From contig NZ_DATIND010000038.1 of assembly GCF_035474595.1 (NCBI RefSeq), forward strand, positions 1-52,158: DNA of 52,158 nucleotides. The letters are read 5' to 3'. Shown here in pieces: positions 1-52,158 of this stretch. This DNA is from Longimicrobium sp. Lineage in GTDB: Bacteria > Gemmatimonadota > Gemmatimonadetes > Longimicrobiales > Longimicrobiaceae. The notes under the pieces were generated by a model. That model searched no databases. It worked only from the letters and a program-made list of their open reading frames with translations, and was not told where the DNA came from. Made by a program: the position numbers and the translations under genes. Positions within the stretch are counted from its first letter, which is position 1, and the number at the start of each line of letters is the position of its first letter.

Positions 1-36
1 GGGGCCCGCTTCGCCATGGCGATGCGGAAGCCGCGG

Positions 37-1398
37 CTAGCGGCCGAACACCAGCCGGACCACGTCGTTGCCGTTGGCCCAGATCATCAGCGCGACCACG
101 ATCACCAAGCCCACCTGCGAGAGGCGGATGCGCGCCTCCACCGAGAGCGGGCGGCCGCGGACGGCCTCGAAGGCCAGGAACATCAGGTGCCCGCCGTCCA
201 GGATGGGGATGGGGAGCAGGTTCAGCACGGCCAGGTTCACCGAGAACAGGGCGATGAACCCCAGCCACACCTCCAGCCCCATCTGCGCCGTCTGCCCCGA
301 CGCCTCGCCGATGGAAAGGATGCCGCCCATGTTGCGGGGCGACAGCTGGCCCGTGAGCAGGTCCTTCAGCACCGTGCCGATGAGCACCACCGCGCCCCAC
401 GTCTGCTCCGCGCCCGTCCGCACCGATTCCGCGAAGCCCACCCTGCGGTGCGTGGACGGCACCGGCATGGGCGCCGCGCCGATCTTCCCCACCTTCACCG
501 GCTTCCCCAGCGCGTCCTTGTCGGACTGCTCCTCGGGGGTCACGGTGAGCGCCACCGGCTTCCCGGCGCGCTCCACCACCAGCGCCAGCGGCTTCCCGGC
601 GTGGCTCTGGATGGCCGCCACCAGCTGCAGCCACGAGCCCACGGGGCGCCCGTCGGCCCGCACCACCCGGTCGCCCCGCCGCAGCCCCGCGCGCGACGCC
701 GCCGAGCCCGCGACCACGTCCGAAATCACCGGCTCGCGGAAGGGCTCCACCTGGTTCAGCAGCTCCGCGCGCTGCTCCTGCGAGGCGGGAAGGTTCAGCG
801 TCACCGGCGGTGCGTCGGAAAAGCGCAGCTCCAGCGGGCCGCCGGGGGCGCGCGCCAGCGCTCCGCCCACGTCCTGCCAGGTCTTCACCGGCTCCGCGCC
901 CACCGCGGCCAGCGTGGCCCCGTCCGGCACCGCCGCCAGCACGCGCCCGGCGCCCTTCAGCTGCGCCGCGGGCGGGGTGGAGATGCGGGTCACCGGGTGC
1001 AGCGTCTCGCCGTACGCCAGCGACAGGCCGGTGAAGACCAGGAAGGCGAAGAGCAGGTTCATGATGACGCCGGCCGAGATCACCAGCGTGCGCGCCGGCA
1101 GCGACTTGCTGTCGAAGGTCCGCGCGGGGTCCACCACGTAGTCCTCGCCCGTGCCCTCCAGCGCCTCGGCGGCCTCGTCGTCCTCCATCCCCGCCATCTT
1201 CACGTACCCGCCCAGCGGGATGGCCGAAAGCACGAACTCGGTCTCGCCCACGCGGAAGCCGGCCAGGCGCGCGCCGAAGCCCAGCGAGAAGCGCGGCACC
1301 TGGATGTTCACGGCCTTCGCCGCCAGGAAGTGCCCCAGCTCGTGGACCAGGATCAGAACGGAAAGACCGATGACGGTCGAGATGATTGTCGTCAGCAC
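37..1398 (-). CDS. rseP: RseP/site-2 protease family zinc metalloprotease
   Basis: Membrane-embedded intramembrane protease that cleaves single-pass proteins such as anti-sigma factors. The 453-residue protein starts with a membrane helix holding the zinc motif HELGH (H19, E20, H23). PDZ-like segments follow in the middle (around residues 130-290, including RAGLRRGDRV), and a C-terminal membrane segment holds the second metal-site motif LDGGH. Length and motif order are normal for RseP. Its start overlaps the dxr stop by a few bases, so it is the last gene of the uppS-cdsA-dxr-rseP cluster, an arrangement seen in many bacteria. The family is certain; the physiological substrate is not visible. 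Confidence 0.95.
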   Translation of the reverse strand: MLTTIISTVIGLSVLILVHELGHFLAAKAVNIQVPRFSLGFGARLAGFRVGETEFVLSAIPLGGYVKMAGMEDDEAAEALEGTGEDYVVDPARTFDSKSLPARTLVISAGVIMNLLFAFLVFTGLSLAYGETLHPVTRISTPPAAQLKGAGRVLAAVPDGATLAAVGAEPVKTWQDVGGALARAPGGPLELRFSDAPPVTLNLPASQEQRAELLNQVEPFREPVISDVVAGSAASRAGLRRGDRVVRADGRPVGSWLQLVAAIQSHAGKPLALVVERAGKPVALTVTPEEQSDKDALGKPVKVGKIGAAPMPVPSTHRRVGFAESVRTGAEQTWGAVVLIGTVLKDLLTGQLSPRNMGGILSIGEASGQTAQMGLEVWLGFIALFSVNLAVLNLLPIPILDGGHLMFLAFEAVRGRPLSVEARIRLSQVGLVIVVALMIWANGNDVVRLVFGR

Positions 1399-2543
1399 GG
1401 AGCCAGTCTCTGCACGAATTCCTCAGCGGTGCGGCGCGCCCGGGCGTCGGCCTCGAGCACGTCCTGCAGCGATTGCGCCGCGGCGGCGGGGCAGCGTTCC
1501 AACGTTTCCGCGATCGCCTCGGCGATCCCCGGAAAGCCCAGCCGGCCGGACAGGAAGTGCTGCACCGCCACCTCCTTGGCGGCATTGTACACCGCGGGCG
1601 CGGTTCCGCCCCGCCGCCCCGCCTCCACCCCCAGCGCGAAGGCGGGAAAGCGGTCGGCGCGCACGGGCTCGAAGGTCAGCGTTCCCGCCGCCACGGGGTC
1701 GAAGCGGCGGCACTCGTAGGGCAGGCGCTCGGGATACGAAAGTGCGTAGAGGATGGGGATCTCCATCGTGGGGAAGCCCATCTGCGCCAGCACCGAGCCG
1801 TCCACCATCTCCACCATGCTGTGGATGATGGACTGGGGATGCACCACCGCCTCGATCCGCGCATAGTCCACGCCGAACAGGAAGTGGGCCTCGATCACCT
1901 CCAGCGCCTTGTTGGCCAGCGTGGCCGAGTCGATGGTGATCTTGGCGCCCATGTCCCACGTAGGGTGGCGCAGCGCGTCCGCCGGCGTGGCCGCCGCCAG
2001 CATCTCCGCCGACCAGCCGCGGAACGGCCCGCCGCTGGCGGTGATCACCAGCCGCCGCACGTCCCCGGCCCGCGACCCCTGCAGGCACTGGAGGATGGCG
2101 CTGTGCTCGCTGTCGACGGGAACGAGCTCGCCCCCGCCCTGGCGCGCGGCCTCCATCACCAGCTCGCCGCCGCAGACCAGCGACTCCTTGTTGGCGAGCG
2201 CCACGCGCTTCCCCGCGCGCAGCGCCGCCAGCGTGGGCTCCAGCCCCGCCGCGCCGACCAGCGCGTTCAGCACCACGTCGGCGTCGGGGTGCGTCGCCGC
2301 GTCCAGCAGCGCCTGCCGCCCGCTCGCCCACTCCGTCGGCGTGGAATCCGCGCCGGCCGGCACCTCCCCGTCCGCGATGACGGCGAGCGAGGGGCGGTAG
2401 CGGTGCGCCAGCGCCAAGAGCGCCTCGCCGCTGCGGTGCGCGGTGAGCGCCACCGCGCGGAAGCGGTCCGGGTGCTGGTCCAGCACCGCCAGCGCGCTCC
2501 GGCCGATGGAGCCCGTGGCGCCCAGGATGGCGACGCCCTTCAT
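1392..2543 (-). CDS. dxr: 1-deoxy-D-xylulose 5-phosphate reductoisomerase
   Basis: Converts DXP to 2-C-methyl-D-erythritol 4-phosphate with NADPH, the second step of the MEP isoprenoid pathway. The 383-residue protein opens with MKGVAILGATGSIG, the Rossmann NADPH motif. It has the NKESLVCGG segment, the TASGGPFRG motif and a C-terminal domain of normal length. The reading frame stays open further upstream, but the ATG at 2543 gives the family N-terminus and lies 5 nt after the cdsA stop. It sits beside uppS, which consumes the isoprenoid products, so one transcript supplies and uses isoprenoid units. Confidence 0.96.
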   Translation of the reverse strand: MKGVAILGATGSIGRSALAVLDQHPDRFRAVALTAHRSGEALLALAHRYRPSLAVIADGEVPAGADSTPTEWASGRQALLDAATHPDADVVLNALVGAAGLEPTLAALRAGKRVALANKESLVCGGELVMEAARQGGGELVPVDSEHSAILQCLQGSRAGDVRRLVITASGGPFRGWSAEMLAAATPADALRHPTWDMGAKITIDSATLANKALEVIEAHFLFGVDYARIEAVVHPQSIIHSMVEMVDGSVLAQMGFPTMEIPILYALSYPERLPYECRRFDPVAAGTLTFEPVRADRFPAFALGVEAGRRGGTAPAVYNAAKEVAVQHFLSGRLGFPGIAEAIAETLERCPAAAAQSLQDVLEADARARRTAEEFVQRLAPC

Positions 2544-2548
2544 CTCGC

Positions 2549-3403
2549 TCAGCGGTATACCAGCAGCATCAGGAAGCCGTACGCCACCGGGAGGGTGAAG
2601 AAGAGCGAGTCGAAGCGGTCCAGCGCGCCGCCGTGCCCCGGCAGCAGCCGCCCCGAGTCCTTCACCCCCACGTCGCGCTTCAGCAGCGACTCGGCCAGGT
2701 CGCCCACCTGCGCGGCCAGGGAGATGAGGAGGCCGAAGACCGCGGCCTCCACGATCCCCACGTGCCACGTCGGGAAGAGCGCCAGCAGGAAGCTGTACCC
2801 CACCGCGGTGATGGGGGTGCCGATCACCGCCCCCAGCGCGCCGGCCACCGTCTTCCCCGGGCTCACCCTGGGGATCAGCTTCCGCTTCCCCCACAGCCGC
2901 CCCGCGAAGTACGCGTAGGTGTCGCTGAGCCAGGTGAGGACCACGGGAAAGAGGAGGATGGCCGTCCCGTGCAGGTTGCCGGTGACGCCGGGGAGATGGC
3001 GGAGGAAGAGCGCGAACATCAGCAGCGCCGGGTAGACGGCGCCCATGATCGTCACCGCGACGGAAAGGAGCGGCTCGCCCGCCACGCCGCGCTGCCAGAT
3101 GGCCGCGGTGAGCGCGGCCAGGATGATGGCGGCGACACCGGAAAAGAGCAGCGGCGTGTCGACGCCGCGCGCCGGGTCGATCGCGGCGAGGAGGATGAGC
3201 CCGGCGGCGCCGAGCATCCCCACTACGGCCAGGCCGAAGGCGCGCTTCAGCTCGGCCATGCGGAAGAGCTCGCGCGTGGAGAGCACGGCGCAGAGCGCCA
3301 GGAGCGCGGCCAGCACCCAGCCGCCCAGGTACATGGCAGCGACCGCGATGGGAATTCCCACCGCGGCCACGGCAACGCGCGTTGCAGTCTCGGAACGAGC
3401 CAA
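2549..3403 (-). CDS. cdsA: Phosphatidate cytidylyltransferase
   Basis: Makes CDP-diacylglycerol from CTP and phosphatidate at the inner membrane, the branch point of phospholipid synthesis. The protein has about eight hydrophobic segments and the C-terminal CDP-alcohol transferase signature (KDSGRLLPGHGGALDRFDS), with the metal-binding acidic residues. No ATG fits the family N-terminus. A TTG at 3403, preceded by GGAG nine bases upstream, gives a 284-residue protein starting LARSETATRV. A longer frame reaches 3565 but would run through uppS. The family call is firm; the start is inferred. Confidence 0.92.
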   Translation of the reverse strand: MARSETATRVAVAAVGIPIAVAAMYLGGWVLAALLALCAVLSTRELFRMAELKRAFGLAVVGMLGAAGLILLAAIDPARGVDTPLLFSGVAAIILAALTAAIWQRGVAGEPLLSVAVTIMGAVYPALLMFALFLRHLPGVTGNLHGTAILLFPVVLTWLSDTYAYFAGRLWGKRKLIPRVSPGKTVAGALGAVIGTPITAVGYSFLLALFPTWHVGIVEAAVFGLLISLAAQVGDLAESLLKRDVGVKDSGRLLPGHGGALDRFDSLFFTLPVAYGFLMLLVYR

Positions 3404-3432
3404 CGCCGGCTTCTCCGGAATGTGTCGGGAGG

Positions 3433-4176
3433 TCAGGTGGCCAGCACGCGGCCGAAGCGCCGCTCGCGCTGCTGGTACTCCAGCAGCGCCGCGAAGAAGT
3501 GCTCGCGGGTGAAGTCCGGCCAGAGGACGGGCGAAACGTGCAGCTCGGTGTACGCCAGCTGCCACAGCATGAAGTTGGAGATGCGCATCTCGCCCGAGGT
3601 GCGGATCAGCAGGTCGGGGTCCGGGTCGCCGGGGGTGTACAGGTGCTCGGCGAACAGCTCCTCGTCGATCTCGCCCGGCATCAGCGTTCCCTCGCGCACC
3701 CGCTCGGCCAGCCGCCGCGCCGCGTGCACGATCTCGGCGCGCGAGCCGTAGCTGATGGCCAGGTTCAGCTTCAGCTTCGTGCCGCCGCGCGTGTGCTCCA
3801 CGATGCTCTGGATGGCCGCGCGCGTGCGGGGGCCGAGCAGGTGGAGCTGGCCGACGGCGTGCACCTCGACCCCCTTCTCCTTCAGCTCGCGGCGCTCCTT
3901 GCGCACGTACAGCTCCAGCAGCGTCATCAGCGCCGCCACCTCGCCCTGCGGCCGGTGCCAGTTCTCCTGGCTGAAGGCAAAGAGGGTGAGCACCTCCACC
4001 CCGGCGTCGCCCGCCGCCTCCACCGCCTCGCGCACGGCGCGCATCCCCGCGCGGTGCCCGAACTCGCGCGGGCGCCCGCGCTCGCGCGCCCAGCGGCCGT
4101 TGCCGTCCATGATCACGGCCACGTGCCGGGGCACCGGGCCGTTCAGGCGAAGCTGCTGGAGGAGGTCGGAAGCCAT
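3433..4176 (-). CDS. uppS: Isoprenyl transferase (undecaprenyl diphosphate synthase)
   Basis: Condenses isopentenyl diphosphate onto farnesyl diphosphate to make the C55 lipid carrier for peptidoglycan. The 247-residue protein has the catalytic motif HVAVIMDGNGRWA near residue 20, the FAFSQENW region, and the C-terminal RTSGEMRISNFMLWQ and DFT segments. The ATG at 4176 gives MASDLLQQLRLNG, the usual family N-terminus; the longer open frame to 4305 runs into a spacer repeat. No clear Shine-Dalgarno is seen. cdsA follows about 30 nt downstream of its stop. Confidence 0.95.
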   Translation of the reverse strand: MASDLLQQLRLNGPVPRHVAVIMDGNGRWARERGRPREFGHRAGMRAVREAVEAAGDAGVEVLTLFAFSQENWHRPQGEVAALMTLLELYVRKERRELKEKGVEVHAVGQLHLLGPRTRAAIQSIVEHTRGGTKLKLNLAISYGSRAEIVHAARRLAERVREGTLMPGEIDEELFAEHLYTPGDPDPDLLIRTSGEMRISNFMLWQLAYTELHVSPVLWPDFTREHFFAALLEYQQRERRFGRVLAT

Positions 4177-4231
4177 GCGGGGAAGATGGACCGGGGCGCC
4201 GGGTTTGTCAAAGCAAGTGGTCTGCGAACAG

Positions 4232-4311
4232 AAGTGCGGAAGTGCGTGAGTGCGGAAGTGCGCTGGATCGGCGCGTCTCACGCACTCCCGCACTTCCGCA
4301 CTCACGCACTC
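4232..4311. repeat. Octanucleotide tandem repeat forming an inverted repeat (uppS-frr spacer)
   Basis: The left arm has units of the form GTGCGGAA / GTGCGTGA (about 4232-4262). The right arm (about 4280-4311) is the reverse complement, CGCACTTC / CGCACTCA. Together they could fold into a long hairpin between frr and uppS. The same 8-base unit family occurs in several other spacers of the window. Confidence 0.8.
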
Positions 4312-4321
4312 TGGTGCCGGC

Positions 4322-4873
4322 TCAGACCTCCATCACCTCGGCTTCCTTGTGCTTCAGCATCTCCTCGATCTTCGCGATGTACTGATCGGTGAGCTTCTGC
4401 ACCTTGTCCTGCTCGCGGCGGATGTCGTCCTCCGACAGCCCCTCGTCCTTCTGCCGGTGCTTGACCTCGTCGTTGGCGTCCTTGCGCGCGTGGCGCACGG
4501 CCACGCGGCCCTCCTCCGCCAGCTTGTGCAGCATCCGCACGTACTCCTTCCGCCGCTCCTCGGTCAGCGCGGGGATGGGGATGCGGATGATCTGCCCGTC
4601 GTTCGAGGGGTTCAGCCCCAGGTCGCTCTCGCGCAGCGCCCGCTCGATGTCCTTCATCAGCCCGCGGTCCCACGGCTGCACCGTCAGCATCCGCGGCTCG
4701 GGGGCGCTCACGGTGCCCACCTGGTTCAGCGGCACCTTGCTGCCGTACGCTTCCACCCGCACGGTGTCGAGCAGCGCGGGGCTGGCCTTGCCGGTGCGCA
4801 CGGCGCCGAACTCGCGGCGCAGCGACTCCAGGGCGCCCTCCATCCGCTGCTTGGCTTTGTCTAGGCTGGACAT
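4322..4873 (-). CDS. frr: Ribosome recycling factor
   Basis: Splits the post-termination ribosome together with EF-G so subunits can be reused; cytoplasmic. The 183-residue protein has the normal family length and the conserved segments TVRVEAYGSKVPLNQVGTVS, QPWDRGLMKDIERAL and EERRKEYVRMLHKLAEEGRVAVR. The start at 4873 (MSSLDKAKQRMEG) matches the family; the frame continues upstream without conserved sequence. It follows pyrH after a spacer of about 107 bp containing octamer repeats. The order pyrH-frr-uppS is common in bacteria. Confidence 0.96.
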   Translation of the reverse strand: MSSLDKAKQRMEGALESLRREFGAVRTGKASPALLDTVRVEAYGSKVPLNQVGTVSAPEPRMLTVQPWDRGLMKDIERALRESDLGLNPSNDGQIIRIPIPALTEERRKEYVRMLHKLAEEGRVAVRHARKDANDEVKHRQKDEGLSEDDIRREQDKVQKLTDQYIAKIEEMLKHKEAEVMEV

Positions 4874-4948
4874 CGGTTCGTCTGGTCCGGAGATCGTGAA
4901 ACGGAAGGGACTCGGGAGATTGGATTCGAGAGCGCGTCCGTCTCCGGA

Positions 4949-4980
4949 CGCACTCCCGCACTGCCGCACTCACGCACTTC
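4949..4980. repeat. Octanucleotide tandem repeat (frr-pyrH spacer)
   Basis: Four degenerate CGCACTCC / CGCACTGC / CGCACTCA units run up to the pyrH stop codon. This is the same unit family as at 4232-4311 and 16873-16904. Confidence 0.7.
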
Positions 4981-5738
<758 letters not shown>

Positions 5739-5742
<4 letters not shown>

Positions 5743-6338
5743 GACTCGCCGAGCGCGAAGCGCGCGAACCGGCGCACCTCGATCTTCTCGCCGGTGCGGG
5801 CCGAGGCGTCGGTCACCAGCTGCCCCACGGTGATGTCGGGGTTCTTCACGTACGGCTGCTCCAGCAGCGCCTGCTCGGCGTAGAACTTCTCCAGCTTGCC
5901 GTTCACGATCTTGTCCCAGATCTGCTCCGGCTTGCCGGACTCCTTCGTCTGCTCCAGGTACACCGCGCGCTCGCGCTCCACCAGGTCGGCCGGGAAGTCC
6001 TCGCGCCGCACGGCCACGGGCGCCGCCGCGGCGATGTGCATGGCCACGTCGCGCACCAGCTTCTGGAACTCGTCGTTGCGCGCCACGAAGTCGGTCTCGC
6101 AGCCCACCTCCACCAGCACGCCGATCTTGCCGCCCATGTGGATGTAGCTGCCGACCGCGCCTTCCTTGGTCTCGCGCTCGGCGCGCTTGGCCGCCTTGGC
6201 CGCGCCCTTCGCGCGCAGGATGTCGATCGCCCGTTCCATGTCGCCGCCCGCCTCGTTCAGGGCGCCCTTGCACTCCATCATCCCCGCGCCGGTGCGGTCG
6301 CGGAGCTCCTTCACGTCCTTCGCGGAAATCTCGGCCAT
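5739..6338 (-). CDS. tsf: Elongation factor Ts
   Basis: Nucleotide exchange factor that recycles EF-Tu-GDP to EF-Tu-GTP. The N-terminal UBA-like part has the signature [19 protein letters not shown], and the core has [16 protein letters not shown]. At 199 residues it is the short form, with one reduced dimerisation region as in Thermus, rather than the roughly 280-residue enterobacterial form. It follows rpsB, the usual order, but a strong terminator-like hairpin separates the two. It overlaps pyrH by four bases. Confidence 0.96.
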
Positions 6339-6401
6339 CCCGTCCTCTTCCCTGTTAGTCGAATCTCGAGTCGCTCAAAAGATAGCCCGCGGGGCGGGCT
6401 G

Positions 6402-6445
6402 AAAAAACGGGGCCACGAGCGCCTGGATAGCGCCGGTGGCCCCGT
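6402..6445 (-). terminator. Intrinsic terminator/attenuator between rpsB and tsf
   Basis: On the minus strand ACGGGGCCAC and GTGGCCCCGT pair as a perfect 10-bp stem, immediately followed by a run of six T. The spacing is what an intrinsic terminator needs. Because tsf lies 64 bases further downstream in the same direction, partial read-through or a tsf promoter after it is expected. Confidence 0.85.
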
Positions 6446-6471
6446 GTGCTGCTGCGGTCCCGCCGTCGGCG

Positions 6472-7332
6472 TTACTCCGCGGCCCCCTGGTCGGCCCCGG
6501 CGCCCCCCGGCGCGCCGGCGCCCGGACGCCGCTTGCGGCGCGGGCGGCGGCGGCGGCCCCGGTCGTCGTCGGCCGGCGCGCTGCTCCCGGTCTCGGTGCT
6601 GTACACCGTGACCTCGGCCTCGTCGGCGGCGCGGCGGGCGTCGGCCGGCATGGCCGCGCGCGCCTCGAGGATCGAGTCCGACAGCGCTCCCGTGATCACG
6701 CTCACCGAGCGGATCGCGTCGTCGTTGCCGGCGATCGGCACCGTCAGCACGTCGGGGTCGGCGTTGGTGTCGGCGATGGCGATGACCGGGATCCCCAGCT
6801 TGTTGGCCTCGGAGATCGCGATCTTCTCCTTCTTGGCGTCGACCACGAACAGCGCGCCCGGCAGGCGGGCCATGTCCTTCACGCCGGCCAAGTACTTGTC
6901 CAGCCGCTCGCGCTCGCGGTCCAGCATCAGGCGCTCCTTCTTCGTGTAGAAGTCGAAGGCGCCCTCCTCCATCCCGCGCTCCAGCTCGCGCAGGCGGCGG
7001 ATCTGCTTCTTGATGGTGGCGAAGTTGGTGAGCATTCCGCCCAGCCACCGCTCGGTCACGTGGAACGAGCTCGACCGCTCGGCCTCGGCCTGGATCACCT
7101 GGCGCAGCTGCTTCTTGGTGCACACGAACAGCACGCGGTCGCCGCGGCTGATCACGTTGCGCACCAGCTCCTGCGCCAGCTCGATCTGCCGGAGCGTCTT
7201 CTTCAGGTCGATGATGTAGATGCCGTTCCGCTCCGCGAAGATGAACTTGCGCATCTTCGGGTTCCAGCGGGACGTCTGGTGCCCGAAATGGACACCTGCT
7301 TCGAGTAGCTCCTGGATGCTCGGCTGAGCCAT
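6472..7332 (-). CDS. rpsB: 30S ribosomal protein S2
   Basis: Small-subunit ribosomal protein. The N-terminus MAQPSIQELLEAGVHFGHQTSRWNPKM is the S2 signature, followed by NGIYIIDLKKTL and the GIPVIAIADTNADPD region. The last 50 or so residues form a low-complexity tail rich in Arg, Pro, Gly and Ala, so the protein is 286 residues instead of about 240. An AGGA ribosome-binding site precedes the ATG by about 7 bases. It follows rpsI after a 197-bp spacer with two hairpins and is followed by a terminator-like hairpin. Confidence 0.96.
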   Translation of the reverse strand: MAQPSIQELLEAGVHFGHQTSRWNPKMRKFIFAERNGIYIIDLKKTLRQIELAQELVRNVISRGDRVLFVCTKKQLRQVIQAEAERSSSFHVTERWLGGMLTNFATIKKQIRRLRELERGMEEGAFDFYTKKERLMLDRERERLDKYLAGVKDMARLPGALFVVDAKKEKIAISEANKLGIPVIAIADTNADPDVLTVPIAGNDDAIRSVSVITGALSDSILEARAAMPADARRAADEAEVTVYSTETGSSAPADDDRGRRRRPRRKRRPGAGAPGGAGADQGAAE

Positions 7333-7361
7333 GTCTGTTCCTGCGGAAGATTCGGGTTTGC

Positions 7362-7386
7362 CGGGGCCGCTACGCTGCTGGCCCCG
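7362..7386 (-). promoter_or_regulatory. Hairpin in the rpsB leader
   Basis: A perfect 7-bp stem (CGGGGCC / GGCCCCG) with an 11-base loop lies about 30 bases upstream of the rpsB ATG. It is a candidate S2 leader structure or simply part of the spacer. No T run follows, so it is unlikely to be a terminator. Confidence 0.4.
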
Positions 7387-7480
7387 CCTCCATCGCCGTC
7401 CCCCGGCGCCCCGACCGCGCTTTCACGCGCGGCACCCGCGGCGTCGTCGGGCGATGTGTGAGATGATGCCGGGATTCGGC

Positions 7481-7516
7481 GCGCGCGGCCTCCGGTTTGA
7501 CCCGGAGCCCGCGCGC
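7481..7516 (-). terminator. Strong hairpin after rpsI
   Basis: A 15-position stem with one C-C mismatch and a 6-base loop lies 14 bases beyond the rpsI stop. No T run follows on the minus strand, so it may be an mRNA-stabilising or processing hairpin rather than a true terminator. Confidence 0.5.
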
Positions 7517-7529
7517 ACCAGGCTCTCGG

Positions 7530-7922
7530 CTAGCGCTTGGAGAACTGGAACCGCTTGCGGGCGCCCGGACGTCCGGGCTTCTTCCGCTCCACCTCGCGCG
7601 GATCGCGGGTGAGCAGCTCCTCGGCGCGCAGGCGCGAGCGGAACTCCTCGTTCACCTGCAGCAGCGCGCGGGCAACGCCCAGCTGGATGGCGTCGGCCTG
7701 GCCGCGGAGGCCGCCACCATTCACCGTGACCTTCACGTCGAACTGGCCCTCGGTCTCGGTGGCCGCCAGCGGGCGGGTGGCCGACTGCCGCAGCACGTGG
7801 CGCGGCAGGTACTGCTCGAGGGGCCGCCCGTTCACCACCCACGTGCCGTTGCCGGGGCGGAGGTAGACGCGCGCGACCGACGTCTTGCGCCGGCCGATGG
7901 CGTGGTACTGTTCGATAGCCAT
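7530..7922 (-). CDS. rpsI: 30S ribosomal protein S9
   Basis: Small-subunit protein whose basic C-terminal tail reaches the P-site tRNA. The 130-residue protein shows the family motifs AIGRRKTSVARV, VNGGGLRGQADAIQLGVARAL, and the terminal KKPGRPGARKRFQFSKR. It starts 11 nt after the rplM stop, the almost universal rplM-rpsI pair. The frame extends upstream to 8414 but only as a shadow of rplM. Confidence 0.97.
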   Translation of the reverse strand: MAIEQYHAIGRRKTSVARVYLRPGNGTWVVNGRPLEQYLPRHVLRQSATRPLAATETEGQFDVKVTVNGGGLRGQADAIQLGVARALLQVNEEFRSRLRAEELLTRDPREVERKKPGRPGARKRFQFSKR

Positions 7923-7933
7923 TCTGGGGCTGC

Positions 7934-8362
7934 TCAGAAGTTGAGGTTTTCGGGGTTCTGCGCCTGGTGCGGGTGCTCGCCCCCCGCGTAGACCTTGAGC
8001 TTCTGGCGCATCTGCCGCCCCAGCGCGTTCTTCGGGAGCATGCCCTTCACCGCGAGCTCGATGACGCGCTCGGGGTGCTTGGCCAGCATCTCCTTGAAGG
8101 GGATGAAGCGCTCGTGGCCCATGTACCCGCTGTGGCGGAAGTAGGTCTTCTGGTCGGCCTTGTTTCCGCTCAGCTGCACCTTGTCGGCGTTGACCACGAT
8201 CACGTAGTCGCCGGTGTCCAGGTGCGGGGTGTAGGTCGGCTTGTGCTTGCCGCGAAGGACGCGCGCCACCTCGGTGGCCACGCGTCCCAGGATCTTGCCG
8301 GCGGCGTCGACCACGAACCACTTGTGCTCGATCTCGCCCGCCTTGACGGAATACGTCTTCAT
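7934..8362 (-). CDS. rplM: 50S ribosomal protein L13
   Basis: Large-subunit protein assembled early in ribosome biogenesis. The 142-residue protein has [19 protein letters not shown], the [10 protein letters not shown] segment, [10 protein letters not shown] and [13 protein letters not shown], all standard for L13. The ATG at 8362 preceded by GGAG is chosen over an upstream in-frame start because it gives the exact family N-terminus MKTYSVK. The leader of about 120 bases contains an intrinsic-terminator-like hairpin, and a near-consensus promoter lies upstream. Confidence 0.97.
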
Positions 8363-8434
8363 GACACTCCGCTTGCAGGCGCGCTCCACCGTGCGCGCCG
8401 CGCCCGCCGGCCATGCCGGCAAAGGATTGGTATG

Positions 8435-8467
8435 AAAAAATCGCCGCCCCGGCATACCCTGGGGCGG
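8435..8467 (-). terminator. Terminator-like hairpin in the rplM leader (possible L13 attenuator)
   Basis: On the minus strand CCGCCCC pairs with GGGGCGG and is followed, after CG, by six T. It lies between the promoter at 8492-8520 and the rplM start at 8362. It may end transcripts of the gene at 8532 and also act as an attenuator of rplM-rpsI. Confidence 0.75.
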
Positions 8468-8491
8468 AAGGCGTGGTCGGGACAGACGGGT

Positions 8492-8520
8492 AGAATAGCC
8501 AAATCGGCCCGTGGTGTCAA
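8492..8520 (-). promoter_or_regulatory. Sigma-70-type promoter for rplM-rpsI
   Basis: On the minus strand a perfect TTGACA (8515-8520) is separated by exactly 17 bases from TATTCT (8492-8497). Predicted transcription start is near 8485, giving a leader of about 120 nt before rplM. It begins about 12 bp after the stop of the upstream gene. Confidence 0.8.
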
Positions 8521-8531
8521 CCCGCGGCAGG

Positions 8532-9146
8532 TCAGCTCGCGGGAGCGAAGGGCCGGTTCAGTCGCAGCCATTCGTCCGTGACCGCGACCAGGTCGGCGAA
8601 CGTCAACGCGTCAGAATCGAGGTCGAGTGGCGCTGTCAGGCTTGGCAGCGCCGTGACGAACTGGCTGTACCGCGCGAACATCACGCCCGCTCCGGGAAGC
8701 ACCCGGTCGGGCACCCACGTCCGCGCGGCGTCCCGCACTCCGCGGATGAGCGCGTGCTCCTCTCCGCCGTGCGCCCGGATGTCGTGGCCGGCCAGGTCGC
8801 TGCAGAACTTCTGGTACCGGTACCGCTCGCGGTCGAAGATGACGCACGCTTTCCCGCCGTGCAGGCGGCCGAAATAGCGCGCGCCGAGATACATCCCCAG
8901 CTCGAGCGGCATGTTGAAGCGGGGCAGCCCGTTCGCCGCATCGAGCTCGGTTCGGGAGATGTCGTGCAGCCCGAAGTCGGATTCGTCGATGATCCGCCGG
9001 ATCTTCTCGATCCGCGGCTCGCTTCCATCGTCGCGCTCCAGCGCGCACCGGGGGAAGAAGCCACAGTCCAGAACCGCGAATACCAATGCACGGAAGAGCG
9101 GCTGATATTCATGGTCGAACGGGCAGTTGATGAACACGTGCCGCAC
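8532..9146 (-). CDS. TIR/nucleoside-deoxyribosyltransferase-like protein
   Basis: A 204-residue cytoplasmic protein without signal or membrane segment. The N-terminus ([18 protein letters not shown]), the [14 protein letters not shown] segment and [16 protein letters not shown] resemble Rossmann-like folds of the TIR and nucleoside 2-deoxyribosyltransferase group, in which an early beta strand leads into a nucleotide site and a conserved glutamate is catalytic (E in MPLELG). This is pattern recognition, not a search result. The 65-residue protein encoded at 9152-9349 ends 5 nt upstream, so the two form one operon. The pairing would fit a two-component effector unit. No function is proven. Confidence 0.6.
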
Positions 9147-9151
9147 GCCGG

Positions 9152-9349
9152 TCAGCCTGCCCGCTGCACGCCGTGTCCCTCGTAACGCGGCGGATAGCGG
9201 GGATCCCGCTCCACCACGTCGGGGCGGATCGGAATGCCGCGCTCCTTCATCACCGCGAGCACGGCCGCGCGCGCCTGCTCGACCGTGAAGCTGTCCGGCG
9301 GGAAAAGCGGCTCCTTCAGGGTGCGCAACGGTTTCTTCTTGGCGGCCAT
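9152..9349 (-). CDS. Small charged protein upstream of the TIR-like gene
   Basis: A 65-residue protein, lysine-rich at the start (MAAKKKPLRTLKEPLFPPDSF), with one predicted helix (VEQARAAVLAVMKERG) and a charged, proline-containing end. The ATG at 9349 is preceded by GGGAG at good spacing, so the longer frame to 9490 is not needed. It ends 5 nt before the TIR-like gene. No family is recognised. It could be a partner or inhibitor of that protein, but only the gene arrangement supports this. Confidence 0.65.
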   Translation of the reverse strand: MAAKKKPLRTLKEPLFPPDSFTVEQARAAVLAVMKERGIPIRPDVVERDPRYPPRYEGHGVQRAG

Positions 9350-9524
9350 CGTAATTCTCCCGGTGACGTCCTCGTCCGCGTTCACTGTGCTTACAGAGTA
9401 GCGGAATCGCGCGCCGTTCGGAAGCTGCCGTGAGAAAGCGGCCAGCGGGGGAATGGGCTGGAATTCTCGGCCACGCCCAGGGTGGCGCAAGCGCCTGCGA
9501 CGGTGCGAGTTGCGGGCGTGCCGG

Positions 9525-11387
9525 TCAGGCCGCGAACCGCGCTTCGGCGGAAATTCTGGACGTGGATTCGTCGCCGCTGGGGTCGGGGTCGTGGGGGGTG
9601 GGGAGGGTAAAGCGGATGGTGGTTCCGCGGCCGAGCTGGCTTTCGGCGCACACGGTGCCGCCGTGGCCCTCGACCATGTGCTTGACGATGGCCAGCCCCA
9701 GCCCCGTGCCGCCCTCCTCGCGCGAGCGGGCGGCGTCGGCGCGGTAGAAGCGTTCGAAGATGCGCGGCAGGTGTGCGGAGGGGATCCCCGCGCCGGTGTC
9801 CTGCACCTCGATGGTCACCCACGGCCGGGGGCCTCCCGGCGCGGCGGGGGCTTCGGCGGGGGCTTCGGCGCGGCGGCGGCCGGCTTCGGCCGTGGGGCCG
9901 GCGGCGGGGCGCGCGGTCACCGAGATCTCCCCCTCGTCGGCGATGTAGCGGAGCGCGTTGCTGAACAGGTTGCTCAGGATCTGCCGGAGCGCGGCGGGGT
10001 CGGCCCAGACGAACTCGGCGTCGTGCGGCACGTCGACGCCGAAATGGGCGTGCTTGCGGGCGGCGGCGTCGCCGAAGGCGGACCACGCGTCCTCCGCGAT
10101 CTCGGCCACGGAGACGATCTCGGGCTGCACGCGCCACCCGCCCGACTCCAGCCGCGACAGGTCCAGCAGGTCGTCGACGATGCGCTGCAGCCGCTCGGCG
10201 TTGTCCTTCACCGTGCCGGCGAAGCGGGTGCGCAGCTCGGGCGGCAGGTCGGGGTCCAGCAGCGTTTCGCTGTAGCCGCGGATGTTGGTGAGCGGCGTCT
10301 TCAGCTCGTGCGAGGCGTTGGCCACGAAGTCGCGGCGCACGTCTTCCAGCCGCCGCAGCTGCGACACGTCCAGGAACACCATCACCGCACCCCCGGGGGG
10401 GAGCGGCTGGGCGGTGGCCAGCAGGCTCCGCCCGTCCACCGTCAGCTCCGTGGCGGGAACGGCGTCGCCGGCCAGGACGCGCCCCACCATCTCCAGGTAC
10501 GCCTGCCGCCGTGCCACCTCCTCGGGGCTGATGCCGCGCGGGTCCGCGGCCAGCGAGAACATCTTCCGCGCCGCCGGGTTGGCGCGGCGCACGCGGCCCT
10601 GCGGGTCGACGGCGATGACGCCCTCGGACATGGCGTCGATGAGCGTCTGCATCTCCGCCCGCTCGCCCTCCAGCTGGCCGAGGCGGCGCTGCAGCTCGCC
10701 CGCGAGCAGGTTCAGCGAGTCGGCCATCTCCGCCAGCTCGTCGCGGCCGCGGGTGCGCGCGCGCTGCGTGAGGTCGCCCGCGGACATGGCGCGCGCGGCC
10801 TGCGTGATCTGGCGCAGCGGGTGGGTGACGACGCGGCTGAAGCCGAACGAGAGGAGGCCGGTGAGGACGAGCGCGATCACCCCCACGCCGAAGATCCCCC
10901 GCTGCACCCGAGTCACCGCACGGTTCACCTCGCGCAGCGGAACGGAGACGCGGATGATCATCCCGGTGGAGGCGGGGATGGCGAGGTACAGGTACTCGGT
11001 GCCGATGGTGGAGCTCACCCGCACCGCCTCGCCCATGCGGCCGCGGATGGCGGCGCGGACCTCGGGGCGATTGCCGTGGTTCTCCATCGCCGCCAGCGCG
11101 GGCCCGTCCTTCTCCGAATCTCCCCGCACCACGCCGGTCGGGGCGATGATGGTGATGCGGCGTCCGGTGATGTGGCCCAGCCAGTCGGCCAGCGAGTCGG
11201 CGTCGAGCTGCGGGTTGCGCTCCTCCAGCGTGCGGACCAGCGCCAGCTCGCGGCTCATGTCGTCGGCCACCATCCCCGTGAGGTGGCGGCGGAGCATGGA
11301 GCCCACGCCCAGCGTCAGCGCCACCACCACGGCGGCGATGACGGCGAGGTAGCTGAGGAAGAGCTTCTGGTCGGCGCGAAGGTGCAC
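9525..11387 (-). CDS. phoR: PhoR-type sensor histidine kinase
   Basis: Membrane sensor kinase with an N-terminal membrane helix, a periplasmic segment of about 125 residues, and a second helix (GIFGVGVIALVLTGLLSFGF). These are followed by HAMP (HPLRQITQAARAMSAGDL), PAS (MSEGVIAVDPQGRVRRANPA), HisKA with the phospho-acceptor H-box ASHELKTPLTNIRGY, and a HATPase domain with N, G1 (DTGAGIP) and G2 (GTGLGLAIV) boxes. It belongs with the phoB-like gene at 12001. An ATG at 11453 would overlap the upstream gene by 29 nt and start within an octamer repeat; the GTG at 11387 is preferred here, but the start is uncertain. Phosphate sensing is inferred from domain order and neighbour. Confidence 0.85.
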   Translation of the reverse strand: MHLRADQKLFLSYLAVIAAVVVALTLGVGSMLRRHLTGMVADDMSRELALVRTLEERNPQLDADSLADWLGHITGRRITIIAPTGVVRGDSEKDGPALAAMENHGNRPEVRAAIRGRMGEAVRVSSTIGTEYLYLAIPASTGMIIRVSVPLREVNRAVTRVQRGIFGVGVIALVLTGLLSFGFSRVVTHPLRQITQAARAMSAGDLTQRARTRGRDELAEMADSLNLLAGELQRRLGQLEGERAEMQTLIDAMSEGVIAVDPQGRVRRANPAARKMFSLAADPRGISPEEVARRQAYLEMVGRVLAGDAVPATELTVDGRSLLATAQPLPPGGAVMVFLDVSQLRRLEDVRRDFVANASHELKTPLTNIRGYSETLLDPDLPPELRTRFAGTVKDNAERLQRIVDDLLDLSRLESGGWRVQPEIVSVAEIAEDAWSAFGDAAARKHAHFGVDVPHDAEFVWADPAALRQILSNLFSNALRYIADEGEISVTARPAAGPTAEAGRRRAEAPAEAPAAPGGPRPWVTIEVQDTGAGIPSAHLPRIFERFYRADAARSREEGGTGLGLAIVKHMVEGHGGTVCAESQLGRGTTIRFTLPTPHDPDPSGDESTSRISAEARFAA

Positions 11388-11424
11388 GGGGACGGAGTGC
11401 GAGAGTGCGAGAGTGGACCGGACG

Positions 11425-11868
11425 TCAGTCGGTGACGAGGCGGTAGTCGGCAACGCGGCCGGTGGCGTTCAGCCGGAACACCAGCCACTCCGAGTCGATG
11501 CTGAACAGCCCTCGCTCCGGGCCCAGCCAGTAGACCAGGTCGTACTCGCGGAAGTAGCCGGTGGGCGGCGGCTCGCCCAGGAGCGCCACTACCTGCGTCC
11601 GCGACAGGCCGTGCAGGTCGCGGCGGGCGAGCAGGTCGTCCACCATGCAGCCGCGCGGTGCGAGCTCGCCGTACGCCTGCGCGGTGTCGCGCCAGACCGC
11701 GGCGGAGAAGCGCTCGTGCCGGCGGCAGCGCCCCTCGGGGAGGCTTCGGGCGAAGGCGGAAAGCGCGATCCAGAGCGCGGCGAGCACGAACCCGAGCCCC
11801 ACGGCGGAGCCCAGGAGGATGCGGAGCCCACGCGGCATCCGGCCGCGGCGCGAAGGTTTTCGGCTCAT
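11425..11868 (-). CDS. Membrane-anchored protein with a BamE/SmpA-like domain
   Basis: A 147-residue protein with an N-terminal basic stretch and one membrane helix (ILLGSAVGLGFVLAALWIAL), then an exported domain. The segment LHGLSRTQVVALLGEPP followed by YWLGPERGLFSIDSEWLVF resembles the helix-plus-sheet pattern of SmpA/BamE-like small lipoprotein domains, but there is no lipobox cysteine. It sits between the response regulator and its sensor kinase, in the same direction, so it may modulate that system. Function is not known. Confidence 0.6.
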   Translation of the reverse strand: MSRKPSRRGRMPRGLRILLGSAVGLGFVLAALWIALSAFARSLPEGRCRRHERFSAAVWRDTAQAYGELAPRGCMVDDLLARRDLHGLSRTQVVALLGEPPPTGYFREYDLVYWLGPERGLFSIDSEWLVFRLNATGRVADYRLVTD

Positions 11869-12000
11869 GGGTCAGGTACGATGCGGATCGATCCCGGCGG
11901 CGACGTCCATCCGTCGACGCGAATCCAATATACACGCGCAGGGCCGGGGCGAATCATCCCCGGCCCTGCCGTTCTTCAATCTACCCCGCGAGTGCGATCT

Positions 12001-12795
12001 TCAGCGTGGCGGGTCGGTGCGGAAGCGGTAGCCGAAGCCGCGCACCGTCTCCACCCAGTCGGCGTGTTCGTCCAGCTTGTTGCGGAGCCGCTGCACGTGC
12101 ATGTCCACGGTGCGCGTGGCGATGTTGGCGGTGACCTCCCACACCGCCTCCAGCAGCTGCCGCCGGCTCTGCACCCGGCCGCGGCGCTCCATCAGCGTCA
12201 GCAGCAGGCGGTACTCCGTCGGCGTCAGGTCCAGCTCGCGGCCGTCGACCTCCGCCCGCGCGGCGCCGGTGTCCACGGTGAAGGGACCTACCCGCACCAC
12301 CTTCCCCGTCTTCCCCGCGGGCGGCGCCTGCTGCACGCGGCGCAGCACGGCGCCCACGCGCAGGATCAGCTCCTGCGGCGAGAACGGCTTGGCCACGTAG
12401 TCGTCGGCGCCCAGCTTCAGCCCGGTGATGCGGTCCTGCTCCTCGCGGCGCGCGGTGAGAAGGATCACGGGGATCTCCTGCGTTTCCGGGCGCCTGCGCA
12501 GCTCCTCCAGCACCTGCAGCCCCGACATCCCGGGAAGCATCAGGTCCAGGATGACCAGGTCCGGGCGCTCCACCTCGGCGGCGCGGATGGCCTCGGGGCC
12601 GCTGGACGCGGTGCGGACGCGGTACGACTCGCGCGCCAGGTGATAGGCGACGAGCGCGGAGATGTCGGGCTCGTCGTCGACCACCAGGATGTGGGCGTTG
12701 GCCATCTTGGGGGCGTCGGTCCGCGCGGCGCTGGATGCGCCGATGAGGGTGTCGAAGGCGCGCGGAAGATGCGGCGGCGCTGAAGCGGTCGGCAA
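12001..12795 (-). CDS. phoB: PhoB-type response regulator (REC plus winged helix)
   Basis: DNA-binding response regulator. The receiver domain has ILVVDDEPD and the phospho-acceptor in LVILDLMLPGMSG, then a K-loop (VAKPFSPQEL). The C-terminal OmpR/PhoB winged helix includes ELDLTPTEYRLLLTLMERRGRV and the recognition helix VDMHVQRLRNKL. The best ribosome-binding site in the window (AGGAGG, 8 bases before) points to a TTG start at 12795, giving a 264-residue protein with a 30-residue extension. A classical 234-residue start, the ATG at 12705, has no such site. A tandem TGTCAC site lies about 40-60 bp upstream. Confidence 0.88.
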   Translation of the reverse strand: MPTASAPPHLPRAFDTLIGASSAARTDAPKMANAHILVVDDEPDISALVAYHLARESYRVRTASSGPEAIRAAEVERPDLVILDLMLPGMSGLQVLEELRRRPETQEIPVILLTARREEQDRITGLKLGADDYVAKPFSPQELILRVGAVLRRVQQAPPAGKTGKVVRVGPFTVDTGAARAEVDGRELDLTPTEYRLLLTLMERRGRVQSRRQLLEAVWEVTANIATRTVDMHVQRLRNKLDEHADWVETVRGFGYRFRTDPPR

Positions 12796-12836
12796 GGATC
12801 ACCTCCTCTGGGTTCGGAGGGATTGTATCGGCCGCA

Positions 12837-12853
12837 TGTCACGAAGCTGTCAC
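12837..12853. promoter_or_regulatory. Candidate Pho box
   Basis: Two TGTCAC blocks begin exactly 11 bp apart (12837 and 12848) with five-base spacing, matching the 11-bp direct-repeat geometry of PhoB sites (CTGTCAT-type). It is directly upstream of the phoB-like gene, so autoregulation is likely. Orientation is on the plus strand while the gene is on the minus strand. Confidence 0.55.
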
Positions 12854-12916
12854 ATCTCTGGATTGAGGTGGTTACGATTCGAGGGGATAGGGGCGGGAAT
12901 ATCGAGCCGCGCTTCC

Positions 12917-12961
12917 AAAACGGCGGAGGACACGGGAGATGCGTTTCTCTCCGTGTCCTCC
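12917..12961 (-). terminator. Terminator after the hybrid kinase operon
   Basis: On the minus strand an imperfect 15-bp stem built from GGAGGACACGG and CCGTGTCCTCC is followed by GCCGTTTTGG. It lies 24 bases beyond the stop of the gene at 12985. The stem sequence itself belongs to the dispersed CGGAG-type spacer repeats. Confidence 0.6.
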
Positions 12962-12984
12962 GCGTCTCCTCACAGCCCATCCCG

Positions 12985-15066
12985 TCAGGGGCCGACGTGC
13001 GCGGGCGAGTCGGCGGGATCGTCGGCGGCCTCGCCGTGCTCCTCGTCCTCCGGCGGATCGGCGGCGGTCTCCGCGGCGGCGGCGTGGCGGTCCTTCCGGC
13101 GGCGCGCGCCCACGCGCCCCGCGGACGCGTCCTCCGCCGCCTCCGAGTGCGACTCCGCCGGCGTTTCGGCAGGCTCGGCGGGCGGTGCGGCTTCGGGCTT
13201 CCCTGTCCCCTGTTCCCTGTCCCCTGTCCCCTGCAGTTCCCCGGGAAGCTCCGGCGGCGGCGGAAGGTCGGCCACGTTCATCGGCTCGAGCCCGTTGGAG
13301 CTGGGCACGGGGAAGGCCTCCAGCAGCGGCACCCCGCCCATCTCGCTGACCTTGGAGGGCAGCGTGAGGCGGAAGGTGCTTCCCTCGCCCGGCGCCGAGT
13401 GGACGGTGAGGCTCCCGTCCAGCAGCTGCGCCAGCCGTCGGGAGATGGGAAGCCCCAGCCCCGTCCCCTGGTGCTGGTTGGGCTGCGAGAGCTGCACGAA
13501 CTCGTCGAAGATCTTCTCCAGGTCCTCGGGGGGGATGCCGATCCCCCGGTCGGTCACCTCGATCTCCACCCCGGCGTCGTCGCGGCGGCGGCACTCCACG
13601 GTGATCGGCTTTCCCTCACCGAACTTGATGGCGTTGGAGAGCAGGTTCAGCAGGATCTGCCGCACGCGGCGCGGGTCGGTGATGATGGACACCGGCTCGC
13701 CCGCGAACTCCAGCGCCAGCTCCGACCCGTGCTCGTCGGCCAGCGGCCGCACGGTCACGAACAGGTCCTGGATGACGCCGGGGAACGAGGCGGGCTGGAT
13801 CTCCAGCTCCAGCTTGCCGGCCTCGATCTTGGACAGGTCCAGGATATCGTTCACCAGCTCCAGCAGGTGCTTGGCCGCCTTGTTGGCGCGGTCGATCCCC
13901 CGCTCCTGCTCGGGGGTGAGCGGGCCGTAGATGTTGTCGAGGAGGAGCGCGCTGTACCCCAGGATGGCGTTGATGGGGGTGCGCAGTTCGTGGCTCATCG
14001 AGGCGTAGAAGCGGCTGCGCGCGCTGATGGCCGACTCCAGCTCCAGCTGGCGCGCCTGCAGCTGCTCGTTCACCCGCGTCAGCTCCTCGCTGGTCCGCGC
14101 GAGCGAGACCGCCTGCTGCCGGAGCGCCTCCTCGGCCCGCTTGCGCTCCGACACGTCGCGGGCGATGACGGTGAAGACGCGCTCGGACTCGAGCTCCAGG
14201 CAGCTGATCGACGCCTCGGCGGGGAATTCGGCGCCCTCGGCGCGGCGCCCGGTGAGCGCCAGCGAGCGCGGCGCGGGGCGGCCGGGGCCGCGGCTGTCGG
14301 GGGTGCTGCGGGTGTCGGCGCAGACGCGGTCCAGGTCCACGCCGCCGAAGTCCACGAACAGCTCGTCGATGCGGTGCGCCATCGCGTCGTCCTGGTCCAG
14401 CCCGAACATCTCCTGCGCCGACTGGTTGAACAGCGTGATCACGCGGTCGTCGCCGAAGGTGATGATGGCCTCGAGCGCCGACTCCACGATCTCGCCCATG
14501 CGCGCCTCGCTCTCCAGCAGGCGCGCGCGGTGCTCCAGCTCCAGCTCGCGGCGCTGGCTGTCGCGCAGCTGCTCCTCGCGGCGGCGCAGCTGCTCGGTCT
14601 TCAGGTACAGGTCGACGAAGACCGAAACCTTGGAGCGCAGGATGTCGGGGTTGAAGGGCTTGAACATGTAGTCCACCGCCCCCACCGAGTACCCCTGGAA
14701 GACGAACGCGTCCTCCTTGCTGATGGCCGTGAGGAAGATGATGGGGGTGAAGCGCGAGCGGTCGCGCCGCTTGATGAGCTCGGCGGTCTCGAAGCCGTTC
14801 ATCCCCGGCATCTGCACGTCCAGCAGGATGCAGGCGAAGTCGCGCCGGAGCACGGCCCGCAGCGCCTCCTCGCCGCTGGCGGCGCGCACCAGCTCGTGGC
14901 CCAGCGGCTCCAGGATGGCCTCGAGCGCCATCAGGTTCTCGGGGCGGTCGTCCACCATCAGGATGCTGGCCCGCGGCTCGCCGCGCGGGCCGTCGGGCCC
15001 GGCGAGCGGGGCCCGGGAGCGCCCGGACGCGCCGGCCTCGGCGTAGCCCTCGAACATGCCACTCAT
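12985..15066 (-). CDS. Hybrid sensor kinase (REC-PAS-HisKA-HATPase)
   Basis: A 693-residue cytoplasmic protein. It has an N-terminal receiver (SILMVDDRPEN, with ILLDVQMPGMNGFE, about residues 33-150), a coiled coil, a PAS domain (about 185-310), HisKA with [17 protein letters not shown] near residue 355, and a HATPase (DRGIGIP, GTGLGLPIS). The last 110 residues are a low-complexity Pro/Glu/Ala tail containing GTGDREQGTG, encoded by a heptanucleotide repeat also found in an intergenic spacer at 25820. It overlaps cheB by four bases (ATGA), so cheR, cheB and this kinase are one operon, as in chemosensory-like systems where a kinase with an N-terminal receiver reads methylation proteins. Confidence 0.88.
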   Translation of the reverse strand: MSGMFEGYAEAGASGRSRAPLAGPDGPRGEPRASILMVDDRPENLMALEAILEPLGHELVRAASGEEALRAVLRRDFACILLDVQMPGMNGFETAELIKRRDRSRFTPIIFLTAISKEDAFVFQGYSVGAVDYMFKPFNPDILRSKVSVFVDLYLKTEQLRRREEQLRDSQRRELELEHRARLLESEARMGEIVESALEAIITFGDDRVITLFNQSAQEMFGLDQDDAMAHRIDELFVDFGGVDLDRVCADTRSTPDSRGPGRPAPRSLALTGRRAEGAEFPAEASISCLELESERVFTVIARDVSERKRAEEALRQQAVSLARTSEELTRVNEQLQARQLELESAISARSRFYASMSHELRTPINAILGYSALLLDNIYGPLTPEQERGIDRANKAAKHLLELVNDILDLSKIEAGKLELEIQPASFPGVIQDLFVTVRPLADEHGSELALEFAGEPVSIITDPRRVRQILLNLLSNAIKFGEGKPITVECRRRDDAGVEIEVTDRGIGIPPEDLEKIFDEFVQLSQPNQHQGTGLGLPISRRLAQLLDGSLTVHSAPGEGSTFRLTLPSKVSEMGGVPLLEAFPVPSSNGLEPMNVADLPPPPELPGELQGTGDREQGTGKPEAAPPAEPAETPAESHSEAAEDASAGRVGARRRKDRHAAAAETAADPPEDEEHGEAADDPADSPAHVGP

Positions 15067-15668
15067 GCGCCCACCTTCCGGCACGGGGGCATCCGGCGGC
15101 CGCGGATCCCCGCCAGGTACGCGGGGATCTCCGCCATCGGCAGCACGCAAGCCTCGGGAACGGCGCGGATGGCGGCCTGCGGCATCACCTTCACCTCGGC
15201 GGTGGCGGGGTCCTGCACCAGGGCGTGCCCGCCGCGGTCCACGATCTTGCGCAGCCCCCGCGCGCCGTCGGCGTTGGCGCCGGTCAGCACGATGCCGATG
15301 GTGTCCAGCGCGTAGGCGTCGGCCGCCGAGGCGAACATCACGTCGATCGACGGGCGGCTGAAGCGCACCGGCTCGTCGGTGCTGAGCGCGAAGTATCCCG
15401 GCTCCACCAGCAGGTGGTAGTCGGGCGGGGCCACGTAGATGCGTCCGGGAACGATCGCCTCCTTGTCGCTGGCCTCGCCCACCTCCAGGTGCGAGCACTC
15501 CTGCAGCAGGTCGCAGAGCAGCTCCGAATCCTTGCTGCGGTGCTGCACCACGGCCACGGGAATGCCGAAGTCCGCCGGCAGCCCCGCCACCAGGGTGCGC
15601 AGCGCCAGCAGCCCGCCCGCGCTCACGCCCACCGCCACCAGTCCGTACCCCCGCGCGGGCGCGGCCAT
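15063..15668 (-). CDS. cheB: CheB-type protein-glutamate methylesterase domain
   Basis: A 201-residue stand-alone catalytic domain of CheB without the usual N-terminal receiver. The Ser of GVSAGGLLALRTL, the His of VVQHRS and the Asp of LTGANADGARG form the expected catalytic triad. It starts on an ATG that overlaps the cheR stop by one base (TGATG) and its own stop overlaps the next gene. No chemoreceptor, CheA or CheW is in the window, so it probably acts with the local hybrid kinase rather than in flagellar chemotaxis. Confidence 0.88.
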   Translation of the reverse strand: MAAPARGYGLVAVGVSAGGLLALRTLVAGLPADFGIPVAVVQHRSKDSELLCDLLQECSHLEVGEASDKEAIVPGRIYVAPPDYHLLVEPGYFALSTDEPVRFSRPSIDVMFASAADAYALDTIGIVLTGANADGARGLRKIVDRGGHALVQDPATAEVKVMPQAAIRAVPEACVLPMAEIPAYLAGIRGRRMPPCRKVGA

Positions 15669-16588
15669 CACCCCACCCTCCGGTAGATCTTCTCCTTGAC
15701 GTCCAGCGCCTCGTACCGCTCCTCGTACGCGGTGAAGCGCAGCGTCTCCTTGTTCCCCATGCAGAGGATGCCGAGCGGGACCAGGGAGGCGTAGAACAGG
15801 TCGTGCACGCGGTTCTGCAGCTCGCGGTCGAAGTAGATCATCACGTTCCGGCACAGGATCACGTGGAACTCGGCGAACGAGCCGTCGGTGACCAGGTTGT
15901 GCTGCGAGAACACCACGTTGCGCGTGAGCGAGGTGTTGAACAGCGCCCCGTCGTACATCGCGGTGTAGTACTCCGAGAACGAGCGCGTGCCCCCCGCGCG
16001 GATGTAGTTCTCGGTGTACTCCTGCATCTTCTCCAGCGGAAAGATGCCGGCCCGGGCGCGGTGCAGCACCACCTCGTTGATGTCGGTGGCGTAGATCCGG
16101 GTGCGGTCGTACAAACCCTCCTCCTGCAGGAGGATGGCCATGGAGAAGACCTCCTCGCCCGTCGAGCACCCGGCGTGCCAGATGCGGATGAACGGGTAGG
16201 TGCGCAGCAGCGGCACCACCCGGCTCCGGAACGAGGCGTAGAAGCCGGGGTCGCGGAACATGGCCGTGACGTTGATGGAGAGGTCCAGCAGCAGCCTCTC
16301 CATGGCGTCCACGTCGTGCAGGATCACGTCCTGCAGCTGGCTCACCGTCTTCAGCCCCTCGTCGGCGATGCGCTTCCACAGGCGCCGCTTGAGCGACGAG
16401 TAGGCGTACGAGCGGAAGTCGAAGCCGTAGTGGCGGAACACCGCCTCGAGCAGCACCTGGATCTCCACGCGCTCCAGGTCGGGCGGATAGCCGGTGGGGG
16501 TGTCGGGAAGCCCGCCGCCGCCGGTGCGCACGCCGCCCAGGTCCGAACGCCGCCGCTGCAGCCGCTCGCCCGCGGCCGCCGTGTTCAT
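15668..16588 (-). CDS. cheR: CheR-type protein-glutamate methyltransferase
   Basis: Methylates glutamates on signalling proteins using S-adenosylmethionine. The C-terminal SAM-binding domain shows IWHAGCSTGEEVFSMAI, the FFxNTSLT-like segment (ALFNTSLTRNVVFSQHNL) and LCRNVMIYFD, and the N-terminal domain has the LSINVTAMFRDP region. The ATG at 16588 gives 306 residues; the frame extends upstream to a TTG at 16696 with a good but too-close AGGAGG, so the exact start is unsure. First gene of the cheR-cheB-kinase operon. Confidence 0.88.
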   Translation of the reverse strand: MNTAAAGERLQRRRSDLGGVRTGGGGLPDTPTGYPPDLERVEIQVLLEAVFRHYGFDFRSYAYSSLKRRLWKRIADEGLKTVSQLQDVILHDVDAMERLLLDLSINVTAMFRDPGFYASFRSRVVPLLRTYPFIRIWHAGCSTGEEVFSMAILLQEEGLYDRTRIYATDINEVVLHRARAGIFPLEKMQEYTENYIRAGGTRSFSEYYTAMYDGALFNTSLTRNVVFSQHNLVTDGSFAEFHVILCRNVMIYFDRELQNRVHDLFYASLVPLGILCMGNKETLRFTAYEERYEALDVKEKIYRRVG

Positions 16589-16729
16589 CTCCGCCTCGCT
16601 ACCCCTGGCCTCCACTGGCATCCGTGTCTCGTGTGCCCCTCGGGTCGTCACCGGCGCAGCCTGCGTGCGCGTGTTGCCACGAGGCGCACTGCGCAATCCT
16701 CCTGCCGTTCGGAAAAACGAAGTCGTGAG

Positions 16730-16904
16730 TGCTAAGTCCTGAGTCCTAAGTGCTGAGTGCTGAGTGCTGAGTGCTGAGTGCTGAGTGCTGAGTGCCGGTC
16801 CGGAGCTCCGTCTCCAATTCCTTCACCCACTTGGGACTTAGGACTTAGGACTTAGGACTTCCGTTCTACCCCAGCACTCACGCACTCACGCACTTCCGCA
16901 CTCC
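16730..16904. repeat. Clustered 7- and 8-base tandem repeats between cheR and the giant kinase
   Basis: The region contains about six copies of GAGTGCT (16748-16794) with AGTCCTAA units before it. An array of about four TTAGGAC units follows (16832-16860), then CACTCACG / CACTTCCG octamers (16873-16904). The AGTCCTAAG and CTTAGGACT units are complementary, so the array can fold back on itself. The region is otherwise without a gene. Confidence 0.85.
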
Positions 16905-24800
<7,896 letters not shown>

Positions 24801-25331
24801 CGGGCGGTCGTCACCGTTCGGCACGGTCTTGCTCCTGCGGTGGAGAAATGGGGTCGTGGAACGCTCGAATTCGCCGGTTGCCCCGCGTTTCGGGCAAGCG
24901 GCTCGTGTTCCGGGCTGCTGCAAACGTCCGGAGTGCCCGCGCACGCGGTCGCGCGGAGGCGGTCGGGCGGGGCGCTCGGGATGTCCGGCTGATCTGCGCA
25001 AGTGCCCCGGACGCACGGAGATCCGGGGTGGGGCTCAGGGCGTGAATGGCCGCGGGAAGCGCGGGTTCGCGGGATGAGCGGAACCGGAAGACGCAAACCA
25101 TGGGCCCCGCGCCGCGCAGTTTGCGGAGCCAACCATTTACTGCTTCGCCCTGAACATCTGGATTTTTCGCACCCGGGAGGATGGGGACGAACGCGCGTTC
25201 CCGCAACGGTATCGGAGCGTTCCCCGGCATCGGAGGATCTCACGCGGAGACGCGGAGGCGCGGAGAACTCATCGCATCCCGTGTCTCAGCATCTCCCGCC
25301 TCGCCGCGCGCGAGACCTGTGCATCCCCCCC
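24801..25331. other. Intergenic region between the giant kinase and the XRE gene
   Basis: Roughly 530 bp separate the divergent genes. I see no convincing gene; open frames on both strands are GC-driven. It contains a short CGCGGAGA / CGCGGAGG octamer run near 25240-25268 and a possible degenerate copy of the CGCAGTTTGCG hairpin repeat near 25115. Promoters for both genes should lie here. Confidence 0.5.
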
Positions 25332-25360
25332 TTGACATCGTGTACTGTTTGGTACACACT
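25332..25360 (+). promoter_or_regulatory. Promoter with palindromic operator upstream of the XRE gene
   Basis: A perfect TTGACA at 25332-25337 is followed by the palindrome GTGTAC-TGTTTG-GTACAC at 25340-25357, filling the spacer. A weak -10 (CACACT, 25355-25360, spacing 17) places transcription start at about the ATG at 25368, which implies a leaderless mRNA. The layout fits autorepression by the encoded HTH protein. Confidence 0.65.
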
Positions 25361-25367
25361 ACATGTC

Positions 25368-25721
25368 ATGGCGAGCCTGGGTGAGTTCCTGCGGGAGCGG
25401 CGCGAGGCGCTGCGGGAGAAGGACCGGCGCTATTCGCTGCGGCAGGTGGCGCAGCGGGTGGGGATCGAGCCGTCGTTCCTGAGCAAGGTGGAGCGCGGCG
25501 AGGGCGCGCCGCCGGGCGAGGACACGCTGCGGCGCCTCGCGGCGGAGCTGGACGTGGACGCCGACGCGGTGCTGGCGCTGGCCGGCAAGGTGTCCAGCGA
25601 CCTGCAGGACGTCATCCGCCGCCGCCCCATGCTCTTCGCCGCGCTGCTGCGGGAGCTGAAGGACATGCCCGACCACGCAGTCCTCCGCCTCGTTCGGGAG
25701 GTCCGCGACGGAGAGTGGTAG
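25368..25721 (+). CDS. XRE-family helix-turn-helix regulator
   Basis: A 117-residue DNA-binding protein. The HTH covers about residues 5-65 (SLRQVAQRVGIEPSFLSKVERGEGAPPGEDTLRRLAAEL), the XRE/Cro fold. A C-terminal helical part (DLQDVIRRRPMLFAALLRELKDMP) probably dimerises. The ATG at 25368 lies immediately after the promoter and operator with no room for a ribosome-binding site. The TAG stop codon is itself the first copy of an octamer repeat. Similar solitary regulators bind TGTAC-type palindromes. The gene after the repeat spacer may be in the same transcript. Confidence 0.85.
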   Translation: MASLGEFLRERREALREKDRRYSLRQVAQRVGIEPSFLSKVERGEGAPPGEDTLRRLAAELDVDADAVLALAGKVSSDLQDVIRRRPMLFAALLRELKDMPDHAVLRLVREVRDGEW

Positions 25722-25855
25722 TGCGGTAGTGCGGTAGTGCGGTAGTGCGGTAGTGCGGTAGTGCGGTAGTGCGGAAGTGCGCGAGTGGGAGCGATGGACG
25801 GCCGTTCGTGATCCGCCGTCCCTGTCCCCTGTAACCTGTCCCCTGCAACCTGCCG
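25719..25855. repeat. TAGTGCGG octamer array and CCCTGTC heptamer run
   Basis: Seven exact copies of TAGTGCGG run from 25719 to 25774, followed by degenerate AAGTGCGC units. A second run of CCTGTCC / CCTGTAA / CCTGCAA heptamers occupies about 25820-25855. The first octamer supplies the stop codon of the XRE gene. A very similar CCCTGTC run lies inside the coding end of the hybrid kinase near 13200. Confidence 0.85.
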
Positions 25856-25863
25856 AGGCCGTG

Positions 25864-26886
25864 ATGATCGAGCTGCGCAACGACGTGCTGGCCTTCTCCT
25901 TCCCCGACGTCCACGCGGACGCGCGGGTGGAGATCGAGCTGCAGCGCACGCTCCGCATCCCCGACGACGGGCGCGACTACCCGCTGCCGCCGGGGCTGGG
26001 CCGCTTTCCGCTGCGCCACGTGGACGACTTCGCCGGCCGCCTCCCCGCCCAGTGGGGCCGCCACGGCGGGGTGATGCTCCCCATGTACCAGGCCGAGGCG
26101 CTGTGGCTGAGCTTCCGCTCGCCCACCGGCTTCCCGTTCGCGGTGAAGGTGGCGACGGGGAAGATCAACGCCGTCACCGGCGAGTCGTGGCGCGACGGGC
26201 TGAACCGCCATCCGCAGGACTACGTGACCGTGCCCGGGCAGCCGTGGCTGGACGGCTACTGCGTGGAGAAGGGATACATCCGCCAGTTCGTGGCCATGCC
26301 GCTGGGCGCCGGCTACACCGCCGAGGAGCAGATCACCGGCGAGGCGGAGCACGGCGGGCTGCAGCTGGCCGTGTACCCCATGAAGCGCGAGGCGTGGGAG
26401 CGGATTGTGGCCGAGCGCACGGAGATGGCGAGGCGCATGCCCCCCGCGCCGATGTTCGCCGCCGCCCCGGCCGCGGCCGCCGCCCTGGGAATGGAGATGG
26501 GGCTGGGCGCCGGCGGGCGGATGCGGCAGTCGATCTACGACGACCGCTACACGATGGAGGACTGGGACCTGCGCGTGACCAGCCGCTGCTTCATCCACAT
26601 CGCCAACTCGCTGGTGTGGCGCTCCATCACCGGTACCGAGGCGCCCACCGCGCCGCCCACCGCCGAGGCGTACACCCGCGCCGGGCTCCCGTGGTTCGAC
26701 TACTACGCCGAGAACCGCACCGCGGTCGAGGGCTCCGGAACGCTGGCCAGGCTCAAGAGCATCTTCAACCTGGGCAAGGAGAAGGGCGACGTTCCCCTCC
26801 CCGAGAACCAGTCCGTCGAGACCACCCACGTCGTCGGCCTGAAGGAAAAGCCCACCCCCGAGACGGTGCGCGAGGGGACGTTCTAG
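25864..26886 (+). CDS. Conserved protein of unknown function
   Basis: A 340-residue protein with no signal peptide. It has conserved-looking blocks: FQ-type start (ELQRTLRIPDDGRDYPLPPGLGRFPLRHVDDF), VMLPMYQAEALWLSF, VATGKINAVTGESW, DYVTVPGQPWLDGYCVEKG, and a GAEHGGLQ-like segment (EAEHGGLQLAVYPMKRE). A low-complexity Ala/Met/Gly stretch lies near residue 200 (APAAAAALGMEMGLGAGG). I recognise it as a widespread uncharacterised bacterial family and assign no activity. The start at 25864 is preceded by GAGG; a GTG three bases earlier is also possible. A strong terminator follows. Confidence 0.85.
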   Translation: MIELRNDVLAFSFPDVHADARVEIELQRTLRIPDDGRDYPLPPGLGRFPLRHVDDFAGRLPAQWGRHGGVMLPMYQAEALWLSFRSPTGFPFAVKVATGKINAVTGESWRDGLNRHPQDYVTVPGQPWLDGYCVEKGYIRQFVAMPLGAGYTAEEQITGEAEHGGLQLAVYPMKREAWERIVAERTEMARRMPPAPMFAAAPAAAAALGMEMGLGAGGRMRQSIYDDRYTMEDWDLRVTSRCFIHIANSLVWRSITGTEAPTAPPTAEAYTRAGLPWFDYYAENRTAVEGSGTLARLKSIFNLGKEKGDVPLPENQSVETTHVVGLKEKPTPETVREGTF

Positions 26887-26905
26887 CCGGAACCGCCGGA
26901 AGACG

Positions 26906-26940
26906 AATCGCCCCGGAGCGCAGCGCGTTCCGGGGCGATT
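26906..26940 (+). terminator. Intrinsic terminator
   Basis: AATCGCCCCGGA pairs perfectly with TCCGGGGCGATT (12 bp, 11-base loop) 20 bases after the preceding stop, followed by a short T. Confidence 0.8.
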
Positions 26941-26966
26941 TGCTGGATCGTACGCGGCATCGTTTC

Positions 26967-27006
26967 AAGGCGGGGACGTTTGCTCCCAAGGCGGGAACAC
27001 TATAGA
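26967..27006 (+). promoter_or_regulatory. Candidate higBA promoter with a direct repeat
   Basis: TATAGA at 27001-27006 sits 10 bases before the toxin ATG. Upstream, CAAGGCGGG occurs twice about 20 bp apart (near 26967 and 26987), flanking a weak -35 (GTTTGC). The repeats are candidate operator half-sites for the antitoxin. Confidence 0.45.
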
Positions 27007-27016
27007 TTCATCATCC

Positions 27017-27319
27017 ATGCGGATCATCTCGAAGCGCACGCTGCGCGAGTTCTGGGCGACGCATCCGAGGGGAGCTGAGGCCATGACCCCGCTTCAGGTC
27101 TGGCACAGCACGTCAGAAGGCAAAGACTGGGCAACTCCCGCCGACGTAAAGGCCACTTACGGCGATGCCAGCATCCTGAGGAACAATCGAGTGGTGTTCA
27201 ACATCGGGGGAAACAAGTTCAGGCTGGTCGTACAGATCAACTATCGCTTTAGAGTCGTGTATATTCGGTTTGTTGGCACCCACGACGAGTACGACGCGAT
27301 TGACGCGGAGACGATCTAA
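27017..27319 (+). CDS. higB: HigB-type mRNA interferase toxin
   Basis: A 100-residue protein of the HigB/RelE-superfamily type found in toxin-first operons. The segment VWHSTSEGKDWATPADVKATYGDASILRNNRVVFNIGGNKFRL followed by YRFRVVYIRFVGTHDEYD is typical of this type (HigB_toxin-like). Conserved aromatic and basic residues at the C-terminus, including HDEYD, are expected to help in ribosome-dependent cleavage. It is immediately followed by an XRE antitoxin with a one-base TAATG overlap. GC content is visibly lower than in flanking genes, which fits horizontal gain. Confidence 0.88.
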   Translation: MRIISKRTLREFWATHPRGAEAMTPLQVWHSTSEGKDWATPADVKATYGDASILRNNRVVFNIGGNKFRLVVQINYRFRVVYIRFVGTHDEYDAIDAETI

Positions 27320-27717
27320 TGGACGTGAAGGTACGACCGATCCGTACGGAGGCCGACTACGATGCGGCGCTGGCTGAGGTCAGTGTCCTGATGGACGCCG
27401 TTCCCGGTACACCGGATGGCGACCGATTCGACGTACTTGTAACGCTTGTCGAGGCCTATGAGGCGCGACATTGGGCGATCGCTGCTCCAGATCCGATCGA
27501 AGCCATTCGGATACGGATGGAGCAGAAACACCTCCGGCCTCGCGACCTCGAGCCTATGATCGGTTCGCGTGGCAGGGTATCGGAAGTGCTTTCCCGGAAA
27601 CGAGCTCTGACCTTGCCAATGATCCGGCGGCTGTCCAGGGAGCTCGATCTCCGCGCTGACGTTCTGATTCAAGAGATCCTCCCTCCTGCTCGCGAAAGCA
27701 CTGCATCCGACCGCTAG
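27319..27717 (+). CDS. higA: HigA-type antitoxin with HTH domain
   Basis: A 132-residue protein. The N-terminal helical part (EADYDAALAEVSVLMDAVPGTPDGDRFDVLVTLVEAYEARH) and the C-terminal HTH (HLRPRDLEPMIGSRGRVSEVLSRKRALTLPMIRRLSREL) match the HigA antitoxin pattern. It neutralises HigB and represses the operon. Its ATG overlaps the toxin stop by one base, and a strong bidirectional terminator follows 22 bases after the stop. Lower GC than neighbours. Confidence 0.88.
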   Translation: MDVKVRPIRTEADYDAALAEVSVLMDAVPGTPDGDRFDVLVTLVEAYEARHWAIAAPDPIEAIRIRMEQKHLRPRDLEPMIGSRGRVSEVLSRKRALTLPMIRRLSRELDLRADVLIQEILPPARESTASDR

Positions 27718-27739
27718 GAACAGAATCCCGTAGCTTCTA

Positions 27740-27772
27740 AAAGGCCCACACCGAATGCCGGTGTGGGCCTTT
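27740..27772. terminator. Bidirectional intrinsic terminator
   Basis: AAAGGCCCACACC pairs perfectly with GGTGTGGGCCTTT (13 bp, 7-base loop). A-rich and T-rich ends on both sides allow it to serve higBA on the plus strand and the gene at 27811 on the minus strand. Confidence 0.9.
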
Positions 27773-27810
27773 GTACTCGCGAACGCTCAAGGAACCGGGA
27801 CAGATCAGTT

Positions 27811-28362
27811 CTAGCCGTGAGCCTCAACTGCCGGCCCGCCCAGCTTCTCCACCACCTCGCCGATCTCCGCGTTGCCCTCCAGCACGAACACCACGCCGGG
27901 GGTGGGGATGACGTCGACCAGCGGGGTGCCGGGGGCGAAGCCGTGCGGGAGGGTGAGGAGGCCGGCGTGGTCGGTGCCCAGCTCCAGCTCGTCCGCCGAC
28001 CCCAGCATCCCCTCCGAGACCTCGCCGCGGAGCTTGCCGCGCTTGATCTTGCGCCCGTCCGGCAGGGTCACGCCGCTGCGGATCAGCGGGTAGAACGCCT
28101 CCGCCTGCACGTTGTCCGCGCCGGTGACGATCTGCAGGCGCTGCCCGGTGCCGTCGTCCACCACGCACACCTTCAGCCGGTCGGCGTTGGGGTGCTGCGC
28201 CACGCTCTCCACGCGGCCCACCACGATGGGGCGCAGCAGCTCGGCCAGCGGGACGACGCGGGAAACGCGGAAGCCGCGCTCCTCCAGCAGCCGCGCGACC
28301 TCGTCCGGGCTTTCGGGAAGGGTGGGAATGCGCGAGCGAAGCAGGTTCAGGCCTACGTTCAC
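27811..28362 (-). CDS. Stand-alone tRNA-binding-domain protein (PheT N-terminal/YtpR-like)
   Basis: A 183-residue protein resembling only the N-terminal part of the phenylalanyl-tRNA synthetase beta chain. The first 40 residues (MNVGLNLLRSRIPTLPESPDEVARLLEERGFRV) match the PheT start. The OB-fold tRNA-binding domain follows (IVVGRVESVAQHPNADRLKVCVVD, QIVTGADNVQ, GVTLPDGRKIKRGKLRGEVSEGMLGS). It ends at about residue 180 with none of the B3/B4 editing or catalytic-like domains. It lies next to tRNA-Ser on the same strand, downstream of it. It may be a genuine YtpR-like protein or a relic. Role unknown. Confidence 0.8.
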   Translation of the reverse strand: MNVGLNLLRSRIPTLPESPDEVARLLEERGFRVSRVVPLAELLRPIVVGRVESVAQHPNADRLKVCVVDDGTGQRLQIVTGADNVQAEAFYPLIRSGVTLPDGRKIKRGKLRGEVSEGMLGSADELELGTDHAGLLTLPHGFAPGTPLVDVIPTPGVVFVLEGNAEIGEVVEKLGGPAVEAHG

Positions 28363-28396
28363 GGCAGCACGACTCCGTCAGGAAGATGGGGATGAA

Positions 28397-28433
28397 GCGA
28401 GGAGCGCCGGGCACGTGCGCCGGCGCTCCTCGC
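28397..28433 (-). terminator. Hairpin after tRNA-Ser
   Basis: A perfect 14-bp stem (GCGAGGAGCGCCGG with its complement) and a 9-base loop lie about 14 bases beyond the 3' end of the tRNA. There is no strong T run, but this is the expected position for a tRNA terminator. Confidence 0.65.
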
Positions 28434-28446
28434 GAGAGCGATCGAG

Positions 28447-28529
28447 CGGAGGGAGTGGGATTCGAACCCACGAGCCTTGCGGCCGCCGGTTTTCAAGACC
28501 GGTGCATTCAACCACTCTGCCATCCCTCC
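28447..28529 (-). tRNA. tRNA-Ser(UGA)
   Basis: The acceptor stem GGAGGGA / TCCCTCC pairs fully, with discriminator G. The anticodon arm is CCGGT-CTTGAAA-ACCGG, giving anticodon TGA. A long variable arm (GGCCGC-AA-GGCTC region) and the T arm GTGGG-TTCGAAT-CCCAC are all present, as expected for a class II serine tRNA. The 3' CCA is not encoded. Confidence 0.96.
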
Positions 28530-28539
28530 AGGCGCGCCA

Positions 28540-28567
28540 AAGATAATGTCTCCCCCGCGCTTCTCAA
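28540..28567 (-). promoter_or_regulatory. Promoter of tRNA-Ser
   Basis: On the minus strand TTGAGA (28562-28567) and TATCTT (28540-28545) are 16 bases apart. Transcription would start near 28533, a few bases before the mature tRNA end. Confidence 0.6.
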
Positions 28568-28762
28568 ACCCGCCGCGGCGCGGATCGCGAGCACCCGGGC
28601 GGCATCCCTCCCGCCGCGGCGGGCCGAAACGTATCTCCCTGTCGCGCAGATCTCTTACGCCACCATTGCTCCCGCGCGCGCGGACGCTATCTTTCGCTGC
28701 GCCGGACCACCCTGCAGCACCCGCATCGGCAGTCCACGAAACGCATTCTCGCGAAACATCAG

Positions 28763-30334
28763 ATGATCGACCGACCACGTGCCGCACTCGCGGCGCCGGC
28801 GCTGGCGTGCATCCTGGCCCTCGCGGGCCTGTCCACGCACGCGCAGGCGCAGGCCCCCGGACCCGCCCGGCAGGCGGGCACGCCCGGGATCCTGCAGCTT
28901 CCCGCGGTGCGGGCGCGCCCGCCCGCGTCGCGGGTGAACGCCGCCGGGCAACCCGTGGCCCGGCCGGCGGCGCTGGTGCGCCGCCCGGCGGTGCGGCCTG
29001 CGCTGGCCCCGGCCACCGCGCTGGACGAGTCGCCGCAGAAGCCGAACGGCGAGACGCTGGCGCAGATGACCCCCGAAGCGGTGAACGGCGGGCGCCAGCT
29101 CTTTCCCGTGGGCGCGCGGCTGCGCGGGCCGTCGGTGCTGCGCGTGCAGGTGCTGCTGGACCGCGCGCTCTTCTCGCCGGGGATGATGGACGGGAGCTGG
29201 GGGAAGAACACCTCGGTCTCCGTCTACTGGTTCCAGGCGCGCGAGGGGCTGACGCCCACCGGCGTGGTGGACAGCGCCACCTTCGCGCGGCTGGAGCAGG
29301 TGGCCGGCCGCCCGCGCGAGATCGTCGTCCGCCATGTGCTGACGGCCGACGAGGTGCGCGGGCCCTTCCGCGAGCTACCGGGAAACATCTACGAGCAGGC
29401 GCGGCTGGACTGCCTGTGCTACGAGTCGCTGACCGAGAAGCTGACCGAGCTCTACCACTCGCGCGCCGAGCTGCTCCAGCAGCTGAACCGCGGCGTGGCG
29501 CTCAACCGGCTGAAGGCGGGCGACGCCATCTGGGTGCCCAACGTCCGCGACGCGGCCGCCGCGCCGGCGGGGCTCATCTCCACCCTGGTCATCTCCGGCT
29601 CCGACCACTACCTGCAGGCGCTGGACGCCGGCGGGCGCATCCTCTACCACTTCCCCACCACGCTGGGCTCGTCGTACGACCCGTCGCCCGAGGGAAGCTT
29701 CCACGTGCTGCAGGTGACGGAGAACCCCTGGTGGCACTACCAGCCCGCCATCCTGCACCACGGCCACGAGGACGCGCCCGACGCCCAGATCCCGCCGGGG
29801 CCGAACAGCGCCGTGGGGAAGGTGTGGATGACGCTCTCGGCCGGGCACTACGGGATCCACGGCACCAAGAGCCCGGAGACGATCGGGTACGCGGTGTCGG
29901 CCGGGTGCGTGCGGCTGACCAACTGGGACGCGCTGTACCTGGCCCGCCGCATCACCGCGGGAACGCCGGTGGTGTTCCGCGGCACCCGCACGCGCGCGCA
30001 GCAGCCGGCGCAGGCGAGTGCGGCCGCGCGCCAGCCCTCCGCGCCCGCGCAGGCTCGCCCGCCGCTGGCCGGCGTGCGCGCGGACAGCGCCCGTGCGGCG
30101 GCCGCGAAGCCCGCGGCCGGCGACAGCACGCGCCGCGACTCGTCGCGCACCGCCCCCGCGAGGCCGGACAGCGCGCCGTCGCAGCCCGCCACCCCGCCGG
30201 CCGCGCCGCAGACGCAGGCGCCCGCACCGGCTCCGGCAACGACGCAACCTGCAGCGGCAGCGCCCACGTCGACGCCGGCTCCGGCGCCGACGTCTCCCGC
30301 GCCCGTGCGCGCCGACAGCGCGGCAAAGCCGTAA
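28763..30334 (+). CDS. Secreted L,D-transpeptidase with peptidoglycan-binding domains
   Basis: A 523-residue exported cell-wall enzyme that should make 3-3 crosslinks or anchor proteins to peptidoglycan. It has a signal peptide (first about 28 residues, ending AQAQA) and a linker. A peptidoglycan-binding domain (about 115-180, VLLDRALFSPGMMDGSWGKNT) and a LysM-like segment (about 215-265) follow. The YkuD domain (about 273-410) has HYGIHGTKSPETIGYAVSAGC with catalytic Cys382. The last 110 residues are a Pro/Ala-rich disordered tail. The next gene encodes a paralogue with the same domain order, so the pair arose by duplication. A terminator separates them. Confidence 0.9.
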   Translation: MIDRPRAALAAPALACILALAGLSTHAQAQAPGPARQAGTPGILQLPAVRARPPASRVNAAGQPVARPAALVRRPAVRPALAPATALDESPQKPNGETLAQMTPEAVNGGRQLFPVGARLRGPSVLRVQVLLDRALFSPGMMDGSWGKNTSVSVYWFQAREGLTPTGVVDSATFARLEQVAGRPREIVVRHVLTADEVRGPFRELPGNIYEQARLDCLCYESLTEKLTELYHSRAELLQQLNRGVALNRLKAGDAIWVPNVRDAAAAPAGLISTLVISGSDHYLQALDAGGRILYHFPTTLGSSYDPSPEGSFHVLQVTENPWWHYQPAILHHGHEDAPDAQIPPGPNSAVGKVWMTLSAGHYGIHGTKSPETIGYAVSAGCVRLTNWDALYLARRITAGTPVVFRGTRTRAQQPAQASAAARQPSAPAQARPPLAGVRADSARAAAAKPAAGDSTRRDSSRTAPARPDSAPSQPATPPAAPQTQAPAPAPATTQPAAAAPTSTPAPAPTSPAPVRADSAAKP

Positions 30335-30356
30335 GCGCCATCCGCGGCACCGAGGA

Positions 30357-30393
30357 AAGAAGCGGCTCCCGAGTGATCGGGGGCCGCTTCTTC
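30357..30393 (+). terminator. Intrinsic terminator
   Basis: A 14-position stem (AAGAAGCGGCTCCC with GGGGGCCGCTTCTT, one G-T pair) and an 8-base loop begin 22 bases after the transpeptidase stop. Confidence 0.8.
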
Positions 30394-30661
30394 ATTGACC
30401 CGGGAATCTGGGGACGAGGATACCGAAAATGCGACTGAAGTCGCGGCTACAACGGCACACACTCCGCCTGCGCGGAGTTCGAGCACTCCCCCACCTCCGG
30501 CTCGGGAATCGGGCTCCGAGCCGGTACGGACGGACGTAACTTCATCCCGCTTCCATACTTCGTACTCCCGTACTCTCGTACTTTCCACCCCTCCGGCCCG
30601 AAACCTGCCTTCGTGGCCGCCGCACGTACACGGTTGGTCCAACGAAACGAAGGCGAATCTC
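30394..30661. other. Spacer between the two transpeptidases
   Basis: Holds no gene. It contains short palindromic pieces (GCGACTGAAGTCGC near 30430; CTCCGCCTGCGCGGAG near 30462) and an octamer run GTACTCCC / GTACTCTC / GTACTTTC near 30562-30588. These are variants of the spacer repeat families seen elsewhere in the window. Confidence 0.6.
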
Positions 30662-32101
30662 ATGAAGAAGATCCTGGTCGCGGCGCTGGCGGGGCTGGCC
30701 CTGGCCGCGGGGTGCACGGTGGAGGACAAGACCGGCGAGAAGCAGGCGCCGCCCGCCGAGCGCGGCACCGCGCAGGCCGCCCAGCCGAGTGCCGCGGACC
30801 TGCAGCCGGCCGACGAGCCCGACCTTACGCCGCAGCAGATCGAGCAGGGGCGCTACGCCACCGACTGGACGCAGGTGGTGCAGCTCGACACCACCGGCGC
30901 GGGAAGGCCCATCCGCAACCCCGAGAAAGTGGAGCAGATCACCGCCGACCGGGTGAACAACGGGCCGATGTTCCTCCCGCTCTTCGGAGAGGTGGCCGGG
31001 CCGTCGGTGCTGCGGGTGCAGGTGCTGCTGGACCGCGCGCTCTTCTCTCCCGGCGAGATGGACGGGCACTACGGGAAGAACACCGCCAAGGCCGTGTACT
31101 TCTTCCAGCAGTCGCACGGCCTTCCCCCCACGGCGCGGGTGGACAGCGCCACCTTCCAGGCGCTCGCCCGCGCGGCCGGCTCGCCGAAGGACCTCGTGGT
31201 CCAGCACCGGCTGACCGCGGACGACGTGAAGGGGCCGTTCATCACCATCCCCGAGAACGTGCAGGCGCAAGCCAAGCTCGAGTGCTCGTGCTACAACAAC
31301 CTCACCGAGAAGCTGGGGGAGATGTTCCACGCCGCGCCCGACCTGCTGAAGCGGCTGAACCCGGGTGTGGACCTGGACCACCTGCAGGCGGGGCAGGCGG
31401 TGAACGCGCCGCTGGTGCGCGACGCGGGCGCGGGCGGCGGCGGGCAGGTGGCGCAGATCATCGTGTCGGGCCGCGGCAGCTACGTGCAGGCGCAGGACGC
31501 GAGCGGGAAGATCCTCTACCACTTCCCCAGCACGCTGGGGGCAACGTACGACCCGTCGCCCAGCGGCAGCTTCCGCGTGACCAGCGTGACCCAGAACCCG
31601 GCATGGCACTACCAGCCGGAGCTGATCGCCACGGCCTCCGACACGGCGCACGAGGCGATGGTTCCCGGCGGGCCCAACAACCGCGTGGGCGCGGTGTGGA
31701 TGGCCCTGTCGGCGCCGCATTACGGCATCCACGGCACCAACAAGCCGGAGACGATCGGCTACGCGACCTCGTCCGGCTGCGTGCGGCTGACCAACTGGGA
31801 CGCGCAGTTCCTGTCGCACCACGTGCGCGAGGGAACGCCGGTGCACTTCCGCGACATCCAGGGCCGCTCGTCGGGCCAGGCGTACGGCGACGCGGGAATG
31901 ACGAACGGCGGCGGAGCGCGCGGCGCCGCGGCTCAGGGGCAGGGGACGAAGGCGGACAGCGCCGCGTCCGCCGCCTCGGGCGAGCCGAAGGCCGGCGCCC
32001 ACGGCACGCCGTCCGGCTCGCGCTCCGGCAGCGGTGCCCGCGGCGGCCGCTCCGGCGGAAGCGACAGCTCGAAGAGCGGGAGCGGCACCGCGCGGCCGTG
32101 A
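30662..32101 (+). CDS. L,D-transpeptidase lipoprotein (paralogue)
   Basis: A 479-residue paralogue of the preceding protein, with the same order: peptidoglycan-binding domain (GPSVLRVQVLLDRALFSPGEMDGHYGKNT), LysM-like segment, then YkuD with HYGIHGTNKPETIGYATSSGC and catalytic Cys373. The difference is the start: MKKILVAALAGLALAAGC is a lipobox signal, so it is membrane-anchored through a lipidated cysteine. The C-terminal 90 residues are a Gly/Ser/Ala-rich tail. The ATG at 30662 is chosen over an upstream frame because it gives the lipoprotein signal. One secreted and one lipidated copy suggest different locations in the envelope. Confidence 0.9.
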   Translation: MKKILVAALAGLALAAGCTVEDKTGEKQAPPAERGTAQAAQPSAADLQPADEPDLTPQQIEQGRYATDWTQVVQLDTTGAGRPIRNPEKVEQITADRVNNGPMFLPLFGEVAGPSVLRVQVLLDRALFSPGEMDGHYGKNTAKAVYFFQQSHGLPPTARVDSATFQALARAAGSPKDLVVQHRLTADDVKGPFITIPENVQAQAKLECSCYNNLTEKLGEMFHAAPDLLKRLNPGVDLDHLQAGQAVNAPLVRDAGAGGGGQVAQIIVSGRGSYVQAQDASGKILYHFPSTLGATYDPSPSGSFRVTSVTQNPAWHYQPELIATASDTAHEAMVPGGPNNRVGAVWMALSAPHYGIHGTNKPETIGYATSSGCVRLTNWDAQFLSHHVREGTPVHFRDIQGRSSGQAYGDAGMTNGGGARGAAAQGQGTKADSAASAASGEPKAGAHGTPSGSRSGSGARGGRSGGSDSSKSGSGTARP

Positions 32102-32139
32102 CCGGGTGAGAGACCCGGCGCTTCACGAAAACGGCGCGG

Positions 32140-32173
32140 GGGGGACACGGAGATTTGGATCTCCGTGTCCCCC
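32140..32173. terminator. Bidirectional terminator hairpin
   Basis: A perfect 15-bp stem (GGGGGACACGGAGAT with its complement) and a 4-base TTGG loop lie between the convergent genes ending at 32101 and 32215. Confidence 0.8.
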
Positions 32174-32214
32174 TGTCGTTTGCTGGCGGCCGATGCCCCG
32201 CCGCGCGGGGACGA

Positions 32215-32733
32215 TCAGCCGAACTTCTCGTCGGCCGAGGGGCCGTAGAGGCCGGGGACGGGGACGTCGAGGAGGCGCAGGTAGACGGTGAGCTGGCCGC
32301 GGTGGTGGATCGAGTGGCTGATCCCCATGGCGCGGAGCGCCGCGGCGCGCGTCATGGTCAGGAAGGTGCGGCCCTGCGCCTTCAGCGACCAGGTCTGCTT
32401 CCACCCCTCGGCGGGCACGGCGTTCACCGTGGCCACCAGCGACGCGGCGGCCTGGTCGAAGGCGCGCAGCAGCTCCTCGCGGTTCGTGGGCTTGGGCGCG
32501 TCGCGGGGGTCCGCCACGTCGAACTCGTCGCGCGTCAGCGCGATGATGGCCAGGTGCGGCAGCTCGGCGATGTGCGAGGCGATGCGGCCCAGGGTCATCG
32601 ACTTCTCGTGCGGCTTCCAGTCCCAGTGCTCGTCGGGAACCTGCTCCAGCGCGCGGCGGGTGTTCGCCAGCTCGGGCTCCAGGTCGTTGAACGCGAGGGG
32701 ACGCGCGGACGGGGCGGCGGCGGTGTCGGTCAT
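32215..32733 (-). CDS. DinB-family protein
   Basis: A 172-residue four-helix-bundle protein of the DinB/YfiT type. Histidines expected for the metal site appear in the conserved positions: the IASHIAELPH segment and the C-terminal SHSIHHRGQLTVYLRLL. The members are metal-dependent and often thiol transferases or stress proteins; the substrate cannot be told. The ATG at 32733 gives MTDTAAAPSARPLAF, a normal start. Convergent with the transpeptidase gene, sharing the terminator hairpin. Confidence 0.85.
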   Translation of the reverse strand: MTDTAAAPSARPLAFNDLEPELANTRRALEQVPDEHWDWKPHEKSMTLGRIASHIAELPHLAIIALTRDEFDVADPRDAPKPTNREELLRAFDQAAASLVATVNAVPAEGWKQTWSLKAQGRTFLTMTRAAALRAMGISHSIHHRGQLTVYLRLLDVPVPGLYGPSADEKFG

Positions 32734-32867
32734 GGCTCGTTCGGCTGCGGGTGATGGGAGACAGCTCTCGGGCTGCATCGTGGCACCCGCGCGGAACCGC
32801 GTCAAGCCGAACGGGAGACGAAAGGGAGGGGAGATGGAGATCGATCCGGAGCCGCGAATCCGATCCG

Positions 32868-33278
32868 CTACGGCCGCGGCGCCTCCGCCTGCTCGCGGTG
32901 ATAGGCGAAGGTGCCGCGGATCCCCGCCACGAAGGCGACGCCCAGCAGCAGCGCCGGCCCCACGCCGGAGGCGACGGGGCGCGTGTGATAGGCCACCCAG
33001 AGCTCCACCACCACGTAGACGAGGAGCAGCACCGCGCAGACGCGGCTCCGGCGGTACAGCCCGTACGCCAGCAGGAGGATGAGGAGGGGATCGAGGAGCC
33101 AGGCGAGCTCCTCGTCGTCGCTGAAGCGGGCGATCCAGATGAACGAGATCACGCGCACCGTGCCCCAGAGCGCCGCCACCGGCCAGGCGAGGTCGATCAG
33201 CTTGTCGGCCCTGTCCAGCCGCATCTCCAGCCATCCGGGCGAATCGCCGTTCGAGGGGCGGCGGAGCTGGTCCAGCAT
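32868..33278 (-). CDS. Small integral membrane protein, native partner of rsmI
   Basis: A 136-residue protein with about four hydrophobic segments (LAWPVAALWGTVRVISFIWIA, LLDPLLILLLAYGLY, CAVLLLVYVVVELWVAY, LLLGVAFVAGIRGTF). No family recognised. Two in-frame ATGs (33284 and 33278) follow GGGAGG; the second has correct spacing. The TGA that ends the duplicated rsmI 3' copy overlaps the first ATG, so before the island inserted this gene was directly coupled to rsmI. Confidence 0.75.
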   Translation of the reverse strand: MLDQLRRPSNGDSPGWLEMRLDRADKLIDLAWPVAALWGTVRVISFIWIARFSDDEELAWLLDPLLILLLAYGLYRRSRVCAVLLLVYVVVELWVAYHTRPVASGVGPALLLGVAFVAGIRGTFAYHREQAEAPRP

Positions 33279-33292
33279 GCTCATCCTCCCTC

Positions 33293-33395
33293 CCCCGCGG
33301 CTTCCTGGGCGATGCGGTAGGCGTCGTTGCGCGCGATCCCCAGGCGGCGGCGCAGCTCCTTCGCCACCGCGCTGGGCGGCTGCCCCTGCGCCAGC
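33293..33395. repeat. Direct repeat copy 1 (island downstream end; rsmI 3' fragment)
   Basis: 103 bp identical to 36941-37043. In the rsmI frame (minus strand) it encodes the last 34 or so RsmI residues, ending QEAAG and continuing GEGG to a TGA at 33281-33283. It is the original 3' end of rsmI, now detached from the gene body. Confidence 0.95.
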
Positions 33396-33402
33396 CGATA
33401 GG

Positions 33403-35820
33403 TCAGGCTTCCTTCGTGTGAAACCCAGGCGCATAGATCTCGCGCACGACGGCGAGCATCGAACGCAGGGGGTCACCGATTTGATCAATCACGGGCTGTA
33501 TCCGCTCTTGTACTCGTTCCGAGAACGCCGGCGGGAGCTTTTCCGTGACAAGCGCCCACTGCAGTTCCGCGACAAGGACAGGGCTCTGACGAAAATCAGA
33601 ATGCGTTGAAGAGAAACTGATTTCAGCGAGTGCGTCATCAAATTCGCGACCGCTCTCGCTTAGAGCGATCTCCTCCGAAAATGTAGCTCGGAGAAAAGAA
33701 GCACTAAGCAGCGGGTCGTGATAGGCTGTGAGAATTTTAGGTACTTGCCAAGCGTAGTTCGCACCGAATTCCTTTGCCCGTGTCACTCTAATTTCTTGTA
33801 GGGCTGTCGCAACAGCAGCATATGCAGCAGGTTCCTTCAGCCGCTCTCCAAATAGGCTGTGCGGCGACAGACATTCAGCCTCCCTGGACGTAATAGAGCC
33901 ATCTGAGCCACACAGGAAGAGTGAGGACGAAAGGCCACTCTCTGCCTCATGCTGCAACGGCTGAAGTATACCGATTCTAGTTTGGACGAGGCTGAGTACG
34001 GATTCGAGTTGAAATGCATCTAGCGGAACCAAGCGCATTAACCTTTTCCTTGCTGAATCGTCCGAAAGCTCACTGACGACACGACGAAGGATTGAAAGCT
34101 CTTCACACCATGGGCATCGGTGAGGATCATCTGATAGGTAGACCACTTCCCCGGCACCAAGATGTACACCTTCATCTGTTTGTCTAAGAGATGCTAGCAA
34201 CCGGTCCCAGCGCGTTGCGGTGGGGGGTCTGCCAACGATGACGAATGCATGAATTTGATACTCGTCGAGCGGACGCGCGGCTTTCATTTTTGTGATGGTA
34301 TCCTGAAGTAGTCGATGGATCGCACGTATACTCCGACCATGAATAACAACATCGTCTAATATCAGTATGTGTTCGACACCGGCCAGTTTCTCCTCTAATT
34401 CGGTATGCGCACGGTTCGCGTACACGAGATAGTCGTCGTTCGATTCCGCCGAGATTCTCGGGCGAGGTAGTTTAACAACGCTCGGCTTGTGGTAGGCGAT
34501 TTCGGCCAAATCCAACAATGCCGGGGTTGACGGGTGCTCCGGAACAACGATTAGATCGCATAGAGGACTGTGCGTCCGCAACTTCGAAATCATTGAGCGC
34601 CGGAAATCACGGTCTTTTAGAAGGCGTGCGACATCAATTGCCACGGGCAGGTGGCGACGTTCCCCTGTGGAGTCATCGTCTTTATGAACCTGAATAGCCT
34701 CCTGTTCACTCGCGACCTCCCAAAAACGGCGGTGAGCCAACGCATATTCAGGCCGAAGCATCTGTGGCTGGATCGTCCCTTCGATCACGGGAGAGTATGT
34801 TCGTGGATGTATTCTCACAATGGGACGCTTCGCAGTATCTCTGCAAAACTCGCATAATTCACCGCGCGGCACATTAAAACGAACGACGTTGGGGAAATGA
34901 ACGAGGGATGTCGGCTCCGATTCTTCACGGGTATCCACCAGCGCGACCGGGAGAACTCTGGCACGCCGACCGAGAATTCGCGGAGCGAATTCTTGAAATC
35001 CTTTCGCCAGTGATCCAGTCGAAACGACGCTCATAATGAACAGCACAGTTGCATCAGTCTCACTCGAGATTGTTGGGGGCACACGCGCGAGCAGTTGTTC
35101 GACATGCGACACAAACGGGTAGGACTGAAAAGCTAGGATGTGAGGCCTCTTGCCATTCAGCGCTTCCCCTCTGAAGGCGAGTTCTTGGAGGAGCGGCATA
35201 ATCGTCCAAGTATCGCCAATGATAACGGTGTTCTCGGTTAGCTCATGAGTGAGCCAATCGGCGATCCGCGCTATTGCAGCGGTTTCATTTAAACAGTCGG
35301 CAACACGGATGAAGGTATTAGCATGAGTACCTGCGGGTAGCTCAAAATGCGCATTCGGGGGAGAAACAATAGCTCCGGTCCAGTCTAGTTGCGCGCGAAG
35401 TTCTACTTCCCGCAACGTGCGCAGCACGTCGGCCGGGACGTCCTTCTCGGGTTCGACTAAGATGTCTAATCGGGGCGGAAGCGGCCTGCCTTCACTTCGC
35501 GCAAATTCAAGTACCGCAAGCCCGATTTTACGACTCGTCCTCTGATTCAGGTATTCGCTTAGAATGCCGCCTTCTAACTCTACGTGCGTTGGAACCGGTC
35601 CACGAAGCACTAGCAAATCCACATCTAATACTTCGTACGGAAGATCAAGAAGCAGCTTTGCCGGGGAGTCGCTGACCACCTCTGCGGTGTACCAAAGATC
35701 AATCAAAGAGCACGTAAAATCATCGGGTGAAAACGGCAGATCTCTTCGAAACGTCCGAACGCCAAAACCCGGTCGGGCTCTGCAGTAGTACCACGCGGGG
35801 AGTTGCAGTGTATCGGTCAT
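33403..35820 (-). CDS. Tandem phosphoribosyltransferase-like protein of an island operon
   Basis: An 805-residue cytoplasmic protein. A first PRTase-like core (about residues 180-300) has the turn FIMSVVSTGSL where an active enzyme would have two acidic residues, so the PRPP loop is probably degenerate. A second core (about 440-540) has ILILDDVVIHGRSI, an intact DD-x3-G PRPP loop. Two CxxC pairs (CEFC near 322, CPWC near 568) suggest zinc knuckles after each core. The C-terminal 200 residues are helical, of unknown fold. Its ATG overlaps the GHKL gene stop (ATGA), so the two are translationally coupled. Composition is foreign to the host. I infer a nucleotide-modifying conflict-system component; the activity is not proven. 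Confidence 0.75.
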   Translation of the reverse strand: MTDTLQLPAWYYCRARPGFGVRTFRRDLPFSPDDFTCSLIDLWYTAEVVSDSPAKLLLDLPYEVLDVDLLVLRGPVPTHVELEGGILSEYLNQRTSRKIGLAVLEFARSEGRPLPPRLDILVEPEKDVPADVLRTLREVELRAQLDWTGAIVSPPNAHFELPAGTHANTFIRVADCLNETAAIARIADWLTHELTENTVIIGDTWTIMPLLQELAFRGEALNGKRPHILAFQSYPFVSHVEQLLARVPPTISSETDATVLFIMSVVSTGSLAKGFQEFAPRILGRRARVLPVALVDTREESEPTSLVHFPNVVRFNVPRGELCEFCRDTAKRPIVRIHPRTYSPVIEGTIQPQMLRPEYALAHRRFWEVASEQEAIQVHKDDDSTGERRHLPVAIDVARLLKDRDFRRSMISKLRTHSPLCDLIVVPEHPSTPALLDLAEIAYHKPSVVKLPRPRISAESNDDYLVYANRAHTELEEKLAGVEHILILDDVVIHGRSIRAIHRLLQDTITKMKAARPLDEYQIHAFVIVGRPPTATRWDRLLASLRQTDEGVHLGAGEVVYLSDDPHRCPWCEELSILRRVVSELSDDSARKRLMRLVPLDAFQLESVLSLVQTRIGILQPLQHEAESGLSSSLFLCGSDGSITSREAECLSPHSLFGERLKEPAAYAAVATALQEIRVTRAKEFGANYAWQVPKILTAYHDPLLSASFLRATFSEEIALSESGREFDDALAEISFSSTHSDFRQSPVLVAELQWALVTEKLPPAFSERVQERIQPVIDQIGDPLRSMLAVVREIYAPGFHTKEA

Positions 35821-36863
35821 AGGGAGAGCTCGTAGCGTGTCGTGATAGGAATTAACAGCTGCCAAGCAGTGCCGTAGTAGCACACGTCCGGTTCGTTACT
35901 AACTAAATATTTAGGCGAAGAATCCCAATGTTCACTACCGAGCGTGTCGGAGTACATCGATTGCACGCGTGCTCGACCAGAGCGGAGATTCGCAAAGGCA
36001 CGGGCCTCCCCAAACTGCTGTCGGATGATCTCCATTCCCATGCCCGGCCGCGTTTGTGTGCTGATCTGACGCCCCCATTTTCCTTTTGTGGAGGCGCCTC
36101 GCTGCAATGCCTTCTCAAGACGCATTCTTTCGAATGAATAGGGCTGAACATACAAATTTTCGCCTACGCCATTCCGAGCCGAGACCACAAAGTAGCCAGG
36201 GTATGCGACGCCCATTCCACCGTCCGCCACGACCACTTCCAACCATCCGCCTTCTGGTCGCGAGAAGTGGTTAAGATATTTCTCTACGTATCTTGCGACG
36301 TTACCACTTAAGTAAGATAGGGTGCTCTTATGATGGACTATTCCAAGTAAACGCGGAACCAATGGTCGGATAGCTGCCGGTCCGACGCGGGCTGACCCAT
36401 GCTCCTCCGCATTGAGAACTGTCTCAAACGCGAGACGAGTTACCAAGCCGAGCAAGTTCTCAGGAATGGGAATCTCAGCATGGCGGAGGAGCTTGGCGAC
36501 ATTAGCTCTAAAGGTATCAAAGCTCGCCGAAAGGACTGCCTCGGCAGCCGTACAGATCACGCCCCGTGTCACGTAGTGGGGAGCGGCGAAGGAAACCTCG
36601 GCAACACGATCCTCACCACGAATAAATAACGGGTTGAATGCTGACTCAGTGTAGGATCGCTCTGCGACGTAGAACCGCGAATCCGGCAATCGCTCTACCT
36701 CAACAATATCCGCAAACCCCGACAGCGCCGTATACAACACCATGACGTCGAGAACATCTGCTTTTATGGGACCACTAAGTACTAGACGGATGCGTGGAGG
36801 TCGCGCTGCGAGAACATTTGCGATGTCTATGTTCCAACTTTCTCCTGAAACGCGAATCTCCAT
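35817..36863 (-). CDS. GHKL-superfamily ATPase of an island operon
   Basis: A 348-residue protein without membrane helices. The N-terminal 120 residues are of unknown fold. A GHKL ATPase domain follows: the N-box in LAFETVLNAEEHGS (E and N for Mg-ATP), G1 in VVVADGGMGVAY, and a glycine-rich lid in STQTRPGMGMEIIRQQFG. No phospho-acceptor HisKA domain is present, so it is not a standard sensor kinase; the fold is closer to anti-sigma or MutL/HSP90-like uses of GHKL. The ATG at 36863 has AGGTG upstream. First gene of the island operon, with a TTGACA promoter 40-70 bp upstream. Confidence 0.78.
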   Translation of the reverse strand: MEIRVSGESWNIDIANVLAARPPRIRLVLSGPIKADVLDVMVLYTALSGFADIVEVERLPDSRFYVAERSYTESAFNPLFIRGEDRVAEVSFAAPHYVTRGVICTAAEAVLSASFDTFRANVAKLLRHAEIPIPENLLGLVTRLAFETVLNAEEHGSARVGPAAIRPLVPRLLGIVHHKSTLSYLSGNVARYVEKYLNHFSRPEGGWLEVVVADGGMGVAYPGYFVVSARNGVGENLYVQPYSFERMRLEKALQRGASTKGKWGRQISTQTRPGMGMEIIRQQFGEARAFANLRSGRARVQSMYSDTLGSEHWDSSPKYLVSNEPDVCYYGTAWQLLIPITTRYELSL

Positions 36864-36906
36864 GATCACCTATGTGTTTCCAGGGAAGCGCACTTACTAT
36901 GAACGT

Positions 36907-36935
36907 GAGATACCACTTGTTGAAAAATTTGTCAA
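36907..36935 (-). promoter_or_regulatory. Promoter of the island operon
   Basis: On the minus strand TTGACA (36930-36935) is 17 bases from TATCTC (36907-36912). It lies within 6 bp of the island edge, so the module brings its own promoter. Confidence 0.7.
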
Positions 36936-36937
36936 TC

Positions 36938-37795
36938 TTACCCCGCGGCTTCCTGGGCGATGCGGTAGGCGTCGTTGCGCGCGATCCCCAGGCGGCGGCG
37001 CAGCTCCTTCGCCACCGCGCTGGGCGGCTGCCCCTGCGCCAGCAGCGCCTCGGCGATGGAGCGCGCGGCCAGCGCATCGACCTCGTCCTCGGCCTGCTCG
37101 TCGCGGGGGCGGCCGGCGACCACCACCACGATCTCGCCCAGCACCTCGCCCGCGGCGAAGTGCGCGGCGGCCTCGGCCAGCGTGCCGCGCACCATCTCCT
37201 CGTGCAGCTTGGTCAGCTCGCGGGCGACGGCCACTCGCCGCGCCGGGCCGCACGACCCGGCCAGGTCCTCCAGCAGCTTCGCCACGCGGTTGGGAGATTC
37301 GTAGAGCACCGACGCGCGCGGACTGGACGCGACCTCCTCCAGCAGCTCCGCGCGCTCGGGCCCCTTGCGCGGCGGAAAGCCGAGGAAGGCGAAGGTGTCG
37401 GCCTCGATCCCCGACGCCACCAGCGCCGCCAGCAGCGCCGACGCGCCGGGGATGGGAACGACGGGGAAGCCCGCGTCCACCACCTCGCGGACGATGCGCG
37501 CGCCGGGGTCGGAGAGGAGCGGCGTCCCCGCGTCGCTGACCAGCGCCACGCGCTTCCCCTCGCGCAGCATGGCGACAACGGTGCCCGCGCGCGCCGCCTC
37601 GTTGTGCTCGTGCGCGGAAACCAGGCGCGTGTGGATGTCCAGGTGGCGCAGGAGGATGGAAGTGCGGCGCGTATCCTCGGCCAGCACCACGTCCGCCGCG
37701 CGCAGCACCTCGGCGGCGCGCAGGGTGATGTCGCCCAGGTTGCCGATCGGCGTGCTCACCACGTACAGCCCTACGGGCATCTCCCGATCGCTCAC
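36938..37795 (-). CDS. rsmI: 16S rRNA (cytidine1402-2'-O)-methyltransferase
   Basis: Methylates C1402 in 16S rRNA, tuning decoding. The 285-residue protein shows the tetrapyrrole-methylase-type SAM fold: LYVVSTPIGNLGDITLRA, LAEDTRRTSILL, VALVSDAGTPLLSDPG, PIPGASALLAAL and FLGFPPRKG. It is intact: the last codons are the duplicated sequence followed by a TAA supplied by the island edge, so four native residues (GEGG) are replaced by a stop after AAG. The GTG at 37795 with GGAG five bases upstream gives the best start; an ATG at 37780 is the alternative. Confidence 0.93.
   Translation of the reverse strand: MSDREMPVGLYVVSTPIGNLGDITLRAAEVLRAADVVLAEDTRRTSILLRHLDIHTRLVSAHEHNEAARAGTVVAMLREGKRVALVSDAGTPLLSDPGARIVREVVDAGFPVVPIPGASALLAALVASGIEADTFAFLGFPPRKGPERAELLEEVASSPRASVLYESPNRVAKLLEDLAGSCGPARRVAVARELTKLHEEMVRGTLAEAAAHFAAGEVLGEIVVVVAGRPRDEQAEDEVDALAARSIAEALLAQGQPPSAVAKELRRRLGIARNDAYRIAQEAAG
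36941..37043. repeat. Direct repeat copy 2 (inside rsmI, island upstream end)
   Basis: Perfect 103-bp match to 33293-33395, forming the 3' coding end of the intact rsmI. The identity without a single mismatch points to recent insertion or ongoing recombination. Confidence 0.95.
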
Positions 37796-38161
37796 GCCCT
37801 CTCCCCCATCTTCATCCCCATTTGTGAGCCGATCCGGCTTCATCACCGGCGGCTGAAGCCGCAGCAACAACTACGGGAAGCCCCGCAAACTGCGTGAGGC
37901 TGTTCGGCTCGGAACGACGTCCGCGGGCGTCGGTCGAGATTGTCCGAGTTCCAGATTCCCTTTTGACGCACCCATGCCCGCCCGCGAGTCCGCGAAGGCG
38001 GACTTCGGGCCGTTGTTGCCGCGAATTCATTCGCCCTCCGGCGGCCCTCCGGCGGCCCTTCGGCTCCCGGCAACGCCATCCGGCCGGCGTGCAGGGCGCG
38101 CGCCAGCGTCGGGGAATCGAGCCGCCGGTCCGTCAGGAGGGAGAGATTGGGGCGCGGCGGG
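37796..38161. other. Spacer upstream of rsmI with dispersed hairpin repeat
   Basis: No convincing gene. 37846-37905 carries a hairpin repeat whose core is AGCC-CGC-AAACT-GCG-GGCT (see copy at 48388). Further hairpins AGTCCGC-GAAG-GCGGACT (37988-38005) and GGCGGC-type palindromes lie nearby. The rest is GC-rich with no recognisable signal; the rsmI promoter must lie within it. Confidence 0.55.
37846..37905 (-). repeat. Dispersed hairpin repeat, copy 1
   Basis: On the minus strand it reads GAGCCGAACAGCCTC, then an ACGCAGTTTGCGGGGCT hairpin, then TTCCCGTAGTTGTTGCTG. The same order occurs at 48388-48462 with a few substitutions. Both copies are in spacers. Confidence 0.8.
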
Positions 38162-39142
38162 TCAGAGCGCCAGCGCCCAGGGGAGGCGGGTGAAGAAGCC
38201 GTGCTCGGCCAGCACGAAGCGGCTGTCGCGGGCGGTGCGCTCCACGATCGCCGCGGGGTCCACGCCGTGGTGGTCCGACGCGGTGATCAGCACCTCGGTG
38301 ACCCACGCCGCCACGCCGTCGGTGAGCCCCGCCGGCGAGTCCACCGGGTCGCCGGAGATGCGCCCTTCGTCGGTCACGTTGAAGGCGCCCACGCACGGGT
38401 GCGCCGCGGCGGCCACCTGCTGCGCCCGGCGCACGATTCCCATGGCCGTGTCGCGCCCGGTGGCCTGCGACAGCTCGCGCATCACCCCGCCGATGATGCG
38501 GCGGTAGAGGTCCACGAACCCCGGCCCCGCCTGCACCGGCATCTCCGCGAACGCGGGGTAGAGCGTGCAGCGCAGCCCCGGCCCGGCCGTGGTGAACACC
38601 GTGCGCAGGAACTCGGCGGCGGGGACCGACGGGTCGCGGTCGCTGAACCACCCCGCGCGGTAGGCGCCGTCCTCGAAGTGCACGTAGTGGAAGCGGCACC
38701 CGTCCACCAGCTCGATGACCCCGCTGAACCGGCGCTCGCGCAGGAACGGGAAGAGCATCTCCGGGCGCGACGGGTCCAGCGGATCGGCGAACACGACCGG
38801 CTCCTGCAGCAGCGTGGCGAGCATGGCCTGCAGCTGCGCCTCGCCAGTGCCGAAGTAGCCGATCTGCCCGCCCTCGCCGCGCTCGATCTCGGTTCCCACC
38901 AGCCGCAGCACCTCGCTCAGCGCCGCCGGGCCGCGCGAGCCGGGCTGCAGGCGCGCCGAGTGGAACGGCTCGCCGTTGCGCATGAACACCAGGAAGCAGC
39001 GCTCGCCCAGCTGGATGGAGACATAGCCGGAAACGCGGCCGGACCGGTCGCGCTTCCCGTCGCTCAGGATGCCGGGGAGGTTGACGTACGAGAGCTTGGT
39101 GCGCGGAAGGAACGCGGTGTCGAACGGAAACTGGTAGCTCAT
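38162..39142 (-). CDS. Hypothetical protein, DUF4388/PATAN-like
   Basis: A 326-residue cytoplasmic protein. The N-terminal part (LPGILSDGKRDRSGRVSGYVSIQLGERCFLVFMRNGEPFHSARLQPGSRGP) and the later FSGVIELVDGCRFHYVHFEDGAYRAGWF both look like the strand-rich repeated motif of DUF4388/PATAN domains, which occur in signalling proteins of delta-proteobacteria-like lineages. The C-terminal half is helical. The ATG at 39142 is well placed. The call rests on pattern only and no role can be given. Confidence 0.6.
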   Translation of the reverse strand: MSYQFPFDTAFLPRTKLSYVNLPGILSDGKRDRSGRVSGYVSIQLGERCFLVFMRNGEPFHSARLQPGSRGPAALSEVLRLVGTEIERGEGGQIGYFGTGEAQLQAMLATLLQEPVVFADPLDPSRPEMLFPFLRERRFSGVIELVDGCRFHYVHFEDGAYRAGWFSDRDPSVPAAEFLRTVFTTAGPGLRCTLYPAFAEMPVQAGPGFVDLYRRIIGGVMRELSQATGRDTAMGIVRRAQQVAAAAHPCVGAFNVTDEGRISGDPVDSPAGLTDGVAAWVTEVLITASDHHGVDPAAIVERTARDSRFVLAEHGFFTRLPWALAL

Positions 39143-39304
39143 CCCGTGGGTGGGCCGGCGCGCGCGGTTCGGGGGAGTGGAGACGGAAACGCAGACCGCG
39201 GGTACAACTAACGTGCCCGCGCGCAAGTGCTTGCGCCGCAACACGCATCCCGCGGGCGGCGAATCCGCGGGCGTGCAGGACAACGGACGTTCCCGCAAAA
39301 TGCG

Positions 39305-39333
39305 GCGGGCCGGGAGGCATGCTCCCGGCCCGC
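39305..39333 (-). terminator. Intrinsic terminator of trxA
   Basis: A 12-bp perfect stem (GCGGGCCGGGAG with its complement, loop GCATG) followed on the minus strand by GCATTTTG, 18 bases after the trxA stop. Confidence 0.8.
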
Positions 39334-39350
39334 CCGTGCATCCGGAACGG

Positions 39351-39695
39351 CTACGCCGCGGCGCCGTTCAGGTGCTGCCTGATCTTGTTCTCCAGCACCG
39401 GGCGGGGCACCGCGCCGATGACCTGGTCCACCACGTTCCCGTCCTTGAAGAACAGGATGGTGGGAATGGAGCGGACGTTGAACTGCGCCGGCACCCGCGG
39501 GTTGTTGTCCACGTCCATCTTTCCCACGGTCACCTGCCCGCTGTACTCGTCGGCCAGCTGCTCCACGATGGGCGCAACGGCGCGGCAGGGCCCGCACCAC
39601 ACGGCCCAGAAGTCGACCATGCTCAGGTTCGAGCTGCCGGTGATGTCCTGGAAGTTCTGGTCGGTCACTTCGACCACGTTCGCGCTGTCGGCCAT
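39351..39695 (-). CDS. trxA: Thioredoxin
   Basis: Small disulfide reductase. The 114-residue protein has the active site WAVWCGPCRAVAP, the cis-proline region VRSIPTILFFKDG, and normal length. The ATG at 39695 gives MADSANVVEVTD, the usual start; the upstream frame is shadow. It is divergent from the epimerase-like gene at 39799 with a spacer of about 100 bp holding both promoters. Confidence 0.95.
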   Translation of the reverse strand: MADSANVVEVTDQNFQDITGSSNLSMVDFWAVWCGPCRAVAPIVEQLADEYSGQVTVGKMDVDNNPRVPAQFNVRSIPTILFFKDGNVVDQVIGAVPRPVLENKIRQHLNGAAA

Positions 39696-39798
39696 TGGCT
39701 CTTTCCTCTTCTGTGGTGGCCGCGCCGCCCGTCGCGGGCTAGCTTGTCCGGCCACGTGTATCTCTCTACCCCGCCACCACCTGCACGGAGAAGACCGG

Positions 39799-40212
39799 AT
39801 GGACGCCCGGCCGCTGGACCACGTTGGAATCGCGGTGCGCTCGCTGGACGAATCGCTTCCCCTGTTCGAATCTATCACGGGGGGCAAGGGGTACGGCCGC
39901 GAGGTCGTGGAGCAGCAGGGCGTCGAGGTGGTGTTCCTGGGCACCGGCGACGGCCGTCTGGAGCTGCTCGCCCCCACCCGCGAGGATTCGGGCGTGGCCA
40001 AGTTCCTCGCGAAGCGCGGGCCGGGGATGCACCATCTGTGCTACCGCGTCCCCAGCGTGCAAGAAGAGCTGGACCGCTACCGTGCGCAGGGCGCGCAGCT
40101 CATCGACGAGCAGCCGCGTCCGGGCGCGGCGGGCCACATGGTGGCGTTCATACACCCGAAGTCGACGGGCGGCGTGCTGGTGGAATTGCTGGAGCTGGCG
40201 GCGGGGCACTGA
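39799..40212 (+). CDS. mce: Methylmalonyl-CoA epimerase (VOC family)
   Basis: Interconverts (2R)- and (2S)-methylmalonyl-CoA in propionate and branched-chain metabolism. The 137-residue protein is one glyoxalase/VOC unit pair: LDHVGIAVRSLDESLPLFES at the start, FLGTGDGRLELLAPT, the GPGMHHLCYRVPSV segment with metal-binding His, and HPKSTGGVLVELLE with the last metal ligand. GGAG precedes the ATG by nine bases. A strong terminator shared with the next gene follows. Confidence 0.9.
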   Translation: MDARPLDHVGIAVRSLDESLPLFESITGGKGYGREVVEQQGVEVVFLGTGDGRLELLAPTREDSGVAKFLAKRGPGMHHLCYRVPSVQEELDRYRAQGAQLIDEQPRPGAAGHMVAFIHPKSTGGVLVELLELAAGH

Positions 40213-40230
40213 AGGCATTCCGCGAACGCA

Positions 40231-40269
40231 GATGGGCGCCGCACGACCACTCGCCGTGCGGCGCCCATC
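40231..40269. terminator. Bidirectional terminator
   Basis: A perfect 15-bp stem (GATGGGCGCCGCACG with its complement, 9-base loop) lies between convergent stops at 40212 and 40291. Confidence 0.85.
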
Positions 40270-40290
40270 GTTCTCCATCTTACGAAATCC

Positions 40291-40743
40291 CTACTGCGAC
40301 TTCGTGACCGCCTCGAGGTCGACCTGCTCCACCAGCCATCCGCCCGCGGCGGTGCGGACTACGACGAACGGCACGTCGACGGTGCGTCCGTTCTGCGTCA
40401 GCTGCACGGTGAGCTGCTCGGCGTCGGGGCCGCGGCCGGGGATCGGCTGCTCGCCGCGGATCACGAAGCGCTCGTTCTTGAGGATGTTGGCGATGGCGTA
40501 CATCCGGCGCTCCACCTGCTGCTCCGGGTCGCGGGTGGTGATGGCCCCCTCGCGCGTGCCGAAGAGGTAGCCCATGCGCGTGTAGTCGTTGGCGCCGGCC
40601 AGCCGCATGAACTGCTCGACGACCTGCGCCGGCGCGGCGGCGGGCGCCATGCCCGAGGGCGCGGCCATGCGGCCGGTGCCCCCGCAGGCGGCGGCGCCGG
40701 CGAGCAGCGCGAAAGCGAGCAAACGGATTCGCCAGGAGCGCAA
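40291..40743 (-). CDS. Lipoprotein of unknown function
   Basis: A 150-residue exported protein. The signal RIRLLAFALLAGAAAC ends in a lipobox, so it is lipidated. The mature part (AQVVEQFMRLAGANDYTRMGYLFGTREG, then a C-terminal beta-rich half with FVVVRTAAGGWLVEQVDL) resembles NTF2-like or DUF-type accessory domains with two strands at the end. The TTG at 40743 has GGAGG five bases upstream and is preferred over the frame start at 40764. Cargo or partner unknown. Confidence 0.8.
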   Translation of the reverse strand: MRSWRIRLLAFALLAGAAACGGTGRMAAPSGMAPAAAPAQVVEQFMRLAGANDYTRMGYLFGTREGAITTRDPEQQVERRMYAIANILKNERFVIRGEQPIPGRGPDAEQLTVQLTQNGRTVDVPFVVVRTAAGGWLVEQVDLEAVTKSQ

Positions 40744-40935
40744 GCGGACCTCCGGGTGTGGCAAGGGAATTCGGCGTGTGTTGGCGGTCCGCGAATGTTG
40801 GCGCCGCGCACTCGCGGTGTCAAGCTGAACGGCTCGCCTGCGGGGCCGTCCATGCTTTCGCCGACGAAATGCTTGCGCACCGGCCCTGCACCCCTGACCC
40901 TTGTGCCGTCAGGCGTCCCGTACAAGGATAGTGTC

Positions 40936-41418
40936 ATGCGCACAGGCACCATTCTCCTTGCTCTACTCGCATTCGCCGGGGGATGCAAGCATCAGGCAGC
41001 TCCGCCTGCCGAAGTTTCGCCTTCGCCGGCCACGGGCGAGAGCCGCGAGCAGCGAGAAGCCCTGCCCCCGCCGATTCTCGCATTGATCGGAGAGCGTGCG
41101 CGACTCTCGCTCACCTCCGAGCAGGTGGTCGCGCTGGACTCCATCCAGCAGCGGTGGAGTGCCGAGAACGCAAGGCTGACGCAAACCGGAATGGTGATGT
41201 CGACGAGCGTGCTGGGCACGACGTTCAAGCGCGGCACGGTTGCACCCTCGGGACCCGAAGCGCGGGCGAACCACTTCCGCGCGGCGAAAGCCGTGGAAGC
41301 GGTCCTTACCGAGCAGCAGCGACGCGCCGTGTGCGATCTCCACCGCACCAGGCCGGAGCCGGTGCACCGGCTCTGGCCTTGGTGCGGCAGCCGCCCTGGC
41401 GCCATACCAGGTGCGTGA
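40936..41418 (+). CDS. Lipoprotein with Spy/CpxP-like helical region
   Basis: A 160-residue protein. The signal MRTGTILLALLAFAGGC is a lipobox. The mature protein has a helix-rich middle (RLSLTSEQVVALDSIQQRWSAENARL and RAAKAVEAVLTEQQRRAVC) resembling the LTxxQ motif of periplasmic heavy-metal/envelope-stress sensors. The last 25 residues are not helical and may be a shifted tail. Plus-strand spacer follows before the methyltransferase. Family call is tentative. Confidence 0.6.
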   Translation: MRTGTILLALLAFAGGCKHQAAPPAEVSPSPATGESREQREALPPPILALIGERARLSLTSEQVVALDSIQQRWSAENARLTQTGMVMSTSVLGTTFKRGTVAPSGPEARANHFRAAKAVEAVLTEQQRRAVCDLHRTRPEPVHRLWPWCGSRPGAIPGA

Positions 41419-41500
41419 ACGCGACGCCGAGCCATCCGAGACTCTGTTCCGAGCCGGGCTCCGCGGTCAGGAAGGCAAATGCGCATCGATCGAGGAATGG

Positions 41501-42298
41501 ATGTCCGATACGGACTACCTGCTGGTAAACCGCAAGACGGAAGCAGCGCAGCGCTTCGCCGCACTGTCGGCGCTCTTCGATCCGGGCACGCTCCGGCAGT
41601 TCGATGCTTGCGGCATGGCTCGCGGGTGGCGCTGCTGGGAAGTGGGTGCGGGAGGACCCACCCTGGTCCAAGCCATCGCGGAGCGGGTCGGAGATACCGG
41701 ATACGTTTTGGCGACCGATATCGACCCCACCTGGACCAAGGAGGCGGCGGCCGGCAACGTGGAAATACGCAATCACGACGTGGCCCTCGATCCCCCGCCC
41801 GGTGAATCGTTCGATCTGGTTCACGCTCGCCTTGTCCTGGTCCACGTCCCCGAGCGGGAGCGCGCGTTCCGGAACATGATCTCCGCGCTGAAGCCGGGCG
41901 GCTGGCTGGTGGTCGAGGACGCCGATCCGGCACTGCAGCCCTTGAGCTGCATCGATGTCTACGGCCCCGAACAGGAGCTGGCCAACCGGATCAGGGTGGG
42001 ATTCAGGACCCTGTTGTCCGGCCGGGGAGCGGACCTGTCCTTCGGCCGGAAGCTGCCCCGGATGTTTCGTGAGGCCGGCATGCTGGACATGGCCGCCGAG
42101 GCTTATTTCCCCATCGCCTTCCCGGAATGCATCCCACTGGAGATCGCCACGATCGGGATGATCCGGAACGATCTGGTGACCCACGGCATTGCAACCGACG
42201 ACGAAATCGAGCGGCACCTCGACAACGTGCAAGCGGGTACGCTGGATCTCTCCCAGCCGCCGATGATCTCCGTCCGTGGACGCAAGCCACGGGGTTGA
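41501..42298 (+). CDS. Class I SAM-dependent methyltransferase
   Basis: A 265-residue cytoplasmic enzyme. Motif I is CWEVGAGGPTLVQAIAERVG, followed by the acidic end of strand 2 (LATDIDPTW), the strand 4 segment FDLVHARLVLVHVPER, and ALKPGGWLVVEDADP, typical of small-molecule methyltransferases. The substrate cannot be told. The ATG at 41501 has GAGG five bases upstream; the longer frame to 41240 crosses the preceding gene. Confidence 0.85.
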   Translation: MSDTDYLLVNRKTEAAQRFAALSALFDPGTLRQFDACGMARGWRCWEVGAGGPTLVQAIAERVGDTGYVLATDIDPTWTKEAAAGNVEIRNHDVALDPPPGESFDLVHARLVLVHVPERERAFRNMISALKPGGWLVVEDADPALQPLSCIDVYGPEQELANRIRVGFRTLLSGRGADLSFGRKLPRMFREAGMLDMAAEAYFPIAFPECIPLEIATIGMIRNDLVTHGIATDDEIERHLDNVQAGTLDLSQPPMISVRGRKPRG

Positions 42299-42449
42299 TC
42301 GTGGGCGCCGCTGGAGGGCACGGATCACCTCCCGGCCCGCGTCGTTCGTCCTCCCGTGTCTTCGTGGCCTTCCAGCGCGCAGCATCCCGCCACGCATCGC
42401 TCCAGCCGCGCGCCCAATGCAGGTGAACCCCGCGTCGGGTTTCATCGCC
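42299..42449. other. Short spacer, nothing distinctive
   Basis: No gene or clear signal before the promoter at 42450. Confidence 0.4.
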
Positions 42450-42489
42450 TTGACTCCTCACGCAGCTTCCTGTACTGTACTTCTGTACA
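42450..42489 (+). promoter_or_regulatory. Promoter and palindromic operator of yefM-yoeB
   Basis: TTGACT (42450-42455) is 17 bases from TACTGT (42473-42478). The palindrome TGTAC-TTCT-GTACA (42476-42489) overlaps the -10, fitting autorepression by the antitoxin. The half-sites are the same five bases (TGTAC/GTACA) as in the XRE operator at 25341. Confidence 0.6.
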
Positions 42490-42506
42490 ACTACTCAGGA
42501 GCCGCG

Positions 42507-42794
42507 ATGGCGATCGAAATCACCTACACAGCTGCACGCGCGAACCTCGCGAAGCTCCTCGATTCCACCGTCGAGGACCGCGAAATCGTGCTGATTCGGC
42601 GCCGCGGTGCGGAAGACGTTGCGCTGATCGCCGCGGATGAGCTGGAGAGTCTCCTCGAGACGGCTCACCTGCTGCGCTCTCCGCGGAATGCGGAGCGGCT
42701 CCTCACGGCACTCCAGCGCGCTCGCGCACGGACCGAGACCCCACAGCACCTCGACGACCTCCGCGCGGAACTTGGTCTTGAGCAGCGGGGCTGA
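42507..42794 (+). CDS. yefM: YefM-type antitoxin (Phd/YefM family)
   Basis: A 95-residue antitoxin. The N-terminal DNA-binding part (MAIEITYTAARANLAKLLDSTVEDREIVLIRRRGAEDVALIAADELESL) is the Phd/YefM fold and the C-terminal part (LLRSPRNAERLLTALQRARAR) is the toxin-binding helix. AGGAG precedes the ATG by six bases. The stop lies inside the toxin start region. The pair is a type II module. Confidence 0.92.
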   Translation: MAIEITYTAARANLAKLLDSTVEDREIVLIRRRGAEDVALIAADELESLLETAHLLRSPRNAERLLTALQRARARTETPQHLDDLRAELGLEQRG

Positions 42795-43062
42795 CCAGAG
42801 AACGAAACGAGAAGCCGTTTTCCAGCCAGAGTTCCGCGAGGACCTGCGGTTCTGGGTGGAAACGGATCGCAAGCTCGCGCTACGCTGCCTCGATCTTGTG
42901 GAGGCAGTGCTGCGGGATCCGTTCTCCGGGATCGGGAAGCCCGAGCCGCTGAAGTACCTGGCGCCCTGCACATGGTCGCGCCGGCTCTCCCAGGAGCACC
43001 GGCTGGTTTATCTCGTGAGTCGCGACCGCATCGATTTCCTCCAGGCCCGCTATCACTACTGA
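42778..43062 (+). CDS. yoeB: YoeB-type mRNA interferase toxin
   Basis: A ribosome-dependent RNase of about 94 residues. Family hallmarks are DPFSGIGKPEPLKYL, SRRLSQEHRLVYLV and the C-terminal RYHY (catalytic His and Tyr). No ATG exists; a TTG at 42778 within the antitoxin end is chosen, giving a 17-base overlap. The exact start is uncertain and could lie nearer the conserved FQPEF. Lies before a 17-bp terminator stem. Confidence 0.85.
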   Translation: MSSGADQRTKREAVFQPEFREDLRFWVETDRKLALRCLDLVEAVLRDPFSGIGKPEPLKYLAPCTWSRRLSQEHRLVYLVSRDRIDFLQARYHY

Positions 43063-43115
43063 CCGCCGGTCCCACAATCGGCTGCCGTACAACCTTTCTC
43101 CCGTGCCGCAACCGA

Positions 43116-43153
43116 AGAGCCGCTCCCGTGCCTCGCGGCACGGGGGCGGCTCT
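43116..43153. terminator. Bidirectional terminator
   Basis: A 17-bp stem with one G-T pair and a TCGC loop lies between the convergent yoeB and clpB stops. Confidence 0.88.
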
Positions 43154-43192
43154 CGTCGATACGGTTGCCCCTGAACTTCTCGTCTCCCACCC

Positions 43193-45841
43193 TCACACGC
43201 CCGCCGGCACCTCCGCCTCCTCGGCGGGGGCGGCGGCGGGGTTGTCGGCGCGGAAGGAGAGCTGCATGGAGCCGGGCTCGCGGTCCACCACGATGGTGTC
43301 GCCGTCCTCGAACTCGCCCTCCAGCACGCGGACCGCCAGCGGGTTCTGCACCAGCCGCTGGATGGAGCGCTTCAGCGGGCGGGCGCCGTAGGCCGGGTCG
43401 TACCCCTCCTCCGCGATCAGCGCCTTGGCCGCGTCGGTCAGGCGCAGCGACATCTTCCGCTCGGAGAGCAGCGTCTCCAGCCGCTTCAGCTGCAGCTCCA
43501 CGATCCGCTTCAGCTCCTCGCGGTCCAGCGGCTTGAACACGATGACCTCGTCCACCCGGTTCAGGAACTCGGGGCGGAAGTGGCGCCGCATCTCCCCCAG
43601 CACCAGGGCCTCCACCTCCTCTCGCACGCCGGGCTCGCCCATCCGCTCGGCGTACTCCAGGATCATGGAGCCGCCGATGTTGCTGGTCATGATGATGACC
43701 GTGTTGCGGAAGTTCACCGCGCGCCCCTGGCTGTCGGTCACCCGCCCATCGTCCAGGATCTGCAGCAGCACGTTGAACACGTCGGGGTGCGCCTTCTCGA
43801 TCTCGTCGAACAGGATCACGCTGTAGGGGCGCCGGCGCACCGCCTCGGTCAGCTGGCCGCCCTCCTCGTAGCCCACGTACCCCGGCGGCGCGCCGATCAG
43901 CCGGCTCACGGCGTGCTTCTCCATGTACTCCGACATGTCGATGCGCACCATGGCCTCGTCGCTGTCGAAGAGGAACTCGGCCAGCGCCCGCGCCGTCTCG
44001 GTCTTTCCCACGCCCGTGGGGCCCAGGAAGATGAACGAGCCGATGGGGCGGTTGGGGTCCTGCATCCCCGCGCGCGAGCGGCGCACGGCGTTGGCCACGG
44101 CCTCCGTCGCCTCCGGCTGCCCGATCACCCGCTCGTTCAGGTGCCGGTCCAGGTGCGCCAGCCGCTCGCGGTCGCTCTGCAGCATCCGCGAGACGGGGAT
44201 CCCCGTCCACCGCGCCACCACCTCGGCGATGTCGTCGGCGTCGACCTCCTCCTTCAGGAACTTGCTGCGCGCCTGCAGCTCGGCCAGGTGCTGGTCGCTG
44301 CCGGCGATCTCCTTCTGCAGCGCGGGGATCTCGCCGTACTGGATCTGCGCGGCGCGCTCCAGGTCACCCGTGCGCTGGGCGCGGTCCAGCTCCACCTTCA
44401 GCTCGTCCAGGCGCTCCTTCTTCCCGCGGATCTCCTGGATCGCCTGCTTCTCGCTCTGCCACTGCGCCTTCATCCCGCTGCTCTTCTCGCGCAGGTTGGC
44501 CAGCTCCTCCTCCAGCCGCTGCAGCCGCTCCCTGGACTCGGCGTCCTGCTCGCGTCCCAGCGCCTGCCGCTCGATCTCGAGCTGCATGATGCGGCGCTCC
44601 ACCTCGTCGATCTCCTGCGGCATGCTGTCGATCTCGATGCGCAGCTTGCTGGCCGACTCGTCGATCAGGTCGATGGCCTTGTCGGGAAGGAAGCGGTCGC
44701 CGATGTAGCGGTTGGAGAGGGTGGCGGCGGCCACGATGGCGTTGTCGGTGATGCGCACGCCGTGGTGCACCTCGTAGCGCTCCTTCAGCCCGCGCAGGAT
44801 GGCGATGGTGTCTTCCACGCTGGGCTCGCCCACGAACACGGGCTGGAAGCGGCGCTCCAGCGCGGCGTCCTTCTCGATGTTCTCGCGGTACTCGTCCAGC
44901 GTCGTCGCCCCCACCACCCGCAGCTCGCCGCGGGCCAGCGCCGGCTTCAGCATGTTCCCCGCGTCGGGCGAGCCCTCGGTCTTCCCGGCGCCCACGATGG
45001 TGTGCAGCTCGTCGATGAACACGATGAACTGCCCGTTGCTGCTGGTGAGCTCCTTCAGCACCGCCTTCAGGCGCTCCTCGAACTCGCCGCGGTACTTGGC
45101 GCCCGCCAGCATGGCGGTGATGTCGAGGGAGATGAGCGTCTTGTCGCGCAGCCCCTCGGGGACGTCGCCGTTCACGATGCGCTGGGCCAGCCCCTCCACG
45201 ATGGCCGTCTTCCCCACCCCCGGCTCGCCGATCAGCACCGGGTTGTTCTTGGTGCGGCGCGACAGCACCTGGATGACGCGGCGGATCTCCTCGTCGCGGC
45301 CGATGACCGGGTCCAGCTTGCCGCGGCGCGCGCGCTCGGTGAGGTCGGTGGAGAAGCGCTGCAGCGCCTGGAACTTCTCCTCGGGGTTCTGGTCGGTCAC
45401 GGTGTGCGGGCCGCGCACCTGCTCCAGCGCCTCGAGCAGCGTCTTGCGGCTGGCGCCCTGCGCCTTCAGCAGCCCGGCCGCGCTGAACCCCTTCTCGGCC
45501 AGCCCCAGCAGGAAGTGCTCGGTGGACACATACTCGTCCTTCAGCTCGCGCGCGTCCTTCTCGGCCTGGTCCAGCACCGCGTTCAGCTCGCGCGAGATGT
45601 GCGGCGTGGCCCCGCTCTGCTTCGGCAGCCGCGCGGCGGCCGCGTCGGCCTCGCTGCGCAGCCGGGTGACGTTCACGCCCACCTTCTGCAGGATGGGAAC
45701 GATGATCCCCTCCTCCTGCTCCAGCAGCGACTGGAGAAGATGCAGATCCTCGATCTGCGGGTTGCCGGCGCGCTGGGCGCGGCTCATCGCGTCCTGCAGC
45801 GATTCGGCCGATTTGACAGTCAGACGATCGGGATTGATCAT
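43193..45841 (-). CDS. clpB: ATP-dependent chaperone ClpB
   Basis: Hexameric disaggregase working with DnaK. The 882-residue protein has an N-domain (about 1-150) and NBD1 with Walker [16 protein letters not shown] and Walker B FIDELHT. The M-domain coiled coil (about 400-530) and NBD2 follow, with [15 protein letters not shown] and [10 protein letters not shown]. The C-terminal end is family-like with an extra acidic Ala/Glu tail. Start at 45841 gives [11 protein letters not shown]. The heat-shock regulator is not visible in the spacer. Confidence 0.96.
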
Positions 45842-46332
45842 CGGGTCTCCGTAAGTGATTGAATTCTCGGGATCTACCTTGCGCCCGGATACCGGGCGGA
45901 ACCGCGGGGTTCCGCGTTCCGCGCCGCCGCATGGGCGAGCGCGGCCGGGCGTCGCTGCCCGGGGGAAGGGAAACTTTCGTGCCCGGAAAAGCTTGCCAAA
46001 TCGTCAGTTTCCCCGCCGAATGCGCGGGCACCCGGCGCGGAGCGATGGTTCGTGGACGAAAGGAGAATGGAAGGAGTCTCACCGGAGAACTGCCACCCTC
46101 CGTTTCCTCCGTTCCCTCCGTGTGATGCCCCGCCGTTCGCCCGGTCGAGGAGTGCACAGCCGATTGCCTGATCGGAAGTCGATTGCCTGATCAGAACCGG
46201 CGATCGGCTTGCTCGCGGGGATCTCCCGATGTAGAGTGATACCCGCCAGGACGCAAAAGACGCGCAGGCTCGACGCGGATGCATCGCGTTCCGCCGCTCG
46301 CCCAGTATCCACCGACCGAATGGAGGAGTGCG
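45842..46332. other. Spacer between clpB and the small secreted proteins
   Basis: About 490 bp without a convincing gene. A 13-bp direct repeat CGATTGCCTGATC occurs at 46161 and 46180 (19-bp period). A possible promoter on the plus strand is TTGCTC (46209-46214), 17 bases, TAGAGT (46232-46237), about 96 bases before the next ATG. A CTCCG-type tandem run lies near 46090-46115. The clpB promoter is not identified. Confidence 0.5.
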
Positions 46333-46575
46333 ATGCGAACGACATCCGGCGTGTTCCGTAATCTCGCCATGGCCGCGCTGACGGCGGCCTCGCTCGCGTT
46401 CGGCGCCCGCGCGGCGCTGGCGGACACCGCACCCATGCAGGCGTGCGCCGACCCCACCGCGCAGGGCTCGTGCAACTCGACGTCGGACTGCCGCAAGATC
46501 TGCAACCGGCTGTCCAACGGCCTGATCCCCGTCTGCGACACCGCGTCGCACTGCTGCACCTGCCAGAAGCTGTGA
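46333..46575 (+). CDS. Small secreted cysteine-rich protein 1
   Basis: An 80-residue protein with a signal peptide (first about 31 residues, ending AALA before DTAPMQ). The mature 49 residues hold eight cysteines (AC, SC, DC, IC, VC, CCTC), so it is likely disulfide-rich or metal-binding. Start supported by GGAGG eight bases upstream. No family recognised. A hairpin terminator follows. Together with the next gene it forms a plus-strand pair in a minus-strand neighbourhood. Confidence 0.8.
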   Translation: MRTTSGVFRNLAMAALTAASLAFGARAALADTAPMQACADPTAQGSCNSTSDCRKICNRLSNGLIPVCDTASHCCTCQKL

Positions 46576-46592
46576 GGCGCTGACGTCGCCGG

Positions 46593-46617
46593 GCGCCGCC
46601 CGAGAGGCGGGCGGCGC
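46593..46617 (+). terminator. Hairpin between the two small genes
   Basis: A 9-bp stem (GCGCCGCCC / GGGCGGCGC) with a 7-base loop, 18 bases after the stop. No T run, so partial read-through is likely. Confidence 0.55.
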
Positions 46618-46642
46618 GCTTCACCCCGAGGAGGGAGGCACC

Positions 46643-46852
46643 ATGACCAGGTCCGCTCGCATCCGGAACGTGCTGTTCGGCGTGGGCGTCTGCACGGCGC
46701 TCGGGTTCGGCGCCGCGACGGCGACCGCGCATCCGCGCTCGGCCAGGGCCATCATCACCGACACCGCCGAGGAGTGCACCGCCTACTGCACCTCGACCGG
46801 CAAGGCCCACTCCAGCTGGGATCCGCGCACCGGCGCGTGCCGCTGCTTCTGA
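46643..46852 (+). CDS. Small secreted cysteine-rich protein 2
   Basis: A 69-residue protein with a signal-like N-terminus (VLFGVGVCTALGFGAATATAH). The mature part has four cysteines (EECTAYC and GACRCF). A GAGGAGGGAGG tract precedes the ATG. No family recognised. It shares with the first gene the layout of signal plus short Cys-rich mature peptide. Confidence 0.75.
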   Translation: MTRSARIRNVLFGVGVCTALGFGAATATAHPRSARAIITDTAEECTAYCTSTGKAHSSWDPRTGACRCF

Positions 46853-46868
46853 TCGCCACCATGAACGA

Positions 46869-46899
46869 AGCCCCCGCCGCCCGGTTCGCGGCGGGGGCT
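46869..46899 (+). terminator. Intrinsic terminator
   Basis: A 12-bp perfect stem (AGCCCCCGCCGC with its complement, 7-base loop) 17 bases after the stop of the second small gene. Confidence 0.8.
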
Positions 46900-46926
46900 C
46901 TCGGAAGGATGGCCCGGCAGCGCGCT

Positions 46927-47369
46927 CTACTGGCGCGCGGTTGCGGCGGGCCTGTATTCCGGCTGCACCAGGGCCCCGGTCGCGCGCACCATCCCCGGAT
47001 AGCTGGTCAGCAGCGTCCACTGCTCGAGCAGCTCGTCGGCGGCCTGCTGCGCGCCGTGTCGCAGGAACGGTGTGGAACCCTCCTTCTCCACCCGGCGCGC
47101 AGCCGCCAGTATGCGTCGATGTCCTGCGCCATCCGCGGCCAGAACGGATGCACGTCACGCAGGGGAGCCAGGGAGTCGTGCAGCGAGCGCAGGGCCTCCT
47201 CCTCATCCTGGAACTGGGTGTTGAAGCGCACCCCGGTGTACCGCGCGAACAGCTCGTGAAGCAGGAGAAGGCACTCGTTCAGCGCGTCCTGCGCCTCCTC
47301 CATCTCCGGCTCGTACAGCTGCTCGACGTCGGCCCGGGTGAGCGGGGCAAGTCCCCAACCGGTGCTCAT
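46927..47369 (-). pseudogene. Hypothetical gene broken by a frameshift
   Basis: The first part, starting at the ATG at 47369 (MSTGWGLAPLTRADVEQ), encodes a helical acidic protein ending DIDAYWRLRAG. In the next frame, from about 47095, the sequence continues sensibly as VEKEGSTPFLRHGAQQAADE, then LLEQWTLLTSYPGMVRATG, to a TAG at 46927-46929. The uninterrupted frame instead runs into low-quality sequence (SRPPTSCSSSGRC). This indicates a one-base frameshift, or an assembly error, near GGCGCGC at 47090-47100. Family unknown. Upstream is a methyltransferase in the same direction. Confidence 0.8.
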
Positions 47370-47406
47370 GGCATCAGCCTCTCTATTTCTTCGCGGAATC
47401 CGGGGC

Positions 47407-48252
47407 TCAGCCGGATGCGGTTCCATCTCCCGCTCCGCCGTCCGGCTTGCGGAGAACGAAGCTGAGGTAGCGCGTGCGGCCGGTGCGGAAGCGCGCGTAG
47501 GCCGCCGAGCCCTTCATCGCCGCGAACTCGTGGAACGAGTCGCGGAACCAGCGGGGGCACTTCTGCTCGATCAGGCGGCGCTTGCGGTCGTCGTCGCGGT
47601 CCAGCGCCTCCAGCACGTTGGGGGTGATCTCCGTCTCCCGCAGCACGTCCAGCCCCGAGCCGCGGATCTGCGCGCGCCACTCGTCCAGCTGGTGCGGGCC
47701 GCGGTGGTCGGTGTAGAGGAAGTGCCCGCGGGGGCGCAGCACCCGCCGCACTTCGCCCAGGAAGCGCTCCATCGAGCCGTAGCCGTGCGACGACTCCACG
47801 TTCAGCACCACGTCGAAGCTGGCGTCGGGGAACGGGAGCGCCTCGGCATCGCCCGCGCGGAAGGCGAGGCGGGGGACGGCGTGGTGGCGCGCGCAGAACT
47901 CCACCGCGGCGGCACAGCGGTCCACCCCCACGTACGAGCGCGGCCCCAGGTAGCGGGCGATGTACGACGCGCCGCCGCCCCGCCCCGAGCCCACCTCCAG
48001 CACGTCCTTCCCCACCAGCTCGATCTCCCCCGCCAGGTGATGGTAGAGCTGGATGCAGTAGCGGTCGGCCTCGTCCTCGTCGCGCAGCGCCAGCCCGCCG
48101 CCGTTCGTCCCCGGCACCGCGAAGCCGTAGTTCATGAACACCATGTCGGCGTCACGGTCCACGCGCGACAGGATGCGGTACAGCAGGCCGATCATCGCCC
48201 GTTTGGCGGCGGGGGAAATGGCGAGCGCCGCATCGAAAGCCCGCTTCAGCAT
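47407..48252 (-). CDS. SAM-dependent methyltransferase
   Basis: A 281-residue enzyme. Motif I is DVLEVGSGRGGGASYIARYLGP, with later VGVDRCAAAVEF, DAEALPFPDASFDVVLNVESSHGYGS and LRPRGHFLYTDHRG, as in ubiquinone/tocopherol/sterol-type methyltransferases. The N-terminal KRAMIGLLYRILSR and FMNYGFAV segment is typical of lipid-substrate members. Substrate unknown. The ATG at 48252 has an AGAGG site; a TTG at 48270 is the alternative. Operon with the frameshifted gene downstream. Confidence 0.85.
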   Translation of the reverse strand: MLKRAFDAALAISPAAKRAMIGLLYRILSRVDRDADMVFMNYGFAVPGTNGGGLALRDEDEADRYCIQLYHHLAGEIELVGKDVLEVGSGRGGGASYIARYLGPRSYVGVDRCAAAVEFCARHHAVPRLAFRAGDAEALPFPDASFDVVLNVESSHGYGSMERFLGEVRRVLRPRGHFLYTDHRGPHQLDEWRAQIRGSGLDVLRETEITPNVLEALDRDDDRKRRLIEQKCPRWFRDSFHEFAAMKGSAAYARFRTGRTRYLSFVLRKPDGGAGDGTASG

Positions 48253-48387
48253 CGACCTCTCCCGCGGCAATGGTGATCCGATGATGGGGACCGCCCGACC
48301 GGCGTGAAGCGCGGATACAAGAGAGCGTTGCGGACGTCCGCCGCGTCAAGGGAGACGATCGGGTGCGCGAACCGGCCCTCCTCACCG

Positions 48388-48462
48388 GCGACTGAATCAG
48401 TCGCAGCGTCGCATCAACAACCACGGAAAGCCTCGCAAACTGCGCGAGGCTGTTCGGCTCGT
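48388..48462 (-). repeat. Dispersed hairpin repeat, copy 2
   Basis: Minus strand: GAGCCGAACAGCCTC, then a perfect hairpin AGCCTCGC-GCAGTTT-GCGAGGCT, then TCCGTGGTTGTTGATGCG. Order and most bases match 37846-37905. The hairpin stem is better conserved here. Confidence 0.8.
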
Positions 48463-48584
48463 CGGCGGCCAGGGCGCATCCTTTCATCCTCCCTGAACGC
48501 GCGTTAGCGCGGGGACGACTCGGGACGACGGCCGGGTCGATGCGGCCAGGGATGCGCGAACTGAATTCCCCGATTGGGTAGAAG
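48463..48584. other. Spacer, nothing seen
   Basis: GC-rich spacer before the terminator. No gene or signal identified. Confidence 0.4.
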
Positions 48585-48623
48585 ACGAGCGCCCCGCCGG
48601 AACTGGGCCGGCGGGGCGCTCGT
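48585..48623 (-). terminator. Intrinsic terminator of the M14 peptidase gene
   Basis: A perfect 16-bp stem (ACGAGCGCCCCGCCGG with its complement, 7-base loop), 18 bases beyond the stop, followed on the minus strand by CTTCTACC. Confidence 0.85.
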
Positions 48624-48640
48624 TTCGGTGCCGCGGTCGA

Positions 48641-51157
48641 TCAGGGCCCGAGCAGGATCGCGTTCAGCAGGAGCGGCTGGGCGGAGCGCCAGAAGAGGCG
48701 GAAGAGCGGGTCGTCGGCGAAGAGGATGATGCTCCCGCGCCCCATCTGCCTGGTCACCAGCCATCCTCCCTGCCCCAGCCGCCGCACGTTCTCGGGCGAG
48801 ATGACGCCCGAGAGGCGCTGCGGCGCCTGTCCGAAGTAGGCCACCGTCTCGATCCCCTCGCCCGGCTCGAACACGGTCGTCCCCATGTGCAGCACGAAGG
48901 TCTGCCCGGGGCGGTCGTCCAGCCCCGCGCCGAAGGCCAGCGGGTGCGCGGGGTCCAGGGTGACGGAGAAGATGGCGCCGGGGACCTCCTGCCTCCACTC
49001 CTGCCGCTCGCGCTCCTCGCGCCCGGCCAGGAAGCGCGACCGCGCGCTGGAGCTGTCCTTGGCCGGCTCGCGCACCTTGATCTCCGCCAGCCCCGCCGCG
49101 GCTTCCGCGCCGCCGGCCACGGCGATCAGGCGGCCGCCGCGCTGCATGAACTGCTTCAGCGCGTCGTCCGCCCCGCGGATGGCGCGCGGCGCGGCGTCGG
49201 GGATGACGATCACGTCGTACCGCGTCAGGTCCGCGCGCCCCAGGTCGGCGCCGTCGATGGCGTCGAAGCGCATCCCCAGCTGCTGGTCGAGCATGAACCA
49301 GAACGCGCCGAACGAGCCGGGGTCCACGCCGTCGCCGGAAAGCACGGCCACGCGCGGGCGCTTCACGTTCAGCACGTTCTCGCTCCCCAGGTCGATCCCC
49401 TCCTCGCTGTGGCCGGTGGAGGCGACGGCGACCAGCCCGCCCAGCCCGGCGCGCGTGGCCCGCGCCTGCAGCGAGTCGTTCCCCCGCGCGGGAATGAACC
49501 ACGTGCCCGCCGGCCAGCGCCGCCCGCCGAAGGTCGCGGGCTTGGTGAGCACGCGCGCGCGGCCGCCCACGTCCAGGAAGCGCATCACCGCGGCGCTCCC
49601 CGCCTCGCCCGGGGCCACCAGGTAGCCGTAGGCCGGCGCGGGCGCCTGCGTGGCCGCGGTCCCCTCCGACGGCGCGGGGACGGAGGCCCAGCTCCCGCCC
49701 GGCGCCGCGGCGGCCCGGTACGCCGACACGCCGTAGGCGTAGGGGAGCGACCAGGCGCTGATGTCGTACGAGAAGTTGGCGCGCAGCGGCGTTTCCTGCT
49801 GCAGCAGGGTGACGGCGAGACGGCCCATCCGCTGCCGCGCGCGGACGCGGTAGGTGCCCGCGGGGAACTGGCCGCGCGCGGTGAAGCCCGCCAGCGGCGT
49901 GGCCCGCGCGCCGAAGCCGGCGGTGGCGCGCTCCACCTCGATCCCCTGGCGCCGCAGGTGGTCGACCAGGGCCTGGATGCGCGAGGGGTCCGTCCCCGGC
50001 ACCAGCAGGAAGTCCTGCTCGTTCACGCCCGCCGTCCGCGCGGCGCTGGCGTAGTCGGCCAGCAGCTGCGTCTTCCCCGCCATCGCGGCGCGCAGCGTGG
50101 CCTCGCCGCTGGTCCAGTGGTGCAGCGCGCGCTCCTTCAGCGTCAGCGTATCTCCATCTTCCCGCTCCACCGCCTGGCCGGCGGCGCCGTGGCCGGCCTG
50201 CTCGTACGTCATCCCGATCGCCCCGGTCAGGCTGGGCCAGCTGTCGCCGTAGCCGGGATAGAACAGGTCGAACTCCTCGCCCGTGTAGTAGTCCCACCCG
50301 TGCTGGTCGAACGCCCGCGCGTTGGCGTCGCCGAAGCGCTTCCCCCACTGCAGGATGTACGGCGGGTAGATGGGGTTCACCGGCGCGGTGGCCGGAAAGA
50401 AGAAGTAGCTGGAGTTGAAGAACATCTCGTGGAAGTCCACGTGCACCTGCGGGTTCCACCGCCACCAGGTGGCCAGCCGCGCGCGGGTCTCGGCCTGCGT
50501 GGCCCAGCTCCAGTCGCGGTTCAGGTCGAACAGGTAGTGGTTGTAGCGCCCGCCGGGCCACGGCTCGCGGTGCTCGCGCGCCTGCGGATCGGGGTTGGGC
50601 CGCGCCCCGCGCACGCCGCGGTACCAGTTCACGTAGCGGTCGCGCCCGTCGGGGTTGGTCACGGGGTCGATGACCACCACCAACGAGTCCAGCACGCCGC
50701 GCACCTCGGAGGCGCCGCGGGCCAGGTCGTACGCGGTCCACAGCGCCGCCTCGCTGGACGAGCTCTCGTTGCCGTGCACGCCGTAGCTGAAGTAGACCAC
50801 GGCGGGGTTGGAGGATGCGACCTGCTGCGCGCGCTGGGCGCTCGTCTCGGGCCGCGTGAGCTCCGCGTTGGCCGCGAGCACCTGGTCCAGCCGGGCGAGA
50901 ACGTCGGGCCGGGCGATGACCAGCTGGAAGAGCTCGCGCCCCTCGTAGGTCTGCCCGTACGCGAGGTAGCGCACGCGGTCGGGCGCGGCGGCGGCCAGCG
51001 CCCTGGCGTACTGCTGCACCCCGGCGTACGGGGTGAAGCGCTCGCCCAGGTCGTAGCCCAGCACCTGCGCGGGCGAGGGCACCTGCTGCGCGGCGGCGAG
51101 CGCGGGCAGCAGCGCCAGCGCGAGCGCCGCGGCGCGGGGGAAAGTGCGTGGTGGCAT
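48641..51157 (-). CDS. Secreted M14-family zinc carboxypeptidase
   Basis: An 838-residue exported peptidase. It has a signal peptide (MPPRTFPRAAALALALLPALAAAQ), and the M14 domain spans about 30-400. The zinc site is in YGVHGNESSSSEAAL (H and E) and a downstream His in VHVDFHEMFF. The substrate carboxylate region is near DPVTNPDGRDRYV. The C-terminal part (about 600-830) has a glutamine-amidotransferase/flavodoxin-like fold segment (PRVAVLSGDGVDPGSFGAFWF) of unknown role. Length is well over a simple carboxypeptidase, as in related Gemmatimonadota and Bacteroidota enzymes. Substrate unknown. Confidence 0.88.
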   Translation of the reverse strand: MPPRTFPRAAALALALLPALAAAQQVPSPAQVLGYDLGERFTPYAGVQQYARALAAAAPDRVRYLAYGQTYEGRELFQLVIARPDVLARLDQVLAANAELTRPETSAQRAQQVASSNPAVVYFSYGVHGNESSSSEAALWTAYDLARGASEVRGVLDSLVVVIDPVTNPDGRDRYVNWYRGVRGARPNPDPQAREHREPWPGGRYNHYLFDLNRDWSWATQAETRARLATWWRWNPQVHVDFHEMFFNSSYFFFPATAPVNPIYPPYILQWGKRFGDANARAFDQHGWDYYTGEEFDLFYPGYGDSWPSLTGAIGMTYEQAGHGAAGQAVEREDGDTLTLKERALHHWTSGEATLRAAMAGKTQLLADYASAARTAGVNEQDFLLVPGTDPSRIQALVDHLRRQGIEVERATAGFGARATPLAGFTARGQFPAGTYRVRARQRMGRLAVTLLQQETPLRANFSYDISAWSLPYAYGVSAYRAAAAPGGSWASVPAPSEGTAATQAPAPAYGYLVAPGEAGSAAVMRFLDVGGRARVLTKPATFGGRRWPAGTWFIPARGNDSLQARATRAGLGGLVAVASTGHSEEGIDLGSENVLNVKRPRVAVLSGDGVDPGSFGAFWFMLDQQLGMRFDAIDGADLGRADLTRYDVIVIPDAAPRAIRGADDALKQFMQRGGRLIAVAGGAEAAAGLAEIKVREPAKDSSSARSRFLAGREERERQEWRQEVPGAIFSVTLDPAHPLAFGAGLDDRPGQTFVLHMGTTVFEPGEGIETVAYFGQAPQRLSGVISPENVRRLGQGGWLVTRQMGRGSIILFADDPLFRLFWRSAQPLLLNAILLGP

Positions 51158-51364
51158 GCGGTTTAATGCGGTGGAGGAAACCTTTTCGGGCGCCGCGGGG
51201 TGAAGGGGACGAAGCTACGCACGGCGCCGGAAGGGCGCAACGCGCGGGTTGACACGCCTCCGGAGCGCCGGTAGCCTCACCCGCGCCGGGGGAATGGACC
51301 GTCCTCCGCCGACCGGCGGCGCGGTGATGCCCGGGGAGATGCCAATTTGTTACGGGAGAAGCAG

Positions 51365-51901
51365 ATGCGGGGGATGATCGTGGCGGGCACGGCGCTCTGC
51401 GTCGCGCTGGCGGCGTGCACGGGAAAGAAGCAGGCGCCGACCGCCATCTCCCGCACGAAGTTCGTGCAGGCGAACGCGGACCTGCGCTCCGTTCCCGACA
51501 CCGTGCCCAACGGCGACCGCCTGCGGGAGGCGGCGCTGAAGAAGCACCGCGTCAGCGAGGCGGACCTGCGGCGCTTCGTGACCGTGCACCAGCGCAACAC
51601 CGAGTACATGGCCACCGTATGGCGCGAGATCGCCGACAGCGTGCAGAAGCGCTACGACCGCTCGTTCCCGCTGCAGCACCCCACGACGGAGCATCCCCAC
51701 GTGCCGAACCAGCCACCGGGCGCCACGCCGGTTCCCGCCGGGGAGCCGGTCCCCGCCACGCCGGCCGGGCCGCCGCCCACGGTGAACACGCCGGCCGGGC
51801 AGCCGCGCCAGCCGCAGCGCCCGCATCCGCCCAAGCTCCCGGTGACCCCGCCGCGCCTGGTGCGCCCCTCCACCGCCCCGCTCGACACGCTCGACGAGTA
51901 G
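51365..51901 (+). CDS. Proline-rich lipoprotein, DUF4296-like
   Basis: A 178-residue exported protein. The signal MRGMIVAGTALCVALAAC has a lipobox. The mature N-terminal half is helical (FVQANADLRSVPDTVPNGDRLRE and KKHRVSEADLRRFVTVHQRN), resembling DUF4296-type folds. The C-terminal third is a Pro/Gln/Ala-rich tail. GGGAG precedes the ATG by seven bases. An upstream TTG at 51347 is in frame but less plausible. Convergent layout with nothing downstream in the window. Confidence 0.75.
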   Translation: MRGMIVAGTALCVALAACTGKKQAPTAISRTKFVQANADLRSVPDTVPNGDRLREAALKKHRVSEADLRRFVTVHQRNTEYMATVWREIADSVQKRYDRSFPLQHPTTEHPHVPNQPPGATPVPAGEPVPATPAGPPPTVNTPAGQPRQPQRPHPPKLPVTPPRLVRPSTAPLDTLDE

Positions 51902-52158
51902 CGGCCGGTCGCCCGGGTTGGCTGACCGGAGCCGCACCACCCGCCCGATTGAGACGTGATACCGAATTCGGGATCGTCGTGCAATCCGGCAGCGCACGTG
52001 CGACCTCACCCATGGATCCTTCGGCCTGCAACCGCTCATGCGAGGGAAATGACAGCGTGGGCGGCCTCAGGATGACGTCTCTCTGTGCGTTTGGGTGCAC
52101 AGGTGATCGCCAGGTCCGAGATGAGAAGTGCGCCGGAGCATCCGCCCCGGCGCACTTC
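51902..52158. other. Window end without a gene
   Basis: About 257 bases with no supported gene. The reading frames are GC-driven and short, and no repeat of the window families is evident. Confidence 0.4.

Follow-up and report, generated by a model that had tools for sequence, protein, structure and literature searches.

How does a two-gene module of foreign composition come to lie at the 3' end of a housekeeping gene, between two exact copies of that gene's end and with no recombinase of its own? This question is raised by the rsmI locus of Longimicrobium sp., which we analysed within a window of 52,158 nucleotides (the whole stretch of DNA studied) and compared with the rest of its genome assembly (G000; 6.57 Mb, 163 contigs, ~97% complete, 3.95% estimated contamination) and with related genomes.

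Anatomy of the rsmI island and its empty site

The features of the island and its flanks are as follows.

36938-37807, minus strand: rsmI (TIGR00096, 4.4e-67), closed by a TAA from the island edge
36941-37043, minus strand: near copy of the 103-bp exact repeat, which supplies the intact rsmI with its in-frame 3' end
36886-36935, minus strand: promoter-like sequence TTGACA-17 bp-TATCTC upstream of gene A, by consensus resemblance only
35817-36863, minus strand: gene A (ATG at 36863, stop at 35817), 348 aa, with GHKL-type ATPase motifs; no family match of its own, homologues match PDC-M65A
33403-35820, minus strand: gene B (ATG at 35820, stop at 33403), 805 aa, with phosphoribosyltransferase-like motifs (weak PRTase matches) and a distant PDC-M65B match (7.9e-11)
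33396-36940, no strand: insert proper, repeats excluded, 3,545 bp, 53% GC
33293-33395, minus strand: far copy of the exact repeat, a displaced rsmI 3' end; the single copy in the congener G008 matches both
32868-33284, minus strand: next native gene, coupled through ATGA with the original rsmI end that the far copy retains; a 75.6% identical homologue lies directly after rsmI in G008
32215-32733, minus strand: native DinB-like gene (named by eye), a conserved flank marker, 72% identical and in the same order in G008

The two copies of the rsmI 3' end differ at none of their 103 positions, and the only further match in the 6.57-Mb assembly was one of 39 bp at 82% identity. A chance origin of the repeat is excluded, the expectation for an exact repeat of this length in the window being ~6e-47. 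Between the copies lie only genes A and B, coupled through an ATGA overlap; the promoter-like sequence sits between the near repeat and gene A, and 7 bp separate the gene B stop codon from the far repeat. The island has a GC content of 53% against ~71% for the genome, and its genes have a GC3 of 0.52-0.54, whereas rsmI and the dinB-like gene reach 0.95-0.98. The intact rsmI copy ends GCGGGG-TAA, giving an RsmI terminus of EAAG and not EAAGEGG, while the far copy retains GGGGGAGGGAGGATGAGC, the original rsmI end, with its ATGA overlap with the next native gene. No transposase was found in the island, which holds the two cargo ORFs only, and no terminal inverted repeat was found among the inverted repeats around it; the island therefore lacks the marks of a transposon. 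The anatomy drawn in the preliminary description of this locus, including the absence of an integrase inside the island, stands, its promoter by consensus resemblance only.

Other repeats occur in the window. A 52-bp element is repeated at 37860-37911 and 48410-48461 with 90% identity, and neighbouring paralogous genes, which by eye have an L,D-transpeptidase-type look, share 76% identical stretches at 29589-29987 and 31461-31859. About 15 tandem units of 276 bp (79% matches) form one long reading frame at 19949-24053 and by eye resemble a sensor kinase with iterated HAMP-type segments.

The preliminary description had suggested a comparison of the locus with related genomes for an empty site, and G008 provides one: rsmI, the next gene and the dinB-like gene follow each other in uninterrupted order, with one repeat copy, a single stretch of ~105 bp that matches both copies of the window. 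The rsmI end was also single in all 12 of the other family genomes that have an rsmI-end match at E 1e-11 or better. The unit is thus a clean insertion in the Longimicrobium sp. lineage and, given the empty site, recombination between the 103-bp repeats would restore the ancestral arrangement exactly. The cargo pair was present in one of 60 related genomes (G014, from another genus of Longimicrobiaceae), and a PDC-M65B match in two of 395 genomes of the phylum. No second copy of the gene end that adjoins the G014 pair was found; the contig of this pair stops inside gene A. We conclude that the island is a horizontally acquired two-gene module.

The cargo genes and their likeness to a defence candidate

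Gene B matched the PADLOC model PDC-M65B in two short stretches (E 7.9e-11, 38.9 bits), and the match of its G014 homologue to this model was weak and consistent. A DDVVIHG loop in its C-terminal part resembles, weakly, a phosphoribosyltransferase motif; an LPAGTHA stretch in its N-terminal part is weakly OPRT-like, and a solved-structure profile search returned weak PRTase matches only. Gene A, when aligned with its homologues, shows the N, G1, G2 and GT boxes of GHKL ATPases. Its own protein (P0001) had no family match and did not match PDC-M65A at E 1; the aligned homologues P0006 and P0007 matched that model at 9e-6 and 2e-5. The one match from a solved-structure profile search with gene A was judged unconvincing, and single-sequence AlphaFold models of both proteins were set aside (mean pLDDT 36-37). 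Degenerate-pattern scans found no gene B homologues in viral or genome contigs, and searches for gene B in phages and for gene A in plasmids gave no match.

A homologue of the A+B pair lies beside Avs1 (AVAST type 1) genes in Cupriavidus necator pHG1 (L041:8398-11815). pHG1 is a conjugative megaplasmid, on which the A and B homologues are annotated as hypothetical proteins only. The island shares with PDC-M65 the order of two genes, of which B matches PDC-M65B and the homologues of A match PDC-M65A; it differs in the distance of the relation, with 38.9 bits for B and no match for the island's own A. To our knowledge PDC-M65 is a PADLOC defence candidate without experimental proof, and a literature search found no paper on it. 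The PDC-M65 matches, together with the pair homologue beside Avs1, make a defence role likely for A and B. Judged from sequence comparison, the cargo is thus probably an anti-phage module distantly related to PDC-M65, in keeping with the accessory defence-type cargo that the preliminary description had proposed. In an anti-phage response the GHKL-type ATPase may act as sensor or switch, and the phosphoribosyltransferase-like protein as an effector acting on nucleotide metabolism.

Gene-end duplications elsewhere in the genome and the family

The preliminary description was drawn from one window; other loci and other genomes of the family carry similar gene-end duplications. We scanned 1.84 Mb (28%) of G000, sampled in stretches, and found 24 non-tandem direct-repeat pairs of 80-400 bp. 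Nine of these flank inserts below 63% GC, against a background in which 1.9% of 2-kb windows fall below 62%, and the source sequences of the nine are rsmI, carB, RHS tips and a gene that by eye is trehalose-synthase-like. Four copies of the carB 5' end alternate with three single-gene, low-GC cargo units (L117:9277-13125, contig C1). On contig C46 (L190:15076-16690 and L190:2631-3983), a fulvocin C-related gene lies between two copies of the glmS 3' end that reach as far as the stop codon, with an insert of 66% GC that is only slightly low, and the 5' end of the trehalose-synthase-like gene is duplicated around a small lipoprotein-like gene. RHS 3'-end fragments are duplicated with low-GC genes between them on contig C33 (L105:7471-10678), like displaced RHS tips; these repeats, and an MNT-like repeat at a contig edge in L173, were not grouped with the housekeeping gene-end insertions.

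Across the family the carB 5' end is multiplied, with cargo between the copies, in six of the 11 genomes examined (G000, G001, G005, G008, G009 and G015) and single in at least four, and the glmS 3' end is duplicated in G000, G001, G002, G008 and G009. The cargo at these two genes includes HEC-02A/B (ATPase 1.6e-140). It also includes a TIR protein, a TrlF/Ppl-like ATPase and a toxin-antitoxin-like pair of Xre/MbcA-like and zeta-like genes; several cargo genes are unrecognised or not defence-like, such as those for a matrixin-like protease and an eCIS-core protein. The glmS interval of G008 is 7.9 kb long and not low in GC. An island type with small cargo, an intact housekeeping gene on one side and a displaced gene end on the other is recurrent in this family.

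The boundaries of the duplications were compared. Their length is 103 bp at rsmI, 80-323 bp at carB and 42-228 bp at glmS, and the inner boundary varies, roughly from +68 to +200 at carB and from -57 to -228 at glmS. The outer boundary at glmS lies near the stop codon (0, -1, -2, -2 and -15). At carB, where the copies are mostly alike in outer boundary and orientation, it lies in the promoter region for most copies, those of G008 (-57) and G001 (-69, -80) starting later than the others. The distance from the cargo end to the far copy is often 3-75 bp, and the cargo mostly points away from the intact gene, with exceptions. In the carB promoter region (L117, L165-L176), native and displaced copies have in common a CTTTCC ... 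TATATTCC-like promoter motif with an unconserved spacer and a G+C-rich hairpin ahead of the start codon.

The differences between near and far copies point in two directions. At glmS, 15 differences lie away from the inner end, and 10 of them are synonymous where 25% would be expected (P ~9e-4), in a small pooled sample with a 50-bp cut chosen after the data were seen. This synonymous bias suggests that the near and far ends descend from two functional genes. The carB far copies of G000 carry many nonsynonymous changes, consistent with decay after a simple duplication.

Route of entry and relation to known systems

Taken together, we give an even chance to entry by a homologous single crossover of incoming circular DNA at the gene end, in preference to entry at a fixed integrase site. 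The incoming DNA would have carried the cargo beside an equivalent gene end, would have been circular or become so, and would have undergone one Campbell-type crossover within the gene end. This would leave the gene intact with a donor-derived terminus, followed by the cargo and the displaced end, and recombination between the copies would reverse the insertion. Outer boundaries would fall at the gene terminus because the homology between donor and resident stops where the gene stops. Variable inner boundaries combined with terminus-bound outer ones are predicted by such gene-end recombination and not by a fixed att core. Also counted in its favour are a ComEC homologue in G000 and tyrosine recombinases of the XerC and XerD types only in that assembly. 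Several observations count against the crossover account: the nonsynonymous changes in the G000 carB far copies, the frequent closeness of the cargo end to the far copy, which would not be expected if fragment ends were random, and the barely or not lowered GC of the glmS units of G000 and G008. Because the rsmI copies are identical, mosaicism between donor and recipient cannot be shown there and the rsmI case does not discriminate between mechanisms. The account also leaves the source of the circular DNA without explanation, and neither a circular intermediate nor a donor locus was found. An RNA-mediated route, an idea drawn from the cargo pointing away from the intact gene, was rejected: exceptions to this orientation exist, and it had no direct support.

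The rsmI island could instead be a decayed integrative element, its repeats being the attL and attR of a tyrosine integrase specific for the rsmI 3' end that was lost or acts in trans, and the carB and glmS arrays being accreted remnants. In favour of this are the classical role of gene ends as integrase targets, the restoration of the gene end by the element and the mostly similar outer boundary and orientation of the carB copies. Cis-mobilisable elements (CIMEs) likewise keep attL and attR without integration and transfer genes and form tandems by accretion, with cargo between direct gene-end repeats and an intact target gene (PMC5704250). However, the rsmI unit holds no integrase, relaxase or remnant, and the units described here have one or two genes; by eye, no integrase was seen among the cargo ORFs at the rsmI, carB and glmS loci of the family. 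The tyrosine recombinases of the G000 assembly are of the XerC and XerD types only, no serine recombinase (PF00239) was found in it, and no related element encoding an integrase that shares this site specificity was found in G000 or, by eye, at the family rsmI, carB and glmS loci. There is no fixed short core at carB and glmS, where the spread of inner boundaries at a single target exceeds 100 bp; rsmI is a single case. Several unrelated targets would also require several lost integrases. Attachment cores are usually shorter than 103 bp of exact identity, and the rsmI repeat is long for one. The mobilisation in trans put forward in the preliminary description was thus not borne out as regards an integrase, and we regard a decayed integrative element as unlikely.

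Capture of foreign linear DNA at a staggered break, with long single-stranded ends filled in, would need no homology in the cargo and would yield exact, host-derived duplications of variable length without an integrase. Such an event would be an insertion with long target duplication in its narrow meaning. The identical rsmI copies agree with this, and long, variable target duplications have been reported for restriction-modification genes (PMC3031569, PMC1643837). We nevertheless consider it improbable, since outer boundaries at gene termini are unexpected from random breaks and the excess of synonymous changes at glmS speaks for an origin of the copies from two functional genes. An artefact of assembly or binning, by which foreign sequence was attached at the repeat of a metagenome-derived genome, would accord with the 163 contigs and 3.95% estimated contamination, but is highly improbable: carB and glmS show the same arrangement in independently assembled genomes, common short reads exceed 103 bp in length, the rsmI reading frame has a neat close, and gene order in the flanks agrees with that of G008.

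Homologous crossover at gene ends thus remains our preferred route of entry. More tentatively, and at less than even probability, these units may form an integrase-independent class of mobile gene cassettes that dock by 40-320 bp of a housekeeping gene end, insert serially at hot-spot genes (the carB 5' end, the glmS 3' end, occasionally rsmI and others) without disrupting the gene, and disseminate anti-phage and toxin-type genes within the family. Most small bacterial defence genes have no visible mobilising enzyme that would account for their arrival at housekeeping gene ends. In the present lineage the same outcome is repeated many times and can be followed in empty sites, in older and younger copies and in serial arrays, which makes the route testable, and gene-end repeats offer a signature for defence genes outside classical defence islands.

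Among known systems, integron gene cassettes are likewise small single-gene units in arrays of mostly uniform orientation, with the cargo stop near the recombination repeat. Unlike attC sites, the repeats here are pieces of several unrelated host housekeeping genes, and the genome has no integron integrase. Displaced RHS tips, also present in G000, share the duplicated gene-end fragments with low-GC genes between them; RHS genes are toxin-carrying and polymorphic, whereas rsmI, carB and glmS are ordinary housekeeping genes. The closest anatomical match is the insertion with long target duplication named by Kobayashi's group (Nobusato, Uchiyama, Ohashi, Kobayashi 2000) for long, variable duplications around restriction-modification genes. 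As described in PMC1643837 and PMC3031569, the cargo is small, integrase-free and often composed of restriction-modification genes, the direct duplications are long, variable and recognised by comparison with an empty site, and amplification or loss through the repeats is possible. The rsmI island fits this anatomical definition, with a long exact duplication, an empty site in a relative and, across rsmI, carB and glmS, a duplication length that varies between events. It differs in that insertions of this type recur at particular gene ends throughout the family, form serial arrays at carB and carry other defence types, with the outer boundary near a gene terminus and glmS copies that look donor-derived.
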